Positions 1-64,000 of a stretch of 64,000 nt of DNA are shown in pieces. The DNA is from a bacterium HR19 (GTDB taxonomy: Bacteria; Calescibacteriota; Calescibacteriia; Calescibacteriales; Calescibacteriaceae). The position numbers and the translations under genes are program-made. Position 1 is the stretch's first letter. Each line of letters opens with the position of its first letter. The DNA is taken from the NCBI GenBank assembly GCA_002898315.1, contig BEHV01000007.1:58933-122932 (forward strand). Reading direction: 5' to 3'. The notes under the pieces were generated by a model. It saw only the letters and a program-made list of their open reading frames with translations, was not told the DNA's origin and ran no database searches.

Positions 1-1
1 C

Positions 2-805
2 GCATGGGATGCCGGTGGAGGGATATTTGTTCTCAGCAAGTATAATCTTGACCTATCATCTGCTATATGGGAAGTTGTTGCTACTACATCTGGAAGAAGT
101 TTTATGGCTGTTGATACTTTGTCTGACGGAGTTGTTGTGGCTTTTGTAGAAGGTGGAAACTATGTTGTAAGAAAGTACACTCACTCTGGAAGTGTTGTGT
201 GGGCGACATCTTTCCCGAAAGCGGGCAACTATCAGCTGTGCTGGGTAAATTGTCTCAGAACAGAAAAAACAACCGGAGAAACTTTCTTATCTATTTATGA
301 AGATTATTTGTCAGGGCAGGACTATCAGAAGATTTTCAGAGTTTCCTCTTCTGGTGTTCTTCTTGGGAGCAAAACATTTTCAAACTGGGCTCTCGTTCCA
401 ATATATCCGCTTGGTACTTCAATATATGTGATAAGGAATTGGACATACCTTGAAATCTACGATCTCAATTTCAACCTTGTGAGGTCTTTGAATATATGCT
501 CTGATTTTTCTATGTGTGAATACTGGATAGTTGACCTTCATGTTTCAGGAGACAAAATTTTTGCTCTGGGTCAGTATAGTATATATAACGACAACTTTGA
601 ATGGGTAAAAGATTCTCTTGCCTTTTTAGTTTTTGACCTTGGATTTGGACTTAAATACTACAAGAATATAGGTGTTTCTTTGGAGAACATTGCAGAATAT
701 GGGTATGGAATATATTATTCGGTTGATTCTGTTTTCGTTGTTGGTGAATATCATCCTTCTTCTTCTGTGAGGTATCCGTTTGCTTTGAGGTATTACTTCA
801 AGTAA
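2..805 (+). CDS. Secreted-type beta-propeller-like hypothetical protein (5' end outside window)
   Basis: The frame is open from base 2, so the gene enters from the left and only its C-terminal 267 codons are visible; the Met codon at 104 is internal. The protein is rich in aromatic residues and beta strands. It has irregular repeats in which a hydrophobic strand and a V-x-G-D or similar turn are followed by Tyr/Trp-rich strands (for example around the motif LHVSGDKIFALG), as in propeller-fold extracellular proteins. No catalytic motif is visible. It ends tail to tail with argC, the two stops overlapping by 8 bases. The propeller assignment is inference from composition; the function is unknown. 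Confidence 0.55.
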   Translation, partial: AWDAGGGIFVLSKYNLDLSSAIWEVVATTSGRSFMAVDTLSDGVVVAFVEGGNYVVRKYTHSGSVVWATSFPKAGNYQLCWVNCLRTEKTTGETFLSIYEDYLSGQDYQKIFRVSSSGVLLGSKTFSNWALVPIYPLGTSIYVIRNWTYLEIYDLNFNLVRSLNICSDFSMCEYWIVDLHVSGDKIFALGQYSIYNDNFEWVKDSLAFLVFDLGFGLKYYKNIGVSLENIAEYGYGIYYSVDSVFVVGEYHPSSSVRYPFALRYYFK

Positions 806-1976
806 AAATTGGTGGAAGTTCCAGTCCCGCTTTTTCATCGTATCCGAATTTTATGTTCAAGTTCTGGACCGCCTGTCCGCTTGCTCCTTTGATAAGATTG
901 TCTAAAACGCTCACAAGCATGATTATGTTGTCTTTGCATCTTATTCCAACTCTTATGAAGTTTGTCCCTGTTACAGAGTAAATGTCTGGAAGTTCCTCGC
1001 CCCAGAAATCAAAGAAGAAGTTTTTCAGCGAGAAATTCTGATACTCTTCAAGTACTTTGTCGGGTTCGGGTTTTTCATCAAGTTTTATCCATATTGTTTC
1101 AAGAATTCCTCTTTTTGCTGGTATAAGTTGAGCTGTGAAATTTAAAGGTGGTGATATATCAAAAAGTTCTTTTAATTTTTCCTGCATTTCTGGCACGTGT
1201 CTGTGTTCAGACCATGCGTAGACCTTTATGTTTTCGGAAAGGTATGCGAGTGTAAGGTGTGGGAGCGCCTTTCTACCTGCCCCTGTGACTCCGCTTTTTG
1301 CATCAACTATAATCCACTCAATGATTAAACCTTGTTTTTTTGCGTAGTTAATAAGTGGTGCTGTTGCAAGAAGCGTGGCTGTTGGATAGCATCCCGGATT
1401 TGCTACGATTTCACTTCCCTTTATTTTTTCTCTGTAAAGCTCGGTAAGTCCATAAGCTGTTTTCTGTATAGCAGATGGTATTGCATGGTCAAAACTATAA
1501 ACTTTTTTATACTGTTCTACATCTTTGAACCTGAAATCTGGTGAGAGGTCTATGATAAAGCTTGATATTCCAAGCTCAACGATTCTTGATACTATTTTGT
1601 GAGCTTTGTTTTGTTCTGTGCAGAAAAATATGGCGTCAGAACCTTCTAATCTCTCTTCTGAAAATTTCTCTATTTTTGAAACTTTTTGAAGGTATTTTCT
1701 GAAAGAGGGTATTGCTCTGGTTATTTCAAGTTCTGTTTGCTCTTCTTTTTGTTTATCATCTTCTGATAGGGTGAGGAGTTGTATTTCATCAACGCATGGG
1801 TGGAGTGAAAGAATTTTTATCGTTTCTGCTCCTGTATATCCTCTTGGTCCAACGACCGAAATTTTCAGTTTATTTTTCTTTTCCTTGTTTTCATCTCCTT
1901 TTCCCATAAAACAAAAGGTAATTTTCTCTGTTGCTTCTTGCGGATTCATCAAAAAGGTATGGTGATTTTTTGGCAA
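798..1976 (-). CDS. argC: N-acetyl-gamma-glutamyl-phosphate reductase
   Basis: Catalyses the NADPH-dependent reduction of N-acetylglutamyl phosphate to the semialdehyde in arginine biosynthesis. The Rossmann motif VVGPRGYTGAE lies near residues 41-51, the catalytic Cys is in ANPGCYPTA (about residue 196), and the histidine-rich SEHRHVPEM follows further on. At 392 aa it is longer than usual (about 345). The first start is TTG at 1976; ATG codons at 1949 and 1907 would trim 9 or 23 residues, and no Shine-Dalgarno sequence favours any of them. No other arg gene is adjacent; argG lies about 2 kb away on the other strand. Confidence 0.93.
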   Translation of the reverse strand: MPKNHHTFLMNPQEATEKITFCFMGKGDENKEKKNKLKISVVGPRGYTGAETIKILSLHPCVDEIQLLTLSEDDKQKEEQTELEITRAIPSFRKYLQKVSKIEKFSEERLEGSDAIFFCTEQNKAHKIVSRIVELGISSFIIDLSPDFRFKDVEQYKKVYSFDHAIPSAIQKTAYGLTELYREKIKGSEIVANPGCYPTATLLATAPLINYAKKQGLIIEWIIVDAKSGVTGAGRKALPHLTLAYLSENIKVYAWSEHRHVPEMQEKLKELFDISPPLNFTAQLIPAKRGILETIWIKLDEKPEPDKVLEEYQNFSLKNFFFDFWGEELPDIYSVTGTNFIRVGIRCKDNIIMLVSVLDNLIKGASGQAVQNLNIKFGYDEKAGLELPPIFT

Positions 1977-2037
1977 ATTTTTCTAAAACTTCGGTATTTT
2001 CCCATCTGCAAGAATAATTGTGAGGTTGTACTTTTGA

Positions 2038-2475
2038 TTATCTTTTCTTCCACTGTTGGGTTTTTCTTGCTTTTCTTCTTCCGTACTTTTTCCTTTCAAC
2101 TTCTCTCGGGTCGCGAGTCAGGAGCCCGTGTAGCTTCAAAATTTTTCTCAGGTCCGGCTCCTTTTTGACAAGAGCTTTTGCTATTCCGTGAGCGACTGCC
2201 TGTGCTTGTGCAGATGGACCTCCACCCTCTACTGTTGCAAAAACAACATATTTTTCAGTTCTCTGTGTCAGTTCAAAAGGTCTTCTGACTACAATTTGCA
2301 GATACTTATCTTGAAAATATTTATCGTAAGGAATCCTGTTTATAAATATTTCATGGGTGGGATTAGGATTATTTTTTTGCCATATCCAGACCCTTGCAAC
2401 CGCTCTTTTTCTTGCTCCTCGTTCCGGAACTTCTCCTTTCGGAACCTTAACTTCAACTTTCTGAACTCCTATCAT
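2038..2475 (-). CDS. rpsI: 30S ribosomal protein S9
   Basis: Small-subunit protein whose C-terminal tail reaches the P-site tRNA. The conserved GGGPSAQAQAVAHGIAKAL and LLTRDPREVERKKYGRRKAR are present, and the protein ends in the basic QQWKKR. I prefer the ATG at 2475 (145 aa) to the TTG at 2484, because a TTAAAT hexamer sits 8 bases before it, like other starts here. In most bacteria rplM (L13) precedes rpsI directly; here the upstream gene is an unrelated secreted protein, so the pair is split. Confidence 0.96.
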   Translation of the reverse strand: MIGVQKVEVKVPKGEVPERGARKRAVARVWIWQKNNPNPTHEIFINRIPYDKYFQDKYLQIVVRRPFELTQRTEKYVVFATVEGGGPSAQAQAVAHGIAKALVKKEPDLRKILKLHGLLTRDPREVERKKYGRRKARKTQQWKKR

Positions 2476-2553
2476 ATCTTTCAATTTAAAATTGAATTCG
2501 CCTGAATTTTTATTTTTTCAGGTTTTTTATTGCGTTGCCTTGCGATTAAAAAA

Positions 2554-3420
2554 TCACTCAAGTGAAATTTTAATGTTCTGTCTTTTCCCCTCTCTTAATA
2601 TTTCAAACTCAACTGATTTCGCCTTTGATATTTCTTCTTGAAGTATTTCTATTCCCTTTTCGTTCTGAGTGCTTTTCCCGTTTACAGATATTATTATATC
2701 TCCCCTTTTTAATTTACCGTCTGATGGAGAACCTTTCCTGACATCAGATATTACTATTCCTTTTGATTTGAAAAACTCTTCAAGTTCGGGAGTTATAAGC
2801 TGGACAGAAAGTCCTGCCTTACCCCATATATCTTTTTCTGCTTCTGATTCAGGAACCTTTATTGATGCTTCAAGTATCTCTTTGCTTATGAATATTTTTG
2901 ATCCTGCTATCAGCGCAAGCGCTATTGCATCAGAAGGTCTTGAATCTATATATATAAATTTGTTCCCCTGTTTCAGTTTTATGAACGCATAATATGTGTT
3001 ATTTTTTATTTTGGTTATTTTGATTTTCTCTATTTTTCCTCCCAGCTTTTCAATGACAGATTTTGTCAGGTGGTGCGTGAGAGGTCTTGGAGGTTTTTCA
3101 CCTCTTAATGCCATATCAATTGACATCGCCTCTGCAAAACCTATCCATATAGGAACAAACCTGTTTCTGTTCTGAGTTGAAAGTATAACAACCGGTGTTC
3201 TTGAGAATCTGTCTAAAATCAAACCTTCTATCTTTGCCTCATATTCTTCTCCGCCTTCTTCTTTTTCTATGTCTCTCTCTTCTTGTTTTTCATCGCCCGT
3301 TTTTTCTGCTGATACATACGAGAACTTTTCTGCGCTTATACACGGACTCCTTATGATTGCCGAGATTGAAAATACATAGAAAGCTATTACTGCTGTGAGC
3401 TTAAATCTTGATTTTCTCAT
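2554..3420 (-). CDS. Secreted DUF151 (bifunctional-nuclease) domain protein with C-terminal PDZ domain
   Basis: 288 aa in three parts. Residues 1-30 form a signal peptide (Lys/Arg-rich start, hydrophobic core, Ala-Glu cleavage region), followed by a Glu/Lys-rich linker to about 60. Residues 60-200 match the DUF151 fold (VVILSTQNRNRFVPIWIG, then DSRPSDAIALAL), the family of bacterial and plant bifunctional nucleases. Residues 205-288 resemble a PDZ domain with a typical RKGSPSDGKLKRGDIIISVNG segment. Most DUF151 proteins I know are cytoplasmic and lack PDZ. Nuclease activity is not certain for the family, and an extracytoplasmic role here is inferred. Confidence 0.82.
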   Translation of the reverse strand: MRKSRFKLTAVIAFYVFSISAIIRSPCISAEKFSYVSAEKTGDEKQEERDIEKEEGGEEYEAKIEGLILDRFSRTPVVILSTQNRNRFVPIWIGFAEAMSIDMALRGEKPPRPLTHHLTKSVIEKLGGKIEKIKITKIKNNTYYAFIKLKQGNKFIYIDSRPSDAIALALIAGSKIFISKEILEASIKVPESEAEKDIWGKAGLSVQLITPELEEFFKSKGIVISDVRKGSPSDGKLKRGDIIISVNGKSTQNEKGIEILQEEISKAKSVEFEILREGKRQNIKISLE

Positions 3421-3462
3421 ATCTAAAAAAATTTAATGCGTGAGGAGAATTTTTGTTGTTTT

Positions 3463-3756
3463 TTAACGTTGTAAGATTTTACCCATAAAATTCTCTAAAT
3501 CTTTTGCGAGTTTAATATCTTTCTCGGTTATTCCGTTTTCGGAATGTGTCATCAGTTTTATCTTTATTCTTTTGTATCCAAATTCAACATCTGGATGATG
3601 AAAATGCGCCTCCGATATTCCTGCAATAAGATTTACAATAATCATCGTTTCTTTGAAGTTCTTCGTTTCTATATCTCTTACTATGTGTTTCCCATCATAA
3701 TACCAGTTCTTTATCTGCGATAACTCTTTTTCTATCTCCTCTTTTGTCATCACCAT
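3463..3756 (-). CDS. phhB: Pterin-4-alpha-carbinolamine dehydratase family protein
   Basis: 97 aa, full length for the family. The signature is visible as HFHHPDVEFGYKRIKIKLMTHSENGITEKDIKLA, broken here only by family-typical substitutions, with the catalytic histidine pair in HHPD and a later TH. The enzyme dehydrates 4a-hydroxytetrahydropterin or, in bacteria lacking phenylalanine hydroxylase, may serve molybdopterin metabolism or regulation. No phhA is visible. A TACATT hexamer stands 9 bases before the start. Confidence 0.9.
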   Translation of the reverse strand: MVMTKEEIEKELSQIKNWYYDGKHIVRDIETKNFKETMIIVNLIAGISEAHFHHPDVEFGYKRIKIKLMTHSENGITEKDIKLAKDLENFMGKILQR

Positions 3757-3876
3757 AACAGATTTAATGTATTCAAGTTGTTTTTGAATTTTTGAATTTC
3801 ATTTTTGTTTCCTGCTTTTGCGGACTAAATTTCTGTGCTTCTCAACAATATCTCCTTATAAATTACTTTTCAGCTT

Positions 3877-5049
3877 ATGAAGAAGGTTGTTTTGGCTTAT
3901 TCTGGGGGACTTGACACTTCTGCGGTTTTAGTTTACCTCAGGAAAAAAAATTACAAAGTTATAGCTTTTTGCGCAGATATAGGACAGAATGAAAACTTTG
4001 AAGAAGTTAAAAAAAGAGCTATTGAGTTAGGAGCAGAAAAAGTTATAGTGGAGGACCTGAAAAACATCTTCGCAAAAGAATACATCTTCCCCATGCTCAG
4101 AGCAAATGCTGAATATGAGGGATACCTTCTTGGAACCGCAATAGCAAGACCTCTGATAGCGAAAAGGCAGGTTGAAATAGCTCTTGAAGAAAAAGCCGAC
4201 GCATTAGCTCACGGAGCAACAGGAAAAGGAAATGACCAGATAAGGTTTGAACTCACATATATGAGGTTCGCTCCTCATCTTGAAATCATAGCTCCTTGGA
4301 GAGAGTGGAACTTCAAATCAAGAAAAGACCTCGTTGAATTCCTGAAAAAAGAAGGTTTTGAAATAAGCTACGAAGAAAAACAGTATAGTGTAGATGAAAA
4401 TCTCATGCATACAAGCTTTGAGGGAGGAATAATAGAAGATATTGAAAAGCCATATCCAGACCATATCTTCAAAAAGGTTGTGCCTCCCGAAAAAGCAAAA
4501 GATGATGGAGATATTGTTGAAATATTCTTTCAGAACGGAGACCCCATATATTTGAACGGTGAAAAATACGAACCCTATGAGCTGATAGCACACCTTAACG
4601 ATATAGCAGGAAAAAATGGAATAGGAATAAGAGATGTTGTGGAAACACGAGCAAACGGTCTCAAATCAAGAGGAATTTATGAGACACCAGGAGTGGAAAC
4701 AATAATCTTTGCAAGAAAATCTCTTGAAGCAATCTGCCTTGACTACAATGTAAGAAGAATATCTCAGATTTTAGCTCCTCTTTACTCCGAACTTGTTTAT
4801 AAAGGATTCTGGTTCTCCCCAGAAAGAGAAATGCTCCAGTTTTTCTTTGATAAAGTTTCTGAAAGAATAACCGGAAAAGTAGTCCTCAAGCTATATAAAG
4901 GGAATTTCAAAATTCTTTCAAGGAACTCTCCTTACTCTCTTTATAAAAAAGAAGCGGTGAGCTTTGAGACATCTGGAGAACTCGTTAAATGGGCAGAAGG
5001 TTTTATAAGAACGATGGGACTTCGTTTTCTGGTAAATCCAGAAAGATAA
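3877..5049 (+). CDS. argG: Argininosuccinate synthase
   Basis: Condenses citrulline and aspartate with ATP to give argininosuccinate. The N-terminal PP-loop YSGGLDTS is at residues 8-15, and the ATP/citrulline motifs THGATGKGNDQ-like (AHGATGKGNDQIRFE) and the DLVEFLKKEGF segment are present. At 390 aa it is normal in length. The ATG at 3877 has no Shine-Dalgarno sequence but has TATAAA 14 bases upstream (3857-3862). It stands alone, without argH or argF. Confidence 0.97.
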   Translation: MKKVVLAYSGGLDTSAVLVYLRKKNYKVIAFCADIGQNENFEEVKKRAIELGAEKVIVEDLKNIFAKEYIFPMLRANAEYEGYLLGTAIARPLIAKRQVEIALEEKADALAHGATGKGNDQIRFELTYMRFAPHLEIIAPWREWNFKSRKDLVEFLKKEGFEISYEEKQYSVDENLMHTSFEGGIIEDIEKPYPDHIFKKVVPPEKAKDDGDIVEIFFQNGDPIYLNGEKYEPYELIAHLNDIAGKNGIGIRDVVETRANGLKSRGIYETPGVETIIFARKSLEAICLDYNVRRISQILAPLYSELVYKGFWFSPEREMLQFFFDKVSERITGKVVLKLYKGNFKILSRNSPYSLYKKEAVSFETSGELVKWAEGFIRTMGLRFLVNPER

Positions 5050-5059
5050 GTTTTCATCT

Positions 5060-5833
5060 TCACCTTGTCAATCTTATCAGACCTACGACTTCAAGAAACT
5101 TCAAGAGTGAAATGAAAAGAAGAATTGAACCGAAAATCTTTTTTATGGTTGATGGTTTTAGTTTTGTTGAACTTATGTATGAGCCAAGAAAAGCTCCAAG
5201 TATTACTGGGATAGAAAATTTAGCTATGCTGTAAATATCTGGTTTTATTTTTGTAGCTTGTCCTATGAAGCCAGAGATTGAATTTACAAGTATGAAAACT
5301 GCTCCTGCTGCTGATGCTTCTTTTTGATTCATAAATTTCATCTTCACAAGAAGAGGTATAAGAAATATGCCACCACCTATCCCGACTATTCCTGAAAAGA
5401 AGCCGATTGCAGAAGATAGAAAAAGAGCTATTAACCATTCAAGAAGACCCTTTTCCTCTACATCTTCTTTCTCTAATTTTTTTCTTTCAAAAAGCAAGCT
5501 TACTCCAACTGATACCAGAGTGATTATGAGAAGAATGTTGAAAGTTCTTTCTTGAACGATTACTTTTCCACCTAAAAATGATGCAGGGAATGAAAAGATG
5601 ATGAGGGGAATTGTCTTTTTGTTGAAGTTTCCAGACCTTATCCATATTATAGATGATGTTAGAGAAGATATTACGCTCAAAAATAGGGCTAATGATGGTA
5701 TAATTTTGTAGTCTATTTTCATCATAGAAAAGTAGGCGAGGAAAGCAGAAGCTCCGCCAAGTCCCGTTGATGAGTAAAAAAATGCGGTGATGAAAAATAC
5801 AAAAAGCCAGAATATAACTTCAAGATTGTGCAT
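5060..5833 (-). CDS. TauE/SafE (TSUP) family membrane permease
   Basis: 257 aa with about eight hydrophobic helices in two halves, each with a glycine-rich signature: SSTGLGGASAFLAYFSMM near residue 21 and GIVGIGGGIFLIPLLVKM near residue 150. TSUP permeases export or import sulfite, sulfonates and related small anions; the substrate here cannot be told. It is convergent with argG, with only 10 bases between the stops. Confidence 0.87.
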   Translation of the reverse strand: MHNLEVIFWLFVFFITAFFYSSTGLGGASAFLAYFSMMKIDYKIIPSLALFLSVISSLTSSIIWIRSGNFNKKTIPLIIFSFPASFLGGKVIVQERTFNILLIITLVSVGVSLLFERKKLEKEDVEEKGLLEWLIALFLSSAIGFFSGIVGIGGGIFLIPLLVKMKFMNQKEASAAGAVFILVNSISGFIGQATKIKPDIYSIAKFSIPVILGAFLGSYISSTKLKPSTIKKIFGSILLFISLLKFLEVVGLIRLTR

Positions 5834-5868
5834 ATACCAACATTTTTTAAAATTTGTATTAAAGCAAC

Positions 5869-7851
5869 ATGGCTTTTTCTGATAAATCCAAGAAGAAGGA
5901 GAAAACGAGTAATTTCAGATTAAAACTCTCCCTTTTTGTTTTTTCTGCTCTTATTTCTGGTTATATATTCAGGGCTTTTTATATATCTTTTTACTCAGGT
6001 AATCTGAAAAATATAGCGGAATCGCAGAAGAAAACCACAATAGTGCTGAAAGGTAAAAGAGGTGAAATCCTTTCATCTGAAAACGAAGTACTTGCAAAAG
6101 ATATCCCATCTTATTCACTATGGATAAATCCACTTTCAATATCAAGAGATGAAAAGAAAAGGGAAGCAGTTCTCATTATTGCAGGTAAGCTCGGAATAAA
6201 ACCATCGGAGCTTGAAAAAAAATTATCAAAAAAAACACACTTTATCTGGCTTAAAAGACAGCTTTCAGAACAAGAATTTGCGTCTGTTTCAGAAATCATA
6301 AAAAAATATGGACTTTCCGAACAAACCGTCGGTTTTATAAAAGAATGGAAAAGATTTTATCCCTACGGAGAGGTAACAGCTCATATCACAGGATTTACAA
6401 ATGTTGATTCCGAGGGTTTGAGTGGTCTTGAACTATACTACGATGATTATCTGAAAGGTAGTAAAGTAAAGCTAACAGTTCTCAAAGATGCGCTTGGAAG
6501 AATAATAATGAAAATGCCACCAGAAGAACCTCCAAAAGGCAACAAAATAAAAACGACAATAGATATTGATTTACAGCTTATTCTTTACAAAGAATTGAAG
6601 GAAGGGATTGAAAAGTTCAAAGCAAAGGGTGCTTTTGCTCTTGCTATGAGAGCAAGAACAGGAGAAATAATAGCCGCTGTTTCCTTCCCTACATATAACC
6701 CAAACATACATCAAGAAATAGCTGAATCACTTGAAAAAACAATTCTTGCTAACTTTTATCAGACCGTCTTTGAACCCGGCTCAACTTTCAAAGTTTTTAC
6801 TATCGCGGTTGCCCTTGAAGAAGAAATTGTGTCTCCAGATGATGTTTTTTACTGCCATGAAGGAGAATGGAAATTTCAGACAAAGGTTATAAATGATGTC
6901 AAAAAAATAGGATATGCTAATTTGGAGCAAATAATTGCTTACTCCTCAAATATATGTGCAGCTCAAATCGCCCTGATGATAGGTAAAAGAAAGTTCTGGT
7001 CATACCTTGATAAACTTGGCTTTGGGAAAAAAACTGGTATAGACCTTCCGGGAGAAGAAAGGGGGCTTTTCTGGCATTACTCCAAGTGGTATGATTTAGA
7101 CCTCGCCTCGCTGGGGTTTGGACATTTCATAGCTACTACACCAATGCAAATTATAGTTGCCTTCTCAGCTTTTGCAAATAACGGCTATGTGATAAAACCA
7201 TTTATTGTCAAGCAAATTATTTCTCCATTCGGCGATGTGATAGCCGAAACAAAAACAGAAATGAAAGATAAAGTGTTCTCTGAAAGAACTGTTCAGCTTA
7301 TGAAGAAGTTTTTGAGAGCAGTTGTACTATATGGAACAGGAAAGAGAGCTGAAATACCTTTATATTTATCTGCTGGAAAAACAGGAACATCAAAGAAAAT
7401 AGAAAACGGTGTTTATACTCAGAAGTATTTTGCTACTTTTTTGGGATTTGCTCCATACGATGACCCTGAGGTAATACTTTATGTGGGTTTTGACGAACCA
7501 TCGGGAGGTATGTATTACGGGGGAGAGGTTGCGGCTCCTGTTTTTTCTTCGTCTCTTCAAAAGTATTTTGCAAAGAAAATGGTTCCTCCTCCGGTTTCAA
7601 GTTCTGATATAGCTGAAAATCAAGATAAAATTCATTATCCAACTTATGTTTCTGATTTTTCAGATTTGCTGACTTTATCGGGTTCACATCAGGATTTTTC
7701 AGGTTCTCAAGATAAAAATAATTTGTCTCTGCATGATGTTTTGGATTCTCTTCAGAAGAAAGGTAAGCCAATAGTTATCAGAGGATACGGATTTGTTCAA
7801 AAAATAGAGGAAAAAGAAGATAAGATAGTCGTCTTTTTATCTCCGCAATGA
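5869..7851 (+). CDS. Penicillin-binding protein (FtsI/SpoVD-type transpeptidase) with C-terminal PASTA-like domain
   Basis: 660 aa. There is one N-terminal membrane helix (about residues 17-40) and a dimerisation region with the RGEILSSENEVLAKD motif near 64. The transpeptidase domain has the catalytic STFK at 305-308, SSN at 359-361 and KTGT at 504-507. The tail from about 620 (LHDVLDSLQKKGKPIVIRG, ending IVVFLSPQ) matches a single PASTA module. It cross-links peptidoglycan in the periplasm, most likely at the septum. No mra/fts/mur genes are near, so it lies outside the usual dcw cluster. The hexamer TATTAA ends about 8 bases before the ATG. Confidence 0.93.
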   Translation: MAFSDKSKKKEKTSNFRLKLSLFVFSALISGYIFRAFYISFYSGNLKNIAESQKKTTIVLKGKRGEILSSENEVLAKDIPSYSLWINPLSISRDEKKREAVLIIAGKLGIKPSELEKKLSKKTHFIWLKRQLSEQEFASVSEIIKKYGLSEQTVGFIKEWKRFYPYGEVTAHITGFTNVDSEGLSGLELYYDDYLKGSKVKLTVLKDALGRIIMKMPPEEPPKGNKIKTTIDIDLQLILYKELKEGIEKFKAKGAFALAMRARTGEIIAAVSFPTYNPNIHQEIAESLEKTILANFYQTVFEPGSTFKVFTIAVALEEEIVSPDDVFYCHEGEWKFQTKVINDVKKIGYANLEQIIAYSSNICAAQIALMIGKRKFWSYLDKLGFGKKTGIDLPGEERGLFWHYSKWYDLDLASLGFGHFIATTPMQIIVAFSAFANNGYVIKPFIVKQIISPFGDVIAETKTEMKDKVFSERTVQLMKKFLRAVVLYGTGKRAEIPLYLSAGKTGTSKKIENGVYTQKYFATFLGFAPYDDPEVILYVGFDEPSGGMYYGGEVAAPVFSSSLQKYFAKKMVPPPVSSSDIAENQDKIHYPTYVSDFSDLLTLSGSHQDFSGSQDKNNLSLHDVLDSLQKKGKPIVIRGYGFVQKIEEKEDKIVVFLSPQ

Positions 7852-7853
7852 AT

Positions 7854-8777
7854 TCAATCAAATGCTCCTACTATGTATTTTTCTGTAAGTTTGTTTGATG
7901 GATTTACAAAAATCTTCTGAGTTCTGTCGTATTCTATGAGTTCTCCAAAGTACATAAACATTGTGAAATCTGATATTCTTGCTGCTTGGCGTGGGCTATG
8001 TGTTACTATGATGATTGTTATGTTTTTTTTCAGTTCTACGAGGAGTTCTTCTATTTTAGCTGTAGATACCGGGTCAAGAGCAGATGTTGGTTCATCAAGT
8101 AAAAGTACATCTGGTTCTGTTGCTATTGCTCTTGCTATGCATAATCTCTGCTGCTGACCGCCTGAAAGTTTGTATGCGTTTTCTTTGAGTTTGTCTTTCA
8201 CCTCTTCCCACAGTGCAGCCATTTTTAGTGCTTTTTCTACTCTCTCATCTAACTCCTCTTTGCTTTTTATCCCGTTTATTCTGAGTCCGTACGCTACATT
8301 TTCATATATTGATTTTGGGAAAGGATTTGGTTTCTGGAAAACCATTCCAAACCTTCTTCTTATGATGTTGAGATTTTTTTTCTCCGATAGTATGTTTTTT
8401 CCATCAGGGTAAATTATTATCTCTCCTTCGTATTTTATGTCTGAGTATAGGTCGTGCATTCTGTTGAAGCATCTTAAAAATGTTGTTTTCCCGCATCCAG
8501 AAGGACCAATAACTGCGGTTATTTTTTTCTCATATATCTTCACTGATATGTTTTTTAAGATTTGGTTTTTCCCGTAGTAAAAGCTGAGATTTTTCACATC
8601 AAGTTTAACTCTGAGTTCATCTTCCTTCCTGCTTATTATCTCATATTCTTGATTTGGTTTTTGAGAACCAGAAGATGCTTTTTCGCTTTCTCTATATTCG
8701 GCTGTCCCAGAAGGAATTGAGCTGGAAGACCCTTCGTATTTTCCTTTTTTAGTTTCTGTTTCAGCGATTATCATCAT
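7854..8777 (-). CDS. pstB: Phosphate ABC transporter ATP-binding protein PstB
   Basis: ATPase of the high-affinity phosphate importer. Walker [10 protein letters not shown], the PstB-typical [28 protein letters not shown], signature LSGGQQQRL, Walker [12 protein letters not shown] and the C-terminal YIVGAFD are all present. It carries an extra Ser/Glu-rich N-terminal extension of about 50 residues before VKNLSFYYG. The start ATGA overlaps the stop of the upstream spermidine-synthase-like gene by 4 bases, implying coupled translation. pstS, pstC, pstA and phoU are not in the window, so this pstB is separated from its partners. Confidence 0.94.
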
Positions 8778-9571
8778 AAATTGCTGGTTAGTGATTTTTC
8801 TATGTTTAAAAAAAGCCCCTTCAAAATGTTAATGTCTTTTTCTGTGAATTCAGATTTTTCTGAAAAAAATCTTCTCATCTTCTCCATTTTCTCTTGGATT
8901 TTTTCTGAATCCAAGTTTTCCTTCGAAGCGAAGATGATGTAGTTTGCTGATTCTGGATTCTTCACAACCTTCACATATCCAAAAAATCTTTGAAGCATTT
9001 CCTTTATATATAATGAGTCAACGGAAGAAGTGGTGTTTATAGTGGTTGTTTTTTCTGCCTTTTCATTAAGTAGTTTATATGTTTGGTTTTCAAAAACAAC
9101 CGATGGCAAAGATGCATCTGAAAAAACATCAATTATGATGTGGGAGAACTTTCTCTTTGAGAACGAAAGAAAATTTATAAAATCCGCTACAACAAAGTTA
9201 TGTTTTGGCATATCAAAATATCTCATTCCTGCTTTAAAAACTTCAATATCTATATCTACACTGAAAATTTTGATGTTCTTTTGTCCTAAGCATTTTATTA
9301 TTCTTGATATAGTTCCACCACCACCTCCTAATATTAAAAATGAGTCGTCTTCTTTGCTGAAAATCAGCGGTAAAATTGCACAAATATCCCAGTATGAGCC
9401 GGTGAGAACTCTTTTATCTTTGAAAAATAGCGAGTGTGTATTCCCTGAGTCATCTAAAATAAGCTTTCTCCGCTCTGTGTTTTCAATAACTTTTATCTTG
9501 TTGTATTCCGTTGTCTTCTGATAAATGACTCTTTCTTTATCGGGAAAAAGTTTTTCAAAAATGACTTTCAT
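8774..9571 (-). CDS. Spermidine-synthase-like SAM-binding-fold protein
   Basis: 265 aa with the Rossmann motif [15 protein letters not shown] (near residue 78), the acidic FSVDIDIEV and a later [12 protein letters not shown]. This is the pattern of polyamine-synthase-like methyltransferases. The canonical spermidine synthase D-S-x-D-P active site is absent (DVFSDA instead), so aminopropyl transfer is doubtful. It overlaps pstB by 4 bases and is probably co-transcribed with it. Confidence 0.72.
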
Positions 9572-9642
9572 CTCTGAACTGATTTTGCAATGTAAGGTAT
9601 AAAATAAAAATATAATTTATTTTTGATAGATGAGTGATTCTT

Positions 9643-10371
9643 TTATGATACATTTATTTTTTGAAGTTTTATTTCGTCTTCAGTTTGAGACGCTGTTATT
9701 ATGAGAAAAGTTCCTTCTTTTTTTCCCCAGTATCCACTGTTTGCGATTATTTTGTTTCCGACTTTCATCAGAGATGGGATATGGCAATGTCCGAAAATAA
9801 CATAGTCGTACTGATTTTTTTCAGCTATGTCTATTGCGTTCTTTATCATGTTTGCAAATATCTCTTTTCTCTTGCCTCTTGTTGATGGAGAAATATTTTT
9901 TCTATATGAGAGGTTAGAGAGAAATTCTCCTATCTTGTTTATGCTTTTTGTGAAGTATCCATTTGTTATGACTTTGAAGAGCTTTTCTGTGCTCAGAACT
10001 GTTTTTCGGTAGATTTTATGCATTAGCTCTCCTGAATACATGTCTCCATGAGCTAAAAATATCTTTTTTCTGTTCAGGAGTATTATTTCTATCTCTCTCG
10101 CTCTCTTTACTCCTATATCATCAAGCCATACAAGGTTAAAATCGTGGTTCCCTTCAACATAAATTATACTATCCCTTTTCTTTTCTATGATGTTTATTAT
10201 TTCCGAAAATTCTGTTGTGTATTCTTCATTTCTACCTATCCATATATCAAATATGTCTCCGAGAAGTATTATTTTACCTTCTGTATTTTTGAGAAAATCT
10301 GCGAGGACCTTCTTTCTCGTATCTTTCGGTTTAAGATGTATATCAGACAAGATATATATTTTCTCTTCCAT
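9643..10371 (-). CDS. Metallophosphoesterase, LpxH-like (UDP-2,3-diacylglucosamine diphosphatase family)
   Basis: 242 aa with all calcineurin-type metal motifs in order: SDIHL (9-13), GDIFD, GNHDF, HGD and GHCHIP. The spacing and the insert between GNHD and GHCH resemble LpxH, which removes UMP from UDP-diacylglucosamine in lipid A synthesis. The fit is by family only and other phosphoesters are possible. It lies next to a phosphohexomutase, which fits an envelope role. Confidence 0.78.
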   Translation of the reverse strand: MEEKIYILSDIHLKPKDTRKKVLADFLKNTEGKIILLGDIFDIWIGRNEEYTTEFSEIINIIEKKRDSIIYVEGNHDFNLVWLDDIGVKRAREIEIILLNRKKIFLAHGDMYSGELMHKIYRKTVLSTEKLFKVITNGYFTKSINKIGEFLSNLSYRKNISPSTRGKRKEIFANMIKNAIDIAEKNQYDYVIFGHCHIPSLMKVGNKIIANSGYWGKKEGTFLIITASQTEDEIKLQKINVS

Positions 10372-10403
10372 TTTTCTGAATTGATTTCTTTTTTTACCTC
10401 AAT

Positions 10404-11804
10404 TTATTCTGGCTTTATATTTAACATTTTAGCGAATGAATTTATTATTTTTTCTGATGTTTCTTCGGATTCTGTTTCAGCATATACGCGTAGCACAGGT
10501 TCTGTTCCGGAGGGTCTGACAAGTAGAAATCCTCCGCCTTTGAATCGGATTTTTGTCCCATCTATTTTTTCTATTTTTTCCACTTTGAATCCGTTTATCT
10601 TATCAATCTCCTCTGCGGTTTTTACTGCTTTTTCTTTTATTTCATCACTCACGTGAAAGTCCTTTCTTATGTATCTGTGTTTTCCAAACCTTTTTTCAAT
10701 GTCTTTTACGAGTGCTGAAAAATCCTTTCCTTCAATTATGGAGTGAGTGAGAAATACGCAGGCACAGAACAAGCTATCCCTCTCTTTTAAGTGATAACTC
10801 ATACCTATACCGCCTGATTCCTCTCCTGCTATTATAGCGTTGTCTTCTATCATACCTTTTATGAGATGTTTGAATCCTACCGGAGTTGTTACTACTTCAA
10901 GTCCGTAATAGCTTGCTACCTTATCTATGATGTCAGACGCAGTTACGGTTTTATATACCTTCCCTTTTTGTTTTTTGTGTTTAACCGTGTGCTCTGTGAG
11001 TATGGCGAAGATTTTGTGAGCGTCAATTATTTTGCCTTCTTTTGAGCATGCGTATATTCTATCTCCGTCTCCATCAAATGCAAATCCATCGGATTTGAAT
11101 TTTTTGCAGTAGTTTTGGAGTGGTGTTAATGTGTATGGGGTAGGTTCTGGTTTCCCGAAAGGAGGAAAAAGAGGGTTTATCTCATTTCTCACTTCAACCG
11201 CTTTTTTTCCGAATATTCTTGTCGGAAGACCCGAGCAGGCGCCGTGCATGACATCAAAAATAACCTCGCTCTTCACCTTCTTCAAAAACTTATCAATTTC
11301 AGAATCTGCCCTGACCGACTCTATGTACGCAGAGATTATATCTTCTTTTTTTACTTTATCTGAGGATTCTTTTTTGAACCTTTGTTTTTCTTTCTCCCAA
11401 TCTATATCTTCAATGATTTTTTCTATTATTGAGGTGGTTTCAGGTGAAGCAGGACCTCCGAACCATTCTCTTATCTTATACCCGTTAAAATAGTATGGGT
11501 TGTGAGAAGCGGTAATTGCTACTCCTCCTGATAATTTTTGTGAGCTTATGAAAAAAGATACCGCAGGGGTAGGGCAGAATCTATCAGATAAAAACACCTT
11601 TATACCTTCTTCTGCGATAACTTTTCCTGCAAACTTTGCGAAATCTTCTGATAAGAACCTTGTATCATATCCTATTACAACTTCTGGATTTTTGAATTTT
11701 TCTTTTATGTATTTTGCTAATGCGAGAGATACTCTCCCAACATTGTCAAATGTGAAATCTTCTCCTATCTTTGCTCTCCAGCCATCTGTGCCAAACTTTA
11801 TCAC
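10404..11804 (-). CDS. Phosphoglucomutase/phosphomannomutase family protein
   Basis: 466 aa alpha-D-phosphohexomutase. It has the phosphoserine loop TASHNPYYFNGYK, the metal loop DGDGDR, the sugar-specificity loop GEESGGIG and the phosphate loop RPSGTEPVLRVYAE. It interconverts hexose 1- and 6-phosphates, feeding glycogen or surface sugars. The exact sugar cannot be read, and the family also includes glucosamine mutase. The start is GTG at 11804. Confidence 0.92.
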   Translation of the reverse strand: MIKFGTDGWRAKIGEDFTFDNVGRVSLALAKYIKEKFKNPEVVIGYDTRFLSEDFAKFAGKVIAEEGIKVFLSDRFCPTPAVSFFISSQKLSGGVAITASHNPYYFNGYKIREWFGGPASPETTSIIEKIIEDIDWEKEKQRFKKESSDKVKKEDIISAYIESVRADSEIDKFLKKVKSEVIFDVMHGACSGLPTRIFGKKAVEVRNEINPLFPPFGKPEPTPYTLTPLQNYCKKFKSDGFAFDGDGDRIYACSKEGKIIDAHKIFAILTEHTVKHKKQKGKVYKTVTASDIIDKVASYYGLEVVTTPVGFKHLIKGMIEDNAIIAGEESGGIGMSYHLKERDSLFCACVFLTHSIIEGKDFSALVKDIEKRFGKHRYIRKDFHVSDEIKEKAVKTAEEIDKINGFKVEKIEKIDGTKIRFKGGGFLLVRPSGTEPVLRVYAETESEETSEKIINSFAKMLNIKPE

Positions 11805-11889
11805 GATTTTAAAAATTTTTTATAAACATTTTATTTTTGGGTTTATTTTCAATTTTTCTTGACTCTCGTATATAAAACTTACCTTATTT

Positions 11890-12534
11890 TTACATTGTTC
11901 TGAATATTATATCCCAGAGCGGGGAGCTTACTCCGAATTTTTTATCTGGTCTTGAAAAATGGTGTTGTAGGTGATGCTTCCACAAAAACTTCAAAATTTT
12001 ATTCTTCGGTGCTTTAAAGTAGTGGACAGAAAAATGGGTCATATCATATAAGATGTAGCCGGTGGCTGTGCCAGCATAGATAGCAAAGGACTTTTCTCCA
12101 ACAAGATTATACATTATGGTCCAGACAACTATTGCAATGAGAATGCTCACCGCAGGTGGCATGACCAACCTTGTTGTATCCCACGGATACATATGATGAA
12201 CTCCGTGCATTATAAAATGCAACCTTCTGCCAAATTGACTTTTCGGCTGAAAATGAAAAACGAACCTGTGGAGAAAATACTCCATAAGCGTCCATATAAT
12301 CAATCCAGAAAAGAATAAGGGAATTATCTCTTTCAGTTCAAATGTTTTCACAGATTTATACAGCATAAAGATTATTATAGGTACATATATCACAAGGGGA
12401 GTTGCAGGGTGGACATGGCTTAATTTCTCAAGAATTGGATTTTCAAACATTCTCGGAATTCCTTTTCTTGGTCTCAGCCAATCTGGAAGCTCTGTTGACC
12501 TGCTTTTAAAAACTACCGCTTCCTCGCCCTGCAT
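11890..12534 (-). CDS. Fatty-acid hydroxylase / sterol desaturase superfamily membrane protein
   Basis: 214 aa with four hydrophobic segments and the histidine clusters of diiron membrane hydroxylases: HRFVFH (about residues 88-93), HGVHHMYPWDTTRLVMPP, HFSVHYF and HHLQHHFSRPDKKFGVSS. The order and the DTTRLVMPP segment resemble eukaryotic and bacterial fatty acid 2-hydroxylases (Scs7/FA2H group) more than sterol desaturases. The likely role is hydroxylation of an acyl chain of a membrane lipid, O2-dependent and fed by an unknown electron donor. The substrate is inference. Confidence 0.82.
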   Translation of the reverse strand: MQGEEAVVFKSRSTELPDWLRPRKGIPRMFENPILEKLSHVHPATPLVIYVPIIIFMLYKSVKTFELKEIIPLFFSGLIIWTLMEYFLHRFVFHFQPKSQFGRRLHFIMHGVHHMYPWDTTRLVMPPAVSILIAIVVWTIMYNLVGEKSFAIYAGTATGYILYDMTHFSVHYFKAPKNKILKFLWKHHLQHHFSRPDKKFGVSSPLWDIIFRTM

Positions 12535-12596
12535 AATCAGAAATTCTATAAAATCACTTTTTATTTTACATAAAATCTGAAATTATTTTTTTGCAA

Positions 12597-13256
12597 TTAT
12601 TCAATTTTGGGGTTTGTGATGAAGATTTTTTCTTCTTCGTTGTAATCTGCGTCAAGAACAACAACATTTCTCCTGTCTTCCGAAATTTTTATTTTACCTT
12701 CAAGGAATTTTTTTATAACCCAAGGATACATCACATGCTCTAACTTCTGAATCTTCTGTCTTATCTTTTCTTCTGAATCGTTTGGAGAAACAAGAACTAT
12801 TCCCTGTGCTATTATAGGTCCTCCATCTACTGATTCATCTACAAAATGCACTGTGCATCCCGTCACTCTCACTCCATATTTTTTGGCTCTCTCTATTGCT
12901 TTTGTTGTTCCTTGAAAGGCAGGGAGAATTGAAGGGTGTATGTTCAGGATTTTGAACTTCCATTTTGAAACGAATTCTGGTGATAGAATTCTCATAAAGC
13001 CAGCCAGAGCTATCACATCTGGATTTATTTTCTTTAAAATGGTGTCTGCTTTTTCTTCTGCGGTTCTTTTATCTTGCCAGCTGATTACTATTGATGGTAT
13101 TCCGAATTTTTCAGCTCTTTTTATAACTGGTGCATCTGCTCTGTCTGAAATCAGGAGGGAAACTTCTCCATCTATGTAATTTTCTTTTGATTTTCTGGCT
13201 ATTTCTTCAAAGTTTGTTCCACTTCCCGATGCGAACACAACTATTCTTTTTCTCAT
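12597..13256 (-). CDS. purN: Phosphoribosylglycinamide formyltransferase
   Basis: Transfers a formyl group from 10-formyl-THF to GAR in purine synthesis. FASGSGTNFEEI opens the protein, followed by LAGFMRILS, the catalytic region LNIHPSILPAFQG and HFVDESVDGGPIIAQ. I chose the ATG at 13256, which gives a normal N-terminus. The frame extends upstream to a TTG at 13349 that overlaps the preceding gene's stop, but that 31-residue extension is basic and hydrophobic and unlike the family. Confidence 0.93.
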   Translation of the reverse strand: MRKRIVVFASGSGTNFEEIARKSKENYIDGEVSLLISDRADAPVIKRAEKFGIPSIVISWQDKRTAEEKADTILKKINPDVIALAGFMRILSPEFVSKWKFKILNIHPSILPAFQGTTKAIERAKKYGVRVTGCTVHFVDESVDGGPIIAQGIVLVSPNDSEEKIRQKIQKLEHVMYPWVIKKFLEGKIKISEDRRNVVVLDADYNEEEKIFITNPKIE

Positions 13257-13345
13257 CAGAAACAAAAAATAAAAGAGAAATCTCATGAAAATCTTTTTTC
13301 TATTGTTTTTGTTTGCTGTTTTATTTTTCTGTGCTGATAATGTTT

Positions 13346-13966
13346 TCAAATTGACACTTTGAGGTTTTGAATCACTTTATCTGTGAAGCAGGACATTATG
13401 AGTAGGTCTGCTAACCCCTTGCCTTTTATCATTATATGTTTTCTCAAAATTGCTTCTTTTTCAAATCCAAGCGATTCAAAAATTCTTATTGTGTTGAGCT
13501 GGTGAAACGGAACCTGTGCTATTACTTTTTTAAACCCTCTTTTTACGGCGTTGAAGAAGAGCTCAGAAACAATCTTTTTTCCAAGACCGAGGTTTCTGAA
13601 ATCTTTTGCGACAACTATTCTTATTTCTGCAACATGTCTGGTCCAGAAGTAATTTGAAGCGTGGAGGGTGCCGTCTGCTACTATTTTACCATCAAAAATC
13701 GCTATTATTGGCAAAACTACATCATAGTTCAGATTCTCTCCCCACTTTATTATTGTCTCTTTTCTTGATACATCATCTCGCAGGAACATTTTATCATCAG
13801 GGTCAAGCTTGGAGAAAAAATCATACAGTGCTTCAACATCTTCTTTTATCATAGGTCTTATAGCAACTTCTCTTCCATCTTTTAGAACAAACTTTTTAGG
13901 ATAATCCGAAAGGAGAGGAAACCTTTTGAAATACTGTGTTTCTGTCTGAGAAACCGTGCTTTCCAT
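13346..13966 (-). CDS. GNAT-family N-acetyltransferase
   Basis: 206 aa. The acetyl-CoA-binding motif RNLGLGKKIVSEL is preceded by the strand AEIRIVVAKD and followed by LNTIRIFESLGFEKEAI, the usual GNAT order. A roughly 25-residue N-terminal stretch precedes the domain start (VAIRPMIKEDVEALYDFF). It lies directly upstream of purN and probably shares its transcript. The substrate is unknown. Confidence 0.88.
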   Translation of the reverse strand: MESTVSQTETQYFKRFPLLSDYPKKFVLKDGREVAIRPMIKEDVEALYDFFSKLDPDDKMFLRDDVSRKETIIKWGENLNYDVVLPIIAIFDGKIVADGTLHASNYFWTRHVAEIRIVVAKDFRNLGLGKKIVSELFFNAVKRGFKKVIAQVPFHQLNTIRIFESLGFEKEAILRKHIMIKGKGLADLLIMSCFTDKVIQNLKVSI

Positions 13967-14045
13967 ATCTATAAATAAGTTAATAACAGTTTCAGAAAAA
14001 GCTTTCTTTTGAACAAATCAGTTATAATTTCATTCTTTTCAAAAA

Positions 14046-14924
14046 GTGAAGGTCAGCGGATTTACAATAATAAGGAATGGAGTAAAATATCACTACTACT
14101 TTGAGCAAGCCATACTCTCTATACTTCCAATATGCGATGAATTCGTAATAAATTACGGTGAGAGCGAAGACAAAACATTGGAAAGATTACACAAAATAAA
14201 GCAAAAATTTCCAGATAAAATAAAGATAATAAGAACCTTCTGGGATGAATCTTTGAGAGAAGAAGGAAAAATTCTCTCAATACAAACAAATATAGCACTT
14301 GAACTATGTTCCGGCGACTGGTGCTTTTATATCCAAGCAGATGAAGTGGTCCACGAAAAATATCTCCCGGAAATAAAAAAGAACCTTGAAAAATATCTTG
14401 ATGATGAAAGAGTTGAGGGATTTGCTCTAAACTACCTACACTTTTACGGAAGTTTTTTTACTTACTTTGACAGGCGTCCTTTTTACAGAAGAGAGGTGAG
14501 AATAATAAGGAATAATGGAAGAATAAAGTCGGTCCGAGATGCTCAGGGTTTCAGAGTTGATGGAAAAAGAAAACCACGCGCCAAAATCATAAATGCTTAT
14601 ATATACCACTACGGCTGGGTCAGACCTGAAAAAGTTATGCTTGAAAAAATGAAAAATATGGATAGATACTGGCACGATGATGAATGGATTTCTCAAAGAT
14701 ATAGAAAAATAACCAGAGTATTTAATAATTTTGAGGGAGCGAAATTTTTCTACGGAGAACACCCGAAGGTCATGCAAGATATTATAGCTTCAGCTGATTG
14801 GCAAGTTATACCTTCTCCCGAAGATATAAAGATAAAATCGCCTTTTAAATTTCTTCTCAACATTATAGAAGATAAAATTTTGAAAACTCAGATTTTTGAG
14901 CATAAAAACTTCAAACCAATTTGA
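14046..14924 (+). CDS. Glycosyltransferase family 2-like protein
   Basis: 292 aa. The N-terminal GT-A region has GFTIIRNGVKYHYYFEQAI, CDEFVINYGESEDKT and a DxD-like IQADEVVHEKY. The C-terminal half is rich in aromatic and basic residues. The start is GTG at 14046. It opens a group of five glycosyltransferases (14.0-18.6 kb) and probably adds a sugar to an envelope polysaccharide; donor and acceptor are unknown. Confidence 0.82.
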   Translation: MKVSGFTIIRNGVKYHYYFEQAILSILPICDEFVINYGESEDKTLERLHKIKQKFPDKIKIIRTFWDESLREEGKILSIQTNIALELCSGDWCFYIQADEVVHEKYLPEIKKNLEKYLDDERVEGFALNYLHFYGSFFTYFDRRPFYRREVRIIRNNGRIKSVRDAQGFRVDGKRKPRAKIINAYIYHYGWVRPEKVMLEKMKNMDRYWHDDEWISQRYRKITRVFNNFEGAKFFYGEHPKVMQDIIASADWQVIPSPEDIKIKSPFKFLLNIIEDKILKTQIFEHKNFKPI

Positions 14925-14955
14925 AATTGCTCGCAACAAAATTTAATTTTTAACT

Positions 14956-15711
14956 ATGCCTTTACCTCTTTCTGTCGCTATAATAACGCTAAATGAAGAA
15001 AATTTTATAGGCGATTGTATAAAAAGCACTCTTGATATAGCAGACGAAATTGTTGTCGTTGATTCATTCTCTTCTGATAAGACAGCTGAAATTTCTGAAT
15101 CACTCGGAGCAAAAGTGATAAGGAGAGCTTTTGATGATTTCTCTGAACAGAAAAATTTCGCTCTGAATATGTGCAAAAATGATTGGGTCCTTTTCCTTGA
15201 TGCAGACGAACTTCTATCTGAAAAAGCAAGACAAGAAATAAAGAAAATAAATTTCTCTGATACCGATTTTTCCGGCTTCAAAATGAAAAGAAAAAATTTT
15301 TATCTCGGAGCTCATGTGAGGGTCTGGGATGAGTGGGTTCTGCGACTTTTCAGAAAATCAAAAGGTAGGTGGGTCGGAAAATATGTCCATGAAAAAGTCC
15401 ACCTTGACGGAAAAATTGGAAAACTTGATGGTGAGATAATTCACTTCCCATATCACTCGGTATATGAACACCTTCAGAAAACCTTGAAGTTCGGTCTGCT
15501 CTCCTCAAACAAAAAATATGAAGAAGGAGAGAAGTTTTCATTAAACAAATTGATTTTCTCTCCCTTTTGGGCTTTCTTCAAAACACTCATTCTGAAAAAC
15601 GGATTTAAGGATGGAGTAAGGGGGTTGATAATCTCATACTCAGCTATGATAGATAGGATTGTGCGTTATTCTCTTTTGTGGGAAAGAGATGTTCAGGAAA
15701 AGAAAAGATGA
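14956..15711 (+). CDS. Glycosyltransferase family 2, WaaE/KdtX-like
   Basis: 251 aa. The GT2 fold starts at once (AIITLNEENFIGDCIKS), with IVVVDSFSSDKTAEI, the nucleotide-sugar DxD in FLDADELLS and the WaaE-type tail LKNGFKDGVRGLIIS. WaaE enzymes add a sugar to lipopolysaccharide core heptose. A TTTAAT hexamer stands 8 bases before the ATG. Its last 68 bases overlap the convergent next gene. Confidence 0.87.
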   Translation: MPLPLSVAIITLNEENFIGDCIKSTLDIADEIVVVDSFSSDKTAEISESLGAKVIRRAFDDFSEQKNFALNMCKNDWVLFLDADELLSEKARQEIKKINFSDTDFSGFKMKRKNFYLGAHVRVWDEWVLRLFRKSKGRWVGKYVHEKVHLDGKIGKLDGEIIHFPYHSVYEHLQKTLKFGLLSSNKKYEEGEKFSLNKLIFSPFWAFFKTLILKNGFKDGVRGLIISYSAMIDRIVRYSLLWERDVQEKKR

Positions 15712-16516
15712 TTCTGAAAGTGTAGGTAAAAACTCTCTTGAATAGAATCAAAAACTCTTTGTCTTCTATGTATTTTTTAAATTCGTCTTTTTCAATATAT
15801 TTCCCCCATCTTGCTATGAGTTTTTTCAGAGCCGACCTTCTTATTTTATCTATGCGCTCTGATTTTTCAGATGAACTTTCAAGGTGTATTCCGTATGAGT
15901 GCGGAGTATATATTACTTTCAGTCCTGCTTTTCTTATTCGGAAACAGAGGTCAATATCTTCACACGAGAAAAAGTAATCTGTACTGAACTTCACTTTTTC
16001 AAAAACTTCTCTCCTTATTCCAATGACAGCCCCGGTTACCGCTTGAAATTCTCTCTCTTTGTTTGCTGATATGAAACTACCTTCTTTTTTTCTGTATATG
16101 TGAATTGGCTCTGAAAATATGTTGAAGCATATTCCTGCGTGTTGAATTTTTCCGTCTTCGTAAAGAAGTTTTATACCTACTGCTCCCACATACTCTTTTT
16201 GAAGCAGATAAATTATTGGTTCGTTCCAGTTTTCTCCTACGAACACATCTTGATTGAGAAACACTATGTTTTCTCCTTTTGATATTTCTGCCCCTCTGTT
16301 GCAGGTTTGAGCGAAACCTCCTCTGGGGTTCATTATAACCTTCACATCAAATTTTTCTCTGAGATGAAAGAGAAAATCCTTGGAATCAAATCCGTCTGAT
16401 GATATAATTACTTCAAAATCCCCTGTTGTATTTTTGTATATGTTTTCAAGGCACATTTTTATGAAATTTTCTCCTCTGTAAAATGGCATGATTATGCTCA
16501 AATTTCTGCTTCTCAT
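15644..16516 (-). CDS. Glycosyltransferase family 2, rhamnosyltransferase-like
   Basis: 290 aa. It has IIMPFYRGENFIKMCLENI, the DxD-region FLNQDVFVG, the acceptor-side TGAVIGIRREVFEKV, and the ED pair in FFSCEDIDLCFRIRKAG typical of polysaccharide GT2 enzymes. The last 68 bases are shared in antisense with the WaaE-like gene (15644-15711), so each gene codes in the other's tail. Confidence 0.87.
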   Translation of the reverse strand: MRSRNLSIIMPFYRGENFIKMCLENIYKNTTGDFEVIISSDGFDSKDFLFHLREKFDVKVIMNPRGGFAQTCNRGAEISKGENIVFLNQDVFVGENWNEPIIYLLQKEYVGAVGIKLLYEDGKIQHAGICFNIFSEPIHIYRKKEGSFISANKEREFQAVTGAVIGIRREVFEKVKFSTDYFFSCEDIDLCFRIRKAGLKVIYTPHSYGIHLESSSEKSERIDKIRRSALKKLIARWGKYIEKDEFKKYIEDKEFLILFKRVFTYTFRIIFSFPEHLFPTKENNAQSYLS

Positions 16517-16570
16517 TTTTTGTTTCGGTTTTTGTATTCTTTAATTTTAATGGGTTCAGATGGAGTTATT

Positions 16571-17605
16571 TTATTCTGTTAAACTTTTGTATATTTCATA
16601 GATTTCTTTGGCTGACTTTTCCCACGAGAACATTTTTGCTCTTTTTAGTCCTTCTTCTGATAGCTTTTTTTGAAGTTCTGGGGAGGTCAGAATTTTTTCT
16701 ACTTTTTCTGCAATATCTTCTGGTGAGTATGGATTACAGAGCAGTGCAGAGTTTCCTGCGATTTCTTCGTGCGCTCCTCCCAAAGATGTTATCACAGGGC
16801 ATCCACAAGCCATAGATTCAACTATCGGAAGCCCAAAGCCACCAGATACAGCTGGAAAAAGAAGAACATCCGCCAAATTATATAGTTCAACCATTCTGTC
16901 TTCATCAATATATCCAAGGTTTTCGCATCCTCTCACATCTTTTATACCTGCTGATATAAATCTCACTCCCTTGAACCTCTTTTTCAGTATATCTATCGCT
17001 TTTTCTATGTTTTCTATGTTTTCTACTGTATCTCCTGTTATCAAAATAAGAACAATTTTTTCTGTTTTTCCAGAGAAATTTTTCTTGATTTCGTCTCTAT
17101 TTGGTAGTGGTCTGAACTTTTCAGAAACTCCGTTATATATTACCTTTACCTTTCTCTCATCTATATTCAATTTTTCTATTATTCTTCTTTTTGAGAAGCT
17201 TGAAATTGTAATGATTATATCTGCAAATTTTGCAAAAACTTTTGCTCTTTCTATCTCATCTTTTTTTTCGAGGTGATGTATTGTCAGGACATATTTTATT
17301 TTTTTGTTGTCAAGAAATCTATATATTTTCCCGCCGAGTCCGTGGTATATATCAAATTTTTCTTTTAGTATTCCTAATGGTTCACCGATTATACTGAAAG
17401 TTAATATTTTTTTTACTCTGCGATAGAGTAAAGGGTATTTTTCTGCATTTTTTATTTTGTTCCATCTTGATGGTCTAACTCCTATGTAAATTTCATCGGT
17501 CATATTGCTTGTTTTCAGGAGATTTTGAGCTATGTTCAGGCAGTAGTTTTTTATTCCTGCTCCTTTTTCGTCAAAAATCTGTGTTCCATCAAGTATAACT
17601 TTCAT
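16571..17605 (-). CDS. Glycosyltransferase family 4
   Basis: 344 aa GT-B enzyme. The N-terminal domain holds GAGIKNYCLNIAQNLL and the TIHHL strand. The C-terminal donor domain has VLILITGD, GYIDEDRMVELYNLADVLLFPA and the diagnostic EX7E stretch GGFGLPIVESMACGCPVI. It is a retaining sugar transferase, likely using a GDP- or UDP-sugar, in the same envelope gene group. Confidence 0.93.
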   Translation of the reverse strand: MKVILDGTQIFDEKGAGIKNYCLNIAQNLLKTSNMTDEIYIGVRPSRWNKIKNAEKYPLLYRRVKKILTFSIIGEPLGILKEKFDIYHGLGGKIYRFLDNKKIKYVLTIHHLEKKDEIERAKVFAKFADIIITISSFSKRRIIEKLNIDERKVKVIYNGVSEKFRPLPNRDEIKKNFSGKTEKIVLILITGDTVENIENIEKAIDILKKRFKGVRFISAGIKDVRGCENLGYIDEDRMVELYNLADVLLFPAVSGGFGLPIVESMACGCPVITSLGGAHEEIAGNSALLCNPYSPEDIAEKVEKILTSPELQKKLSEEGLKRAKMFSWEKSAKEIYEIYKSLTE

Positions 17606-17696
17606 CTCACTTGAAAGGTATTTTATGTTTATTTTCAGGTAGTTATAACATTGTAAAACCTTTTCTCTTTACAAAAATACATATAAAAATTAAGAG

Positions 17697-18563
17697 ATGG
17701 GAAAGATACCGATAAGCATTTTGATTAATACATTTAATGAGGAGCGAAACATCCGGAATTGTCTTGAAAGCGTTAAATGGGCAGATGATATAGTTATAGT
17801 TGATATGTATAGCGATGATAAAACGGTTGAAATTGCGAAGAAATATACACATAGAATATTCTTTTTTGAAAGATGTGGATATGCGGACCCAGCTAGGCAG
17901 TTTGCATTAGAGCAGGCAAAATATGATTGGTGTCTTATAGTTGATGCTGATGAAATAGTACCTTATAAGATGTTTTTAAGAATTAAGCACATAATTGAAA
18001 ACGATTTAGCCGACATAGTTTATCTACCTTGTAATAATTATTTTTTTGGTATTCTGTTGCAGGGAAACGGATGGGCACCTTTGCAAGATGTATTGCCACG
18101 ACTATTTAAAAAGCAATTTGTAGAACTTACTCCCGCAGTACATTCTATTTTTAAAATAAAGGGGAATCCTAGAAAGTTGCTTGTTGAAAATCCAGAGGAA
18201 GGATTTATTCATTTTGGTTATATTGATGTAGAACATTTTATAGATAAACTCAACAGATATACTACAATTGAAGCAAAAAATATGTTTGAAGGGTTAAAAC
18301 AAAGACCAAAAAGCTTTTGGAAAGAATTTTCATCAATTATAAAAGAAGTAAGGCGTAGATTTATATCCAAACGCGGCTATAAAGATGGAATAATCGGTTT
18401 ATATTTGGCAATGTTAATGGGTTGTTATAAAGTTGCTTCGTATCTTAAATTGAGAATTATGCATTTATATAATACCTCTAATCCCAGAGAACAGATTCTT
18501 AAAAAATATAATGAAATAGCTGAGAGTTTTCTAAAAGAATACAAAACGGAAATAGAAAAATGA
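17697..18563 (+). CDS. Glycosyltransferase family 2, WaaE-like, with atypical codon use
   Basis: 288 aa. It has ISILINTFNEERNIRNCLES, IVIVDMYSDDKTVEI, the DxD in IVDADEIV and the tail KRGYKDGIIGLYLAML, as in WaaE-type enzymes. Compared with its neighbours it uses more TTA, TTG, CTA and CGN codons and is more AT-rich, which suggests separate acquisition. A TATAAA hexamer (17682-17687) lies 9 bases before the ATG. It diverges from the GT4 gene. Confidence 0.88.
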   Translation: MGKIPISILINTFNEERNIRNCLESVKWADDIVIVDMYSDDKTVEIAKKYTHRIFFFERCGYADPARQFALEQAKYDWCLIVDADEIVPYKMFLRIKHIIENDLADIVYLPCNNYFFGILLQGNGWAPLQDVLPRLFKKQFVELTPAVHSIFKIKGNPRKLLVENPEEGFIHFGYIDVEHFIDKLNRYTTIEAKNMFEGLKQRPKSFWKEFSSIIKEVRRRFISKRGYKDGIIGLYLAMLMGCYKVASYLKLRIMHLYNTSNPREQILKKYNEIAESFLKEYKTEIEK

Positions 18564-18604
18564 GCGAATTTTCTATAATTATCCTTTCTATGACCGTTTC
18601 TTTT

Positions 18605-19693
18605 TTATATCTGTTTGAAGTTTTCAATCTCATCTTTTATATTTTTTTCTTGTGTCCATAGTTTTTCTTTTATTTTTTCTGCGGATTTCAAATTAAGCTT
18701 TTCCATAAATTTCAGAGCTTTTTTTACCGCCGGGACAACATAGGGCAGAAACTTTTTATTTTTCTTTTCTTTCCAGATGAACATGAACCTTCCAGCAGCT
18801 TTGAGTGTTCTTTGAACAGCACACATTGCGTAATGCGTTTCAAAATCCGAAGGGATTATGAAACCTTTCTCTCCCGATTTCTTTATATACTCCTTTTTTA
18901 TTTTTTCTTCAAGATTTTCAGGCATTTCAACATAGGCGTCACATGTCAAAGAAACGAGGTCATAGACATACGGACCCATCAGTGCATCTTGAAAATCTAA
19001 AATGCCAACTTTCCATCCATCAAGACACATAAGATTTTTTGAATGATAATCTCTGTGGGTGAATTTGTAAGGGCTTTTAGAAAGTATTTCTGATATTCTT
19101 TCAAACTCTCTTTTCATCTCTCTATCTTCTTTCAGCAGGAATCCCATGAAGTATTCGGTGAAGTGATTGAACTCCCACATCAGCATTCCCTTCGTGAATT
19201 CAAGAGAGAAAGCGTAGCAGTTGTTATCTTTTTCTGCGTTCTGCATCATAACAAGTTGTTCAACGGCATCAAGGTAGAATTTTTCAGCTTGACCGAAACC
19301 TTTTTCTGATACGAAAACATCAAGGGGTAATGAACCAAAATCTTCAAGCAGGAGCACTTTTTCGTCTTGTATAAATATTTCGGGAACTCTTACCCTGCAT
19401 TTTTTCAAAAACCTCTGAATATTCACAAATGGTATTTCTGTGAAGTTGACCTGTTTTTCCATTATCTCCTCATAAACTATTCGTGGGTCAACTTTTCCCA
19501 TCACCATTGCTATTTTTGTTTTTTCATCTTTGAAGTATAATCTGAAATATCTTCGTGCCGAAGCATCGGGAGTCAGGGATTCTATTTTATCAGGTTTGAA
19601 ACCATTTTTTTCAAGAAACTCTTCAAGTGCTTTTACATATTCATCTTCTTTCTGATGGTTTTTTTTATTTATTTCATCCATTTTTTCACTCAA
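18605..19693 (-). CDS. AmgK-like sugar kinase (aminoglycoside phosphotransferase fold)
   Basis: 362 aa. N-terminal ASARRYFRL (about 45-53) is a hallmark of the AmgK group. The kinase catalytic loop is HRDYHSKN (213-220) and the metal loop ILDFQDALMGP follows. AmgK phosphorylates the anomeric carbon of N-acetylmuramate and N-acetylglucosamine in the MurU recycling pathway. The usual nucleotidyltransferase partner murU is not adjacent. The activity is by family; another small substrate is possible. Confidence 0.8.
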   Translation of the reverse strand: MSEKMDEINKKNHQKEDEYVKALEEFLEKNGFKPDKIESLTPDASARRYFRLYFKDEKTKIAMVMGKVDPRIVYEEIMEKQVNFTEIPFVNIQRFLKKCRVRVPEIFIQDEKVLLLEDFGSLPLDVFVSEKGFGQAEKFYLDAVEQLVMMQNAEKDNNCYAFSLEFTKGMLMWEFNHFTEYFMGFLLKEDREMKREFERISEILSKSPYKFTHRDYHSKNLMCLDGWKVGILDFQDALMGPYVYDLVSLTCDAYVEMPENLEEKIKKEYIKKSGEKGFIIPSDFETHYAMCAVQRTLKAAGRFMFIWKEKKNKKFLPYVVPAVKKALKFMEKLNLKSAEKIKEKLWTQEKNIKDEIENFKQI

Positions 19694-19784
19694 AAAATTT
19701 TATAACTTCGTTTATTTTTTAAATTTTATAATTTTGCTCTATTTTTTGCTTCTATATTTTTTCAGAAAATTAAAATTTAATTTT

Positions 19785-20990
19785 GTGGGTCAGCTAGCGA
19801 AGAAAAAGTTGGAGGAGAAGGAGAAAAAGAGAGTAGCTATTGTTCTTTCAGGTGGGGGTGCGCGTGGAGCTTATGAGGTCGGCGTTTTAAAATACCTTTT
19901 TACCGACTTCCAAAAGGAAACAGGGATATTTCCTGAATTTCATATCTTGTGTGGGACGAGTGTGGGAGCTATTCATATAGCTTTCCTTGCATCTTATATA
20001 ACCAGAATGACAGAAAATATAAGATTGCTTGAGGCAATATGGAGAGGTCTGACAATGGATGCATTTATGAAACTAGATATTCTATCTATACCGAAAATTT
20101 TCTTTGGGAGTAGGAGCAGAAGGAAAGAAAATATTGCTCTGTTTGATGTGGGATTTCTTAATGAAGTAATATCAAAAGGTATCAACTGGGGGCTCATAAG
20201 AAGGAACATATTAGAGGGAATTTTACACTCTGTATGCATTTTTACAACACATATATCAAGTGGGATGACAGTGGCTTTTATAGATTCAGCGGAGATAATA
20301 TCTGAATGGAAAAGAGACCCGTTTATGACATTCAAGCAGGTGGCTATAAGACCAGAATATGTTATAGCGTCCGCAGCTATTCCAGTAATATTCCCTGCTG
20401 TTAATATAGACGGTGAATGGTATTGTGATGGGGGATTGAGATTGAACACACCTCTTTCACCAGCCATAAGGTTAGGAGCAGATAAGATTTTTTCAGTTGT
20501 CTTGAGATATTACGAGCCAAGCATAAAAAAAGAAAGAGAGGAGGTCTATCCAAACTTTTTCTATCTGGTTGGGAAGATATTTAACGCTCTCTTTATAGAT
20601 AGAGTAGCGTATGATTTATCTCGCCTTGAAGTAATAAATCACCTGATTTCAACTACGAAAAAGTTCATAAGCGATGAAGAGTTTGAGAAGATAAATCAAG
20701 AAATTTTTAATTTCAGAGGATACTACCTGAAATGTGTTGATACAGTTTTGGTAAAACCATCAGAAGATATAGCAAAGGTAGCTTATGAATCTGCGAAGAA
20801 ATACGCTAGGTTCCCAAGCACGAAGAACAAAGCTTTCGTCAAGTTGCTTCTTGAACTTTCTCCAAAGGTTGATTCCGACTTTATAAGCTACATATTTTTT
20901 GACCCTTCTTATTCATTAGAACTCATAGAATTAGGATATTCAGATGCAAAGAAAATGGCAGACGAGATATATAATTTTTTTGTAAGTTAA
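19785..20990 (+). CDS. Patatin-like phospholipase
   Basis: It has the oxyanion loop SGGGARGAYEVG, the nucleophile elbow GTSVGA and the catalytic Asp in CDGGLRLNTP, in that order. These are serine-Asp dyad lipid acyl hydrolases. I chose the GTG at 19785, because TAAAAT (19771-19776) stands 8 bases before it and the extra 17 upstream residues from a TTG at 19734 look like untranslated AT-rich DNA. About 400 aa, with no signal peptide. Confidence 0.9.
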   Translation: MGQLAKKKLEEKEKKRVAIVLSGGGARGAYEVGVLKYLFTDFQKETGIFPEFHILCGTSVGAIHIAFLASYITRMTENIRLLEAIWRGLTMDAFMKLDILSIPKIFFGSRSRRKENIALFDVGFLNEVISKGINWGLIRRNILEGILHSVCIFTTHISSGMTVAFIDSAEIISEWKRDPFMTFKQVAIRPEYVIASAAIPVIFPAVNIDGEWYCDGGLRLNTPLSPAIRLGADKIFSVVLRYYEPSIKKEREEVYPNFFYLVGKIFNALFIDRVAYDLSRLEVINHLISTTKKFISDEEFEKINQEIFNFRGYYLKCVDTVLVKPSEDIAKVAYESAKKYARFPSTKNKAFVKLLLELSPKVDSDFISYIFFDPSYSLELIELGYSDAKKMADEIYNFFVS

Positions 20991-21026
20991 TTAGGTAAGT
21001 TTTCTAGCTATTACTTTGATTATTTA

Positions 21027-21054
21027 TTGTAATAATTTTCAATAGCATTATAGT
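21027..21054 (+). promoter_or_regulatory. Putative promoter placing the mRNA start at the ATG
   Basis: TTGTAA (21027-21032), a 16-base spacer and TATAGT (21049-21054) are followed by only four bases before the ATG at 21059. Transcription would begin at or within a base or two of the start codon, giving a leaderless message. Both boxes are imperfect; the spacing is what makes it credible. Confidence 0.5.
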
Positions 21055-21058
21055 TAAA

Positions 21059-21622
21059 ATGAAGGAAAAACTTTATCCTAAAATATTCGTTGATTTGATA
21101 CTTGAAATTCAGTTGAGAAAGCTCGGAAAATTTATAATCTTGAATGAGCCAGACATCACCAGGTATAAAGGTGAGAAAATTATAATCTACTCTAATCATT
21201 TTTATATTTACGATGTTCATATTTTAAATCGTTTGAGAAAGACAGTTTTTAAAGATAGAAAGTTGATGATATGGATGCAAGAATATAAGAGATATCCGTT
21301 CTTTTCAAAATTTGCGTTGATTTTGGATTTCAAGACCAAATACGATAGAGCAATTTCAATTCTGAAAACCATCAGATTGTTAAATAGTTTTCCAGATAAA
21401 TTTTATTTTTTCATATTTCCAGAGGGAAAATTACACGATGAGAGAGAAGGAATATTGAAGTTCAACCCAAGAATCTATGAATTTTTAGGCAAGATAAAAC
21501 CATTTTATAGTGTTCCCGTCGTTTTTAAAGTAAGAAAGAACGAGGTTATTGTTAATTTCGGAAAGATTGAATTAAACGAATTTAGCAGAGATAAACTTGT
21601 TGAACTTTTAGAGATGCTTTGA
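21059..21622 (+). CDS. PlsC-like lysophospholipid acyltransferase family protein
   Basis: 187 aa, short for the family. The acyltransferase motifs are present: the HX4D box in SNHFYIYDVHIL and FIFPEGKLHDE. It probably transfers an acyl chain to a lysolipid at the membrane, although no clear membrane anchor is seen. It follows the patatin, which could release the lysolipid it re-acylates; this link is inferred from order only. Confidence 0.75.
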   Translation: MKEKLYPKIFVDLILEIQLRKLGKFIILNEPDITRYKGEKIIIYSNHFYIYDVHILNRLRKTVFKDRKLMIWMQEYKRYPFFSKFALILDFKTKYDRAISILKTIRLLNSFPDKFYFFIFPEGKLHDEREGILKFNPRIYEFLGKIKPFYSVPVVFKVRKNEVIVNFGKIELNEFSRDKLVELLEML

Positions 21623-21704
21623 TTGCTTTGCAGGTAATTTTATTTAATACAGTAATTAAACCTCAAAGGTTGAACTAAATTACTCTTGTAAAAATTATAA
21701 ACTT

Positions 21705-22079
21705 GTGATAAGAAGAACATTTGATGGCTATCAAACAGAACGCAAAACGATTTATGAACAACTCCAAAAAATTTTGGGCGTAGAAATTAAACCTGCTCCC
21801 GATGAATGGGATAGAGTTTATAATGTAGATTTTTATATTGAAGTAAATAATAAGTTTATAGGTATTCAGATAAAACCATCTACTTTTGAACATGCTCCTG
21901 ATTATGAAAGAAAGTGGCGAGAAATTTACAAAGAATCTCACAAAAAGTTCACAGAAAATTTTGGTGGTCGTGTATTTATTATATTATCTGTGAAAAAAGA
22001 TAATAAAAAGGAGATTTTAAACAAAGAAGTTATAGAAGAGATAAGAAAGGAAATTGAATTTTTGAAGAAAAATCTATAA
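21705..22079 (+). pseudogene. Fragment resembling the C-terminal part of a MjaI-type restriction endonuclease
   Basis: 124 aa containing NVDFYIEVNNKFIGIQIKP, a D...E-x-K-like core, and KFTENFGGRVFIILSVKK, which I recognise as MjaI-type endonuclease features. Full-length members are clearly longer. The reading frame continues upstream only to a stop at 21657 without an ATG, and the GTG at 21705 is the best start. No matching methyltransferase is in the window, so it is probably a decayed or orphan enzyme. The family match is from memory and could be wrong. Confidence 0.5.
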
Positions 22080-22133
22080 TCTCTTTTTTATTTTTGTGTT
22101 TCCAGACATTATCAAACTGCTAAAAAGAAAATT

Positions 22134-23087
22134 TTACTCTGAAAAATATATTTTCCTTACGAACTGAATGTTTTTTCTCCAATCTTCTCTCACTTTTACC
22201 CAGAGGTCAAGATAAACCTTTTTGCCGGTGAGAAATTCAATTTCCTCTCTCGCAAGCTTTCCTATCTGTTTTATTTTCTGACCATCTTTACCTATCATGA
22301 TTTTCTTCTGATTTTTCTTCTCAACATATATTGTTGCCTTTATATATAGCACACCATTTTCCCTCTCTGTTATCTCCTCCACATCAACAGCCGAACAGTA
22401 AGGGATTTCCATATGCACATAGTTGTATATTTTCTCCATTATTATTTCCTGAATGACAATTCTTATTGGTTGTCCCGCTATCATATCTTGCGGGAAAAGA
22501 AAACCTTCACTTTCCGGCAGATATTTTTCTGTTGTCTTCAAAAGGTCATCTATACCTTCGCCTTTCAGAGCAGATATAGGAATTATCTCGGCGTAAATCT
22601 TCCACTTTGAAACCTCGTCAATCATAGGAAGAAGATTTTCTTTCTTTATCAGGTCTATTTTTGTGAGAAGGCAAAAAACTGTCGGATTTTCTAATTTCCC
22701 CTCTTCTATGAACGATTTTATATTTTCTGCAACATCTATGTCTTCTCCTTGTATTCCTTCTGAAGAATCAATAAGATGGTAAATTATATTGGCGCTTTTC
22801 AGAGCATTTATTGCATTCTTCACCATCTGACTCCCAAGCTCGTTCCTCGGTTTATGTATTCCCGGTGTATCTATAAAAGCTAACTGAATGACTTTCCCTT
22901 CTTCTCTTATTGTTTTTATTCCTATTATAGATCTTCTTGTGGTTTGTGGTTTGGGCGATACAGCTGCAAGTTTTGCACCGACGATTTTATTTATTAGCGT
23001 AGATTTGCCCACATTCGGTTTCCCAACGCATGCTACATATCCTGACTTTATCTTTATCTCCCTTTCTTCTATACCAGAATTTAACAT
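22134..23087 (-). CDS. era: GTPase Era
   Basis: Ribosome-assembly GTPase that binds the 3' end of 16S rRNA. It has G1 GKPNVGKST, the switch region SPKPQTTRRSIIG, G3 DTPGIHKPR, G4 LTKIDLI, and the C-terminal KH domain with MIGKDGQKIKQIG. I start at the ATG at 23087. The upstream in-frame codons to 23195 overlap the thioesterase gene by 32 bases and add a non-conserved stretch. Confidence 0.96.
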   Translation of the reverse strand: MLNSGIEEREIKIKSGYVACVGKPNVGKSTLINKIVGAKLAAVSPKPQTTRRSIIGIKTIREEGKVIQLAFIDTPGIHKPRNELGSQMVKNAINALKSANIIYHLIDSSEGIQGEDIDVAENIKSFIEEGKLENPTVFCLLTKIDLIKKENLLPMIDEVSKWKIYAEIIPISALKGEGIDDLLKTTEKYLPESEGFLFPQDMIAGQPIRIVIQEIIMEKIYNYVHMEIPYCSAVDVEEITERENGVLYIKATIYVEKKNQKKIMIGKDGQKIKQIGKLAREEIEFLTGKKVYLDLWVKVREDWRKNIQFVRKIYFSE

Positions 23088-23163
23088 ATATACAAAAAAT
23101 TTATTGTTGTAAAGACCGAAAGTATAGTTTTCCTTAAAACTGCGAAGAAACTTGACCGAAAAG

Positions 23164-23709
23164 TCAGCTCTCTCTGGGGATTTCCCTCCCCTCAAGAATT
23201 TCCGCTATTTTTATAAAATCTTCTGGAATACTCTTTGACCTTGACTCAAAATAATCAAACATAACCTGTACAGATTGTGCTTCTGCAACCTTTCTGTGAT
23301 TTCCATCATCTGATTCCGCTATGACGAGATAGTCAAATATGAAGCTTTTTCTCTTGAAAAGTTTTATTTTTATTCCTACCTTTGCCTTCTCATTTAGAAA
23401 GAGCTGTGACCTATAAACGCATGTTATCTCTGCAAGTATTATAGAAAAAATATCGGTTTCTATTCCTTTTTCTTTGGCTATCTGTCTCATTCTGTTCATA
23501 TATTCTACTCTTGCTGTTTCTAAAAATGCGATCATAGATACATTGTTTATGTGTCCCATCATATCGGTGTCGCAGAACCTCATCTGTATTGGTACCCAGA
23601 CCGAAAATTCTTCTTCTGAGAAGTTAAGAATCTTATGCCCGTTTATGACTCCTTCTTCAAGAGATTTACCATTTTTTCCTTCTTTTCCTATTTCATTCTT
23701 GTTTTCCAT
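23164..23709 (-). CDS. Hotdog-fold acyl-CoA thioesterase family protein
   Basis: 181 aa with the 4-hydroxybenzoyl-CoA thioesterase signature MRFCDTDMMGHINNVSMIAFLETARVEYM, followed by conserved strands. An N-terminal extension of about 35 polar residues precedes the domain. It hydrolyses an acyl- or aryl-CoA of unknown identity. It is upstream of era on the same strand. Confidence 0.88.
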   Translation of the reverse strand: MENKNEIGKEGKNGKSLEEGVINGHKILNFSEEEFSVWVPIQMRFCDTDMMGHINNVSMIAFLETARVEYMNRMRQIAKEKGIETDIFSIILAEITCVYRSQLFLNEKAKVGIKIKLFKRKSFIFDYLVIAESDDGNHRKVAEAQSVQVMFDYFESRSKSIPEDFIKIAEILEGREIPRES

Positions 23710-23844
23710 AAAATCTTATATCTAATTTTCTGATTTCGGTTTTTGTTTTTTCTAATTCTTAAATTGACTTTTCAGATTTTTTCCAACAGAACTTACTTTT
23801 TCATCTTGTCTCACTCTTGGGGTGAAGATGGCTATAACAGAAAT

Positions 23845-24372
23845 TTATTCTTCCTTTTCTCCACCTGTGTTGTTTATATTTACTATTTTTACGACTTTCT
23901 CTCCCGAAAGTATGTTTTTTCCTTCCTGAACATATATTTCCTCTATTACTCCATCTATTGGTGATTTCAGAGCATTTATCATTTTCATTGATTCAAGGTC
24001 AACAAGAGGTTCTCCTCTTTTGACTTTGTCTCCTTTTTTAACATATATTTTCTTTACCAGAGCTGAAAATGCAGATTTAAGTATAGCTACATTATCTTCA
24101 TCTTCTTCTCCCTGCGATACACCTGCTATCCTTTCAACGGAGTAAATTTTACCGTTTATTTCAAATGTAATCTCATACTTTGAAGAGAATATCGGATTGA
24201 ATTTATACTTCTCTCCTGTTTCTGGGTTTATGATAATTATTGCTCCCGTTGGGGTTTTTTCTATCTTGAAGATAGATGTTTTGTCTCCCGCTTTAACCTC
24301 AATATTTTCTCCTTGCTGGTTTATGAAACCTTCTATTTTTTTTCCGCTCTTTGTTTTTATTTTGAGACGCAT
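23845..24372 (-). CDS. Biotin carboxyl carrier protein of an acyl-CoA or pyruvate carboxylase
   Basis: 175 aa. The C-terminal biotinyl domain has the lysine to be modified in ESMKM (EAMKM in the usual family), followed by SPIDGVIEEIYVQEGKNI. The N-terminal half is a beta-rich region starting MRLKIKTKSGKK. It lies 15 bases downstream of the biotin carboxylase gene and should carry the carboxyl group for it. Which carboxyltransferase it serves is not visible here. Confidence 0.9.
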   Translation of the reverse strand: MRLKIKTKSGKKIEGFINQQGENIEVKAGDKTSIFKIEKTPTGAIIIINPETGEKYKFNPIFSSKYEITFEINGKIYSVERIAGVSQGEEDEDNVAILKSAFSALVKKIYVKKGDKVKRGEPLVDLESMKMINALKSPIDGVIEEIYVQEGKNILSGEKVVKIVNINNTGGEKEE

Positions 24373-24387
24373 GGTGAAATTTTCTTT

Positions 24388-25905
24388 TTATTTAAGCTGT
24401 CCTCTTCCTTCAATTCTCCCTGCGATTTTCCATGACCTTACTTTCCACAAGCTGGCTTTGCCGTTTGCTGATACATATTCGTTTCTACCGTTGAGTTCTG
24501 CCTGTATATTTTTAGAGGTCAGATAAGCGCCAAGGAGTATAAGTGAATCACTAACATGAGATTCTTCGTTCCACTTTTTGTACTTTTCAAGAATACTTTT
24601 CATGCTCCAGGTATTTATTTCTCCTTTTCTGAACTCCTCAAGGTTGAGAACGAATTTGAAAAAGGGTATATTATTTTTTACTCCATATATTTTTAGCTCT
24701 TCAAGAGCGAGGAGAGACCTTCTTATTGTCTCTTCTCTGTTTTCTCCTTTCACTATCAGTTTCAGGAGTAGTGGGTCATATTGAGATGGAACCTGGCATC
24801 CTGAATATAGCCATCCATCACACCTTACTCCTGGCATTGATGGTTCTTTGTAGAATGAGATATATCCACCAGATGGCATGAAGTCGTTTTCGGGGTCTTC
24901 TGCATATATTCTGAATTCCATTGCATGTCCGCTTAACTTGACATCCTCCTGCGAAATATCTAATTTTTCACCTTCTGCTATTTTTATCTGTCTTTTCACG
25001 AGGTCAACTCCTGTTACCATTTCTGTTACGGGATGTTCAACCTGTATTCTTGCGTTGATTTCAATAAAGTAAAAATTCCAGTCCTTATCTACAATAAACT
25101 CCACTGTTCCTGCGTTGAAGTAGTTTATTTTCTTCATCACCCTTACAGCAGATTCGCACATCTTCAATCTGACATCATTTGGAAGCAGAGGAGATGGGCT
25201 TTCTTCAATAACTTTCTGATTTCTTCTTTGAAGAGAACAATCTCTTTCAAAAAGGTATATCATGTTTCCGTATTCGTCACCGAGTATCTGTATTTCTATG
25301 TGTTTGGGTTCTTGTATATATTTTTCAATGTATATGCGTGGGTCTCCAAATGCAGATTTTGCTTCTTCTGATGCCTGCCTGAAAAGATGAAAAAATTCAT
25401 CTTCTGAAAACACCGGTCTCATTCCTTTCCCACCGCCACCACCTGCTGCTTTGAGAAGAACAGGAAATCCTATGCTTTTTGCTACTTTTAGCGCTTTCTC
25501 TGCTGATTCTAAGGCATCTGAACCCGGAACAACAGGAACTCCTGCTTCTTGTGCTTTTATTCTCGCTATAGCTTTGTCTCCCGACATCATAAGTGATTCG
25601 GGAGACGGACCTATGAACTTTATTTTCTCCTGCTCGCATGCTTTTGCAAACTCTTCTTTTTCAGACAAAAATCCGTATCCCGGGTGTATAGCATCTGATT
25701 TAGATTTTTTCGCAACATAAATTATTTCATCTATGTTTAGGTAGCTTGATACCTCGTAAGCTTCGTCTGCAAAGTATCTCCATATACCCCCTCTATCTTG
25801 TGGTGTATATATTGCTACTACTTTTTTCCCGAGTTCTTTTGCTGCTCTTGCTACTCTTATTGCTATCTCACCCCGGTTTGCAACGAGAATTTTATTGAAA
25901 CCCAT
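24388..25905 (-). CDS. accC: Biotin carboxylase subunit
   Basis: It carboxylates the biotin of the neighbouring carrier with ATP and bicarbonate. It has LVANRGEIAIRV, HPGYGFLSE, the ATP-grasp glycine loop AAGGGGGKGMR and INARIQVEHPVTEM. About 505 aa, slightly longer than AccC alone, with a C-terminal extension after 450 that lacks a biotinyl domain. I chose the ATG at 25905 (TACTAT 10 bases upstream) over a TTG four codons earlier. It could belong to acetyl-CoA, propionyl-CoA or pyruvate carboxylase. Confidence 0.94.
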   Translation of the reverse strand: MGFNKILVANRGEIAIRVARAAKELGKKVVAIYTPQDRGGIWRYFADEAYEVSSYLNIDEIIYVAKKSKSDAIHPGYGFLSEKEEFAKACEQEKIKFIGPSPESLMMSGDKAIARIKAQEAGVPVVPGSDALESAEKALKVAKSIGFPVLLKAAGGGGGKGMRPVFSEDEFFHLFRQASEEAKSAFGDPRIYIEKYIQEPKHIEIQILGDEYGNMIYLFERDCSLQRRNQKVIEESPSPLLPNDVRLKMCESAVRVMKKINYFNAGTVEFIVDKDWNFYFIEINARIQVEHPVTEMVTGVDLVKRQIKIAEGEKLDISQEDVKLSGHAMEFRIYAEDPENDFMPSGGYISFYKEPSMPGVRCDGWLYSGCQVPSQYDPLLLKLIVKGENREETIRRSLLALEELKIYGVKNNIPFFKFVLNLEEFRKGEINTWSMKSILEKYKKWNEESHVSDSLILLGAYLTSKNIQAELNGRNEYVSANGKASLWKVRSWKIAGRIEGRGQLK

Positions 25906-25917
25906 ATTATTATCCAA

Positions 25918-26108
25918 ATAGTAACTTTGGTGTTCAAAATTTTTTATTTCAGGAAATTTATTTTTCTTAATTTTTGAACTTTTGATTTAAAAATTCAGAT
26001 TTTGCATCCAAAATTTCGCTTCAAAATCTCAACCGATGAAAAAATAGATGAAAAATTATGCTCAAACCTACAAGAAGAATGATAATTATTATTTTTTAGA
26101 TTTTACTC
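25918..26108. other. Divergent intergenic region between accC and purK
   Basis: About 190 AT-rich bases between divergent genes. The arms AGATTTTG (25997-26004) and CAAAATCT (26022-26029) form an 8-base inverted repeat with a 17-base loop, which might be an operator. On the purK side TTAGAT (26096-26101) lies 7 bases before the ATG. No riboswitch or small gene was recognised. Confidence 0.25.
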
Positions 26109-27218
26109 ATGAACCCGCGTGAGTTCAGAATAGGTATTTTAGGGGGCGGACAGCTTGCGAAAATGACCGCAATATCAGCGAGGAAGCTCGGATTTGAAGT
26201 TTTGACCCTAGATCCTTCTCCTGAACCTCCTGCCTCACAAGTCGCAAAACATATAATGGGTGATTTCAGAAACCCAAAAGATGTCCGTAAGTTTTCATAT
26301 ATGTGTGAAGTTATGATCCTAGATATAGAAAATGTATCTGTTGAAGATTTCTATGCCTCCGAGGAATATGTAGCAAAAAAGCTCATTCCTTCTCCCGAAG
26401 TTATGCTCAAAATCAAAGATAAATTCATTCAGAAAAAGATTGTTTCTGAAAACAATGTCCCTACTCCCCGCTTTGATAACTTTCCTCCTTTAAAAGAGAG
26501 GTTTGATTTTCCCGTAGTCCAGAAATTGAGAACTGGTGGCTACGATGGAAGAGGAGTGAAGATTATAAATTCAGAGCGAGAATTTATTCTAGATAAGGGG
26601 ACATATCTTGAAGAATTTGTAAATATAAAAAAAGAGCTTGCGTCTATTGTCGCTATTGACCGCAGGGGGAGTTATGTTGTCTATCCTGTTGTTGAGATGG
26701 TGTTTGATAGAAAAGCGAATATTCTTGACTACCTTGTTGTCCCCGCGAGAATTCCGAAGGATGTTGAAGAAGAAGCCAAAAAAGTTGCATTGAGGTCTGC
26801 GCAATCTTTCGGTAGTCCCGGCATATTTGCAGTTGAGATGTTCTGGTGCGACGATGGAGTTCTCTTTAACGAAATAGCACCGCGTCCGCATAACTCTGGA
26901 CACTATACAATAGAAGCTTGCTACACGAGTCAGTTTGAGCAAATTGTAAGAATTGCAGTAGGACTTCCTCTTGGTTCTCCGGAACTTATCTCTCCTTGTG
27001 TTATGATTAACCTGCTTGGCGAAGGTGAAGGAACTCCATACTATGAAGGATTGGAAGAAGTTTTATCTATTCCAGGAGTCAGCATTCACATATACGGAAA
27101 GAGCAGAGTTTTTCCTTTCAGAAAAATGGGACATATAACAATATTAGATAAAGATGTAGAATCTGCTATTGAGAAAGCAAAATTTGTGAAGTCAAAAGTG
27201 AAGGTGAAAGGTAAGTAA
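26109..27218 (+). CDS. purK: N5-carboxyaminoimidazole ribonucleotide synthase
   Basis: ATP-grasp enzyme carboxylating AIR in purine synthesis. It opens RIGILGGGQLAKMTAISARKLG, with DPSPEPPASQVA, KLRTGGYDGRGVK and the metal/substrate region NEIAPRPHNSGHYTIEAC. 369 aa is normal. Its partner mutase purE is not adjacent. The ATG follows TTAGAT by 7 bases and there is no Shine-Dalgarno sequence. Confidence 0.95.
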   Translation: MNPREFRIGILGGGQLAKMTAISARKLGFEVLTLDPSPEPPASQVAKHIMGDFRNPKDVRKFSYMCEVMILDIENVSVEDFYASEEYVAKKLIPSPEVMLKIKDKFIQKKIVSENNVPTPRFDNFPPLKERFDFPVVQKLRTGGYDGRGVKIINSEREFILDKGTYLEEFVNIKKELASIVAIDRRGSYVVYPVVEMVFDRKANILDYLVVPARIPKDVEEEAKKVALRSAQSFGSPGIFAVEMFWCDDGVLFNEIAPRPHNSGHYTIEACYTSQFEQIVRIAVGLPLGSPELISPCVMINLLGEGEGTPYYEGLEEVLSIPGVSIHIYGKSRVFPFRKMGHITILDKDVESAIEKAKFVKSKVKVKGK

Positions 27219-27223
27219 AATTA

Positions 27224-27499
27224 TCACTTACCACCGGCAATAGCGGGGATGATTGATATTTCATCTCCGTCTTTCAGCTCTGAGTTTATACCTTTCAAAA
27301 ATCTTATATCTTCATTGTTTATGTATATGTTTATGAACCTCCTTACTTCCCCGTTTTCATCAAGAATTCTTGATTTTATTTCTGGGTTTATCTCCGCGAG
27401 TTTTTCTATCAATTCTTTAAGTGTTTTTGCCTCAAGATGTATTTCGTCTTTCCCATCTACGAGTTTTCTCAGCGGTCCCGGAATTTTCACTTTCACCAT
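27224..27499 (-). CDS. CysO/MoaD/ThiS-type sulfur-carrier protein ending Gly-Gly-Lys
   Basis: 91 aa beta-grasp protein. The segment VRRFINIYINNEDIRFLKG and the end SIIPAIAGG closely recall mycobacterial CysO (VNIYVNDEDVRF and ILPAVAGG). Sulfur carriers are adenylated and thiocarboxylated on a terminal Gly; here one Lys follows the Gly-Gly pair (stop codon at 27224), so trimming would be needed before activation. An E1-like enzyme and a JAMM protease occur elsewhere in the window. The role in cysteine, molybdopterin or thiamine synthesis is undecided. It converges with purK. Confidence 0.82.
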   Translation of the reverse strand: MVKVKIPGPLRKLVDGKDEIHLEAKTLKELIEKLAEINPEIKSRILDENGEVRRFINIYINNEDIRFLKGINSELKDGDEISIIPAIAGGK

Positions 27500-27623
27500 T
27501 TGCTAAACCCTCCCTTTTTTAAATCTCTTTTTTTGAATGTAAATCTTTTTTTCTTTCAGATTGGAATTTCCAGATTTTCTTGTGATCAAGATTTTTTCAT
27601 TTTCTTTTTTTAGTTTTCTATTG

Positions 27624-28331
27624 ATGGCGGAAGGTGAAAGGGTGAATACATTGAGAAGGAAAATTCTGCTCTCAACTTTTTCACTTCCGATTCTCTCTCT
27701 TATTCTTTCAAAAAAAGCTGCTAACCATAAAAGGTCGGTCAGAGTAAATTCTTCTTACAAAGCAAGAAGTTTCAAAAATTTTGAGAGAATCGGTGTTTTC
27801 TCAGATAATCTTATCAAGAATCATTTGAGAATATATCAAGATTCTGTGTATTCTCTCAACAGTTTGATAGAAGAAATGAGCTCCTTTGCTAAATCTCGCA
27901 AATTCTCTTTAGAATACTACGAGCTCAAAAGGAGGTTTTCCTATGAGTTCAACTCTGTGAGATTGCATGAAATATACTTTGAGAGTATGACGAGAGATGG
28001 AGTGTATCTCAAAGAGGATTTGAGAGTTTTTAAAAAGATCAAAGGAGATTTTGGGTCATTTGAAAACTGGCAGAATAATTTTGCCGATCTGGGAATGGTA
28101 AGAGGGATAGGGTGGGTTGCTCTCTGCTACGATGAATTATCAGATAAACTTTTCAATATCTGGATAGACGAGAACCTTTCGGGTATTCTCACAGGATGTA
28201 AAATCCTTCTTGTTATGGATGTTTTTGAGCATTCATACCAGATTGACTACGGTACAAGAAAAAAAGATTATATATCAACTTTTATGAAGGTTATAGATTG
28301 GCGTATTGTTGAAAAAAGATTTTCTGAGTGA
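27624..28331 (+). CDS. Fe/Mn-type superoxide dismutase with a Tat-like export signal
   Basis: About 235 aa. Metal ligands are His in KNHLRIY, His in RLHEIYFE, and Asp and His in DVFEHSYQIDYG; the C-terminus VIDWRIVEKRF is typical. The N-terminus from the ATG at 27624 has NTLRRKILLSTFSLPIL, a twin arginine before a hydrophobic core, suggesting export by Tat. In the segment where relatives read GYV after the first ligand this protein has DSV, so the usual Tyr is missing. The frame extends up to a TTG at 27561. Confidence 0.85.
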   Translation: MAEGERVNTLRRKILLSTFSLPILSLILSKKAANHKRSVRVNSSYKARSFKNFERIGVFSDNLIKNHLRIYQDSVYSLNSLIEEMSSFAKSRKFSLEYYELKRRFSYEFNSVRLHEIYFESMTRDGVYLKEDLRVFKKIKGDFGSFENWQNNFADLGMVRGIGWVALCYDELSDKLFNIWIDENLSGILTGCKILLVMDVFEHSYQIDYGTRKKDYISTFMKVIDWRIVEKRFSE

Positions 28332-28334
28332 GGA

Positions 28335-30272
28335 CTATCTTTCCATTTTCCCAATCTCAATTATCTCTTTTATCCTTCCGTTTTCCATTGTGAGAGAGAT
28401 GTTGAATTTATCAATGTTAGCTGTTCTGTGAGTTGCGAATAATACTGTCATCTCATTATCATTTTCCTCAATATATTTGAAGAGGGAGTTTATGATTCTT
28501 CTTTCAGTCAGAACATCAACATTAGCGAAGGCGTCATCAAGTATAAGTATTTTTGGTTTTTTGATCAGGGCTCTTGCAAGTGCAAGCCGCTCTTTCTGCC
28601 CACCTGATAACCTTACTCCTTTTTCTCCGACTATTTCATCAAGTCCATTCGGGAAATCCTCTATTCTGAAATTTGAGATTTCAAGATACCTTTTGATTTC
28701 ATTATCCTCTAAACCATTTTCATATTTACCATCGTAATACAAAAGTATGTCTTTTCCTATCTTGATGTTTTCTCTTATTGTTGTTGAAAAGAAGAAATTT
28801 TCTTGAAGGACTGCGGAGATTTTGCTCTTATATTCAAGGATAGGGATTGACAAAATGTCTTTCCCGCCGAGGAAAATTGTATTTTTAGGAGGTTCGTAAA
28901 GACGCAGGATAAGGTTGAGAAGAGTTGTTTTGCCTGATCCTGTTTTCCCTTCAATAATAACCTTGCTCCCAAACGGAATATATAGATTTATATCTTTCAG
29001 AATTCCGTAGGAGAGATTTTTTATCTGGATGTCATAATTTTCTTTCTCTTTCCAATACTTTGCGTTTTCTGTCTTCTTTCCATTTTCTCTGGTTTTGAAG
29101 GTTTGATTTTCTGTCTGAAAAAGGATTTTTGGAAATTTGTCGGTGAGGTTTTTGGGTTCTTGTAGGTTTTCTGCCTCTTTATTATTGTAGTTTGATTTTT
29201 GAAAATTCGTTTCTTCAATGTTTTCAATTTCTTTTTCTTGGTCTCTTATTCTTTTTACTCTGTATAGTGAAGATATGCCTTTTTGTATTATTGTCACGAG
29301 GTATCCGATGGCCATAGCTGGCCATATAAGAGTTATCTGATATGCAATAAATCCTGCAAGTGTTCCTTTTGTTATTGAACCGTCTATAACCATCTTGCCA
29401 CCGACCAAAAGCACAAGCACCAGAGAAACTTCTGCGAGGAAGAAGTTCGCAAGATCAAATTTAGCTCTTTCTCTCGCAAGAACCAGATTCACTTTTCTGT
29501 AATCTTCACAGTAATTTTCAAATCTTTTCTCTATCTTATCCTCTATTGCGAAGTTTTTTATTATTTTTATTGATGAAATTTTCTCCTGTGCGAAATCTGA
29601 AATAAGTGAAAGTTTGTTCTGGACATTTTCAGACAAAATAAATATCTTTTCCTGAAAGATCACAACAGATAGGGTTATGATGATTAAAGGTGTGAGTGAT
29701 ATAAGTGTAAGTTTTGGGTTTATGAGAAATTCTCCTATAAGGCTGAAGGCAAAAACAGGCATAAGGTGAGCGATTATCATCCCACCAAAACCAAGCATTG
29801 TTCTTATGTTCTCAACATCATTTATTATTACAGATGATATTTTTCCCGTTCCCTCTCTGTCAAAAAAATGTGTTCTGGTGAAGATGATAGACCTGAAAAC
29901 ATCATTTCTTATGTCTCTTTCAACAAGCCGTCCTGTTCTGACAATTATTATTCTGCCTATGTAAAGGAGTATGCTTCTTAAAACCCCTGACCCTGCTACT
30001 GAAAGCCCTACTAATGCGATAAAATCTTTTGTTGTCCCTTTTTCAAGAGCTTCTATGCCTCTTTTTATGAGTGCAGGAATAAGAGCTGAAAGAACCGCCG
30101 ATGATATTGTGAATAAAAATCCTACCACATATCTTCTGATATATTTTCTTACAAATTTCCAGAGGAACAGAGTTGTTTCAAGAAATACAGGGTACAGATT
30201 AGTTTCTTCCAAATCCAGAGTTTCTGAGTTTTCAGTTTTTGGTTCCGAATCTCTTTTGCTGTTGTTTTTCAT
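28335..30272 (-). CDS. ABC exporter half-transporter with a degenerate catalytic site
   Basis: 645 aa: six-helix membrane domain (about 40-340), a Lys/Glu/Asn-rich linker (345-412) and a nucleotide-binding domain. Walker A is GKTGSGKTT (442-450), the signature LSGGQ (555-559), Walker B ILILDD (575-580) and the switch His 615. The catalytic Glu after Walker B is Asp (D580), as in the degenerate subunit of heterodimeric exporters such as TM287/288. No partner gene is adjacent. The tail after the H-loop is short. Substrate unknown. Confidence 0.9.
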   Translation of the reverse strand: MKNNSKRDSEPKTENSETLDLEETNLYPVFLETTLFLWKFVRKYIRRYVVGFLFTISSAVLSALIPALIKRGIEALEKGTTKDFIALVGLSVAGSGVLRSILLYIGRIIIVRTGRLVERDIRNDVFRSIIFTRTHFFDREGTGKISSVIINDVENIRTMLGFGGMIIAHLMPVFAFSLIGEFLINPKLTLISLTPLIIITLSVVIFQEKIFILSENVQNKLSLISDFAQEKISSIKIIKNFAIEDKIEKRFENYCEDYRKVNLVLARERAKFDLANFFLAEVSLVLVLLVGGKMVIDGSITKGTLAGFIAYQITLIWPAMAIGYLVTIIQKGISSLYRVKRIRDQEKEIENIEETNFQKSNYNNKEAENLQEPKNLTDKFPKILFQTENQTFKTRENGKKTENAKYWKEKENYDIQIKNLSYGILKDINLYIPFGSKVIIEGKTGSGKTTLLNLILRLYEPPKNTIFLGGKDILSIPILEYKSKISAVLQENFFFSTTIRENIKIGKDILLYYDGKYENGLEDNEIKRYLEISNFRIEDFPNGLDEIVGEKGVRLSGGQKERLALARALIKKPKILILDDAFANVDVLTERRIINSLFKYIEENDNEMTVLFATHRTANIDKFNISLTMENGRIKEIIEIGKMER

Positions 30273-30398
30273 TTTCCAGATTCTGTTTTCTTTCTCTCAG
30301 TCAAATAAGGTTAATGCTTTTTTGCGCTTTTTTAGTTTAGGGTAAATTTTTTGTTTTTTGATAAAGCTTTTTGAGCTGACTTTACTCTTAAAAAAAAC

Positions 30399-30818
30399 AT
30401 GCTTCAACCAGACATAACCTTTATATATAGCTTTGTTATATTTATCTTTGCGTATTTGATTATCTCTCGTATTCTCGTCAAACCGCTTTCGGAGAAATTT
30501 TTTGAATACTCCGAAGAGATAAAACAGAACGAAGAAGAAGCATCTCAACTTCTTGAAAAAGCAAAAGCGCTGGAAGAAGAAGCAGAAAAAATATTAGAGG
30601 AAGAAAGAGAAAGAGCAGTGAAGTTTTTCAGAGAAAAAATAAGCGAAGCAAACAGAAAAGCAGAAGAAATCAGAAAAGAAGCAGAGGAGTTTTTCCATAA
30701 AAAATTAGATGATGAATTGAACAAACTTGAAGAAGAAAAAAAGAAAGTTATGAGCAAGATTCCCGAGATTGCTGAAAAACTCTCAGATGAGATAAAATTA
30801 AAAGTTTTAGGGGGGTGA
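30399..30818 (+). CDS. atpF: ATP synthase F0 subunit b
   Basis: 139 aa peripheral stalk subunit. One N-terminal membrane helix (about 6-28) is followed by ILVKPL and a long charged coiled coil rich in Glu and Lys. It ends in a TGA that overlaps the possible GTG of the next gene. The second b-type gene follows directly, so the stalk is probably a b/b' heterodimer. Confidence 0.87.
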   Translation: MLQPDITFIYSFVIFIFAYLIISRILVKPLSEKFFEYSEEIKQNEEEASQLLEKAKALEEEAEKILEEERERAVKFFREKISEANRKAEEIRKEAEEFFHKKLDDELNKLEEEKKKVMSKIPEIAEKLSDEIKLKVLGG

Positions 30819-30826
30819 ACAAAACT

Positions 30827-31327
30827 ATGGAAGTGCATGGTGGAGATTTTTTTCATACTCTTATTTTTACAGCCATAAACTTTGTCCTTTACTCTATCTT
30901 GCTTATCAAATTTGTTTTCCCTAAATTGAAATCTTCTCTTGACCAGAGGGAAGTATCTATGAGGAAGGAATTAGAGGAATCTCGCAAGAAGCTTCGGGAA
31001 GCTCAGGAAAAATATGACCTGGCTCTTCAGAGGAGGAAAAAAGCTGATGAGGAAAGAGAAAAGATAAAAAGAGAATTTGAAGACCTCGCAGTGAAAGAGT
31101 ATGAAAAAATAATAGATTCATCAAAGAAGTTTGCAGAGAGCAAGATGCAGGAGATAAACGCTCTCATAGAAGCAAAATCTAAGGAGTTGAAAAAAGAGCT
31201 TGAAAGCTATGCATTAGCAGTTGCTGTTGAGCTTGCAAAAGAGAAAATAAAAAGAGAAAAAACACAAGAAGATGAAAAAAGGTTTCTCTCCCTTGCAATA
31301 GAAAAAATAAAAAATTTAAGAAATTGA
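30827..31327 (+). CDS. atpF: ATP synthase F0 subunit b (second copy, b/b' type)
   Basis: About 167 aa. The N-terminal helix FHTLIFTAINFVLYSILLIKFVFPKLKSSLDQR, broken by family-typical residues, is followed by a long coiled coil. The ATG at 30827 has AGGGGGG (30809-30815) 11 bases upstream; the GTG at 30815 is inside that site, so the ATG is preferred. Paired b and b' genes occur in Aquificota, cyanobacteria and Epsilonproteobacteria. Confidence 0.88.
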   Translation: MEVHGGDFFHTLIFTAINFVLYSILLIKFVFPKLKSSLDQREVSMRKELEESRKKLREAQEKYDLALQRRKKADEEREKIKREFEDLAVKEYEKIIDSSKKFAESKMQEINALIEAKSKELKKELESYALAVAVELAKEKIKREKTQEDEKRFLSLAIEKIKNLRN

Positions 31328-31339
31328 AAGTGTAATTTT

Positions 31340-31861
31340 ATGATAGCCGAAAAATACGCAAGAGCTTTGGTTCTTGCTGGAAAAGATATGCAAGAACTAG
31401 ATAAAATCTATCATGATATGAAAATCTTTCAGGAACTTTTTTCTTCTGAATCTGTGAAGTTTGTTATAAGTTCTCCTTCTTACTCCCGCCAGAGAAAGTT
31501 GGACTTTATATCTTCAATAGCAAGAGATAAGAATTTTTCTCCCATTACAGAAAACTTTCTCAAACTTGTGATAAAAAAAAGAAGAGAAGGATTTTTAGAC
31601 GATATTTTAAGGTATTCTTTTCTTTTCTACTATAATGAGAAGAATATAGAAAAGGTAACTCTTATTTCTGCTTCTCATCCAGATAATCAATGGTTAGATG
31701 AATTGAAAAAAGCTTTAGAGGACTCTCTCAAAAAAAAAGTTGAAATTGAAGTGAAAGTTGATGAAAGTTTGATAGGGGGATTTGAGATAATAGGGAATGG
31801 ATGGAGAATTTCATCATCTGTAAAAAGCTTCCTCTCTTCTATACAGTTGGAGACAAGATAG
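31340..31861 (+). CDS. atpH: ATP synthase F1 subunit delta
   Basis: 173 aa. It begins MIAEKYARALVLAGK, with the helical N-domain and the C-terminal strand VDESLIGGFEIIGNGWRISSSVKSFL, characteristic of the delta (OSCP) subunit that joins stalk and F1. It lies 12 bases after the second b gene. atpA, G, D and C do not follow; the next gene is rpsH on the other strand, so the F1 genes must lie elsewhere. Confidence 0.93.
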   Translation: MIAEKYARALVLAGKDMQELDKIYHDMKIFQELFSSESVKFVISSPSYSRQRKLDFISSIARDKNFSPITENFLKLVIKKRREGFLDDILRYSFLFYYNEKNIEKVTLISASHPDNQWLDELKKALEDSLKKKVEIEVKVDESLIGGFEIIGNGWRISSSVKSFLSSIQLETR

Positions 31862-31885
31862 TGATACTATGTGGTAGAGTGAAAT

Positions 31886-32293
31886 TCACCAGACCTTTGC
31901 TATTACTTCTCCGCCCACATTTAGTTTTTTTGCTTTTACACTGCTCATTACTCCCTGAGGTGTTGAAAGAATAAGTATTCCTGTTCCCCCAAATACAGGT
32001 TTTAAATCTTTTGACTTTATGTAAATTCTTCTTCCAGGTTTTGATATGCGCTGAATTCCTCTTATTACAGAAACTTTTGTTTTTGGCTCTGGGAAGAAGT
32101 ATTTTAGGATTATTTTGAGTTTCCCGCTTTTCCCTTCTGGGATTATTTCATAATCTTTTATGAATCCCTCTTCTTTAAGAACTGATGCTATTTGAATTTT
32201 CAGTCGTGATGCGGGTACGACTATTTCATCTTTTTTTACCGCTAATGCGTTTCTTATTCTTGTTAGCATGTCTGCTATGGGATCGGTTATCAT
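31886..32293 (-). CDS. rpsH: 30S ribosomal protein S8
   Basis: 135 aa. It begins DPIADMLTRIRNALAVKK and ends with GTGILILSTPQGVMSSVKAKKLNVGGEVIAKVW, the classic S8 C-domain. A strong Shine-Dalgarno sequence (GAAAGGAGGT, complement of 32301-32310) precedes the ATG, overlapping the rpsN stop. S8 normally sits in the spc operon with L5, L6 and L18; here only S14 accompanies it. Confidence 0.97.
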   Translation of the reverse strand: MITDPIADMLTRIRNALAVKKDEIVVPASRLKIQIASVLKEEGFIKDYEIIPEGKSGKLKIILKYFFPEPKTKVSVIRGIQRISKPGRRIYIKSKDLKPVFGGTGILILSTPQGVMSSVKAKKLNVGGEVIAKVW

Positions 32294-32309
32294 GCTATTT
32301 ACCTCCTTT

Positions 32310-32495
32310 CTACCAAGAAGCTTTTCTTACTCCGGGTATATCTCCTTTCAAAGCCAGTTCTCTGAAACACATTCGGCAAAGCTGAAAGAACCTTATAAAT
32401 CCCCTTGGTCTTCCGCATTTTAAACATCTGTTTCTTTTTCTTACCTTGAACTTTGGTGTTTTGAATATCTTCTGTTTATCTGCTGCTGTTGGCAT
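32310..32495 (-). CDS. rpsN: 30S ribosomal protein S14 type Z
   Basis: 61 aa, exactly the usual length, from the ATG at 32495; an upstream in-frame start at 32519 would add 8 non-conserved residues. [20 protein letters not shown] and LCRMCFREL give the two CxxC zinc pairs, and the end [11 protein letters not shown] is invariant in type Z S14. It precedes rpsH by 16 bases. No rplE or other spc genes are upstream. Confidence 0.96.
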
Positions 32496-32566
32496 AATAT
32501 ATGCTTTTTTAATTTCCAATTCTCTTAATTTCTTTTTTTCAATTTTTTTATTTTAAAATTTTACTT

Positions 32567-33406
32567 ATGCCCGTAGAGAAAATAAATGTCGGGAGGTTCA
32601 ATATCTCGGTAAGGATAGAAGGAGAAGGCAAAAAGGGAGATATAATGCTTATTCACTGTCTTGGACTTTCAAACAGAATTTTTGACCGACAAGCCGAGTT
32701 TTTGTCTGAACTCGGGCGGAGAGTTTTTCTCCCAGATGTAAGATGTCACGGTGAATCAGATAAACCAGAAGATGAATGCAATATATATGACATCACACAA
32801 GACATAGAGGTCGCAATAAAAAAATTAGGTATAAAGAAGCTCTACGCACTTGGCGGTATATCTATGGGGGGAATGATATCTATGCGACTTGTGTTAAGGA
32901 ATCCCGAACTAACAGATAAACTCATACTTATGGGAACATCTGCTGATGAAGACCCCGGAAGAGAAAGATTTATGCCGATGATTCTCAACCTTCTTCAAAC
33001 CGTGAAGAACGAAAAAGATCCGGAAGTCCTGAAAGAAAATTTCAGGAACGCTGCCGAATATGTTGTCCGTCTCTGCTTTTCTCCTCAATACCTTGAAAAA
33101 GATAATAACTTTGATTTCTGGGTTTCCGAAGCTCTCAAATCGCAAGGATTGGGTGCTATATATGTTTCAAAAGCGGTTATTGAAAGAGATAGCATAATAG
33201 ATAAAATTTCTTCTATAAGTGTTCCCACTCTTATTATGGCTGGATCTAATGATATGGCTGTTCCTGTAAGAGAATCTGAAAAAATTGCTCAGAAGATTAA
33301 AAAAAGCAAGCTTGTCATTTTTGACTCCGCTCCTCACATTTTTACACCCGAGATACCAGATAAAGTAAATGCAGAGATAGAAAAATTCCTCTACTCAAAA
33401 GATTAG
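32567..33406 (+). CDS. Alpha/beta hydrolase (3-oxoadipate enol-lactonase-like)
   Basis: 279 aa. The oxyanion region HCLGLSNRIFD, the nucleophile elbow GGISMGGM (Ser 99), the acid AGSNDMAVPV and the His in SAPHIFTPE give a full triad. The arrangement resembles PcaD-type lactonases and related esterases, but the substrate cannot be assigned. TAAAAT (32554-32559) lies exactly 7 bases before the ATG, the clearest leaderless-type start here. Confidence 0.88.
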   Translation: MPVEKINVGRFNISVRIEGEGKKGDIMLIHCLGLSNRIFDRQAEFLSELGRRVFLPDVRCHGESDKPEDECNIYDITQDIEVAIKKLGIKKLYALGGISMGGMISMRLVLRNPELTDKLILMGTSADEDPGRERFMPMILNLLQTVKNEKDPEVLKENFRNAAEYVVRLCFSPQYLEKDNNFDFWVSEALKSQGLGAIYVSKAVIERDSIIDKISSISVPTLIMAGSNDMAVPVRESEKIAQKIKKSKLVIFDSAPHIFTPEIPDKVNAEIEKFLYSKD

Positions 33407-33453
33407 AGAGAAAATTGCTAAAAAAATTTTTTAAGTGTTTATCAATTTTCCAT

Positions 33454-34191
33454 ATGAATAGTAATACAAATCCTACTCCTATGCAAGATAAAGAGTATTA
33501 TATCAAGAACATTTTCAAATCAAGGAAAGACATTCGGTATCTTTTCAACTCTATTGCTGACTTTTACGAAACGATCAACAAGATTTTATCTTTGGGTTTA
33601 GATGGAAGATGGAGGGATAAAGTTTCAAGTTTTGCCGAAGGTGTATCACTTGATATAGCATGTGGAACAGGAGAAATGACTTACAGAATCAGTTGCAGGT
33701 CAAAATCTCATTATGTTGTCGGATTAGATATAAGTGAAAAGATGATAAGATGGGGATTGAAAAACAGAAGTTTTTGCTCAAAGGTTAGTTTTGTAGTTTC
33801 TGCTGGTGAGTTTTTGCCGTTCAAAGATGATTCATTTGACTCAGTTTCTGTTGCGTTCGGAATAAGAAATTTTGAAGATAGGATATCTGCTCTGCGTGAG
33901 ATAAAAAGAGTTCTGAAAAATAATGGGTTGCTTCTTGTTCTTGATACTTTCAGACCGAAGAGGAAAGCCTTGAAATTCTTATATAAGATATATCTTCACG
34001 CTATACCTCACATCACAAATTTTCTTGTCGGAAGGTTTGAAGAGTACCTCTATATGTCAAAAAGTATTTTGAATTATATGACAGCTGATGAGTTTGCTGA
34101 TTTTCTATCAATGAATAACTTTTATGTTGAGAGAGTTTCTGATATGACTTTTGGTATTGTTTCTTTTGTGTTAGCAATAAACAAAAAATAA
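33454..34191 (+). CDS. ubiE: Demethylmenaquinone/ubiquinone methyltransferase family protein
   Basis: SAM-dependent C-methylation of the quinone ring. FNSIADFYETINKILSLGLDGRWR is the UbiE opening motif, followed by LDIACGTGEMT, VGLDISEKMI, AFGIRNFEDR and ALREIKRVLKNNGLLLVLD. About 245 aa from the ATG at 33454; a TTG at 33415 would add 13 residues. Whether it acts on mena- or ubiquinone cannot be read from the sequence. Confidence 0.93.
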   Translation: MNSNTNPTPMQDKEYYIKNIFKSRKDIRYLFNSIADFYETINKILSLGLDGRWRDKVSSFAEGVSLDIACGTGEMTYRISCRSKSHYVVGLDISEKMIRWGLKNRSFCSKVSFVVSAGEFLPFKDDSFDSVSVAFGIRNFEDRISALREIKRVLKNNGLLLVLDTFRPKRKALKFLYKIYLHAIPHITNFLVGRFEEYLYMSKSILNYMTADEFADFLSMNNFYVERVSDMTFGIVSFVLAINKK

Positions 34192-34216
34192 CTTCACTCT
34201 TTTTTATTTTTTATGT

Positions 34217-35350
34217 CTATGCGTATTGTGAGTAGAAAATCCGCTTCACAAATTCTTTGCCTTTTGAAAGCTCAAGCATTCTTATAAGTGGCACCCTTGC
34301 TCTCTCTATTATATCCTCTGGCACTTCAATTTTGTACTTCATTTCCTTTAAGGATTGAAGGACATCTTGAATCCTTATTGATTTCATGTTCACACAGGTT
34401 TTGGGGCTTCCGACAGATAAAATAATCTTATCGGGGTTTTCTCTTCTTATTCTTTCCACGAGTCCCTCTTCTGTTGCAATAGCGATTTTTTTATGTTTTG
34501 TTTCTCTTGCGAACCTCACCATACCCCCTGTTGAGAAAACCTCATCTGCAAGATCTATCACCTCTGGCGAGCATTCAGGATGTACCACTATTACCGCGTC
34601 TGGATGATTTTCTCTTACTTTCTTTATATCTTCTGGTCTAAACCTGTGATGAACATTACACCATCCATCCCATGGTATTATTTTCTGCTCTGTAAATCTC
34701 TGAACATAAAGTCCTAAGTTTCTATCTGGTATGAAAAGGACTTCTTTTGAATTTACAGATTTGACTATTTGAACTGCGTTGGCTGATGTACAGCATATGT
34801 CGCTTTCCGCTTTCACTGCTGCATCGGTATTTATATAGCAAACAACAGGTCTTCCGGGATACTTCTCTTTAAATTTTCTCAGAGCAGATATGTTTATCAT
34901 GTCTGCCATGAAGCATCCTGCTTCAAGCCGGGGAAGAAGTACTGTTTTTTCGGGGGATACAACTTTAACTCCCTCTGCCATAAAGTGAACTCCGCAAAAT
35001 ACGATAAGGTTTTGAGGGTTTTCAGCAGCTTTTATAGCGAGTTCAAGCGAATCACCAACAAAATCTGCTATCTCCTGAATTTCGGGTAGCATGTAGTTAT
35101 GAGCTAATATAAGCGCCTCTTTTTCTTTTTTGAGTTTGATTATTTCCTGCTGGATCTCTTTTATATCAATATTTCTCTCTTCTTTGTGTTTCAGAAAAAG
35201 GTTAGATAGGTTTTTCCACTTTTCTGCATATCCTTTGCTTTTGAAAATCTCCCTTGCGTACTGAACCTGTTCTTCTGTGAGGAGCGGTTTGATCTCTTTG
35301 GTGTCTTTGCTTCTTCTCACTTCCTCTTTTCCTTTTACTTCCTCGCTCAT
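34217..35350 (-). CDS. nadA: Quinolinate synthase
   Basis: [4Fe-4S] enzyme condensing iminoaspartate and DHAP in NAD synthesis. It has LILAHNYMLPEIQEIADFVGDSLELA, FCGVHFMAEGVK, a central CCTSANAV and the late cysteine in SPKTCVNM. The 377 aa include an extra N-terminal 70 residues, longer than the common 300-350. nadB and nadC are not in the window. TAATAT stands about 8 bases before the ATG. Confidence 0.95.
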   Translation of the reverse strand: MSEEVKGKEEVRRSKDTKEIKPLLTEEQVQYAREIFKSKGYAEKWKNLSNLFLKHKEERNIDIKEIQQEIIKLKKEKEALILAHNYMLPEIQEIADFVGDSLELAIKAAENPQNLIVFCGVHFMAEGVKVVSPEKTVLLPRLEAGCFMADMINISALRKFKEKYPGRPVVCYINTDAAVKAESDICCTSANAVQIVKSVNSKEVLFIPDRNLGLYVQRFTEQKIIPWDGWCNVHHRFRPEDIKKVRENHPDAVIVVHPECSPEVIDLADEVFSTGGMVRFARETKHKKIAIATEEGLVERIRRENPDKIILSVGSPKTCVNMKSIRIQDVLQSLKEMKYKIEVPEDIIERARVPLIRMLELSKGKEFVKRIFYSQYA

Positions 35351-35446
35351 GTTCTTATATATTAATCACCTTCTTTTGTCTGCTCATAAATTTCTGCTTT
35401 GATTGGCTTTCAAGTATTTTTATTTGGACTTCCCGAAATTATATGC

Positions 35447-36199
35447 TCAGATAAATAGGTTAGAAACATCAATTTCCCTTCCTACGATGAGTTCTATGTT
35501 TTTTTCTTGGGCTTTTTTGCGCAGAAATTCAAGCACTTCTTTTGTCGCAAACTCCACAGAGAAAAACTTCATAAATATCTTTTTACCTGTTAATTTCTCT
35601 GCAGATTTCGCTGCTAACTCTAACTTTTCTATCTTCTTCTCCGCTTCTTCAATGCTTCTCAAACTCAAACTTGTTTCAGCAACAATCAACGGCTCGTCGC
35701 AGAAAACATCGACTTCTTTGTATCCATCAACAGGTAAATTCACATGCGTTCTCACATCTGCGTCTATTCCTTTTTGTTTGAGTATATATTTTATAACAAA
35801 TGCGGTGTAGAATTCAAAACCAACACCTACTGCATACTTTAACTCTTGGAGAGCAACCATAAGCCATCTGATAACTCTCTGATTTTCCTCCCATCTTTTA
35901 CTATTTTCTTCCCATCTTCTATTGTTTTCCTCCCATCTCCTGTTATTTTCTTCCCATCTTCTATTATTTTCTTCCCATTTTCTGTTGTTTTCTTCCCACC
36001 TTTTTTCGTTTTCTTTCCATCTTTCTTCTGATAGTTTTACGAACTCGTTGAAATCTCTTCTCAGCTGTCTTATTTCATCAATTATCTCCTTATATCCCAA
36101 AAGCCCCATGACTTCATATCTGAAGTCCTCATCTTTTTTGAGTAGTTCCAAGAGCGTTTTTTTGAGGTTCTCTCTGTGGTTTTTTGAGTTTTTCCTCAT
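35447..36199 (-). CDS. Coiled-coil repeat protein with PD-(D/E)XK nuclease-like C-terminus (DUF3782-like)
   Basis: 250 aa. N-terminal helix (1-45), then seven-residue repeats of the type RWEENNR (about 58-105) forming a regular amphipathic coil. A C-terminal domain from about 125 has LPVDGYKEVDVFCDEPLIVAETSLSL: an Asp, then Glu and a polar residue, as in DUF3782/PD-(D/E)XK-like proteins common in thermophiles. The catalytic Lys is not obvious, so nuclease activity is uncertain. No restriction or toxin partner lies next to it. Confidence 0.7.
   Translation of the reverse strand: MRKNSKNHRENLKKTLLELLKKDEDFRYEVMGLLGYKEIIDEIRQLRRDFNEFVKLSEERWKENEKRWEENNRKWEENNRRWEENNRRWEENNRRWEENSKRWEENQRVIRWLMVALQELKYAVGVGFEFYTAFVIKYILKQKGIDADVRTHVNLPVDGYKEVDVFCDEPLIVAETSLSLRSIEEAEKKIEKLELAAKSAEKLTGKKIFMKFFSVEFATKEVLEFLRKKAQEKNIELIVGREIDVSNLFI
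35883..36029 (-). repeat. Seven tandem 21-bp units inside the coiled-coil gene
   Basis: Seven imperfect 21-base units in register, each with the core TTTTCTTCCCATCTTCT on the + strand, encode the heptad repeats of the gene at 35447-36199. Unit number could change by slippage without breaking the frame. Confidence 0.9.
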
Positions 36200-36247
36200 T
36201 TAAAAAATATTAGTTTGAGAATTTAGATTTTGCGGTTTTTGTTGGAA

Positions 36248-37003
36248 TTATATTCCGATTTTGAGTATTATTTCATCTGCAAGGTTTTCAAAATCTCTTT
36301 TAGCTACTGAATCTTGTTCAAGGTCAAATACCGAGGCTGAGTAGCTCTGAGCTCTATCTATTTGTGGGTCTTTTCGTATAACGGTTTTTGAGACAAGTTT
36401 TCCGAGTTTAGATTTTAATTTTTCAAGTAATTCTTTTGACTGTGGTGTTTCTTCATACATATTAGGCACGAAAGCGATTATTGCAGGGGAATATTTGAAC
36501 ACTTTCTTTGTCTGCGAGATTATTTTCAGGGTTGAAGCTGCTCCCACTAATCCTAAATAGGAGAGTAAGACGGGTATTATTACTCCTTCTGATGCGAGAA
36601 GTATGTTTATTGTGATAAGTTCGAGAGATGGTGGGGAATCAATGATTATAATATCAAAATCGTTTTTTATTTTTTGTATTGTGTTTCTCAGTTTTATGTG
36701 TCTTTGTGGATCCTTTGCTACCGTTATTGTGAAGTCAGCAAGAGACCAATCAGAAGGGATAATAGAAAGGTTTTCTATTCTTGTTTTTGAAATGAAATCG
36801 TAGGGGTTTTTATCTTTTGTGAGCAATTCAAGAACTCTTCCGGATTTTTTCTCCGAGCCGAGAACTTTATGAACATGCCCTTGTGGGTCCATATCTATAA
36901 TAAGCACTTTATATTCTTTTTTCGCTAGGTACAAGCTTAAATTTGTTGCTATTGTTGTTTTACCTACTCCTCCTTTTTCAGAAAATATCGCAATAACTTT
37001 CAT
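36248..37003 (-). CDS. ParA/Soj-family ATPase
   Basis: 251 aa. The deviant Walker A FSEKGGVGKTTIATNLSLYLA is near residue 7, DMDPQGHV follows, and Walker B is DIIIIDSPPSLELITINIL. Chromosomal Soj/ParA proteins move DNA or cell components by ATP-driven dimerisation. No parB, parS-like palindrome or replication gene is adjacent, so it may be an orphan ParA or one that positions other cargo. Confidence 0.9.
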   Translation of the reverse strand: MKVIAIFSEKGGVGKTTIATNLSLYLAKKEYKVLIIDMDPQGHVHKVLGSEKKSGRVLELLTKDKNPYDFISKTRIENLSIIPSDWSLADFTITVAKDPQRHIKLRNTIQKIKNDFDIIIIDSPPSLELITINILLASEGVIIPVLLSYLGLVGAASTLKIISQTKKVFKYSPAIIAFVPNMYEETPQSKELLEKLKSKLGKLVSKTVIRKDPQIDRAQSYSASVFDLEQDSVAKRDFENLADEIILKIGI

Positions 37004-37177
37004 GGTGATTTATTTCAATTTTCCCTGCTTTTATTTTTATCTTTTTAAATCTCTTTTATCTTAAATTAGTTTATCGCAATAGTAAATAGAATTTTTGATT
37101 AAGATTTATTTGCTGGAGTTTTTTACTTTTTTGGAAAAAATTTTTCAGAGATTTTTTGTAATTAAAATTTGTTTTCA

Positions 37178-37188
37178 AGGAGGAGGTA
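37178..37188 (+). promoter_or_regulatory. Strong Shine-Dalgarno sequence before the E1-like gene
   Basis: AAGGAGGAGGT lies about 5 bases before the GTG start at 37193 and decides that start. It contrasts with most neighbouring genes, which have none. Confidence 0.8.
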
Positions 37189-37192
37189 GGGT

Positions 37193-38029
37193 GTGAAAAC
37201 TAACGGGAAAAGGAAGATAGAGCTTACAGATGAGATGATAATAAGGTATTCAAGGCAGATAATTTTGGACGAGGTTGGGGGTGAAGGACAGAAAAAACTC
37301 CTTTCTGCAAGTGTTTTCATTGCAGGAACAGGAGGGCTTGGTGTTCCTGCTGCAATGTATCTTGTGGCAGCCGGAGTCGGAAGGATAGCTATTGCTGATT
37401 TTGATAAAGTAGACCTTTCAAATCTCCAAAGGCAGGTCTTATATTATACAGAAGATGTTGGAAAACCAAAGGTAGAGGTTGCTGCTGAAAAACTCAGGAA
37501 AATAAATCCTGATGTAGAAGTTGTGCCGATAAATGAAAAAATAAGCGCCTCAAATGTTATGGACCTTATCAAAGATTATGATATTGTACTTGATGGGTCA
37601 GATAATTTTTCCGCAAGATATGTTATATCTGATTCCTGTGTCATTTTGAAAAAGCCGTATGTTTATGGAAGCGTCCTGAGATTTGAAGGGCAAGTTTCAA
37701 CATTTATCTCAACCGAAGGTCCTTGCTACCGCTGTCTGTATCCGTCTCCACCTCCTCCGGGTATGATGCCTTCATGTCAGGAGGCAGGGGTTTTAGGGGT
37801 CGTCCCGGGAATAATAGGACTTATTCAGGCAAATGAGGTTTTAAAACTTATACTCGGGAAGGGAAATCCACTTGTTGGCAAACTCCTTGTATTTGATGCA
37901 TTGAATACCGAATTTTCTATGTACTCAGTGAGAAAAAGAAGAGATTGCCCTGTGTGCGGAGAAAATCCAACAATAACTACGCCAGAAGATATTGAGGAGT
38001 GGTGTAGTGTTAATAACCTTGCTATGTGA
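37193..38029 (+). CDS. MoeB/ThiF-type E1-like sulfur-carrier adenylyltransferase
   Basis: 278 aa. It has YSRQIILDEVGGEGQKKLL, the ATP loop GTGGLGVPAAMYL, the Arg finger region NLQRQVLY, the DGSDNFSARY segment and two zinc CxxC pairs (CYRC and CPVC). There is no rhodanese domain. It activates the C-terminal Gly of a ubiquitin-like carrier as an adenylate, so the CysO/MoaD-like protein at 27224 is the obvious candidate partner in the window. It starts at GTG with a strong Shine-Dalgarno site. Confidence 0.93.
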   Translation: MKTNGKRKIELTDEMIIRYSRQIILDEVGGEGQKKLLSASVFIAGTGGLGVPAAMYLVAAGVGRIAIADFDKVDLSNLQRQVLYYTEDVGKPKVEVAAEKLRKINPDVEVVPINEKISASNVMDLIKDYDIVLDGSDNFSARYVISDSCVILKKPYVYGSVLRFEGQVSTFISTEGPCYRCLYPSPPPPGMMPSCQEAGVLGVVPGIIGLIQANEVLKLILGKGNPLVGKLLVFDALNTEFSMYSVRKRRDCPVCGENPTITTPEDIEEWCSVNNLAM

Positions 38030-38118
38030 AAATTTTCTGTTAAAAATTTTTCTTCTTTTTCTACCGAATAAATCTTTAATTTCTTTGATGTGTAAAATTA
38101 CAAGGAGGATTGGGTCTG

Positions 38119-41100
38119 ATGTATGAAGTTGAAGATACGAGGTACTTTGAAAGAATAAAGAGAGAATCAAAGGAAAAGAAGAAATTACTGCTCAATCTTT
38201 TCAGGTCTTCATGTGGAGTTGGTTTTGTAGCAGATATAAAAGGAGTGAAATCAAAAGAGGTTGTTGAAATAGGAATAAGGTCTGTAAAAAACCTTGTCCA
38301 CAGAGGTGCTATTTCTTCTGATGGAAAAACGGGCGATGGAGCGGGAATACTTACTCAAATTCCTCTCAAAATAGTCAAGAAGGAACTTGAAAAAAGGGGT
38401 TTTAAAGATATTGACCCTGAAAAAGTTGCAGTCGGTGTCTTCTTCCTCCCGAGAGATGAAGAGAAAAAAAATTTTGTCATTGAGCTTTCGGAAAGCTTTG
38501 CGAAGGAACTCGGTTTCAAACCACTATTTTGGCGTGATGTCCCCTGCGATGATTCTGCTCTCGGTCAAATAGCTCTTGAATCTAAACCAGATATAAAGCA
38601 CCTTTTTTTGGAGTATGATGGAAAAGATTGGAAAAAAGAAGAAAGAAAACTTTACCTTCTTAGAAAGTTCATAGAGAAAAAATCTACGGAGAGAAAAATA
38701 GATGTATATATTCCTTCTATATCTACCAAAAAAATTGTTTATAAGGGGCTTTTCGTCGCTACTCAAATAGATAATTTCTATCTTGACCTCAAAGATAAAG
38801 ATTATGAATCAGCAATATGTATTTTCCATCAAAGGTACAGCACAAATACTCATCCTCACTGGTTTATAGCTCATCCTTTCAGATTCCTCGCTCATAATGG
38901 TGAGATAAACACTTTGCTTGGCAATATAAACTGGACTTCCGCAAGAGAAAAATCTATCAGACCGAATTCTGTTTGGTCAAAAGATGAACTTGAGATAATA
39001 AGACCAATAATATGGCAAAGCGGAAGCGATTCATCTATGATGGATAATGTTTTGGAGTTCCTCTACTTTTCTGGTAAAGAGCTTCCAGAAGCTATGAGCA
39101 TTATGGTTCCTGAACCATATGAGGTTGTTCTTGATATGCCAGAAGATGTAAGGTCGTTTTTTGAGTTTTATGATTTATTCTTTGAGCCGTGGGATGGTCC
39201 AGCTGCTATTGCCTTTTCAGATGGAGTTGGAGTAGGTGCTTGCCTTGATAGAAACGGTCTCAGACCTGCAAGATTTATAATAACAAAAGACGATAAAATC
39301 ATTCTCTCATCAGAGCTCGGAGCTTCTGAGATAGAACCGAAAAAAATAAAGCATATAGATAGGCTCGGTCCAGGAAAGATGATATTTTTAGATACTCGTG
39401 AAGGCAAGCTTTATTTTAATGATGAGATAAAAAGAGAGATTGCAAAAAAGAACCCTTACTCCATTTGGGTGCAGAAAGTTAAAAAGCTATCTGTGAAAAT
39501 AGAAAAAGATAACTTCGCATCCTTAGATGAAACCGAACTTTTGAGAAAACAAAAGGTCTTCGGCTATACAGAAGAGGATATTGAAAGGTTCATAAAAGAG
39601 ATGGCTATTTACGGTAAGGAAGCTACATATTCCATGGGAGACGATATACCTCTCGCATTTATGTCAGCTTTCCCAAGAAACCTTTTTTCTTATTTCAAGC
39701 AGAGATTTGCTCAGGTCACAAATCCGCCAATAGACCCTTATAGAGAAAGCATAGTTATGTCTATATCTGTAACAATAGGAGAAAAGGAAGATGTGATTTC
39801 TCCGAGTGGAAATTACGAAGAACTTATACGTCTTGATACTCCAATAATAACCGACGAGATACTTGAAAAACTTAAGTCATATCTACCGTATAAAGTGTTT
39901 GATACAACTTTTTATGCGAATGATAAAACATCTTTGAGGGAAAGATTGTTTGAAATAGTTAAAGATGTAGTTGATTCGGTCAGAGATGAAGGAATTAAAC
40001 TCATCATACTTTCAGATAGGGAAGCTGGCAAAGATGGTATGGCGGTTATTCCTTCTTTGCTTGTTGTAGGAGCGGTTCATCAAGAACTTATCAGAAATGG
40101 ACTTAGGTTGAAGACCTCAATAATTGCTGATACGGGTGAGCCAAGAGAAGAGCATCACTTCGCATGCCTTTTAGGATATGGAGCTGATGCTATTTTGCCA
40201 TGGCTCGCCTTCGCTACCGCATATTCCCTAAAAGAAGAACACAGAGGGAAAGAGCTAGATTCCTCTGATAGACTCAAATTCGTGAAAAATTATAAATCCG
40301 CTGTTGAAAAAGGAATAAAGAAGATAATATCTAAGATGGGAATTTCGGTCTTGTCAAGCTACAGAGGTTCGCAGATATTTGAGGTGTTCGGGATAAAAGA
40401 TGAAGTCGTTGATTTTTGCTTTACGGGAACTCCTAACTGGTTTGGTCAATTCGGAGTCGGATACGAGGAAATCGCTCAGGACTACATAGAGTTTTTTAAG
40501 TGGTCCCAAGATAATTCGCCTCGGCTCCCAAATCTCGGTTTTTTCAAATTCATAAGAGACAAGGAGTATCATGAGAAAAACCCTTATATTTTCAGACCGC
40601 TTCACAAATTTACAGAGACAGGAAAAAAGGAGTTTTACATTGAATTCACAAAAGCCGTCCAGACTAGGTACCCAACAAAAATAAGAGACCTTATTGATAT
40701 AAAACCCCTCGGTCAGCCGGTTCCTATTGATGAGGTTGAACCAGTAGAGAAAATAATAAAGAGGTTCTATGTTTCTTCAATGTCTTTCGGAGCTCTTTCA
40801 CCAGAAGCGCACGAGACGCTTGCGATAGGTGTCAATAGAATTGGAGCTAATATGGGAAGTGGAGAAGGAGGAGAAGACCCAAGAAGGTTTGAGAGATATG
40901 AAAATGGAGATTGGGCTAACACTACTATGAAACAGATCGCATCTGGTAGGTTCGGAGTGACAACTGAGTACGCTGTAAATTGTAGAGAGCTTGAAATTAA
41001 AATAGCTCAGGGAGCAAAACCAGGAGAAGGAGGTCAGCTCCCCGGCATAAAAGTTACAGAAACTATTGCTCGTATAAGAAGAACCCTTCCCGGAATCACC

Positions 41101-42786
41101 CTTATCTCTCCCCCGCCTCATCACGATATATACTCAATAGAAGACCTCTCTCAACTTATATACGACCTCAAAAAGGTCAATCCACAAGCAAGGGTTTCTG
41201 TGAAGCTTGTTGCTGAAACAGGAGTGGGTGTTATAGCATCTGGTGTCGCAAAGGCTTATGCCGATACAGTTCATATAGCCGGTCATGATGGGGGAACAGG
41301 TGCATCTCCGGCAAGTTCAATAAGAAATACAGGAATACCGTGGGAGCTGGGACTTATTGAAACCCAAGCCATACTTATCTGGAACAACCTCAGAGACAAA
41401 GTCAGAATAAGAGTAGATGGTGGAATCTTGAACGGATGGGATATAGTCAAAGCTGCTGTTCTTGGGGCAGATGAGTACGGTTTCGGAAGCTCTGCTATGA
41501 TAGCCATCGGCTGCATTATGGCTCGTCAGTGTCATCTCAATACGTGTCCTGTTGGTATCGCCTCTCAGAACGAAGAACTCAGGAAAAAATTCCCAGGTTT
41601 TCCTGAAAGAATAGAAAGATATTTTATAGCGGTTGCAGAAGAGGTAAGGGAGATTCTTGCATCTCTCGGTGCCCGCTCCCTATCTGAAATAATAGGAAGA
41701 ATAGACCTTATAGTTTCTCGTAATCTGAAGCTTCCAAAGCTGTCTTCTCAAATTGATACCGCCTCGTACTTAAAGAGAGTTTTCTTAAATATAGCACATG
41801 GCGGGGAAAATCCTTTTATCGTTGATATACCAGATACCGATGGAGCCGAAGAGCATAAGAAGATAGACGATGAGCTGAAAAGTTTCTTGCTTTCAAGACC
41901 TATATCTAATATAAGTGAGAGAAATGATAGACCAGAAAGTGAATATGAAGACCTTAACAAAAAAATAGTTGAAGATGCTTGGGAAAAACTTGAAAGAGGA
42001 GAGAAGGTAAAACTTTCATACAAAATCAGAAATATCCACAGAAGTGTAGGAGCCACTCTTGCTGGAATGATAGCCAAAAAGTGGGGAGATGGGCTATGCA
42101 TAAAGAAGGGACTTGAACCAAGGACTGTTGAGATAGAGTTTGAAGGGTTTGCCGGGCAGAGCTTTGGCGCCTTCCTCACAAGAGGAATGAAATTTATTCT
42201 CAAAGGTGTCGCAAATGATTACCTTGGAAAAGCACTTTCCGGCGGAGAAATAGTCGTAATACCTCCATTGAAAAATGCCCTCGCAATAGGTAATGTATGT
42301 ATATACGGAGGAACAGGAGGATACCTTTTTGTTGCTGGTAAGGCAGGAGAAAGATTTGCGGTGAGAAATTCAGGTGTCTTTGCAGTTGTAGAAGGTGCAG
42401 GAGACCACTGTATGGAATATATGACAAACGGTATATGTGTCGTTCTCGGTGAGGTGGGAAAAAATCTCGGAGCCGGAATGTCGGGAGGCATAGGATATGT
42501 ACTTGACTTTCCTTTACTCAAAGATTACATAAACTCAGAGTGGGTTTTTCTCAAAAAAATAGAAGATGAGGTTGAGTATAAGGTTTTTGAAATTCTTTTG
42601 CTCATACATCAGTTAGAAACCGGCTCAGACCTACCCAAAGAGGTTATCAAAGATATAGATAAAGTTTATATGGTTGTCCCGAAAGAATTTCAAAAGCATA
42701 CATCACTTTTTCTGAAAAACTCTCTTGAAAGGTTGAATCAAGATTTCCAGGAGTATCTTGTATCAAATAAAAACCTTCAAAGGTAA
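38119..42786 (+). CDS. gltB: Glutamate synthase large subunit
   Basis: About 1555 aa. The catalytic Cys (about residue 32) in SSCGVGFVAD follows a propeptide of about 30 residues, and LVHRGAISSDGKTGDGAG continues the amidotransferase domain. The FMN-binding domain (AGHDGGTGASP) and the [3Fe-4S] cysteines C-x5-C-x4-C (about 1132-1143) lead to the C-terminal GXGXG helix region. It makes glutamate from glutamine and 2-oxoglutarate. The ATG at 38119 has AAGGAGG 10 bases upstream. The small subunit gltD is absent here, so it may be ferredoxin-dependent or rely on a distant gltD. Confidence 0.96.
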   Translation: MYEVEDTRYFERIKRESKEKKKLLLNLFRSSCGVGFVADIKGVKSKEVVEIGIRSVKNLVHRGAISSDGKTGDGAGILTQIPLKIVKKELEKRGFKDIDPEKVAVGVFFLPRDEEKKNFVIELSESFAKELGFKPLFWRDVPCDDSALGQIALESKPDIKHLFLEYDGKDWKKEERKLYLLRKFIEKKSTERKIDVYIPSISTKKIVYKGLFVATQIDNFYLDLKDKDYESAICIFHQRYSTNTHPHWFIAHPFRFLAHNGEINTLLGNINWTSAREKSIRPNSVWSKDELEIIRPIIWQSGSDSSMMDNVLEFLYFSGKELPEAMSIMVPEPYEVVLDMPEDVRSFFEFYDLFFEPWDGPAAIAFSDGVGVGACLDRNGLRPARFIITKDDKIILSSELGASEIEPKKIKHIDRLGPGKMIFLDTREGKLYFNDEIKREIAKKNPYSIWVQKVKKLSVKIEKDNFASLDETELLRKQKVFGYTEEDIERFIKEMAIYGKEATYSMGDDIPLAFMSAFPRNLFSYFKQRFAQVTNPPIDPYRESIVMSISVTIGEKEDVISPSGNYEELIRLDTPIITDEILEKLKSYLPYKVFDTTFYANDKTSLRERLFEIVKDVVDSVRDEGIKLIILSDREAGKDGMAVIPSLLVVGAVHQELIRNGLRLKTSIIADTGEPREEHHFACLLGYGADAILPWLAFATAYSLKEEHRGKELDSSDRLKFVKNYKSAVEKGIKKIISKMGISVLSSYRGSQIFEVFGIKDEVVDFCFTGTPNWFGQFGVGYEEIAQDYIEFFKWSQDNSPRLPNLGFFKFIRDKEYHEKNPYIFRPLHKFTETGKKEFYIEFTKAVQTRYPTKIRDLIDIKPLGQPVPIDEVEPVEKIIKRFYVSSMSFGALSPEAHETLAIGVNRIGANMGSGEGGEDPRRFERYENGDWANTTMKQIASGRFGVTTEYAVNCRELEIKIAQGAKPGEGGQLPGIKVTETIARIRRTLPGITLISPPPHHDIYSIEDLSQLIYDLKKVNPQARVSVKLVAETGVGVIASGVAKAYADTVHIAGHDGGTGASPASSIRNTGIPWELGLIETQAILIWNNLRDKVRIRVDGGILNGWDIVKAAVLGADEYGFGSSAMIAIGCIMARQCHLNTCPVGIASQNEELRKKFPGFPERIERYFIAVAEEVREILASLGARSLSEIIGRIDLIVSRNLKLPKLSSQIDTASYLKRVFLNIAHGGENPFIVDIPDTDGAEEHKKIDDELKSFLLSRPISNISERNDRPESEYEDLNKKIVEDAWEKLERGEKVKLSYKIRNIHRSVGATLAGMIAKKWGDGLCIKKGLEPRTVEIEFEGFAGQSFGAFLTRGMKFILKGVANDYLGKALSGGEIVVIPPLKNALAIGNVCIYGGTGGYLFVAGKAGERFAVRNSGVFAVVEGAGDHCMEYMTNGICVVLGEVGKNLGAGMSGGIGYVLDFPLLKDYINSEWVFLKKIEDEVEYKVFEILLLIHQLETGSDLPKEVIKDIDKVYMVVPKEFQKHTSLFLKNSLERLNQDFQEYLVSNKNLQR

Positions 42787-42796
42787 TTTTGCGAAG

Positions 42797-43384
42797 ATGA
42801 GAAGGGCTTCAAAATTGTCAGGTTCTGGTCTGAAAAACTTCGTGAAGAAAATGAGAGAATGTGGAGAAATTCTCTTTATGAAGGGACTGATAGATACGAG
42901 GTCTGGCAATGCAAGTGTTCGCATAGGAGATAAAATTCTCATAAAAAAAACCGGAAGCTCTATGCCTTTTTTATCTCAAAAAGATGTAATTGTATTACCG
43001 CTTTACAAAGAAACAGAAGAAGATATTATCGCATCATCAGACCTAAAACTCCACAGGAAGATATATATTGAGGCAGAGAGAAAAAGAAAAGATATATCTG
43101 CTGTTTTGCATTGCCACATGCCAGAGGCGGTCTCTCTTTCGTTCTTTTTTGACAAGATAATTCCAGAGGACTATGAATCAAAACTATTTATCAGAGAGAT
43201 AAATTTTTCCGATTATGAGAGTGTTCCAGAATTTGTGTCGGAGTTCAAAATATGTGTCGTTAAAGGGCACGGTGTTTTCTGCGGTGGTAAAGATTTTGAA
43301 GAAGCTCTATTTATAACTCTTATGGCTCACAACTCATTGAAAATTTTTCTGATGAACACTATTTTGAAAAAAACCGTCTTGTGA
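42797..43384 (+). CDS. Class II aldolase/adducin family protein
   Basis: About 195 aa from the ATG at 42797, 10 bases after the gltB stop; the frame extends back into gltB. GLIDTRSGNASVR, LHCHMPEAVSLS and VVKGHGVFCGGKDFEEALFITLMAHNSLKI match L-fuculose-phosphate aldolase relatives, with zinc His residues in HCH and the late H. Substrate unknown; it could be a sugar-phosphate aldolase or the related MtnB-like dehydratase. Confidence 0.85.
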   Translation: MRRASKLSGSGLKNFVKKMRECGEILFMKGLIDTRSGNASVRIGDKILIKKTGSSMPFLSQKDVIVLPLYKETEEDIIASSDLKLHRKIYIEAERKRKDISAVLHCHMPEAVSLSFFFDKIIPEDYESKLFIREINFSDYESVPEFVSEFKICVVKGHGVFCGGKDFEEALFITLMAHNSLKIFLMNTILKKTVL

Positions 43385-43442
43385 TTTCATAATTCCTACT
43401 CAAAAAATAACCAAAAAACTTGAAAACTCTTCACCGCAAGAG

Positions 43443-43448
43443 TATATT
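43443..43448 (+). promoter_or_regulatory. -10-like hexamer 7 bases before the meaB ATG
   Basis: TATATT is followed by seven bases and then the ATG at 43456. With the usual distance from -10 to the transcription start this gives a leaderless message. Confidence 0.5.
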
Positions 43449-43455
43449 TTAACTT

Positions 43456-44445
43456 ATGTTTGAGGAGATAGTTGAAGGTTTTGTCAAGGGAGAAAAAAGA
43501 GCCCTTTCAAAAGCTATAAGTTTTGTTGAAAGATTCCCAGATAAAGCACATCTCCTTATATCTGAAATATCAAAAAAAACAGGAAGAAATCTTATTTCAG
43601 AAGATATATACATCCTTGGAATAACGGGTCCACCCGGGATAGGAAAAAGCACTCTTATATCACAGCTTGTCAAGAGAATAAAAGGCGGAGTTATTCTCTG
43701 TGATCCATCATCAGTCAAAGTTGAAGGTGGGGCAATATTAGGTGATAGAATAAGAATCCATATTGAATCTCCTTCATCAGAGGAAAATGGAGGGAAAAAC
43801 GGAGTGTTTATAAGAAGTATAGGGACAAGAGGAGAAAAAGGGGGTGTATCAGTGAATACGAACGATATAGTTAATCTATATATACTTTTTGGATTTAAAA
43901 ATATAATAATTGAAACAGCTGGAACAGGGCAAACCGAAACAGAAATCTCAAAAATTGCAGATACAGTTATTCTGGTATTATCTCCCGAGAGCGGAGATGA
44001 AATTCAGTTTATGAAGAGCGGTATATTAGAAATAGCAGACATAATAGTTCTCAACAAAGCCGATAGACCAATGGCTGATAGAATTTACAACGAAATACGA
44101 ATAGCCATAGATACCGCTCATATGGTCCTGAGTGGTATAGGGAAAGATGTCAAGTGGAAACCTCCTATTATAAAAACAGTAGCAAAAGACGGAGTTGGAA
44201 TAGATGAACTTATGCTTGCCATAGAACAGCATAAAGCTTTCCTTAAAAACTCAAACTATATCATTGAAAAAAGAAAGGAAAGAGTTGAACGTGATTTCGT
44301 AAATGGTCTTACCAAAAAAATGTTTGAAGTCCTTGAAAATCTGCAAATATATAGAAAAGTTAAAGATGAGGTCCTTGAAGGTAAAAAAGACCCATACTCT
44401 GCAATAGAAGAAGTTTATCAATTTATTTCTGAAAAGATGAGTTGA
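43456..44445 (+). CDS. meaB: Methylmalonyl-CoA mutase-associated GTPase MeaB
   Basis: 329 aa G-protein chaperone that loads and protects B12 enzymes. The P-loop GITGPPGIGKST (about 55-66), DPSSVKVEGGAILGDRIRI, IIETAGTGQTETEI and VLNKADRP are all present. No mutase (mcm) or cobalamin gene lies in the window. It may be paired functionally with the biotin carboxylase at 24-26 kb in propionyl-CoA use, which is inference. The 3' end overlaps the convergent transporter by 23 bases. Confidence 0.92.
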   Translation: MFEEIVEGFVKGEKRALSKAISFVERFPDKAHLLISEISKKTGRNLISEDIYILGITGPPGIGKSTLISQLVKRIKGGVILCDPSSVKVEGGAILGDRIRIHIESPSSEENGGKNGVFIRSIGTRGEKGGVSVNTNDIVNLYILFGFKNIIIETAGTGQTETEISKIADTVILVLSPESGDEIQFMKSGILEIADIIVLNKADRPMADRIYNEIRIAIDTAHMVLSGIGKDVKWKPPIIKTVAKDGVGIDELMLAIEQHKAFLKNSNYIIEKRKERVERDFVNGLTKKMFEVLENLQIYRKVKDEVLEGKKDPYSAIEEVYQFISEKMS

Positions 44446-45289
44446 TAGACATACCTATAAGAAATACACCTATTGCGATTATTATTGAGAAAGATAATCT
44501 TGTGAAAAATCTTCTCTCTCCAAGTATTAGTCGTGCGAGTATCACCGAAAAAACGACGCTTGTCCTCTTCAAAGCAATCATGTATCCTGCCTCTATTTTT
44601 GATATAGCTAAAAAGTGTGTTATTACAGCCATAGCGGTTGTTATTCCTAAAAGAACTGTTATCTTTGAAATCTTTATTGACTCCTTTATTTTCTCTTTTC
44701 CGTATATTTTATATATCAGAATAAGCATAGTAAATGCTGAAAGATACATATATGTGCTTCCAAAAAATAGCGGGTCTATCTTCGTTGATATGTATCTCCC
44801 TATTACTGATGTGATAGAGTATATTGTTGCAGATGTTATCATCAGCAGGGCAGATTTTAAGTTTTTTTGGTTTTCAGAGCGAGTGAGTGCAAAACTCCCA
44901 ACTGATATAATAATGATTCCCGTTATTCCCAAAAGGGAGTATTTTTCTCCTATAAGAAGTGGAGAGAAAATCGGTATCAGTGCTGGGGTTATTGCCTGAA
45001 ACTGCAAAGTGTAAGACGCTTCGCCTATCTCCAGCGACTTCAGATAAAGATAAGCTGATAATACTTCAAGAAAAGAGCCGAAAAAGTAAAGAGATGTGAT
45101 CTGCAAATCTATTTTTTGAACCTCATTTTTCTTCATCATGAAAGGTATGAGGAGGGGAAGAGTAAATAACCATCTTACTATCAGTGCAGAAACTGAATCT
45201 TTTTTGTCTCTTTCCATAAAGAGTTTGCTTATTATGTCTGAAAGAGCTGTGAGGAAACCACAAAGTATTGCTACTCCAAGAAAAATCAT
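44423..45289 (-). CDS. EamA/DMT-family transporter
   Basis: 288 aa with ten hydrophobic helices in two EamA repeats (for example VAILCGFLTALSDIISKLFM and AILLAR-like elements near the C-terminus). These are inner-membrane exporters of metabolites or amino acids. No substrate hint from neighbours. Its stop lies inside the convergent meaB gene. Confidence 0.85.
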   Translation of the reverse strand: MIFLGVAILCGFLTALSDIISKLFMERDKKDSVSALIVRWLFTLPLLIPFMMKKNEVQKIDLQITSLYFFGSFLEVLSAYLYLKSLEIGEASYTLQFQAITPALIPIFSPLLIGEKYSLLGITGIIIISVGSFALTRSENQKNLKSALLMITSATIYSITSVIGRYISTKIDPLFFGSTYMYLSAFTMLILIYKIYGKEKIKESIKISKITVLLGITTAMAVITHFLAISKIEAGYMIALKRTSVVFSVILARLILGERRFFTRLSFSIIIAIGVFLIGMSINSSFQK

Positions 45290-45395
45290 TAAAAAAGTAA
45301 AATAAAAATCAATATTGTAAATCTCAAATTTTCACCAATTTCATCTTTCAGATTTGCAGGAGTCAAAAATCCTTGGCTAATAAGTAAAATTTAAT

Positions 45396-46421
45396 TTGTG
45401 GAGTGCTCTGTTTTTTCTCTCATTAATAAGGATTGAAGACATATCTTATTTTAAATTAGGAGAATTCATAAGGTTATCTATTGAGATTTCTCAGAAATCT
45501 GATTTCAGCTTTTCAGCAGAAAAAAATGCTGTGAAGGTGATTTTTAAAGAACCTTTGGTCTTTGAGAAAAATAATTATGCCCGTAAAAAGAAAGTTATGC
45601 CTTTTAAAATCCTCGTAAAAGGAGCTGAAATGACTTTTATATTTGAAGAAAATTTTTCCGTTGCAAGATACTTCGTTTTACCATTCCCTTACAAAATAAT
45701 AATTGACGTAAGCTTCAAGATGTCAGATATAGAAGATATATTAACTGAGGGAGAGAAGAGAAGAAGACCTAAGATTATTTTAGATGCGGGGCATGGTGGT
45801 AAAGACCCTGGAACGACGCACTTTAATATCAGAGAAAAAGATATTGCTCTTTCTTTTGTTAGAGAACTTGCTGATATAATTCGCAAAGACAGGAAATTTG
45901 AGCTTATTTTGACCAGAGATAAAGATGAGTTTTTGAAGCTTGAAGAGAGGAGCGGTATAGCTAATGCGGTTGAGTGCGATGTATTCATATCTTTACATGT
46001 GAATTACACAAAAAGCTCTGCGGTTAAAGGTTTTGAGATATTCTACTTTTCAAAGAAATTTTCAAAATACGCCTTGCGTGTTGCAGAAAAAGAAAATGGA
46101 GTGAAGTTGAAAGAAGGTGACATAGTTTTGTTTGATCTTTTTTCTTCTTATAAAGAAGAGAGTTCCAAAAAGCTTGCGGAATTTTTGAAAGAAAACTTAA
46201 AAGATATAGGAAGAGTAAACAGAGTTGAAGGGGCACCTTTTTATGTTCTTGCAGGAACCTTCTGTCCTTCTGTCCTCATAGAACTTGGATTTATAAACAA
46301 TCACGAAGACAGGAGAAAACTTATCAGCAAAAGCTTTCGTAAAGCCATAGCGGAGAAAATATACGAAGGAGTGAAAAATTTTATCACTTATCAGCTGTCT
46401 TATCAGAACTCTTATCTTTGA
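45396..46421 (+). CDS. N-acetylmuramoyl-L-alanine amidase (Amidase_3) with N-terminal AMIN-like region
   Basis: 341 aa. A short hydrophobic start is followed by an AMIN-like beta region (about 15-110) and the zinc amidase from 126: LDAGHGGKDPGT (His 133), REKDIALSFVREL, ISLHVNY and SVLIELGFINNHEDRRKL. It cleaves the peptide from glycan strands, acting in the periplasm. The start is TTG at 45396, five bases after TAAAAT. Its last 38 bases overlap the next gene on the other strand. Confidence 0.92.
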   Translation: MWSALFFLSLIRIEDISYFKLGEFIRLSIEISQKSDFSFSAEKNAVKVIFKEPLVFEKNNYARKKKVMPFKILVKGAEMTFIFEENFSVARYFVLPFPYKIIIDVSFKMSDIEDILTEGEKRRRPKIILDAGHGGKDPGTTHFNIREKDIALSFVRELADIIRKDRKFELILTRDKDEFLKLEERSGIANAVECDVFISLHVNYTKSSAVKGFEIFYFSKKFSKYALRVAEKENGVKLKEGDIVLFDLFSSYKEESSKKLAEFLKENLKDIGRVNRVEGAPFYVLAGTFCPSVLIELGFINNHEDRRKLISKSFRKAIAEKIYEGVKNFITYQLSYQNSYL

Positions 46422-46713
46422 AAGTTATCTCTATTTTCAGTTCTACTGCGGTATCAAGAATTACTCTTTTCATAAGACCTACAAGGTCCACAGACCTTAA
46501 AAACGCTCTTAGCTCTTCTCTGAGAACAGAACTTATTGTCTGCCCGATTGTTTTTGATATGTTTGTGCCTTTCTCTGTAAGTGTTGTAAGGATGTTCCAA
46601 AGGGCGGGAAGACGAAGGAGAAGGTTTTTAAGTTCATCGTAAATCTCCCTTTCCCCGCTTTTTTTACTCTCTTCTTCCTTTCTCTGTTCTCTCTGTCTCC
46701 TTATCCTCATCAT
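46384..46713 (-). CDS. Conserved small hypothetical protein
   Basis: 109 aa: a charged N-terminal 20 residues, then helices with LLLRLPALWNILTTLTEKG and LRAFLRSVDLVGLMKRVILDTAVELKIEITFKD. The pattern (helix, then alternating strand V-E-L-K-I-E-I-T-F near the end) reads as real coding and resembles small uncharacterised proteins I recall from Deltaproteobacteria. It overlaps the amidase 3' end by 38 bases. Function unknown. Confidence 0.65.
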   Translation of the reverse strand: MMRIRRQREQRKEEESKKSGEREIYDELKNLLLRLPALWNILTTLTEKGTNISKTIGQTISSVLREELRAFLRSVDLVGLMKRVILDTAVELKIEITFKDKSSDKTADK

Positions 46714-46769
46714 AACAAAATTTTATGAATTCTTTGAGATTAAATCGCAAAAGAGAGCGAGATTTAAGT

Positions 46770-47885
46770 TCAAGCTCCATTATTTTTTCTCGCCCATAAA
46801 TTCATAACTTCGCAAACTTTCAGAATATCTTTTTCTGAATGAAAAAAAGATATGGGTAAGCTTATGGTTGTATTATGAATTTCCTCGCTTATAGGAAATT
46901 CTCCGTTTATTATTCCTTTTAGGGCTTTTTGCTTGTGTGGGGGGATAGGATAGTGTATAGCGGTTCCTATTCCGTTTTCAAGCAGAAACTTTCTTATTTC
47001 ATCTCTTTTTTTGTGCCTCACATTAAAGATGTGATAAACATCATAATAATCCGGATGGACCACTGGCTTTATGAATTCGTCTGAAAGGTTTTCAAGATAT
47101 ATTTTGGCAAGTTTTCTTTTGTATGAGTTAAGCTCGTCAATATATTTCAGTTTTACTCTTAAAAACGCTGCCTGAATTTCGTCAAGCCGTGAGTTAAATC
47201 CTATATAATCGTTGTAATACCTTTCTTTCCAGCCATAGTTTCTTAAAGCTTTTATTTTTTCTGCCAGATTTTCATCGTTTGTGACTATTGCTCCTCCATC
47301 TCCTAATGCTCCTAAATTTTTCGTCGGATAAAAGCTAAAACACCCTAATATTCCGAATGTTCCTGCTTTCTTACCTTTGTAGCTAGCCCCATGAGCTTGA
47401 GCAGCATCTTCAATAACATAAAGATTATACTTTCTCGCAATTGCAAGTATTCTATCCATATCACAGCACTTCCCGTAAAGATGAACAGCTACTATTGCCT
47501 TTGTTTTCTTCGTTATGTTTTCTTCTATCTTTTCCGGGTCAATATTGTAAGTTTTTATATCTGGTTCTACAAGACGTGGTTTATACCCACATCTTATCAC
47601 TGCTAAAATAGTAGCTATGAAAGTATTAGATGGCACAATTATTTCTGAATCTTTCGGAAGGTCTAAACTTTCTATCGCAAGAATTAAGGCATCTGTTCCA
47701 GATGCAACTCCTATGCAGTATTTCACTCCAAGGTACCTTGCGAACTCTTCCTCAAATCTCTCCACATTTTCCCCAAGAATATACCTGCCACTTTTAAGGA
47801 CTTCTTCAAACACTCTCTTGTACTCTTCGAAGAATCTCTGATTTGCTTTTCCGGAATTCTCATACTCTATTTTTATTTCTGACAT
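46770..47885 (-). CDS. DegT/DnrJ/EryC1-family sugar aminotransferase
   Basis: 371 aa PLP enzyme. The PLP lysine is K189 in [18 protein letters not shown], with [12 protein letters not shown] and [11 protein letters not shown] upstream. It transfers an amino group to a keto-sugar nucleotide for surface glycans. The [16 protein letters not shown] form is common in dTDP-3-amino-sugar transaminases (QdtB/FdtB group). It stands without other nucleotide-sugar genes. Confidence 0.93.
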
Positions 47886-47914
47886 ATAGTGAGATTTAAG
47901 TTATCTTTTTCAAA

Positions 47915-48544
47915 ATGAGTGATGTACCTGATAATTTTGGTGAGAAGAAGAGTAAAATTTCTATTATGGTTGAGATATTGGCGGGGGCTAATATTGTATT
48001 CCTTATTCTCATTATTGCATTTGCTATAAAGCTGCGTCTTGACTTTGAAGAACTTAAAAAGAATCAGGGAAAGCAAGAAAGAAAAGACGATGTGGGAAGA
48101 AAATTTGCTGAACTTGAGGGACGTCTTATAACTCTTGAAGATAAAATTTTATCTTTGGAGTACGATACGAAAGAATTGAGAGAAAAGATAGCAGAATTGA
48201 AAACAGTTATAGTAGATATAAAAGAAAGTGTAAGCTCATTTATGAAATCTAAATCAGGAAAAGAAGTTAATCCTGATACGGGAAGAGATTTTGCATCTCA
48301 TTTGAAGGTTGATAAGGATACCGGTTCCGAAAATTCCAGAGTCCTACCTGAACATTCTTCTTTTCATGCTTATCAGAGTAGGAATGAAAATATGAAAAAT
48401 TATCAAGTTGTTTCAGATGTTGATGAGTTGGTTCTCAAATATGCATCAGAAGGAAAAACAGAAGAGGAAATTGCAAATATCTTGGGTTTATCTTACGAGG
48501 AGATAAAGATTATTTTACGAATGAGTGCTGGTAGAAAAAAATAA
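47915..48544 (+). CDS. Membrane-anchored coiled-coil protein with C-terminal helix-turn-helix (DUF2802-like)
   Basis: 209 aa. A membrane helix (about 20-43), coiled coil (50-110), a polar linker, and a C-terminal HTH (about 170-205) with KYASEGKTEEEIANILGLSYEEIKIILRMS. This plan fits DUF2802-type proteins, some of which are linked to motility or flagellar loci. It precedes the TPR-like protein on the same strand with 28 bases between them. Confidence 0.75.
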   Translation: MSDVPDNFGEKKSKISIMVEILAGANIVFLILIIAFAIKLRLDFEELKKNQGKQERKDDVGRKFAELEGRLITLEDKILSLEYDTKELREKIAELKTVIVDIKESVSSFMKSKSGKEVNPDTGRDFASHLKVDKDTGSENSRVLPEHSSFHAYQSRNENMKNYQVVSDVDELVLKYASEGKTEEEIANILGLSYEEIKIILRMSAGRKK

Positions 48545-48572
48545 ATGTGAAAATTAAATTTAAATAGAGGTA

Positions 48573-50708
48573 GTGGTGGGAAAAGAAATCAAAAAGAGTT
48601 TCCAGAAAATTTTTTCTCTCTTGACTTTTCTCTTCATTTTCCATCACTCTGGTCTTTCCGATATAAAGATAACTCATATAGGAATAAACACGAAACCCAC
48701 TTTTTCATATGTTTCAATCCATCTTGATTCCCCCGATTTCTCTTTCTCTTACAACAAAAAAGAAAACCTGATAGTTGTCGTGATTGATGCCAAAGCGAGA
48801 ACAGAAAGTAAAGTCGTTGAACCCAAAGATAAATTTATAAAGAAGTTAGCGTTAGTGCGTGGAGAGGTGGAAGGTGGTAAAGAAAAAGCTATTGTTCAGA
48901 TAATCTTGCGTGACCCGAATCTTGAGTGGAATGTAATAAGGTCAAGAAACGAAATAATAGTTTTTGTCGGAAGAAGCATTCCTTTTTATGAAAAAGATTT
49001 TGAAAAGTATGTTTTTGAGACAGTCCGCTCAAGGAATTACTCAGCTCTTGATAACCTCTTCTTTATGGCTGGTGTAGGAGATGACAAAACAAAAGCTCTG
49101 GCTTATTTCGGCATCGCTGAACTACTTTTTAAGATGGGTGTTGAGTCAAATTCAAGCTTCCTGCTTTATAGAGCATCTTTATTTTATGGAACATCTGCGG
49201 ATTTTTTCTATAAATTGGGTGATTGGCAGAATTATGCTATTTCGGTTTTCAAATCTTCAACAGCTTTGAGATGGGGTGGATTTTTTATTGAATCAGCGGG
49301 ATTAGCCCAGAGGGCGTTAGATAAGATTCAAAAGGTAAAATCAAAGATAACATCAAAAATCTACCTTGAAATTTACTCATCTCTTTTGTGTTCTGCTTCT
49401 CTTGGATTGGTTGGTATGAATAAAGCTGGCTCCGCTCTGCTGTTTGTTCAGAACATAACTTCGGATTTTTCTTCTTTCAGAGATGATGTAAAAGATTGTA
49501 TCTGGGCTTCTGCTGGAGCTGTTGAATATGAAAAGGGAAACTTTTACGATTCTGCTGAAAAATTCACTTATGTTTCAGAAAAGTTTCTGTTAAAAGACCC
49601 TGTTGTTTTGCCAAGATATGCTGATTCACTTCTAAAAATAAATAATTTTGAACTTGCGAGAAAATACTTTATAATCATGACCCAACACCCGTTATATGAA
49701 GTGAGGGCAAAAGGTTACTTAGGTGCTTTCAAAGTGTTTTTAGGAGAAGGGAAAGGAGACATGGCGATAAGATATATATATAAAGCTATTGATGAATTCT
49801 CTGGGAGTTTCTGGGAGGTAAGGGCAAGATTGCTCGCCGTCCAGAACAGAGATAAGCTGAAAAACTTTTACAGCGCCCTTGCAAAAAAATCTATCTCAAA
49901 AGATGACCCTATATATTTCCCAGAAGAAAATCTCAGGTTTATTATTTCATCTTTTTTGTTTCCTGAAAGTCAGATCGCTGTTTATGAATACATAAAACTT
50001 TTGAACGAAAAGTTAAAAGCTGATAAATTTGAAGATATTGAAAATTCTCTTGATTCCCTTTTTTCCTCTCTCTCTGTTCTCGGAGGGACAAAGGTTCCAG
50101 CAGATATAAAAGAAAACATAAGGGAAAAAAACTATGAGCTTCTGAATCTCCTCGTAAAAAAACAATTATATACCTATGCTTATTCGCTTTACAGCTCTTT
50201 CTCGGAATTTTTGCCCCCAGATTACCTGAAAGATTACTCTTCTATTATATCTGAATTTAGAAAATATGGATTTTTAGAATCAGAAGACGATTATGAAAAG
50301 ATAGTAAAAGAATTTTATGATAGTCAAGATAAACAATCTTTTGTTATGACTCATATCAAAGATTTCCCGAAAATATCAATAAATTACATAGAGTATCTCG
50401 TCCAGCAGGGGGAATGTCAGCGTGCTTATAATTTCCTTCTGGAAAATGAGAGCATAGTGAAGAATTTTCCTGAGTACTCAGATATGATTTTCATTCTTGC
50501 CTACTGCCTTTTTACGCATAGAGATGAACTACTTCTCGCTGATTTGTGCCAAAAATATAAGACACGAGATATAGAAGATTTCTGCAAATATGAAGAGTTT
50601 TTAGGTAAGGTGACAGGCGTGATGGAGATAATAGAATTTTTGGAGAGCGTATCAGATAGAGTAAAAAATATAAGAGAACAGTTTTTTAAACTCTATGGCG
50701 AGAGATGA
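48573..50708 (+). CDS. Exported TPR-like repeat protein
   Basis: 711 aa. A signal-type N-terminus (about 10-30), a beta-rich domain to about 130 that resembles an AMIN-like module, then helical pairs with TPR features (ALAYFGIAELLFKMG, ASLFYGTSADFFYKLGDWQNYAIS, and so on) to the end. GTG codons at 48573 and 48576 compete, with AGAGG just upstream. Such proteins scaffold envelope machines. Partner unknown; it is probably co-transcribed with the gene at 47915. Confidence 0.7.
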   Translation: MVGKEIKKSFQKIFSLLTFLFIFHHSGLSDIKITHIGINTKPTFSYVSIHLDSPDFSFSYNKKENLIVVVIDAKARTESKVVEPKDKFIKKLALVRGEVEGGKEKAIVQIILRDPNLEWNVIRSRNEIIVFVGRSIPFYEKDFEKYVFETVRSRNYSALDNLFFMAGVGDDKTKALAYFGIAELLFKMGVESNSSFLLYRASLFYGTSADFFYKLGDWQNYAISVFKSSTALRWGGFFIESAGLAQRALDKIQKVKSKITSKIYLEIYSSLLCSASLGLVGMNKAGSALLFVQNITSDFSSFRDDVKDCIWASAGAVEYEKGNFYDSAEKFTYVSEKFLLKDPVVLPRYADSLLKINNFELARKYFIIMTQHPLYEVRAKGYLGAFKVFLGEGKGDMAIRYIYKAIDEFSGSFWEVRARLLAVQNRDKLKNFYSALAKKSISKDDPIYFPEENLRFIISSFLFPESQIAVYEYIKLLNEKLKADKFEDIENSLDSLFSSLSVLGGTKVPADIKENIREKNYELLNLLVKKQLYTYAYSLYSSFSEFLPPDYLKDYSSIISEFRKYGFLESEDDYEKIVKEFYDSQDKQSFVMTHIKDFPKISINYIEYLVQQGECQRAYNFLLENESIVKNFPEYSDMIFILAYCLFTHRDELLLADLCQKYKTRDIEDFCKYEEFLGKVTGVMEIIEFLESVSDRVKNIREQFFKLYGER

Positions 50709-50732
50709 GATTGGTACTATAACTCTCTGAAA

Positions 50733-51581
50733 TCAGTTTATTACTTTTTCTTTTATTTTTCTTGCTATCGCTTCCATAGCATTTGCGAACGAATCGCTTA
50801 TATATATATCAGAGGGGAAGCATTGTGAATTCGGATTTATCTCTATCAGAGTTCCTTTGTTCATTTTTACTATCTGAGGTATGTATGCTGCTGGATATAC
50901 TACTCCTGATGTCCCAGCAATTATACAGCAATCTGACCTTCTTGCTTTTTCAATTGCTATATCCAAATCTTGTACAGGTTCGGTGAAGAAAACTATGTCA
51001 GGTCTCATTATGCCTCCGCAGTAGTCGCAAACGGGCAAGCTCCCGCCAAATTTTTCTTTTATTTCTTCCAGAGTTATCTCTCCTTTTTCTATAATTGATG
51101 AGAGGTCAATACTCTTTATTTTTTCAGCAAATTCAAGCGCCATCTCAATCGCTTTCTTTTTCTCTATTGTTTTTCTCTCCCTGCATATTATGCATCTTAG
51201 CCTTGTTATACTTCCGTGAACTTCAATCACTTCTTTGTTTCCAGCTTCCTGATGAAGGTAATCTATGTTTTGGGTTATCACACATTTTAATATCCCAAGC
51301 TTCTCAAGTTCTGCAAGAGCTATATGACCTTTGTTTGGTTTTGCTCTTTCTATGACTTCAACCACTGCTTTTATGAACTCAGATAACCTGCTCGGCTGAT
51401 AAAATAGAAGTCCGAGAAGCCCGCTTGGTACTCCAAATGTTTCAGCTGGAAACCTTTCCCACAGTCCTCCTTTATCTCTGAAAGTTGGTATTCCTGATTC
51501 TGCTGATACCCCGGCTCCTGTAAAAGCTATAACATACTCTGACCTTGATATTATTTCAACAGCTCTTTCAATATCATCCAT
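50733..51581 (-). CDS. Sir2-family NAD-dependent protein deacylase
   Basis: 282 aa. It has GAGVSAESGIPTFRD, the NAD site TQNIDYLHQEAG, the catalytic His in VHGS (about 122) and zinc pairs CIIC (130-133) and CDYC (185-188). About 51 residues separate the two CxxC pairs, a helical insertion much longer than the usual 15-25. The segment after it reads RPDIVFFTEP where most sirtuins have FFGE. It removes acyl groups from lysines; the preferred acyl group is not readable. Confidence 0.92.
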   Translation of the reverse strand: MDDIERAVEIISRSEYVIAFTGAGVSAESGIPTFRDKGGLWERFPAETFGVPSGLLGLLFYQPSRLSEFIKAVVEVIERAKPNKGHIALAELEKLGILKCVITQNIDYLHQEAGNKEVIEVHGSITRLRCIICRERKTIEKKKAIEMALEFAEKIKSIDLSSIIEKGEITLEEIKEKFGGSLPVCDYCGGIMRPDIVFFTEPVQDLDIAIEKARRSDCCIIAGTSGVVYPAAYIPQIVKMNKGTLIEINPNSQCFPSDIYISDSFANAMEAIARKIKEKVIN

Positions 51582-51664
51582 AATTTTAAATAATTTTATC
51601 TATTGCTATTACTTATTTTCTTTTTATTATCAAATTTTTGGTATTTCAGATATAAATTATAGAT

Positions 51665-52360
51665 GTGAGCTGGACTGAAAGATTTTTTACTATTTGGAAA
51701 ACCAAGAATATGTATAGGTTCCCTGACTATATCTTCAAAAAAATACTCTCTGAAACTCGTGGAAAAATCCTTGATATAGGAACGGGAAATGGTCTGAAAC
51801 TCAAAAAAATTCTTGAGAAAATTCTTGAGAATAATAAAAACCAGATTGAAAGAGTTGTAGCTTTGGAAATAAATAAAAATCTTTTCCAAGTTGCAAAAGA
51901 ATTATTGAATTACGATTTTATAGACGTGGTAAATTGTTCTTTTGAAGATTTTCAACGAGATGAAAAGTACGATACCATATTTGCTTTTGAGGTTATTGAA
52001 CATGTTCAGAACCCATATTTTTTCATTGAAAAATGCAGAGAGCTTTTGAACAATCACGGGTGTCTTATTATCACAACTCCAAATAAAAAAATATATCGTC
52101 TTCAGGAAAAATTTTACTCTTTTGTATCCAGAGAGAAAAATAAAACTCATATTCCAGAAGTAGATGAGTTAGGCCAATCTCATGTTAAAGAGTTTGATTA
52201 TAAAGAGCTTTCACTTGTCTTAAAACAATTTTTCAATCAAGTAAATCTATATGCAATATATCCGTTCCATTCCATAAGGAGCAAACTTTACGAGAAGATA
52301 AATGAAATTACGAATTTCCTCCCATTTTCAATCAGAATTCTAGCTATATGCAGAAAATAA
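51665..52360 (+). CDS. Class I SAM-dependent methyltransferase
   Basis: 231 aa. The SAM motif ILDIGTGNGLKLKK, the acidic loop ALEINKN and IFAFEVIEHVQNPYFFIEKCRELLNNHGCLIITTPN fit methyltransferases of the UbiG/Coq3-like type acting on small molecules or sugars. It starts at GTG 51665, eight bases after TATAAA. The last 13 bases overlap the next gene. Confidence 0.87.
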   Translation: MSWTERFFTIWKTKNMYRFPDYIFKKILSETRGKILDIGTGNGLKLKKILEKILENNKNQIERVVALEINKNLFQVAKELLNYDFIDVVNCSFEDFQRDEKYDTIFAFEVIEHVQNPYFFIEKCRELLNNHGCLIITTPNKKIYRLQEKFYSFVSREKNKTHIPEVDELGQSHVKEFDYKELSLVLKQFFNQVNLYAIYPFHSIRSKLYEKINEITNFLPFSIRILAICRK

Positions 52361-53838
52361 AAAATGTTTTTGAGAATTTTAAATATCTCCTTTTCCTTTC
52401 AACATTAGCTTTTTCTTTTTGTAGTCCCCTCTGTTCTCGGAATAAAGATTCATCGTATAGTTCGCAAAAAATTCAAGAAGAAAAGGAAAGAAGAACAAAC
52501 CAAAACGATTTTGAAGTTATTATAGAAAACCTGGAGATTCCATGGACTATTATATTTATCAACAGAGATGAGATTTTGATTACCGAAAGACCCGGAAAAG
52601 TCAAGATTTTCAGTTTGCAGTATAAAAAACTTATCAGAGAATTTCAGATTGAAGGTATCAAACATATTGGAGAAGGAGGACTTCTTGGAGCTACTATCCA
52701 CCCAGATTTTAAAGAAAATAATTTCATTTATCTTTACTATACAACTGAGCAAAATGGGAATCTGATAAACAGAGTAGAAAGATATATCTTGAAAAATTAT
52801 GAGCTTATAAAAGATAAGATCATTTTGAATGATATTCCAGCCGGAAGAATTCATAACGGCGGAAGGATAAAATTTGGTCCTGATGGTCATCTTTACATCA
52901 CAACCGGGGATGCTGGAAATTCAGATAATTCTCAAAATATAAACTCTCTTGCGGGAAAAATTCTGAGGGTAGAAGAAGATGGTTCAATTCCAGAAGACAA
53001 TCCATTCGGAAATTATGTCTATGCTTATGGAATAAGGAATTCACAGGGAATTGCGTGGGATGCTGAGGGTAATCTCTGGGCAATTGATCACGGAAGGTCT
53101 GGAATTCAATCTGGACTTGACGAGGTCAATCTGATTGAGAAGGGTAGAAATTATGGTTGGCCTGTAATTCAAGGAGATGAGAGGAAAGAAGGAATGGAAA
53201 CTCCGATTACTCATTCGGGCGAGGATACAACTTGGGCTCCTGCAGACCTGATTTACTACAACAACTCACTTTTTTTCACGGGACTTCGTGGTCAAGCTAT
53301 ATATAAGTATGACATTACTAACAGGAAGCTGGAAGTTTATTTCTCGCAGAAATTTGGAAGATTGAGAGCAATAACCATCGGTCCAGATGGATATTTTTAT
53401 GTTTCAACATCAAATAGAGATGGAAGAGGTTATCCAAATGAAGGTGATGATAAAATTCTGAAGATAAATCCTGAAATCTTCTTTGATTCTGTTAGCTACA
53501 AACTGGAAGGAAAATTTTATAATCTTTTGGTCGCAGATGAGCCAGCAGAGTGGTTGAGAGGACTTATGTTCGCAAGGAAATGTGCTGATGGATTTTTTGA
53601 TTTCTCTTATGAGATTACTCCATGTTTGAACTGGTGGGACGGCATGATATTTATTTTCCCAGATAAAATGGTGAGGAGTTTTTGGAACAAAAATACACTT
53701 GTAGACATTGATATTTACTGGATCAATGATGATGATGTTATCGGTAAAGCTTTTCTCCCGTCTTTTGAGAGGACGAAAAAAATATACACTGTTACTTCTC
53801 CTTCTCAGGTCAATAAAGTTGTTGAGATAATAAACTGA
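52348..53838 (+). CDS. Exported PQQ-type soluble dehydrogenase fused to a DUF192 domain
   Basis: 496 aa. The N-terminus has a hydrophobic core (12-24) with Cys in FSFCSPLC, so a lipoprotein or cleaved signal is likely. Residues 55-375 match soluble aldose/glucose dehydrogenases: WTIIFINRDEILITERPGKV, HNGGRIKFGPDGHLYITTGD (His 169) and YAYGIRNSQGIAWD. Residues 385-496 match DUF192 (LRGLMFARK, DGMIFIFPDK, SFWNKNTLVDIDIYWI, ending VNKVVEI). I do not recall this fusion. The sugar oxidised is unknown and the PQQ supply is not in the window. Confidence 0.88.
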   Translation: MQKIKNVFENFKYLLFLSTLAFSFCSPLCSRNKDSSYSSQKIQEEKERRTNQNDFEVIIENLEIPWTIIFINRDEILITERPGKVKIFSLQYKKLIREFQIEGIKHIGEGGLLGATIHPDFKENNFIYLYYTTEQNGNLINRVERYILKNYELIKDKIILNDIPAGRIHNGGRIKFGPDGHLYITTGDAGNSDNSQNINSLAGKILRVEEDGSIPEDNPFGNYVYAYGIRNSQGIAWDAEGNLWAIDHGRSGIQSGLDEVNLIEKGRNYGWPVIQGDERKEGMETPITHSGEDTTWAPADLIYYNNSLFFTGLRGQAIYKYDITNRKLEVYFSQKFGRLRAITIGPDGYFYVSTSNRDGRGYPNEGDDKILKINPEIFFDSVSYKLEGKFYNLLVADEPAEWLRGLMFARKCADGFFDFSYEITPCLNWWDGMIFIFPDKMVRSFWNKNTLVDIDIYWINDDDVIGKAFLPSFERTKKIYTVTSPSQVNKVVEIIN

Positions 53839-53932
53839 GTTATTTTGAAATTCCTTGCATTGTTATCTATTTTTCTATTGTAGAAATTTTCTTGAGATTC
53901 CCTAAATTATCTATTTTTGAGGTGCTTTTTCT

Positions 53933-56900
53933 ATGGTTCCGATAACTTTAAAAATTGAAGGATTTTTGTCTTACAGAGAAAGACAGGAAATAGATTTTCG
54001 CAATGTTCTCAAAACAAGGGTCTTTTTGATTCAGGGACCCACTGGTGCCGGAAAATCATCTATATTAGACGCTATAATATTTGCCATATATGGTAAGATT
54101 CCGAGATTTGGTAAAGAAGACAAGAAAGAGCTTTTTATAAATCAGGCAAAAGACAGAGCCACTGTTGAGTTTGACTTTAAAATGAAAGATAACTCAGGTA
54201 ATTACAAGAGATATAAAATTTTGAGGACTGTTCACAGAAATGCTGTTATGAACGTTGACTTGAAAGTAAAGGTCAAAGGAGAACCAGATGATGATTCGGA
54301 AGGAGAATGGAAATCTATTTTTATCGGCAAGAATCTGAGCTTAAAAGATAAGAACGAAAGAATTGTTGAAGATATAATAAAGCTACCTTATGACATATTT
54401 ACCAAGACAATCGTTCTACCGCAAGGAAGGTTTGCAGAACTTCTTTATGCTAAACCTGCTGAAAAATCTGATATAATACTGAAAATAAGCGGTTTTGAAG
54501 AAATAATAGAGAGCATATCAAGAAGAGTTGGAGAAGAAATCAAATCTAAAAAGGTTCTGCTTGAAGAAAAAAAAGAACGCCTGAAAGAGCTCAAAAATAT
54601 TGACCCATCTACAAAAGAAAAACTCATCTCCGATTACAAGATGGTTGAAAACGAAATAAGAAAACTCAAAACCATCAAAGATAGAAAAAACGAAGAGTTG
54701 AAGTTCCTGAATCAGAAAATTCTTCATATCTCATCGCTCTATGAATATATGAGCGAAGCTCTTTTAAAAGTTGAAGATATAAAAAAAGCTCAAAAAGAAA
54801 TATCGGCTCTTCAAAATCAAAAAGAAATTTTGTCAAACTCTATTATTATCACAAAAAGAAGGAAAGAAGATATTGAAAAGGCAAGATATACCCTTGATAA
54901 AATTACTGATGATTTTGACCACTTTTTTCAGATGATGGAAATGGCTTTCAGAGCTACTTCGGAGATCTTTGAGCTATCTTACCAGAAAAAATCTAAAGAA
55001 AAAGAGCTTCAGATTCTAAAAGAAAACATATCAAGCGTTCAGGTTAAAATTCAAAATCTTGAGCAAGAGATAAAAAAGCTACCATCTGTGGACTCGTTGA
55101 GATTTTTAGATCAGTTTTTAAGGAAGCTTTCAGATTTTCAAGTATTCAAAAGAGAAGAAGAAATTCTCTTGAAAAATATAAACGAGCTGAAAGGTAAGAT
55201 AAACGAATCTCTGAAAGAAAGAGAAGATTTTGACAAAAAAATTGTTGTTCTTTTAAGAAAAAAAGAAGAGCTGGAGAAGGAAATTCAAGGTTTGAACGAA
55301 AAGATTGAACATCTTAAAATCAATCACTCCGCATTATTGATAAGACAGAGCATAAAAGAAGGAGAAAAGTGTCCCGTCTGTGGGAATATATATCACAGAT
55401 CTTTTGAATCTCAACTTGATGAGAAACAAATTATCCAGAACATTCAATCACTTTCAGCAGGCAAAGAGAAATTAGAAGAAGGTAAAAGAGCAGTAGAAAA
55501 AGAAATATCAGTTCTTGAAGGGAAAAAATCAGAGAAGGAAAAACATATAGAGAGAATGAAAGAAGAATTAGAATACAATGAGAAAGATTATAGAGAATTC
55601 AAAAAGAGATTTGAAGATTTCAAAAAAGAAATTCATAAGTACGATGTGAATCTGAAAGCTTATGAACTCCCCCCTTATATTCTTGATAAGATTTCAGAGA
55701 TTTTTGAGCTGGTGTTTGACCCTTTCTGTTCCTCTGATTTTATCAAGAAGGAAATCAAAAATCTGGATGAATACCTGAAACATTCTCAAGACACTTTTAA
55801 TAGATCTCGGGAAGAACTTGAAAAGGAAAAAATACGAGAAAAAGAGTTTTCCACCGCTATTTCAAACATTGAGAAAAATATAACAGAAATATCTGATAAG
55901 ATTTCTGCGAGAAAGAAAGATTTAGGCGAATTGAAAGAGAATTTATCTCTTCTCTATCGTAAAATTTCTGATTCTTTTGTGGAACTTTACGATTTTTTGC
56001 AAAAAGATAGTTATTTCGCACAGATAAGCTCTTATATTGAAAGAACCCTTAAATCCCTTCAAGAACTTATCGGAGTTTTTAATGAAATCTTCAAAAAAAT
56101 TGATAATGAAAAAGAACCTTCGTTAAGTCGTGAATTTTTGAAGAACTTTGAAAATCTTCTCATTTTCAACAAAAAAATATTTTCAGAAACAAAAAAGAAG
56201 ATAGACGATTTTTATCTGAAAGTTCTGGAAATTGCCAGACAGGAAGACCTGAAACTCAAAGATATTGAAAATGAAATAGAGAAACTAAACTCAAAAATAA
56301 ACGATAGCAAAAAGGTTATCTATGATATAATGAAAGTTCTGGAAAAAAATTCAGATTTATTTGGAGATGTAAATGGAAACCTTCACTCATACCAGATGGA
56401 AGATGTAGAAGAAAAGATCAAAAGAGCAAAAGAAAAACTTGAAAAAATAAGAGATGATGACGAGAAAAAAAGAGATACGATTGAATCTCAAATCTCTGAT
56501 ATAGATAGAAAGATAGATGAATTGATTTACCAGAAAGCAACAATACAGAAAGAGATTGAGACATTAGAGAGGAATCTGGGAGAGAGGAGAAAGCTTGAGG
56601 AGGAAACCAGAAAGCTTGAAGATGAACTTAAAATACTTGACATAATAAATAAAGATTTCGGGAATGACCCTTTATCTTTTAAGAAGCATCTATCTGATTA
56701 CTTTTTAGAAAAGGTTATATCTTATGCTTCACGTATTTTTAAAGAAATAACTCGCGGAAGATACTCGTTTGAACTTGACCCATCAGATAGAAAATCTGGA
56801 GCAATAAAGATAAAAGACGCTTTTTACGATGGGAAACTGAGGGATTCACAGAGTTTGAGTGGTGGTGAAACTTTTATCGCTTCTCTTTCTCTTGCTCTCG

Positions 56901-57139
56901 CTATGTCTGCCAGAATTTTAGGTAGCTCAAAGTTTGAGTGCTTTTTCATAGATGAGGGTTTTGGCTCTCTTGACGATGACTCTCTTGATGATGTGCTTCA
57001 AGCACTTGAAGGTCTTGCAAAATCAAATATATATCTTGGAGTCATAACTCATGTTGAATCAATGAAAAAACTCGGATACTTCTCAAAAATAATAGTAGAA
57101 AAATATGAATCTTCGTCAAGAATAAGGTATGAAATCTGA
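53933..57139 (+). CDS. sbcC: Exonuclease SbcC/Rad50-type SMC ATPase
   Basis: 1068 aa. N-terminal Walker A QGPTGAGKSSILDA (about 33-46), long coiled coils, a zinc hook EGEKCPVCGNIYH near residue 480, then the C-terminal signature SLSGGETFIASLSLALAMS and Walker B FFIDEGFGSLD. With SbcD it cleaves hairpins and double-strand ends. sbcD is not next to it. The start at 53933 has no clear Shine-Dalgarno sequence. Confidence 0.95.
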   Translation: MVPITLKIEGFLSYRERQEIDFRNVLKTRVFLIQGPTGAGKSSILDAIIFAIYGKIPRFGKEDKKELFINQAKDRATVEFDFKMKDNSGNYKRYKILRTVHRNAVMNVDLKVKVKGEPDDDSEGEWKSIFIGKNLSLKDKNERIVEDIIKLPYDIFTKTIVLPQGRFAELLYAKPAEKSDIILKISGFEEIIESISRRVGEEIKSKKVLLEEKKERLKELKNIDPSTKEKLISDYKMVENEIRKLKTIKDRKNEELKFLNQKILHISSLYEYMSEALLKVEDIKKAQKEISALQNQKEILSNSIIITKRRKEDIEKARYTLDKITDDFDHFFQMMEMAFRATSEIFELSYQKKSKEKELQILKENISSVQVKIQNLEQEIKKLPSVDSLRFLDQFLRKLSDFQVFKREEEILLKNINELKGKINESLKEREDFDKKIVVLLRKKEELEKEIQGLNEKIEHLKINHSALLIRQSIKEGEKCPVCGNIYHRSFESQLDEKQIIQNIQSLSAGKEKLEEGKRAVEKEISVLEGKKSEKEKHIERMKEELEYNEKDYREFKKRFEDFKKEIHKYDVNLKAYELPPYILDKISEIFELVFDPFCSSDFIKKEIKNLDEYLKHSQDTFNRSREELEKEKIREKEFSTAISNIEKNITEISDKISARKKDLGELKENLSLLYRKISDSFVELYDFLQKDSYFAQISSYIERTLKSLQELIGVFNEIFKKIDNEKEPSLSREFLKNFENLLIFNKKIFSETKKKIDDFYLKVLEIARQEDLKLKDIENEIEKLNSKINDSKKVIYDIMKVLEKNSDLFGDVNGNLHSYQMEDVEEKIKRAKEKLEKIRDDDEKKRDTIESQISDIDRKIDELIYQKATIQKEIETLERNLGERRKLEEETRKLEDELKILDIINKDFGNDPLSFKKHLSDYFLEKVISYASRIFKEITRGRYSFELDPSDRKSGAIKIKDAFYDGKLRDSQSLSGGETFIASLSLALAMSARILGSSKFECFFIDEGFGSLDDDSLDDVLQALEGLAKSNIYLGVITHVESMKKLGYFSKIIVEKYESSSRIRYEI

Positions 57140-57209
57140 TTTTATCTTAATTTCTGTTTTTTAAACTAAATTATGGGAAAGAGAGAAATTCTTATGAAGG
57201 TTTAGAGTT

Positions 57210-57725
57210 ATGCAGAAGATAATTAAAACCACCGGCATTTTGATAGCTCTTTTACCCTTCTTCTTTGACTTCTTTACTTTTTCTCCGTCTGGATACTGTC
57301 AGGATAGGAGATATGAAAGATACGATATGATAATGAGAGAGATTTCAGACCTGAAAAAAGAAGTTGGCGAGATAAAAGGGGAGTTGAGACAGATCAATAA
57401 GAGATTTGAAGATATCAATAAGAGATTTGAAGATATAGACAAGAGGTTCGAAATTATAGACAAAAGATTTGAAGATATAAATAAAAGATTGGATGACCTG
57501 AAAGACATAATGAAAGGGATATTTGGTGGAATGGTGTTGCTTGTTGCTTCTGTTATCACCTTTGCATTTTGGGATAGAAGAACAATTATAAGAAGATCTG
57601 TTGAGGAATCAAGAAAAGTGATAGAAGAGGGATTGAGATTCAAAGATGTCATAAATGTTCTTAAAGATATGGCAAAGGAAGATGAGAGATTAGAAAAAAT
57701 AATGAAGCGATACGGATTTCTCTAA
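57210..57725 (+). CDS. Small membrane protein with heptad-repeat coiled coil
   Basis: 171 aa. N-terminal signal or membrane segment (about 8-26), a coil built of seven-residue units of type KRFEDIN (about 60-95), then a membrane helix (GGMVLLVASVITFAFW, about 108-123) and a charged helical tail. This plan, coil followed by a helix and a tail, resembles hemolysin XhlA-like and similar membrane proteins. Function unknown. Confidence 0.7.
   Translation: MQKIIKTTGILIALLPFFFDFFTFSPSGYCQDRRYERYDMIMREISDLKKEVGEIKGELRQINKRFEDINKRFEDIDKRFEIIDKRFEDINKRLDDLKDIMKGIFGGMVLLVASVITFAFWDRRTIIRRSVEESRKVIEEGLRFKDVINVLKDMAKEDERLEKIMKRYGFL
57393..57497 (+). repeat. Five tandem 21-bp units encoding heptads
   Basis: Five 21-base units in frame; the first two (57393-57413 and 57414-57434) are identical and the rest are degenerate. 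They encode the heptads of the coiled coil in the gene at 57210. Confidence 0.9.
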
Positions 57726-57727
57726 AA

Positions 57728-58714
57728 TCATCTGAAAGGGAAATTCGTAAAGTACAGTTTTATTTTGAGCCATCTTCCGTAAAGCCCTAGCGGTTCAAAA
57801 ATAACAGCTAATATAATTGCTAATGCAAATATTATAGGCGCGTACTCTTTCAGAGATACAAATATCTGCGGTATAGATATTACGAAAGCTGTTCCCAGAA
57901 GAGAACCTATTACGGAGCCAAGTCCCCCTATGACTATTGCAGCGAAAATATTTATTGACTCAGAAATTGAGAACATCGTTGGTTCAAGGTATCCGAAAAA
58001 GTAAGCGTAGAGTCCCCCGGCAAAGCCAGTGTGAAACGAGCTTATAACAAAGCTCAAAATTTTAAATTTTACGACATTTACACCGAGAACCTCGGCTACA
58101 AGATCGCTCTCTCTTATCGCCAAAAAAATTTTACCTATGTGCGACTTTATAATTCTGTATCCGACGATGTAAAAGAAATAAGTAAAAAATAAGCACAAGT
58201 AATATATTTCAAGAGGAGAATCTATTCCCCATTTTTTTGGCACAAAAATTCCCATTCTACCCCCTGATATCTGAGGGGTGTTCAAAATGACTTGAAATGT
58301 AGCTATGGAGAACCCAAGAGTAGATATTGCAAGAAATGGACCTTTTAATCTCACAGATGGTATTCCTACTATTGCTCCTATGATGCTGGAGAAAATTCCT
58401 GAAAGCAAGAGAGCTGGAAGGAGTCCTATCTTATCTATGGAATGCGCAAATGCGTATGCTCCGACCGCAAGAAAGCCAGATTGTCCAAAAGATATAAGAC
58501 CTGTGTATCCTATTAGTATGTTCTGCCCGAGGACGGCTATTGAGTATATCATTATGAGTGTAATTATGTATATCATACGGCTTGAAGCAAAAAATGGCAA
58601 GATAACAAAAAATGCAGTGAAAACTGCCGTAAATATAAGAGCGGGAATATCAGGTATGATTCTCAAATCGTCTGAATAATCTGTCTTCATTTTCACTGTT
58701 CTTTTGATTTTCAT
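57728..58714 (-). CDS. livM: Branched-chain amino acid ABC transporter permease, LivM type
   Basis: 328 aa with eight to ten hydrophobic helices. The LivM signatures LIGYTGLISFGQSGFLAVGAYAFA and YAYFFGYLEPTMFSISESINIFAAIVIGGLGSVIGSLLGTAF are present, broken here only by typical residues. A clear Shine-Dalgarno AAGGAGA (complement of 58724-58730) stands 9 bases before the ATG. LivH, LivG, LivF and the binding protein are absent nearby, so the operon is dispersed. Confidence 0.9.
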   Translation of the reverse strand: MKIKRTVKMKTDYSDDLRIIPDIPALIFTAVFTAFFVILPFFASSRMIYIITLIMIYSIAVLGQNILIGYTGLISFGQSGFLAVGAYAFAHSIDKIGLLPALLLSGIFSSIIGAIVGIPSVRLKGPFLAISTLGFSIATFQVILNTPQISGGRMGIFVPKKWGIDSPLEIYYLCLFFTYFFYIVGYRIIKSHIGKIFLAIRESDLVAEVLGVNVVKFKILSFVISSFHTGFAGGLYAYFFGYLEPTMFSISESINIFAAIVIGGLGSVIGSLLGTAFVISIPQIFVSLKEYAPIIFALAIILAVIFEPLGLYGRWLKIKLYFTNFPFR

Positions 58715-58859
58715 CTTGTGATTTCTCCTTTCTTGTAAAAGTTCAATTGAAAGAAATTTTAAAGAAGTTTTCTGTTAGCTTTGTTTTTGAAAAAGTATTT
58801 TGAATTTCGTTTTTCGCTTTTCACTTATGCTCCAATTTTCCTGATTATCTATATCATCT

Positions 58860-59306
58860 ATGAAAAAATCAGTTCTTGTTATATCAAAAGAGCATATTGA
58901 CTTTGTAGGGAAACATGGAGAAGAAGCATACCCAGGTGAAGCTTGCGGAATAATACTTGGGCATATTGAAGATAAAGAAGATGGCATTTTTTTTATCACC
59001 AAAGATTTGAAGAGAGCAAAAAACCTGAGCGATAATCCTTTGAGGTTTTATCTTGACCCAAAAGATTTTCTGCAAATACAAGAGGAAGCAGATAAAAATG
59101 GATTAGAGATAATAGGTATTTATCATACTCATCCTGACCATCCACCAATTGCTTCTCAATATGATCTTGAATCTGCCATAGAGGGTCTATTTTATCTTAT
59201 TTTATCTATATTGGGAGGGAAACCGGCTAATTTCAAAGGTTGGGTTTTAGACCAAGAAAGCAAAGTCAGAAAGTTTGTTGAATCAGAGGTTAGAGTCATC
59301 AAGTAA
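58860..59306 (+). CDS. JAMM (JAB1/MPN) metalloprotease, Mec+/M67 type
   Basis: 148 aa with the complete JAMM site: Glu 27 in [11 protein letters not shown], and His 89, His 91, Ser 99 and Asp 102 in [14 protein letters not shown]. It resembles bacterial Mec+-type enzymes, which remove cysteine or extra residues from the end of CysO-like carriers. The carrier at 27224 ends Gly-Gly-Lys, so this enzyme is a candidate to trim it. Its stop lies inside the convergent next gene. Confidence 0.9.
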
Positions 59307-61439
59307 TCTTATGGCATCATTTATATCTGTTTTTGGCTCTTTACAGACAAAGTTTGAACATATATAAATTGTTGTTTTCCCTTCTTTTTGTCTGAAATCC
59401 TTTGCGAAAAAGATCTCTCTATCTCTATCATCTTCAATTAACGCTATCACATAGTTTGGTATATACCTTTTCTGGAACTCTCTTATAAATGTTATTGCAT
59501 CTTCTTTTTTACCAACTATTGCGATTTCTGTTGTCTTTCCTGAAAATAGCTCCATAGCTTGAATGAAATATGAACATGCCAGTGGATTTTCCTCCGCAAT
59601 ATATAAAATGCTTTCAATCATTCTTTCGGAAATTTTGAGGAATTTTTCTTTTCCTGTCAGCTTGTAGAGTTTAAGCATAGATTCAAGAGCAACTGAGTTC
59701 CCAGAAGGTATTGAGTGATCAAATATATCTACTGGTCTTGTGAAGACAAAATCGGTTTGCAAGTTTTGATTTCTGAAAAGTCCAATTTGTTCGTCGTAGA
59801 AGGTTTTTATCATCTCCTCTGCAAAATATATGCTTTTTTCAACGAAGTATCTTTCTAAATTTGAAAAGTATAGTTCTATTAGAGCAAGTATGAAAAAGGA
59901 ATAATCTTCAAGCATTCCCGTAACTCCTCTTTTCCCATCTTTATATACGTGGTAGAGTTTGCCGTTTTCGTCTGTCATTTTTTCTGTCAGAAATTTTGAA
60001 GTTTTTTCTGCTTTTTGTATTATATTTTTGTCATCTATTATGTGGTATGCTTGTGTGAGGGCGATTATTGTAAGTGCATTCCAATCAGTAAGGATTTTGG
60101 TGTCTTTGAAAGGGCGGGTTCTTTTTTCTCTTTCGTCCTTCATTTTTCTCTTCACCTTCCTTATTATCCTTTCTATTTCATCTTTATTTCTCTTGTAGAT
60201 TTCTGAAAGTTTTTGGGTATCTAATGATATGTGGATTACGTTTTTCTGAGGGAAAGATTGATTGTTCCCGTATGGAGATATTCCAAAGTGCCTTTGGATT
60301 ATTTCAAGCTCCTCATCAGTACATATTTTCTTTATCTCCTCATAATCCCATAGGTAAAATTTTCCCTCTTCTCCCTCACTTTCCGCATCTTCTGCTGAAA
60401 AAAATCCTCCTGTTTCATCATCATAAAGATTTTCAAAAAGGTAGTTTATAGTTTCACTGACTACTTCTCTGTATCTTTCTTTTTTCAAAACTTTATATGC
60501 TTGGGAGTAAATTAATATAAGAAGTGCTTGGTCGTAGAGCATTTTTTCAAAGTGGGGTATAAGCCATTTTCTATCTACTGTGTATCTGTGGAATCCACCA
60601 CCTATGTGGTCATATATTCCACCATTTGCCATACTATCTAGGGTTTTTTCAACTATATAAAGTGCAGATTGGTTCTTTGTTTTGTTCCAGAATTTAAGCA
60701 GGAAGATAAGGACGGGGACATTAGGGAATTTCTGTCCATACCCAAAACCACCATAATCTTCGTCAAAATATGACTTTATCACATCAAAACTATGTGAAGT
60801 TATGTCTTTATCAATTTTTTTTCCTCTGCTTGCTCTGAAAATTTCGTTGTTCAGGTTTTTTATAACTTCCACTATCTTTTTACCATTTTCTTCTATTTCG
60901 TTTTTCTTTTCTCTCCATATTTCTGCTATTTTCGGTATCAGTTCTTTCATTCCTATCATTCCACCTTTTGAGTTTGGTGGTATATATGTGGCGACAAAAA
61001 TTGGTAGTCCATTTGGAGTTAAAACGATATTGAGGGGCCATCCGCAGTTCCTGATAGTTATCTCGCAAATAAGCATAAATATTCTATCTAAATCTGGTCT
61101 TTCTTCCCTATCTATTTTTATTGGCACAAAATACTTGTTTATGAGTTCGGCTATCTCTGGATTTGAGAAACTTTCTCTTTCCATCACATGACACCAGTGG
61201 CATGTTGAATATCCTATTGAGACGAAAATGGGTTTATTTTCTTTTTGCGCTTTCTCAAATGCTTCTTTGCACCAAGGATACCAATCAACAGGGTTATCTT
61301 CGTGCTGTTTCAAGTAGGGACTTACTTCAAAGTAGAGGCGATTTTTTCCTTTTGGTGGTTCTTGCAGAACATACGGCTTGCTCTCAATTATTTTTATTAT
61401 TTCGCTCTGTATATTTTGATTTAGATCATGTTTTTCCAT
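59283..61439 (-). CDS. YyaL/SSP411-type protein (thioredoxin-like DUF255 plus glycoside-hydrolase-like region)
   Basis: 718 aa. The N-terminal domain has [17 protein letters not shown] and [14 protein letters not shown] (CHWCH at 80-84), an active-site-like pair in a thioredoxin fold. The long C-terminal part, with [14 protein letters not shown] and [16 protein letters not shown], is the alpha-helical barrel-like region typical of the family. The biochemical role of this family is not established. It overlaps the JAMM gene by 24 bases. Confidence 0.92.
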
Positions 61440-61525
61440 CTCTAAAATTTAACGATATTCTTTCGTGGTTGTTGTTATTTTTGTTTTTGTAAGAATTTAT
61501 TTTTTCTTCCGAATCTTTGGAAAGA

Positions 61526-61816
61526 TTATATTTTCATCCATTTTTTCAAGCTTTTCAGTTTTTCTTCGGGGGAAACCTTTTTATCTCTTCTTTCGTCTAT
61601 TTTTATTACTGTTGAAACTCTTTTTGCTCCTTTTTTGAAGACGGCTTCCTGCATCTCTAAAATTGCTTCAAAAATCCTTTTCTTCTCTCCGTAGATTATC
61701 GTGAACATCGGGTCTGTTTCGTATTTGAGCTCTGGGTATTTTTCAAGAACTTTGAGAGCAGACGCAACATATTTTGATACAGACGGAGATTTTGTCCCAA
61801 GTGGAGTTATGCTCAC
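61526..61816 (-). CDS. MTH1187-family thiamine-binding protein (DUF77)
   Basis: 96 aa from the GTG at 61816: SITPLGTKSPSVSKYVA, DPMFTIIYGEKKRIFE and KRVSTVIKIDERRDK match the family. Members usually start a few residues earlier with a strand such as VILAVSI; that sequence is present in frame just upstream (codons GTA ATT TTA GCA before the GTG) but has no ATG, GTG or TTG, only ATT at 61825. An ATT start is therefore possible. Confidence 0.88.
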   Translation of the reverse strand: MSITPLGTKSPSVSKYVASALKVLEKYPELKYETDPMFTIIYGEKKRIFEAILEMQEAVFKKGAKRVSTVIKIDERRDKKVSPEEKLKSLKKWMKI

Positions 61817-61922
61817 TGCTAAAATTACTTTATGAGAAAAATCTTTTGCCTTTTTCTCTGATTTCCTTTTTTATAACTCCTTCTCTCCATCTCTTAAAAT
61901 TATAAAGATTTGCGAGTGCTTT

Positions 61923-62387
61923 TCATATATCAACTATTATTTGTATTTCTAATTTGCCATCGGGGGTTTTTTTAAGCTGGAGTCCACCATAAGTTGCTGC
62001 CTTGACATATATTTTTGGTTTGTGTTTCTGTGGGTCAAACTTTTCAAATATCGCCGTAGCTTTTATCTCGGTTTCATCGCTTTTAGTGATCTTTATATTT
62101 TCCACTTCTTTTAAGACAAGTTTTCTGGCATCAAAGCGGAAGATAATTTCGTTGAGGAAATTTACGAGGGCAGATTCAAAATCTACGCCATCTGCGCTTA
62201 TTTCTTCTTTTTTCTGATACACGGGCTTTTGCTCGTTTTTCTTTTTCTCTTCCTCAAACTCTCTTAGATATTCTTCTCCAAAGTATATTGCAAGTATCCC
62301 TTTGCAAGCTTCCTTTACAATTTCTTCTTCTGTCTGAGCGATAACTTTGAAAGCCGCTTCTCCCGTATGCTCTAATATCTCTATCAT
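61923..62387 (-). CDS. Archease
   Basis: 154 aa. Archease assists the RtcB RNA ligase. It has EILEHTGEAAFKV at the N-terminus, DFESALVNFLNEIIF in the middle, and VKAATYGGLQLKKTPDG with the terminal IIVDI. Two positions differ from the usual HTAD and TYH forms (here HTGE and TYG). A central Lys/Glu insert (about 43-65) is present. rtcB is not in the window. Confidence 0.85.
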   Translation of the reverse strand: MIEILEHTGEAAFKVIAQTEEEIVKEACKGILAIYFGEEYLREFEEEKKKNEQKPVYQKKEEISADGVDFESALVNFLNEIIFRFDARKLVLKEVENIKITKSDETEIKATAIFEKFDPQKHKPKIYVKAATYGGLQLKKTPDGKLEIQIIVDI

Positions 62388-62470
62388 AAAGCTAAAATGA
62401 TATTAAAAATATTCAAAAATTAATTTGTAAAAATTGTAAATTTGAACTTTATTTTTAAAATTGCCAATCA

Positions 62471-64000
62471 ATGGAAGAGGTCCAAGAATTACAAAAGCAG
62501 AAAAACAACGTTGAAAAAATTAAAAAGCATCAGGAAAGGGGAAACCTGAAAACAAATGATAATTTGAGCGATACAGATGGTGTAGGAGAAAAGATCAACG
62601 GAGTTCTGAAGAGAGAAACTGAAATACTCATACCTGAAAGAGACCTTGTAAATGGGAATATCAACGGGAAATCTGTGGAAATTCTTGAAATACTAAAATC
62701 TGCTCCGTCAAAACTTCCAGAGAAAGATAAAGTTATTTTCAAAAATGCCATATTTTTTTTCTCGTTTGCTTTATCTGATTTCTTCTCTGTAATTATATCA
62801 CATCTGATAAGCAGAAATTTTTTTGGGGTTTCGGTTGATTTGTTTTTATCTTTTCTTCTGGTTTTCCTCGTCTCCCTCGCGTCAAAACTCTATTCAAAGA
62901 ATTTCGCTTTTTGGGATGAGGTCATGAGAATATTCAGAATATCTATAACCTCTGGAATAATATACTACCTTTTTGAATCTTATCATAGCAGGGTATCAAG
63001 TATTTTATATTTTGTGCCATTTTTTGCTTCATATCTTGCTTTTTCTATTCTTTTCAGGAAGATCGCAAGAGAGATTTTGTGGACTATCGGAGTAAGAAGA
63101 AGAGTACTGATCGTTGGAGCCGGGCTCGGTGGTCAGAAGGTTTTGAGAGCAATTGCGTCTGAAAAACACCTTGGATATGACATAATCGGCTTCCTTGATG
63201 ACGATAGATCAAAACACTTTAAATCTTTGGGAAAGTTCAGAGGGAAAGATGTTTTAGTTCTTGGTTCAACATGTGAAATATGGAATATAATTGAAGAATC
63301 AGATGTAGATGAGGTCATTCTTGCGGTCCCATCACTTGGAGATAAAGCTCTCACAGCTCTCGCCGCTCACCTTCAAAAGTTTGTAAGTGCAGTCACAATC
63401 GTTCCAGATATGTTCGGTTTGCCCGTAAATGTTGAGACAAGGCAGTTTTTAGGAGAACAGACAATTTTGCTTTCTGTGAGGAACAACCTTGCAAATCCCC
63501 TGAACAGATTGATAAAAGACATATTTGATTTAGTACTATCTTCCTTTATCTTTGTTTTAATCCTCCCGCTTTTTTTGATAATAGCAATACTTATAAAACT
63601 TGATTCCCCGGGACCTATCATTTTTTCGCACGAGAGAGTAGGGAAGGGAGGGAAAAAGTTCAAATGCTATAAATTCAGAACAATGTATGTTGATAATGAG
63701 AAAATTCTTGAAGAACACTTCAGAAAACACCCGGAAGATAGAGAAGTATTCTTGAAGACAGCTAAGATTCCGGGGAGAGATCCAAGAGTAACGAGAGTTG
63801 GATACTTCCTCAGGAAATTTTCTCTTGATGAACTTCCGCAGATAATAAACGTTCTGAAAGGAGACATGAGTTTGGTAGGACCGAGAGCTCAACCAGAACA
63901 CGAAGTAAAGCAGTGTCAGGATTATTATATGGAGTGGGCGAAGTATATAAAGCCGGGTATAACAGGGCTCGCTCAGGTTATGGGTCGCGCCAACATATCA
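62471..64000 (+). CDS. Undecaprenyl-phosphate sugar phosphotransferase, WbaP/WcaJ type (3' end outside window)
   Basis: 510 codons visible from the ATG at 62471, open to the window edge. A polar N-terminal 90 residues, several membrane helices (about 95-200), a nucleotide-binding-like domain (VLIVGAGLGGQKVL near 212, then IIGFLDDD), and from about 350 a membrane helix and the catalytic bacterial sugar transferase domain: KFSLDELPQIINVLKGDM, SLVGPRAQPEHE and KPGITGLAQVMGRA. It puts the first sugar phosphate on undecaprenyl phosphate, starting a surface polysaccharide. Confidence 0.93.
   Translation, partial: MEEVQELQKQKNNVEKIKKHQERGNLKTNDNLSDTDGVGEKINGVLKRETEILIPERDLVNGNINGKSVEILEILKSAPSKLPEKDKVIFKNAIFFFSFALSDFFSVIISHLISRNFFGVSVDLFLSFLLVFLVSLASKLYSKNFAFWDEVMRIFRISITSGIIYYLFESYHSRVSSILYFVPFFASYLAFSILFRKIAREILWTIGVRRRVLIVGAGLGGQKVLRAIASEKHLGYDIIGFLDDDRSKHFKSLGKFRGKDVLVLGSTCEIWNIIEESDVDEVILAVPSLGDKALTALAAHLQKFVSAVTIVPDMFGLPVNVETRQFLGEQTILLSVRNNLANPLNRLIKDIFDLVLSSFIFVLILPLFLIIAILIKLDSPGPIIFSHERVGKGGKKFKCYKFRTMYVDNEKILEEHFRKHPEDREVFLKTAKIPGRDPRVTRVGYFLRKFSLDELPQIINVLKGDMSLVGPRAQPEHEVKQCQDYYMEWAKYIKPGITGLAQVMGRANIS

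Follow-up and report, generated by a model that had tools for sequence, protein, structure and literature searches.

What does a DUF192 domain do at the end of a protein of the aldose dehydrogenase type, and how did the two come to share one chain? The question is raised by a gene of bacterium HR19 that lies in the window analyzed here, a stretch of 64,000 nucleotides. The coordinates, strand, and uninterrupted frame given for this gene in an earlier, sequence-only reading are exact (Table 1). The gene overlaps an upstream methyltransferase-like gene, and both this 13-nt overlap and the same flanking genes are retained in a congener, an independent MAG. Given that the frame is conserved in the congener at 84% identity, with dN/dS values of 0.09 for the GSDH part and 0.25 for the DUF192 part, the fusion is not a chance open reading frame. 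Both domains are under purifying selection. The whole protein is modeled by AlphaFold with a pLDDT of 87. An export signal had also been proposed for it; the N-terminal helix of the model may be a signal peptide or an uncleaved signal anchor, which makes export plausible, and no lipobox was seen in its sequence. Upstream in the window, positions 48573–50708 (+) encode a 711-aa protein with no Pfam match that is conserved in the congener (L032:2215–4359).

Table 1. Features of the GSDH-DUF192 fusion gene and its context (window coordinates unless a locus is named).
Feature	Position	Strand	Remarks
GSDH-DUF192 fusion gene, complete	52348..53838	+	496 aa in a single unbroken frame; ATG start at 52348, TGA stop at 53836-53838
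N-terminal hydrophobic helix, residues 1-28	52348..52431	+	From sequence; AlphaFold helix 2-28
GSDH (PQQ aldose dehydrogenase type) six-bladed beta-propeller, residues 55-375	52510..53472	+	
His169, equivalent of the catalytic His (motif IHNGGR)	52852..52854	+	Aligned with 3a9g, 2ism, 3das, and 2g8s
Arg230-Asn231, equivalent of the PQQ-contacting pair (motif YGIRNSQG)	53035..53040	+	Alignment with solved family members
Linker, residues 376-389	53473..53514	+	In alignment, HR35 (L035) holds a whole CapA/PGA_cap domain here
DUF192 domain, residues 390-496	53515..53835	+	Without the canonical C-terminal ~20 residues
DUF192 loop insertion, 17 residues (412-428)	53581..53631	+	Contains Cys412 and Cys426; from alignments
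Methyltransferase-like gene, upstream context outside the fusion	51665..52360	+	13-nt overlap with the fusion gene
Congener ortholog of the fusion	L032:6001-7494		84% identical; same frame conserved

The assignment of residues 55–375 to an aldose-dehydrogenase-type domain is well founded. PF07995 (GSDH) matches residues 62–360 with an E value of 1.4e-74 (251.8 bits against a cutoff of 25; profile positions 1–329 of 332). The PQQ aldose dehydrogenase of Pyrobaculum aerophilum (3a9g) is matched by phmmer over residues 58–375 (E 2.4e-74) and by Foldseek with the whole fusion model (E 1.9e-33, TMt 0.88), and it is 40% identical to the fusion in the structural alignment. The protein is not assigned to TIGR03606, the soluble glucose dehydrogenase subfamily, for which its 138.7 bits fall below the curated cutoff of 434.55. 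With 3a9g and the enzymes of Thermus (2ism) and Streptomyces (3das), the fusion shares the six-bladed propeller, the catalytic His, the Arg-Asn pair, and the NYGWP and SNRDGRG motifs. It differs from this family by the extra C-terminal DUF192 domain and by HGR in place of the HGP motif, at a residue where 3das also deviates. In sGDH the catalytic residue is His144, and PQQ is contacted by Arg430 and Asn431, the equivalents of the Arg-Asn pair of the fusion (PMC6881789); fusion residues are matched to sGDH numbering by motif. The retained motifs make PQQ binding and aldose oxidation by the fusion plausible. The host also has a second, diverged GSDH gene (G000:C10:1474–2157, 410-aa frame), which has no DUF192 match and is 41% identical to part of the fusion protein.

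Unlike the known PQQ aldose dehydrogenases, the fusion is found in a genome without detected PqqC, the marker of PQQ synthesis. A profile search that covered the host, its four relatives, and seven Parcubacterial genomes revealed no PqqC. When the search was repeated on 145 genomes, two genuine genes scored above the cutoff elsewhere, but the host and its relatives still gave none. Since the model finds genuine genes elsewhere, the absence from the host and the Parcubacteria is meaningful, within the limit set by a host genome that is 82% complete. Any PQQ used by the fusion would therefore need to be scavenged, possibly from neighboring cells.

The C-terminal part had been described as a complete DUF192 domain. 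Its identity is borne out by both domain search and structure prediction, but its completeness is not. PF02643 (DUF192) matches residues 394–466 (E 9.3e-10, 39 bits against a cutoff of 27), and an alignment-based profile of the domain matches the solved DUF192 proteins 3pjy (E 8.1e-23) and 3m7a (E 1.1e-17). Residues 377–496 modeled alone by AlphaFold (pLDDT 88) adopt a predicted fold that VIA-align superposes on 3pjy with Z 14.1 (1.8 Å, 101 residues) and on 3m7a with Z 13.2. The PF02643 match, however, spans only positions 4–61 of the 96 in the profile, and VVEI, the counterpart of the canonical YVLEVN, is the last strand of the protein; the ~20 residues that follow in other members (GW/GWF...GI.VGD.V) are absent. 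In alignment, the DUF192 copies of Parcubacterial CapA-DUF192 proteins stop at about the same point, and the shortening is common to all CapA-DUF192 proteins and to most standalone members of the clade. Judged from these alignments, the tail is a shortened DUF192-like variant, and the shortening is a property of the whole subfamily.

Like DUF192/COG1430 proteins in general, the tail contains the GLM, GMxF, FWxKNT, and V(L)E motifs, with FWNKNT instead of FWMKNT. It differs from them by the missing end and by an inserted loop, which has low pLDDT at residues 414–423. The congener keeps both cysteines of the loop, whereas the aligned Parcubacterial copies lack them; the pair could possibly form a disulfide. 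An ordinary DUF192 is a small single-domain protein, whereas this one is part of a larger, enzyme-like chain. A lectin or carbohydrate-binding reading of the fold was rejected, as the matches concerned (Foldseek E 0.1–0.8, Z <5) are common background of the tool.

The suspicion that such a chain is unusual holds. In a sample of 386 bacterial genomes, a profile of the fusion has matches at E ≤1e-8 in 100, and the match is full-length in only two, the window genome and the congener. GSDH and DUF192 share a chain in three of 244 genomes of the order of Candidatus Parcubacteria KatS3mg094 (hot-spring Parcubacteria), and among 379 genomes sampled evenly from its phylum, KatS3mg094 alone gave a full-length match. 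Among plasmid records, 272 have a GSDH match and none covers 80% of the fusion protein. DUF192 itself is present in 158 of the 386 genomes. The long DUF192 open reading frames among the matches listed for this sample, other than the fusion, include no GSDH fusion; with one exception DUF192 is their sole Pfam domain, and the two longest resemble over-extended frames. The exception (L105:172–2037, genome G104) is another DUF192 fusion, a 621-aa protein in which a right-handed beta-helix precedes a DUF192 at the C terminus. We found no description of the fusion or of a function for DUF192 in the open-access literature on DUF192/UPF0127. The GSDH-DUF192 protein is a new architecture made of two domains that were already known.

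The closest counterparts of the tail are found in Parcubacteria, where it is usually attached to a different enzyme. The same variant is found as the C-terminal end of CapA/PGA_cap proteins that are ~420–480 aa long (L077, L078, L079, L092, L093, and L094), and CapA-DUF192 occurs in seven genomes when L083, in which it is split into two open reading frames, is counted. The variant also occurs alone (L080). CapA-DUF192 is the normal setting of this variant in the Parcubacterial order and is more frequent there than GSDH-DUF192. We found no report of the two-domain CapA-DUF192 proteins (PF09587 and PF02643). Their DUF192 is shortened in the same way, is 57–61% identical to that of the window (70% for the copy in bacterium HR35), and likewise forms the C-terminal end of an exported protein, with a metallophosphatase-like CapA instead of GSDH as the catalytic domain. 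Conversely, the closest GSDH relatives that lack DUF192 (PF07995 and PF10648; 57–68% identical over the aligned part) end in an immunoglobulin-like Gmad2 module (L065–L068), or in Gmad2-Germane in L095. Gmad2 is the usual tail of GSDH in this order. The appended C-terminal domain on these exported enzymes looks interchangeable. A further Parcubacterial protein of 577 aa (L098:936–2669, genome G496) has a dienelactone-hydrolase domain fused before GSDH.

GSDH-DUF192 itself is encoded in KatS3mg096 (L033) and KatS3mg094 (L034). In bacterium HR35 (L035:5989–8262), one chain of 757 aa combines GSDH with a complete PGA_cap/CapA domain and with DUF192; it is apparently an intermediate or a recombinant form of the fusion. 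In each of these three genomes, the next gene is a separate Gmad2-Germane gene, which overlaps the preceding one by 4 nt. No CapA is encoded anywhere in KatS3mg094 or KatS3mg096, and the sole CapA of HR35 lies inside its fusion. In Parcubacterium G672 (L128, G672:C11) the locus is degraded, with a DUF192 fragment upstream of an intact Gmad2-Germane gene and a GSDH fragment downstream.

The host of the window gene lies outside the Patescibacteria, and beyond its own family no sampled species belongs to its order, class, or phylum. In the GSDH tree, however, the window protein and its congener fall within a nine-row clade (support 100/100) whose other rows are all Parcubacterial, and this clade sits inside a larger, wholly Patescibacterial group (100/100). 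Since the pair is nested among Parcubacterial GSDHs, the fusion gene was most likely acquired from Parcubacteria by horizontal transfer, although an AU test did not reject a single Parcubacterial GSDH clade without the window pair (p 0.288). The G+C content of the gene (0.357) is close to that of the host (0.351) and unlike that of the Parcubacterial donors (0.26–0.28); it has most likely adjusted to the host since the transfer. Synonymous divergence from the congener (dS 0.4–0.5) is like that of neighboring genes. The shared neighbors and overlap, the host-like G+C content, and the low dN/dS indicate a resident, selected gene that was gained before the two host species split. In G001, G003, and G004, where an empty site was sought, the gene upstream of SbcC differs and synteny is not kept, so the insertion site is unreadable there.

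These same features bear on whether the gene belongs to the host at all. Outside the genus its top similarity is to Parcubacteria, as would be expected of an assembly chimera or of Parcubacterial contamination in the window contig. Yet an independent congener MAG has the same gene in the same place, and neither composition nor dS sets the gene apart from its surroundings, so we regard such an artifact as very improbable.

The domains with their folds and motifs, the rarity of the fusion, the swapping of modules, and the Parcubacterial placement have been established by computation. The explanation that we favor, with a fair degree of confidence, is an exported propeller of the PQQ aldose dehydrogenase type with an exchangeable, non-catalytic DUF192 tail, built in Parcubacteria and then transferred. 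The protein would be membrane-anchored or secreted and would consist of two separately folding parts joined by a short linker, the propeller with its catalytic His and PQQ-contacting Arg-Asn pair, and the C-terminally shortened DUF192 beta-domain. We infer that the former binds PQQ and oxidizes sugar outside the cytoplasm and that the latter places the enzyme at the cell envelope, a role for the tail that is read from domain swapping. The architecture would have arisen among Parcubacteria of hot springs, in which CapA/PGA_cap proteins bear this tail, and would have passed into the ancestor shared by the window species and its congener. In the simplest, hypothetical course of events, a CapA-DUF192 gene became inserted between GSDH and Gmad2-Germane, as is seen in HR35, and CapA was lost later. 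The absence of CapA from KatS3mg094 and KatS3mg096, and its confinement to the fusion in HR35, fit such a capture followed by loss. Alternatively, CapA may have been inserted later into GSDH-DUF192; DUF192 and CapA trees are compatible with either order (AU p 0.15–0.28 for DUF192).

Other readings of the protein give its two parts different roles. The propeller might be a binding domain with the GSDH fold, like that of hedgehog-interacting protein, and the chain a surface adhesin or receptor. Non-enzymatic GSDH folds do exist, HHIP structures come next in the Foldseek ranking, and a binding protein would account for the lack of PqqC in the host and the seven Parcubacterial genomes, given that the model is able to detect genuine genes. 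The retained catalytic and PQQ-contacting residues, with NYGWP and SNRDGRG, argue for an enzyme, as do the closest matches among solved structures, which are PQQ aldose dehydrogenases (3a9g, and 3das with bound PQQ). Moreover, PQQ may be scavenged, and part of the host genome is missing. A binding propeller is thus unlikely, but it deserves some weight.

Slightly less probable still is the view of the sequence-only reading, in which DUF192 is a direct partner of the dehydrogenase and helps to capture substrate, transfer electrons, or handle PQQ. The conservation of the fusion in five genomes of two phyla, the selection on both domains, and a weak beta-sandwich similarity of DUF192 to fucose-binding and other carbohydrate-binding modules are in its favor. 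However, the similarity is of the background kind described above, DUF192 evolves faster than GSDH, and the closest GSDHs carry Gmad2 instead. Because the same tail is found more often on CapA than on GSDH, and also alone, the link from DUF192 to sugar oxidation is weakened; the fusion itself is real and rare. The evidence supports an extracytoplasmic tail module and not a sugar-oxidation partner. The faster evolution of the tail and its short C terminus might instead suggest a decaying fusion with a non-functional remnant, as might the wrecked locus of Parcubacterium G672. Decay is quite improbable, given that the truncation recurs across the subfamily as a variant, the dN/dS of the tail indicates constraint, and its fold is predicted with high confidence.

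The occurrence of one DUF192 variant on two unrelated exported enzymes makes the question of DUF192 function testable. Rather speculatively, DUF192 in this lineage may be a portable targeting tail that binds the envelope, perhaps its glycans, and that Parcubacteria exchange between CapA and GSDH; the finished gene would have passed to a bacterium of another phylum living alongside them, possibly the host of the Parcubacterium. If true, this would give DUF192 its first testable role. The favored explanation also involves a well-supported transfer, in which ultra-small Parcubacteria gave a multi-domain envelope gene to a bacterium of another phylum, and the direction of such a transfer can mark a symbiont-host pair. 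Finally, in the assembly intermediate of the Trypanosoma brucei mitoribosome, one chain (PDB 6yxx_EH, 6yxy_EH, and 7aoi_XH) matches the DUF192 model with Z ~9, indicating that the DUF192 fold may be present there as well.
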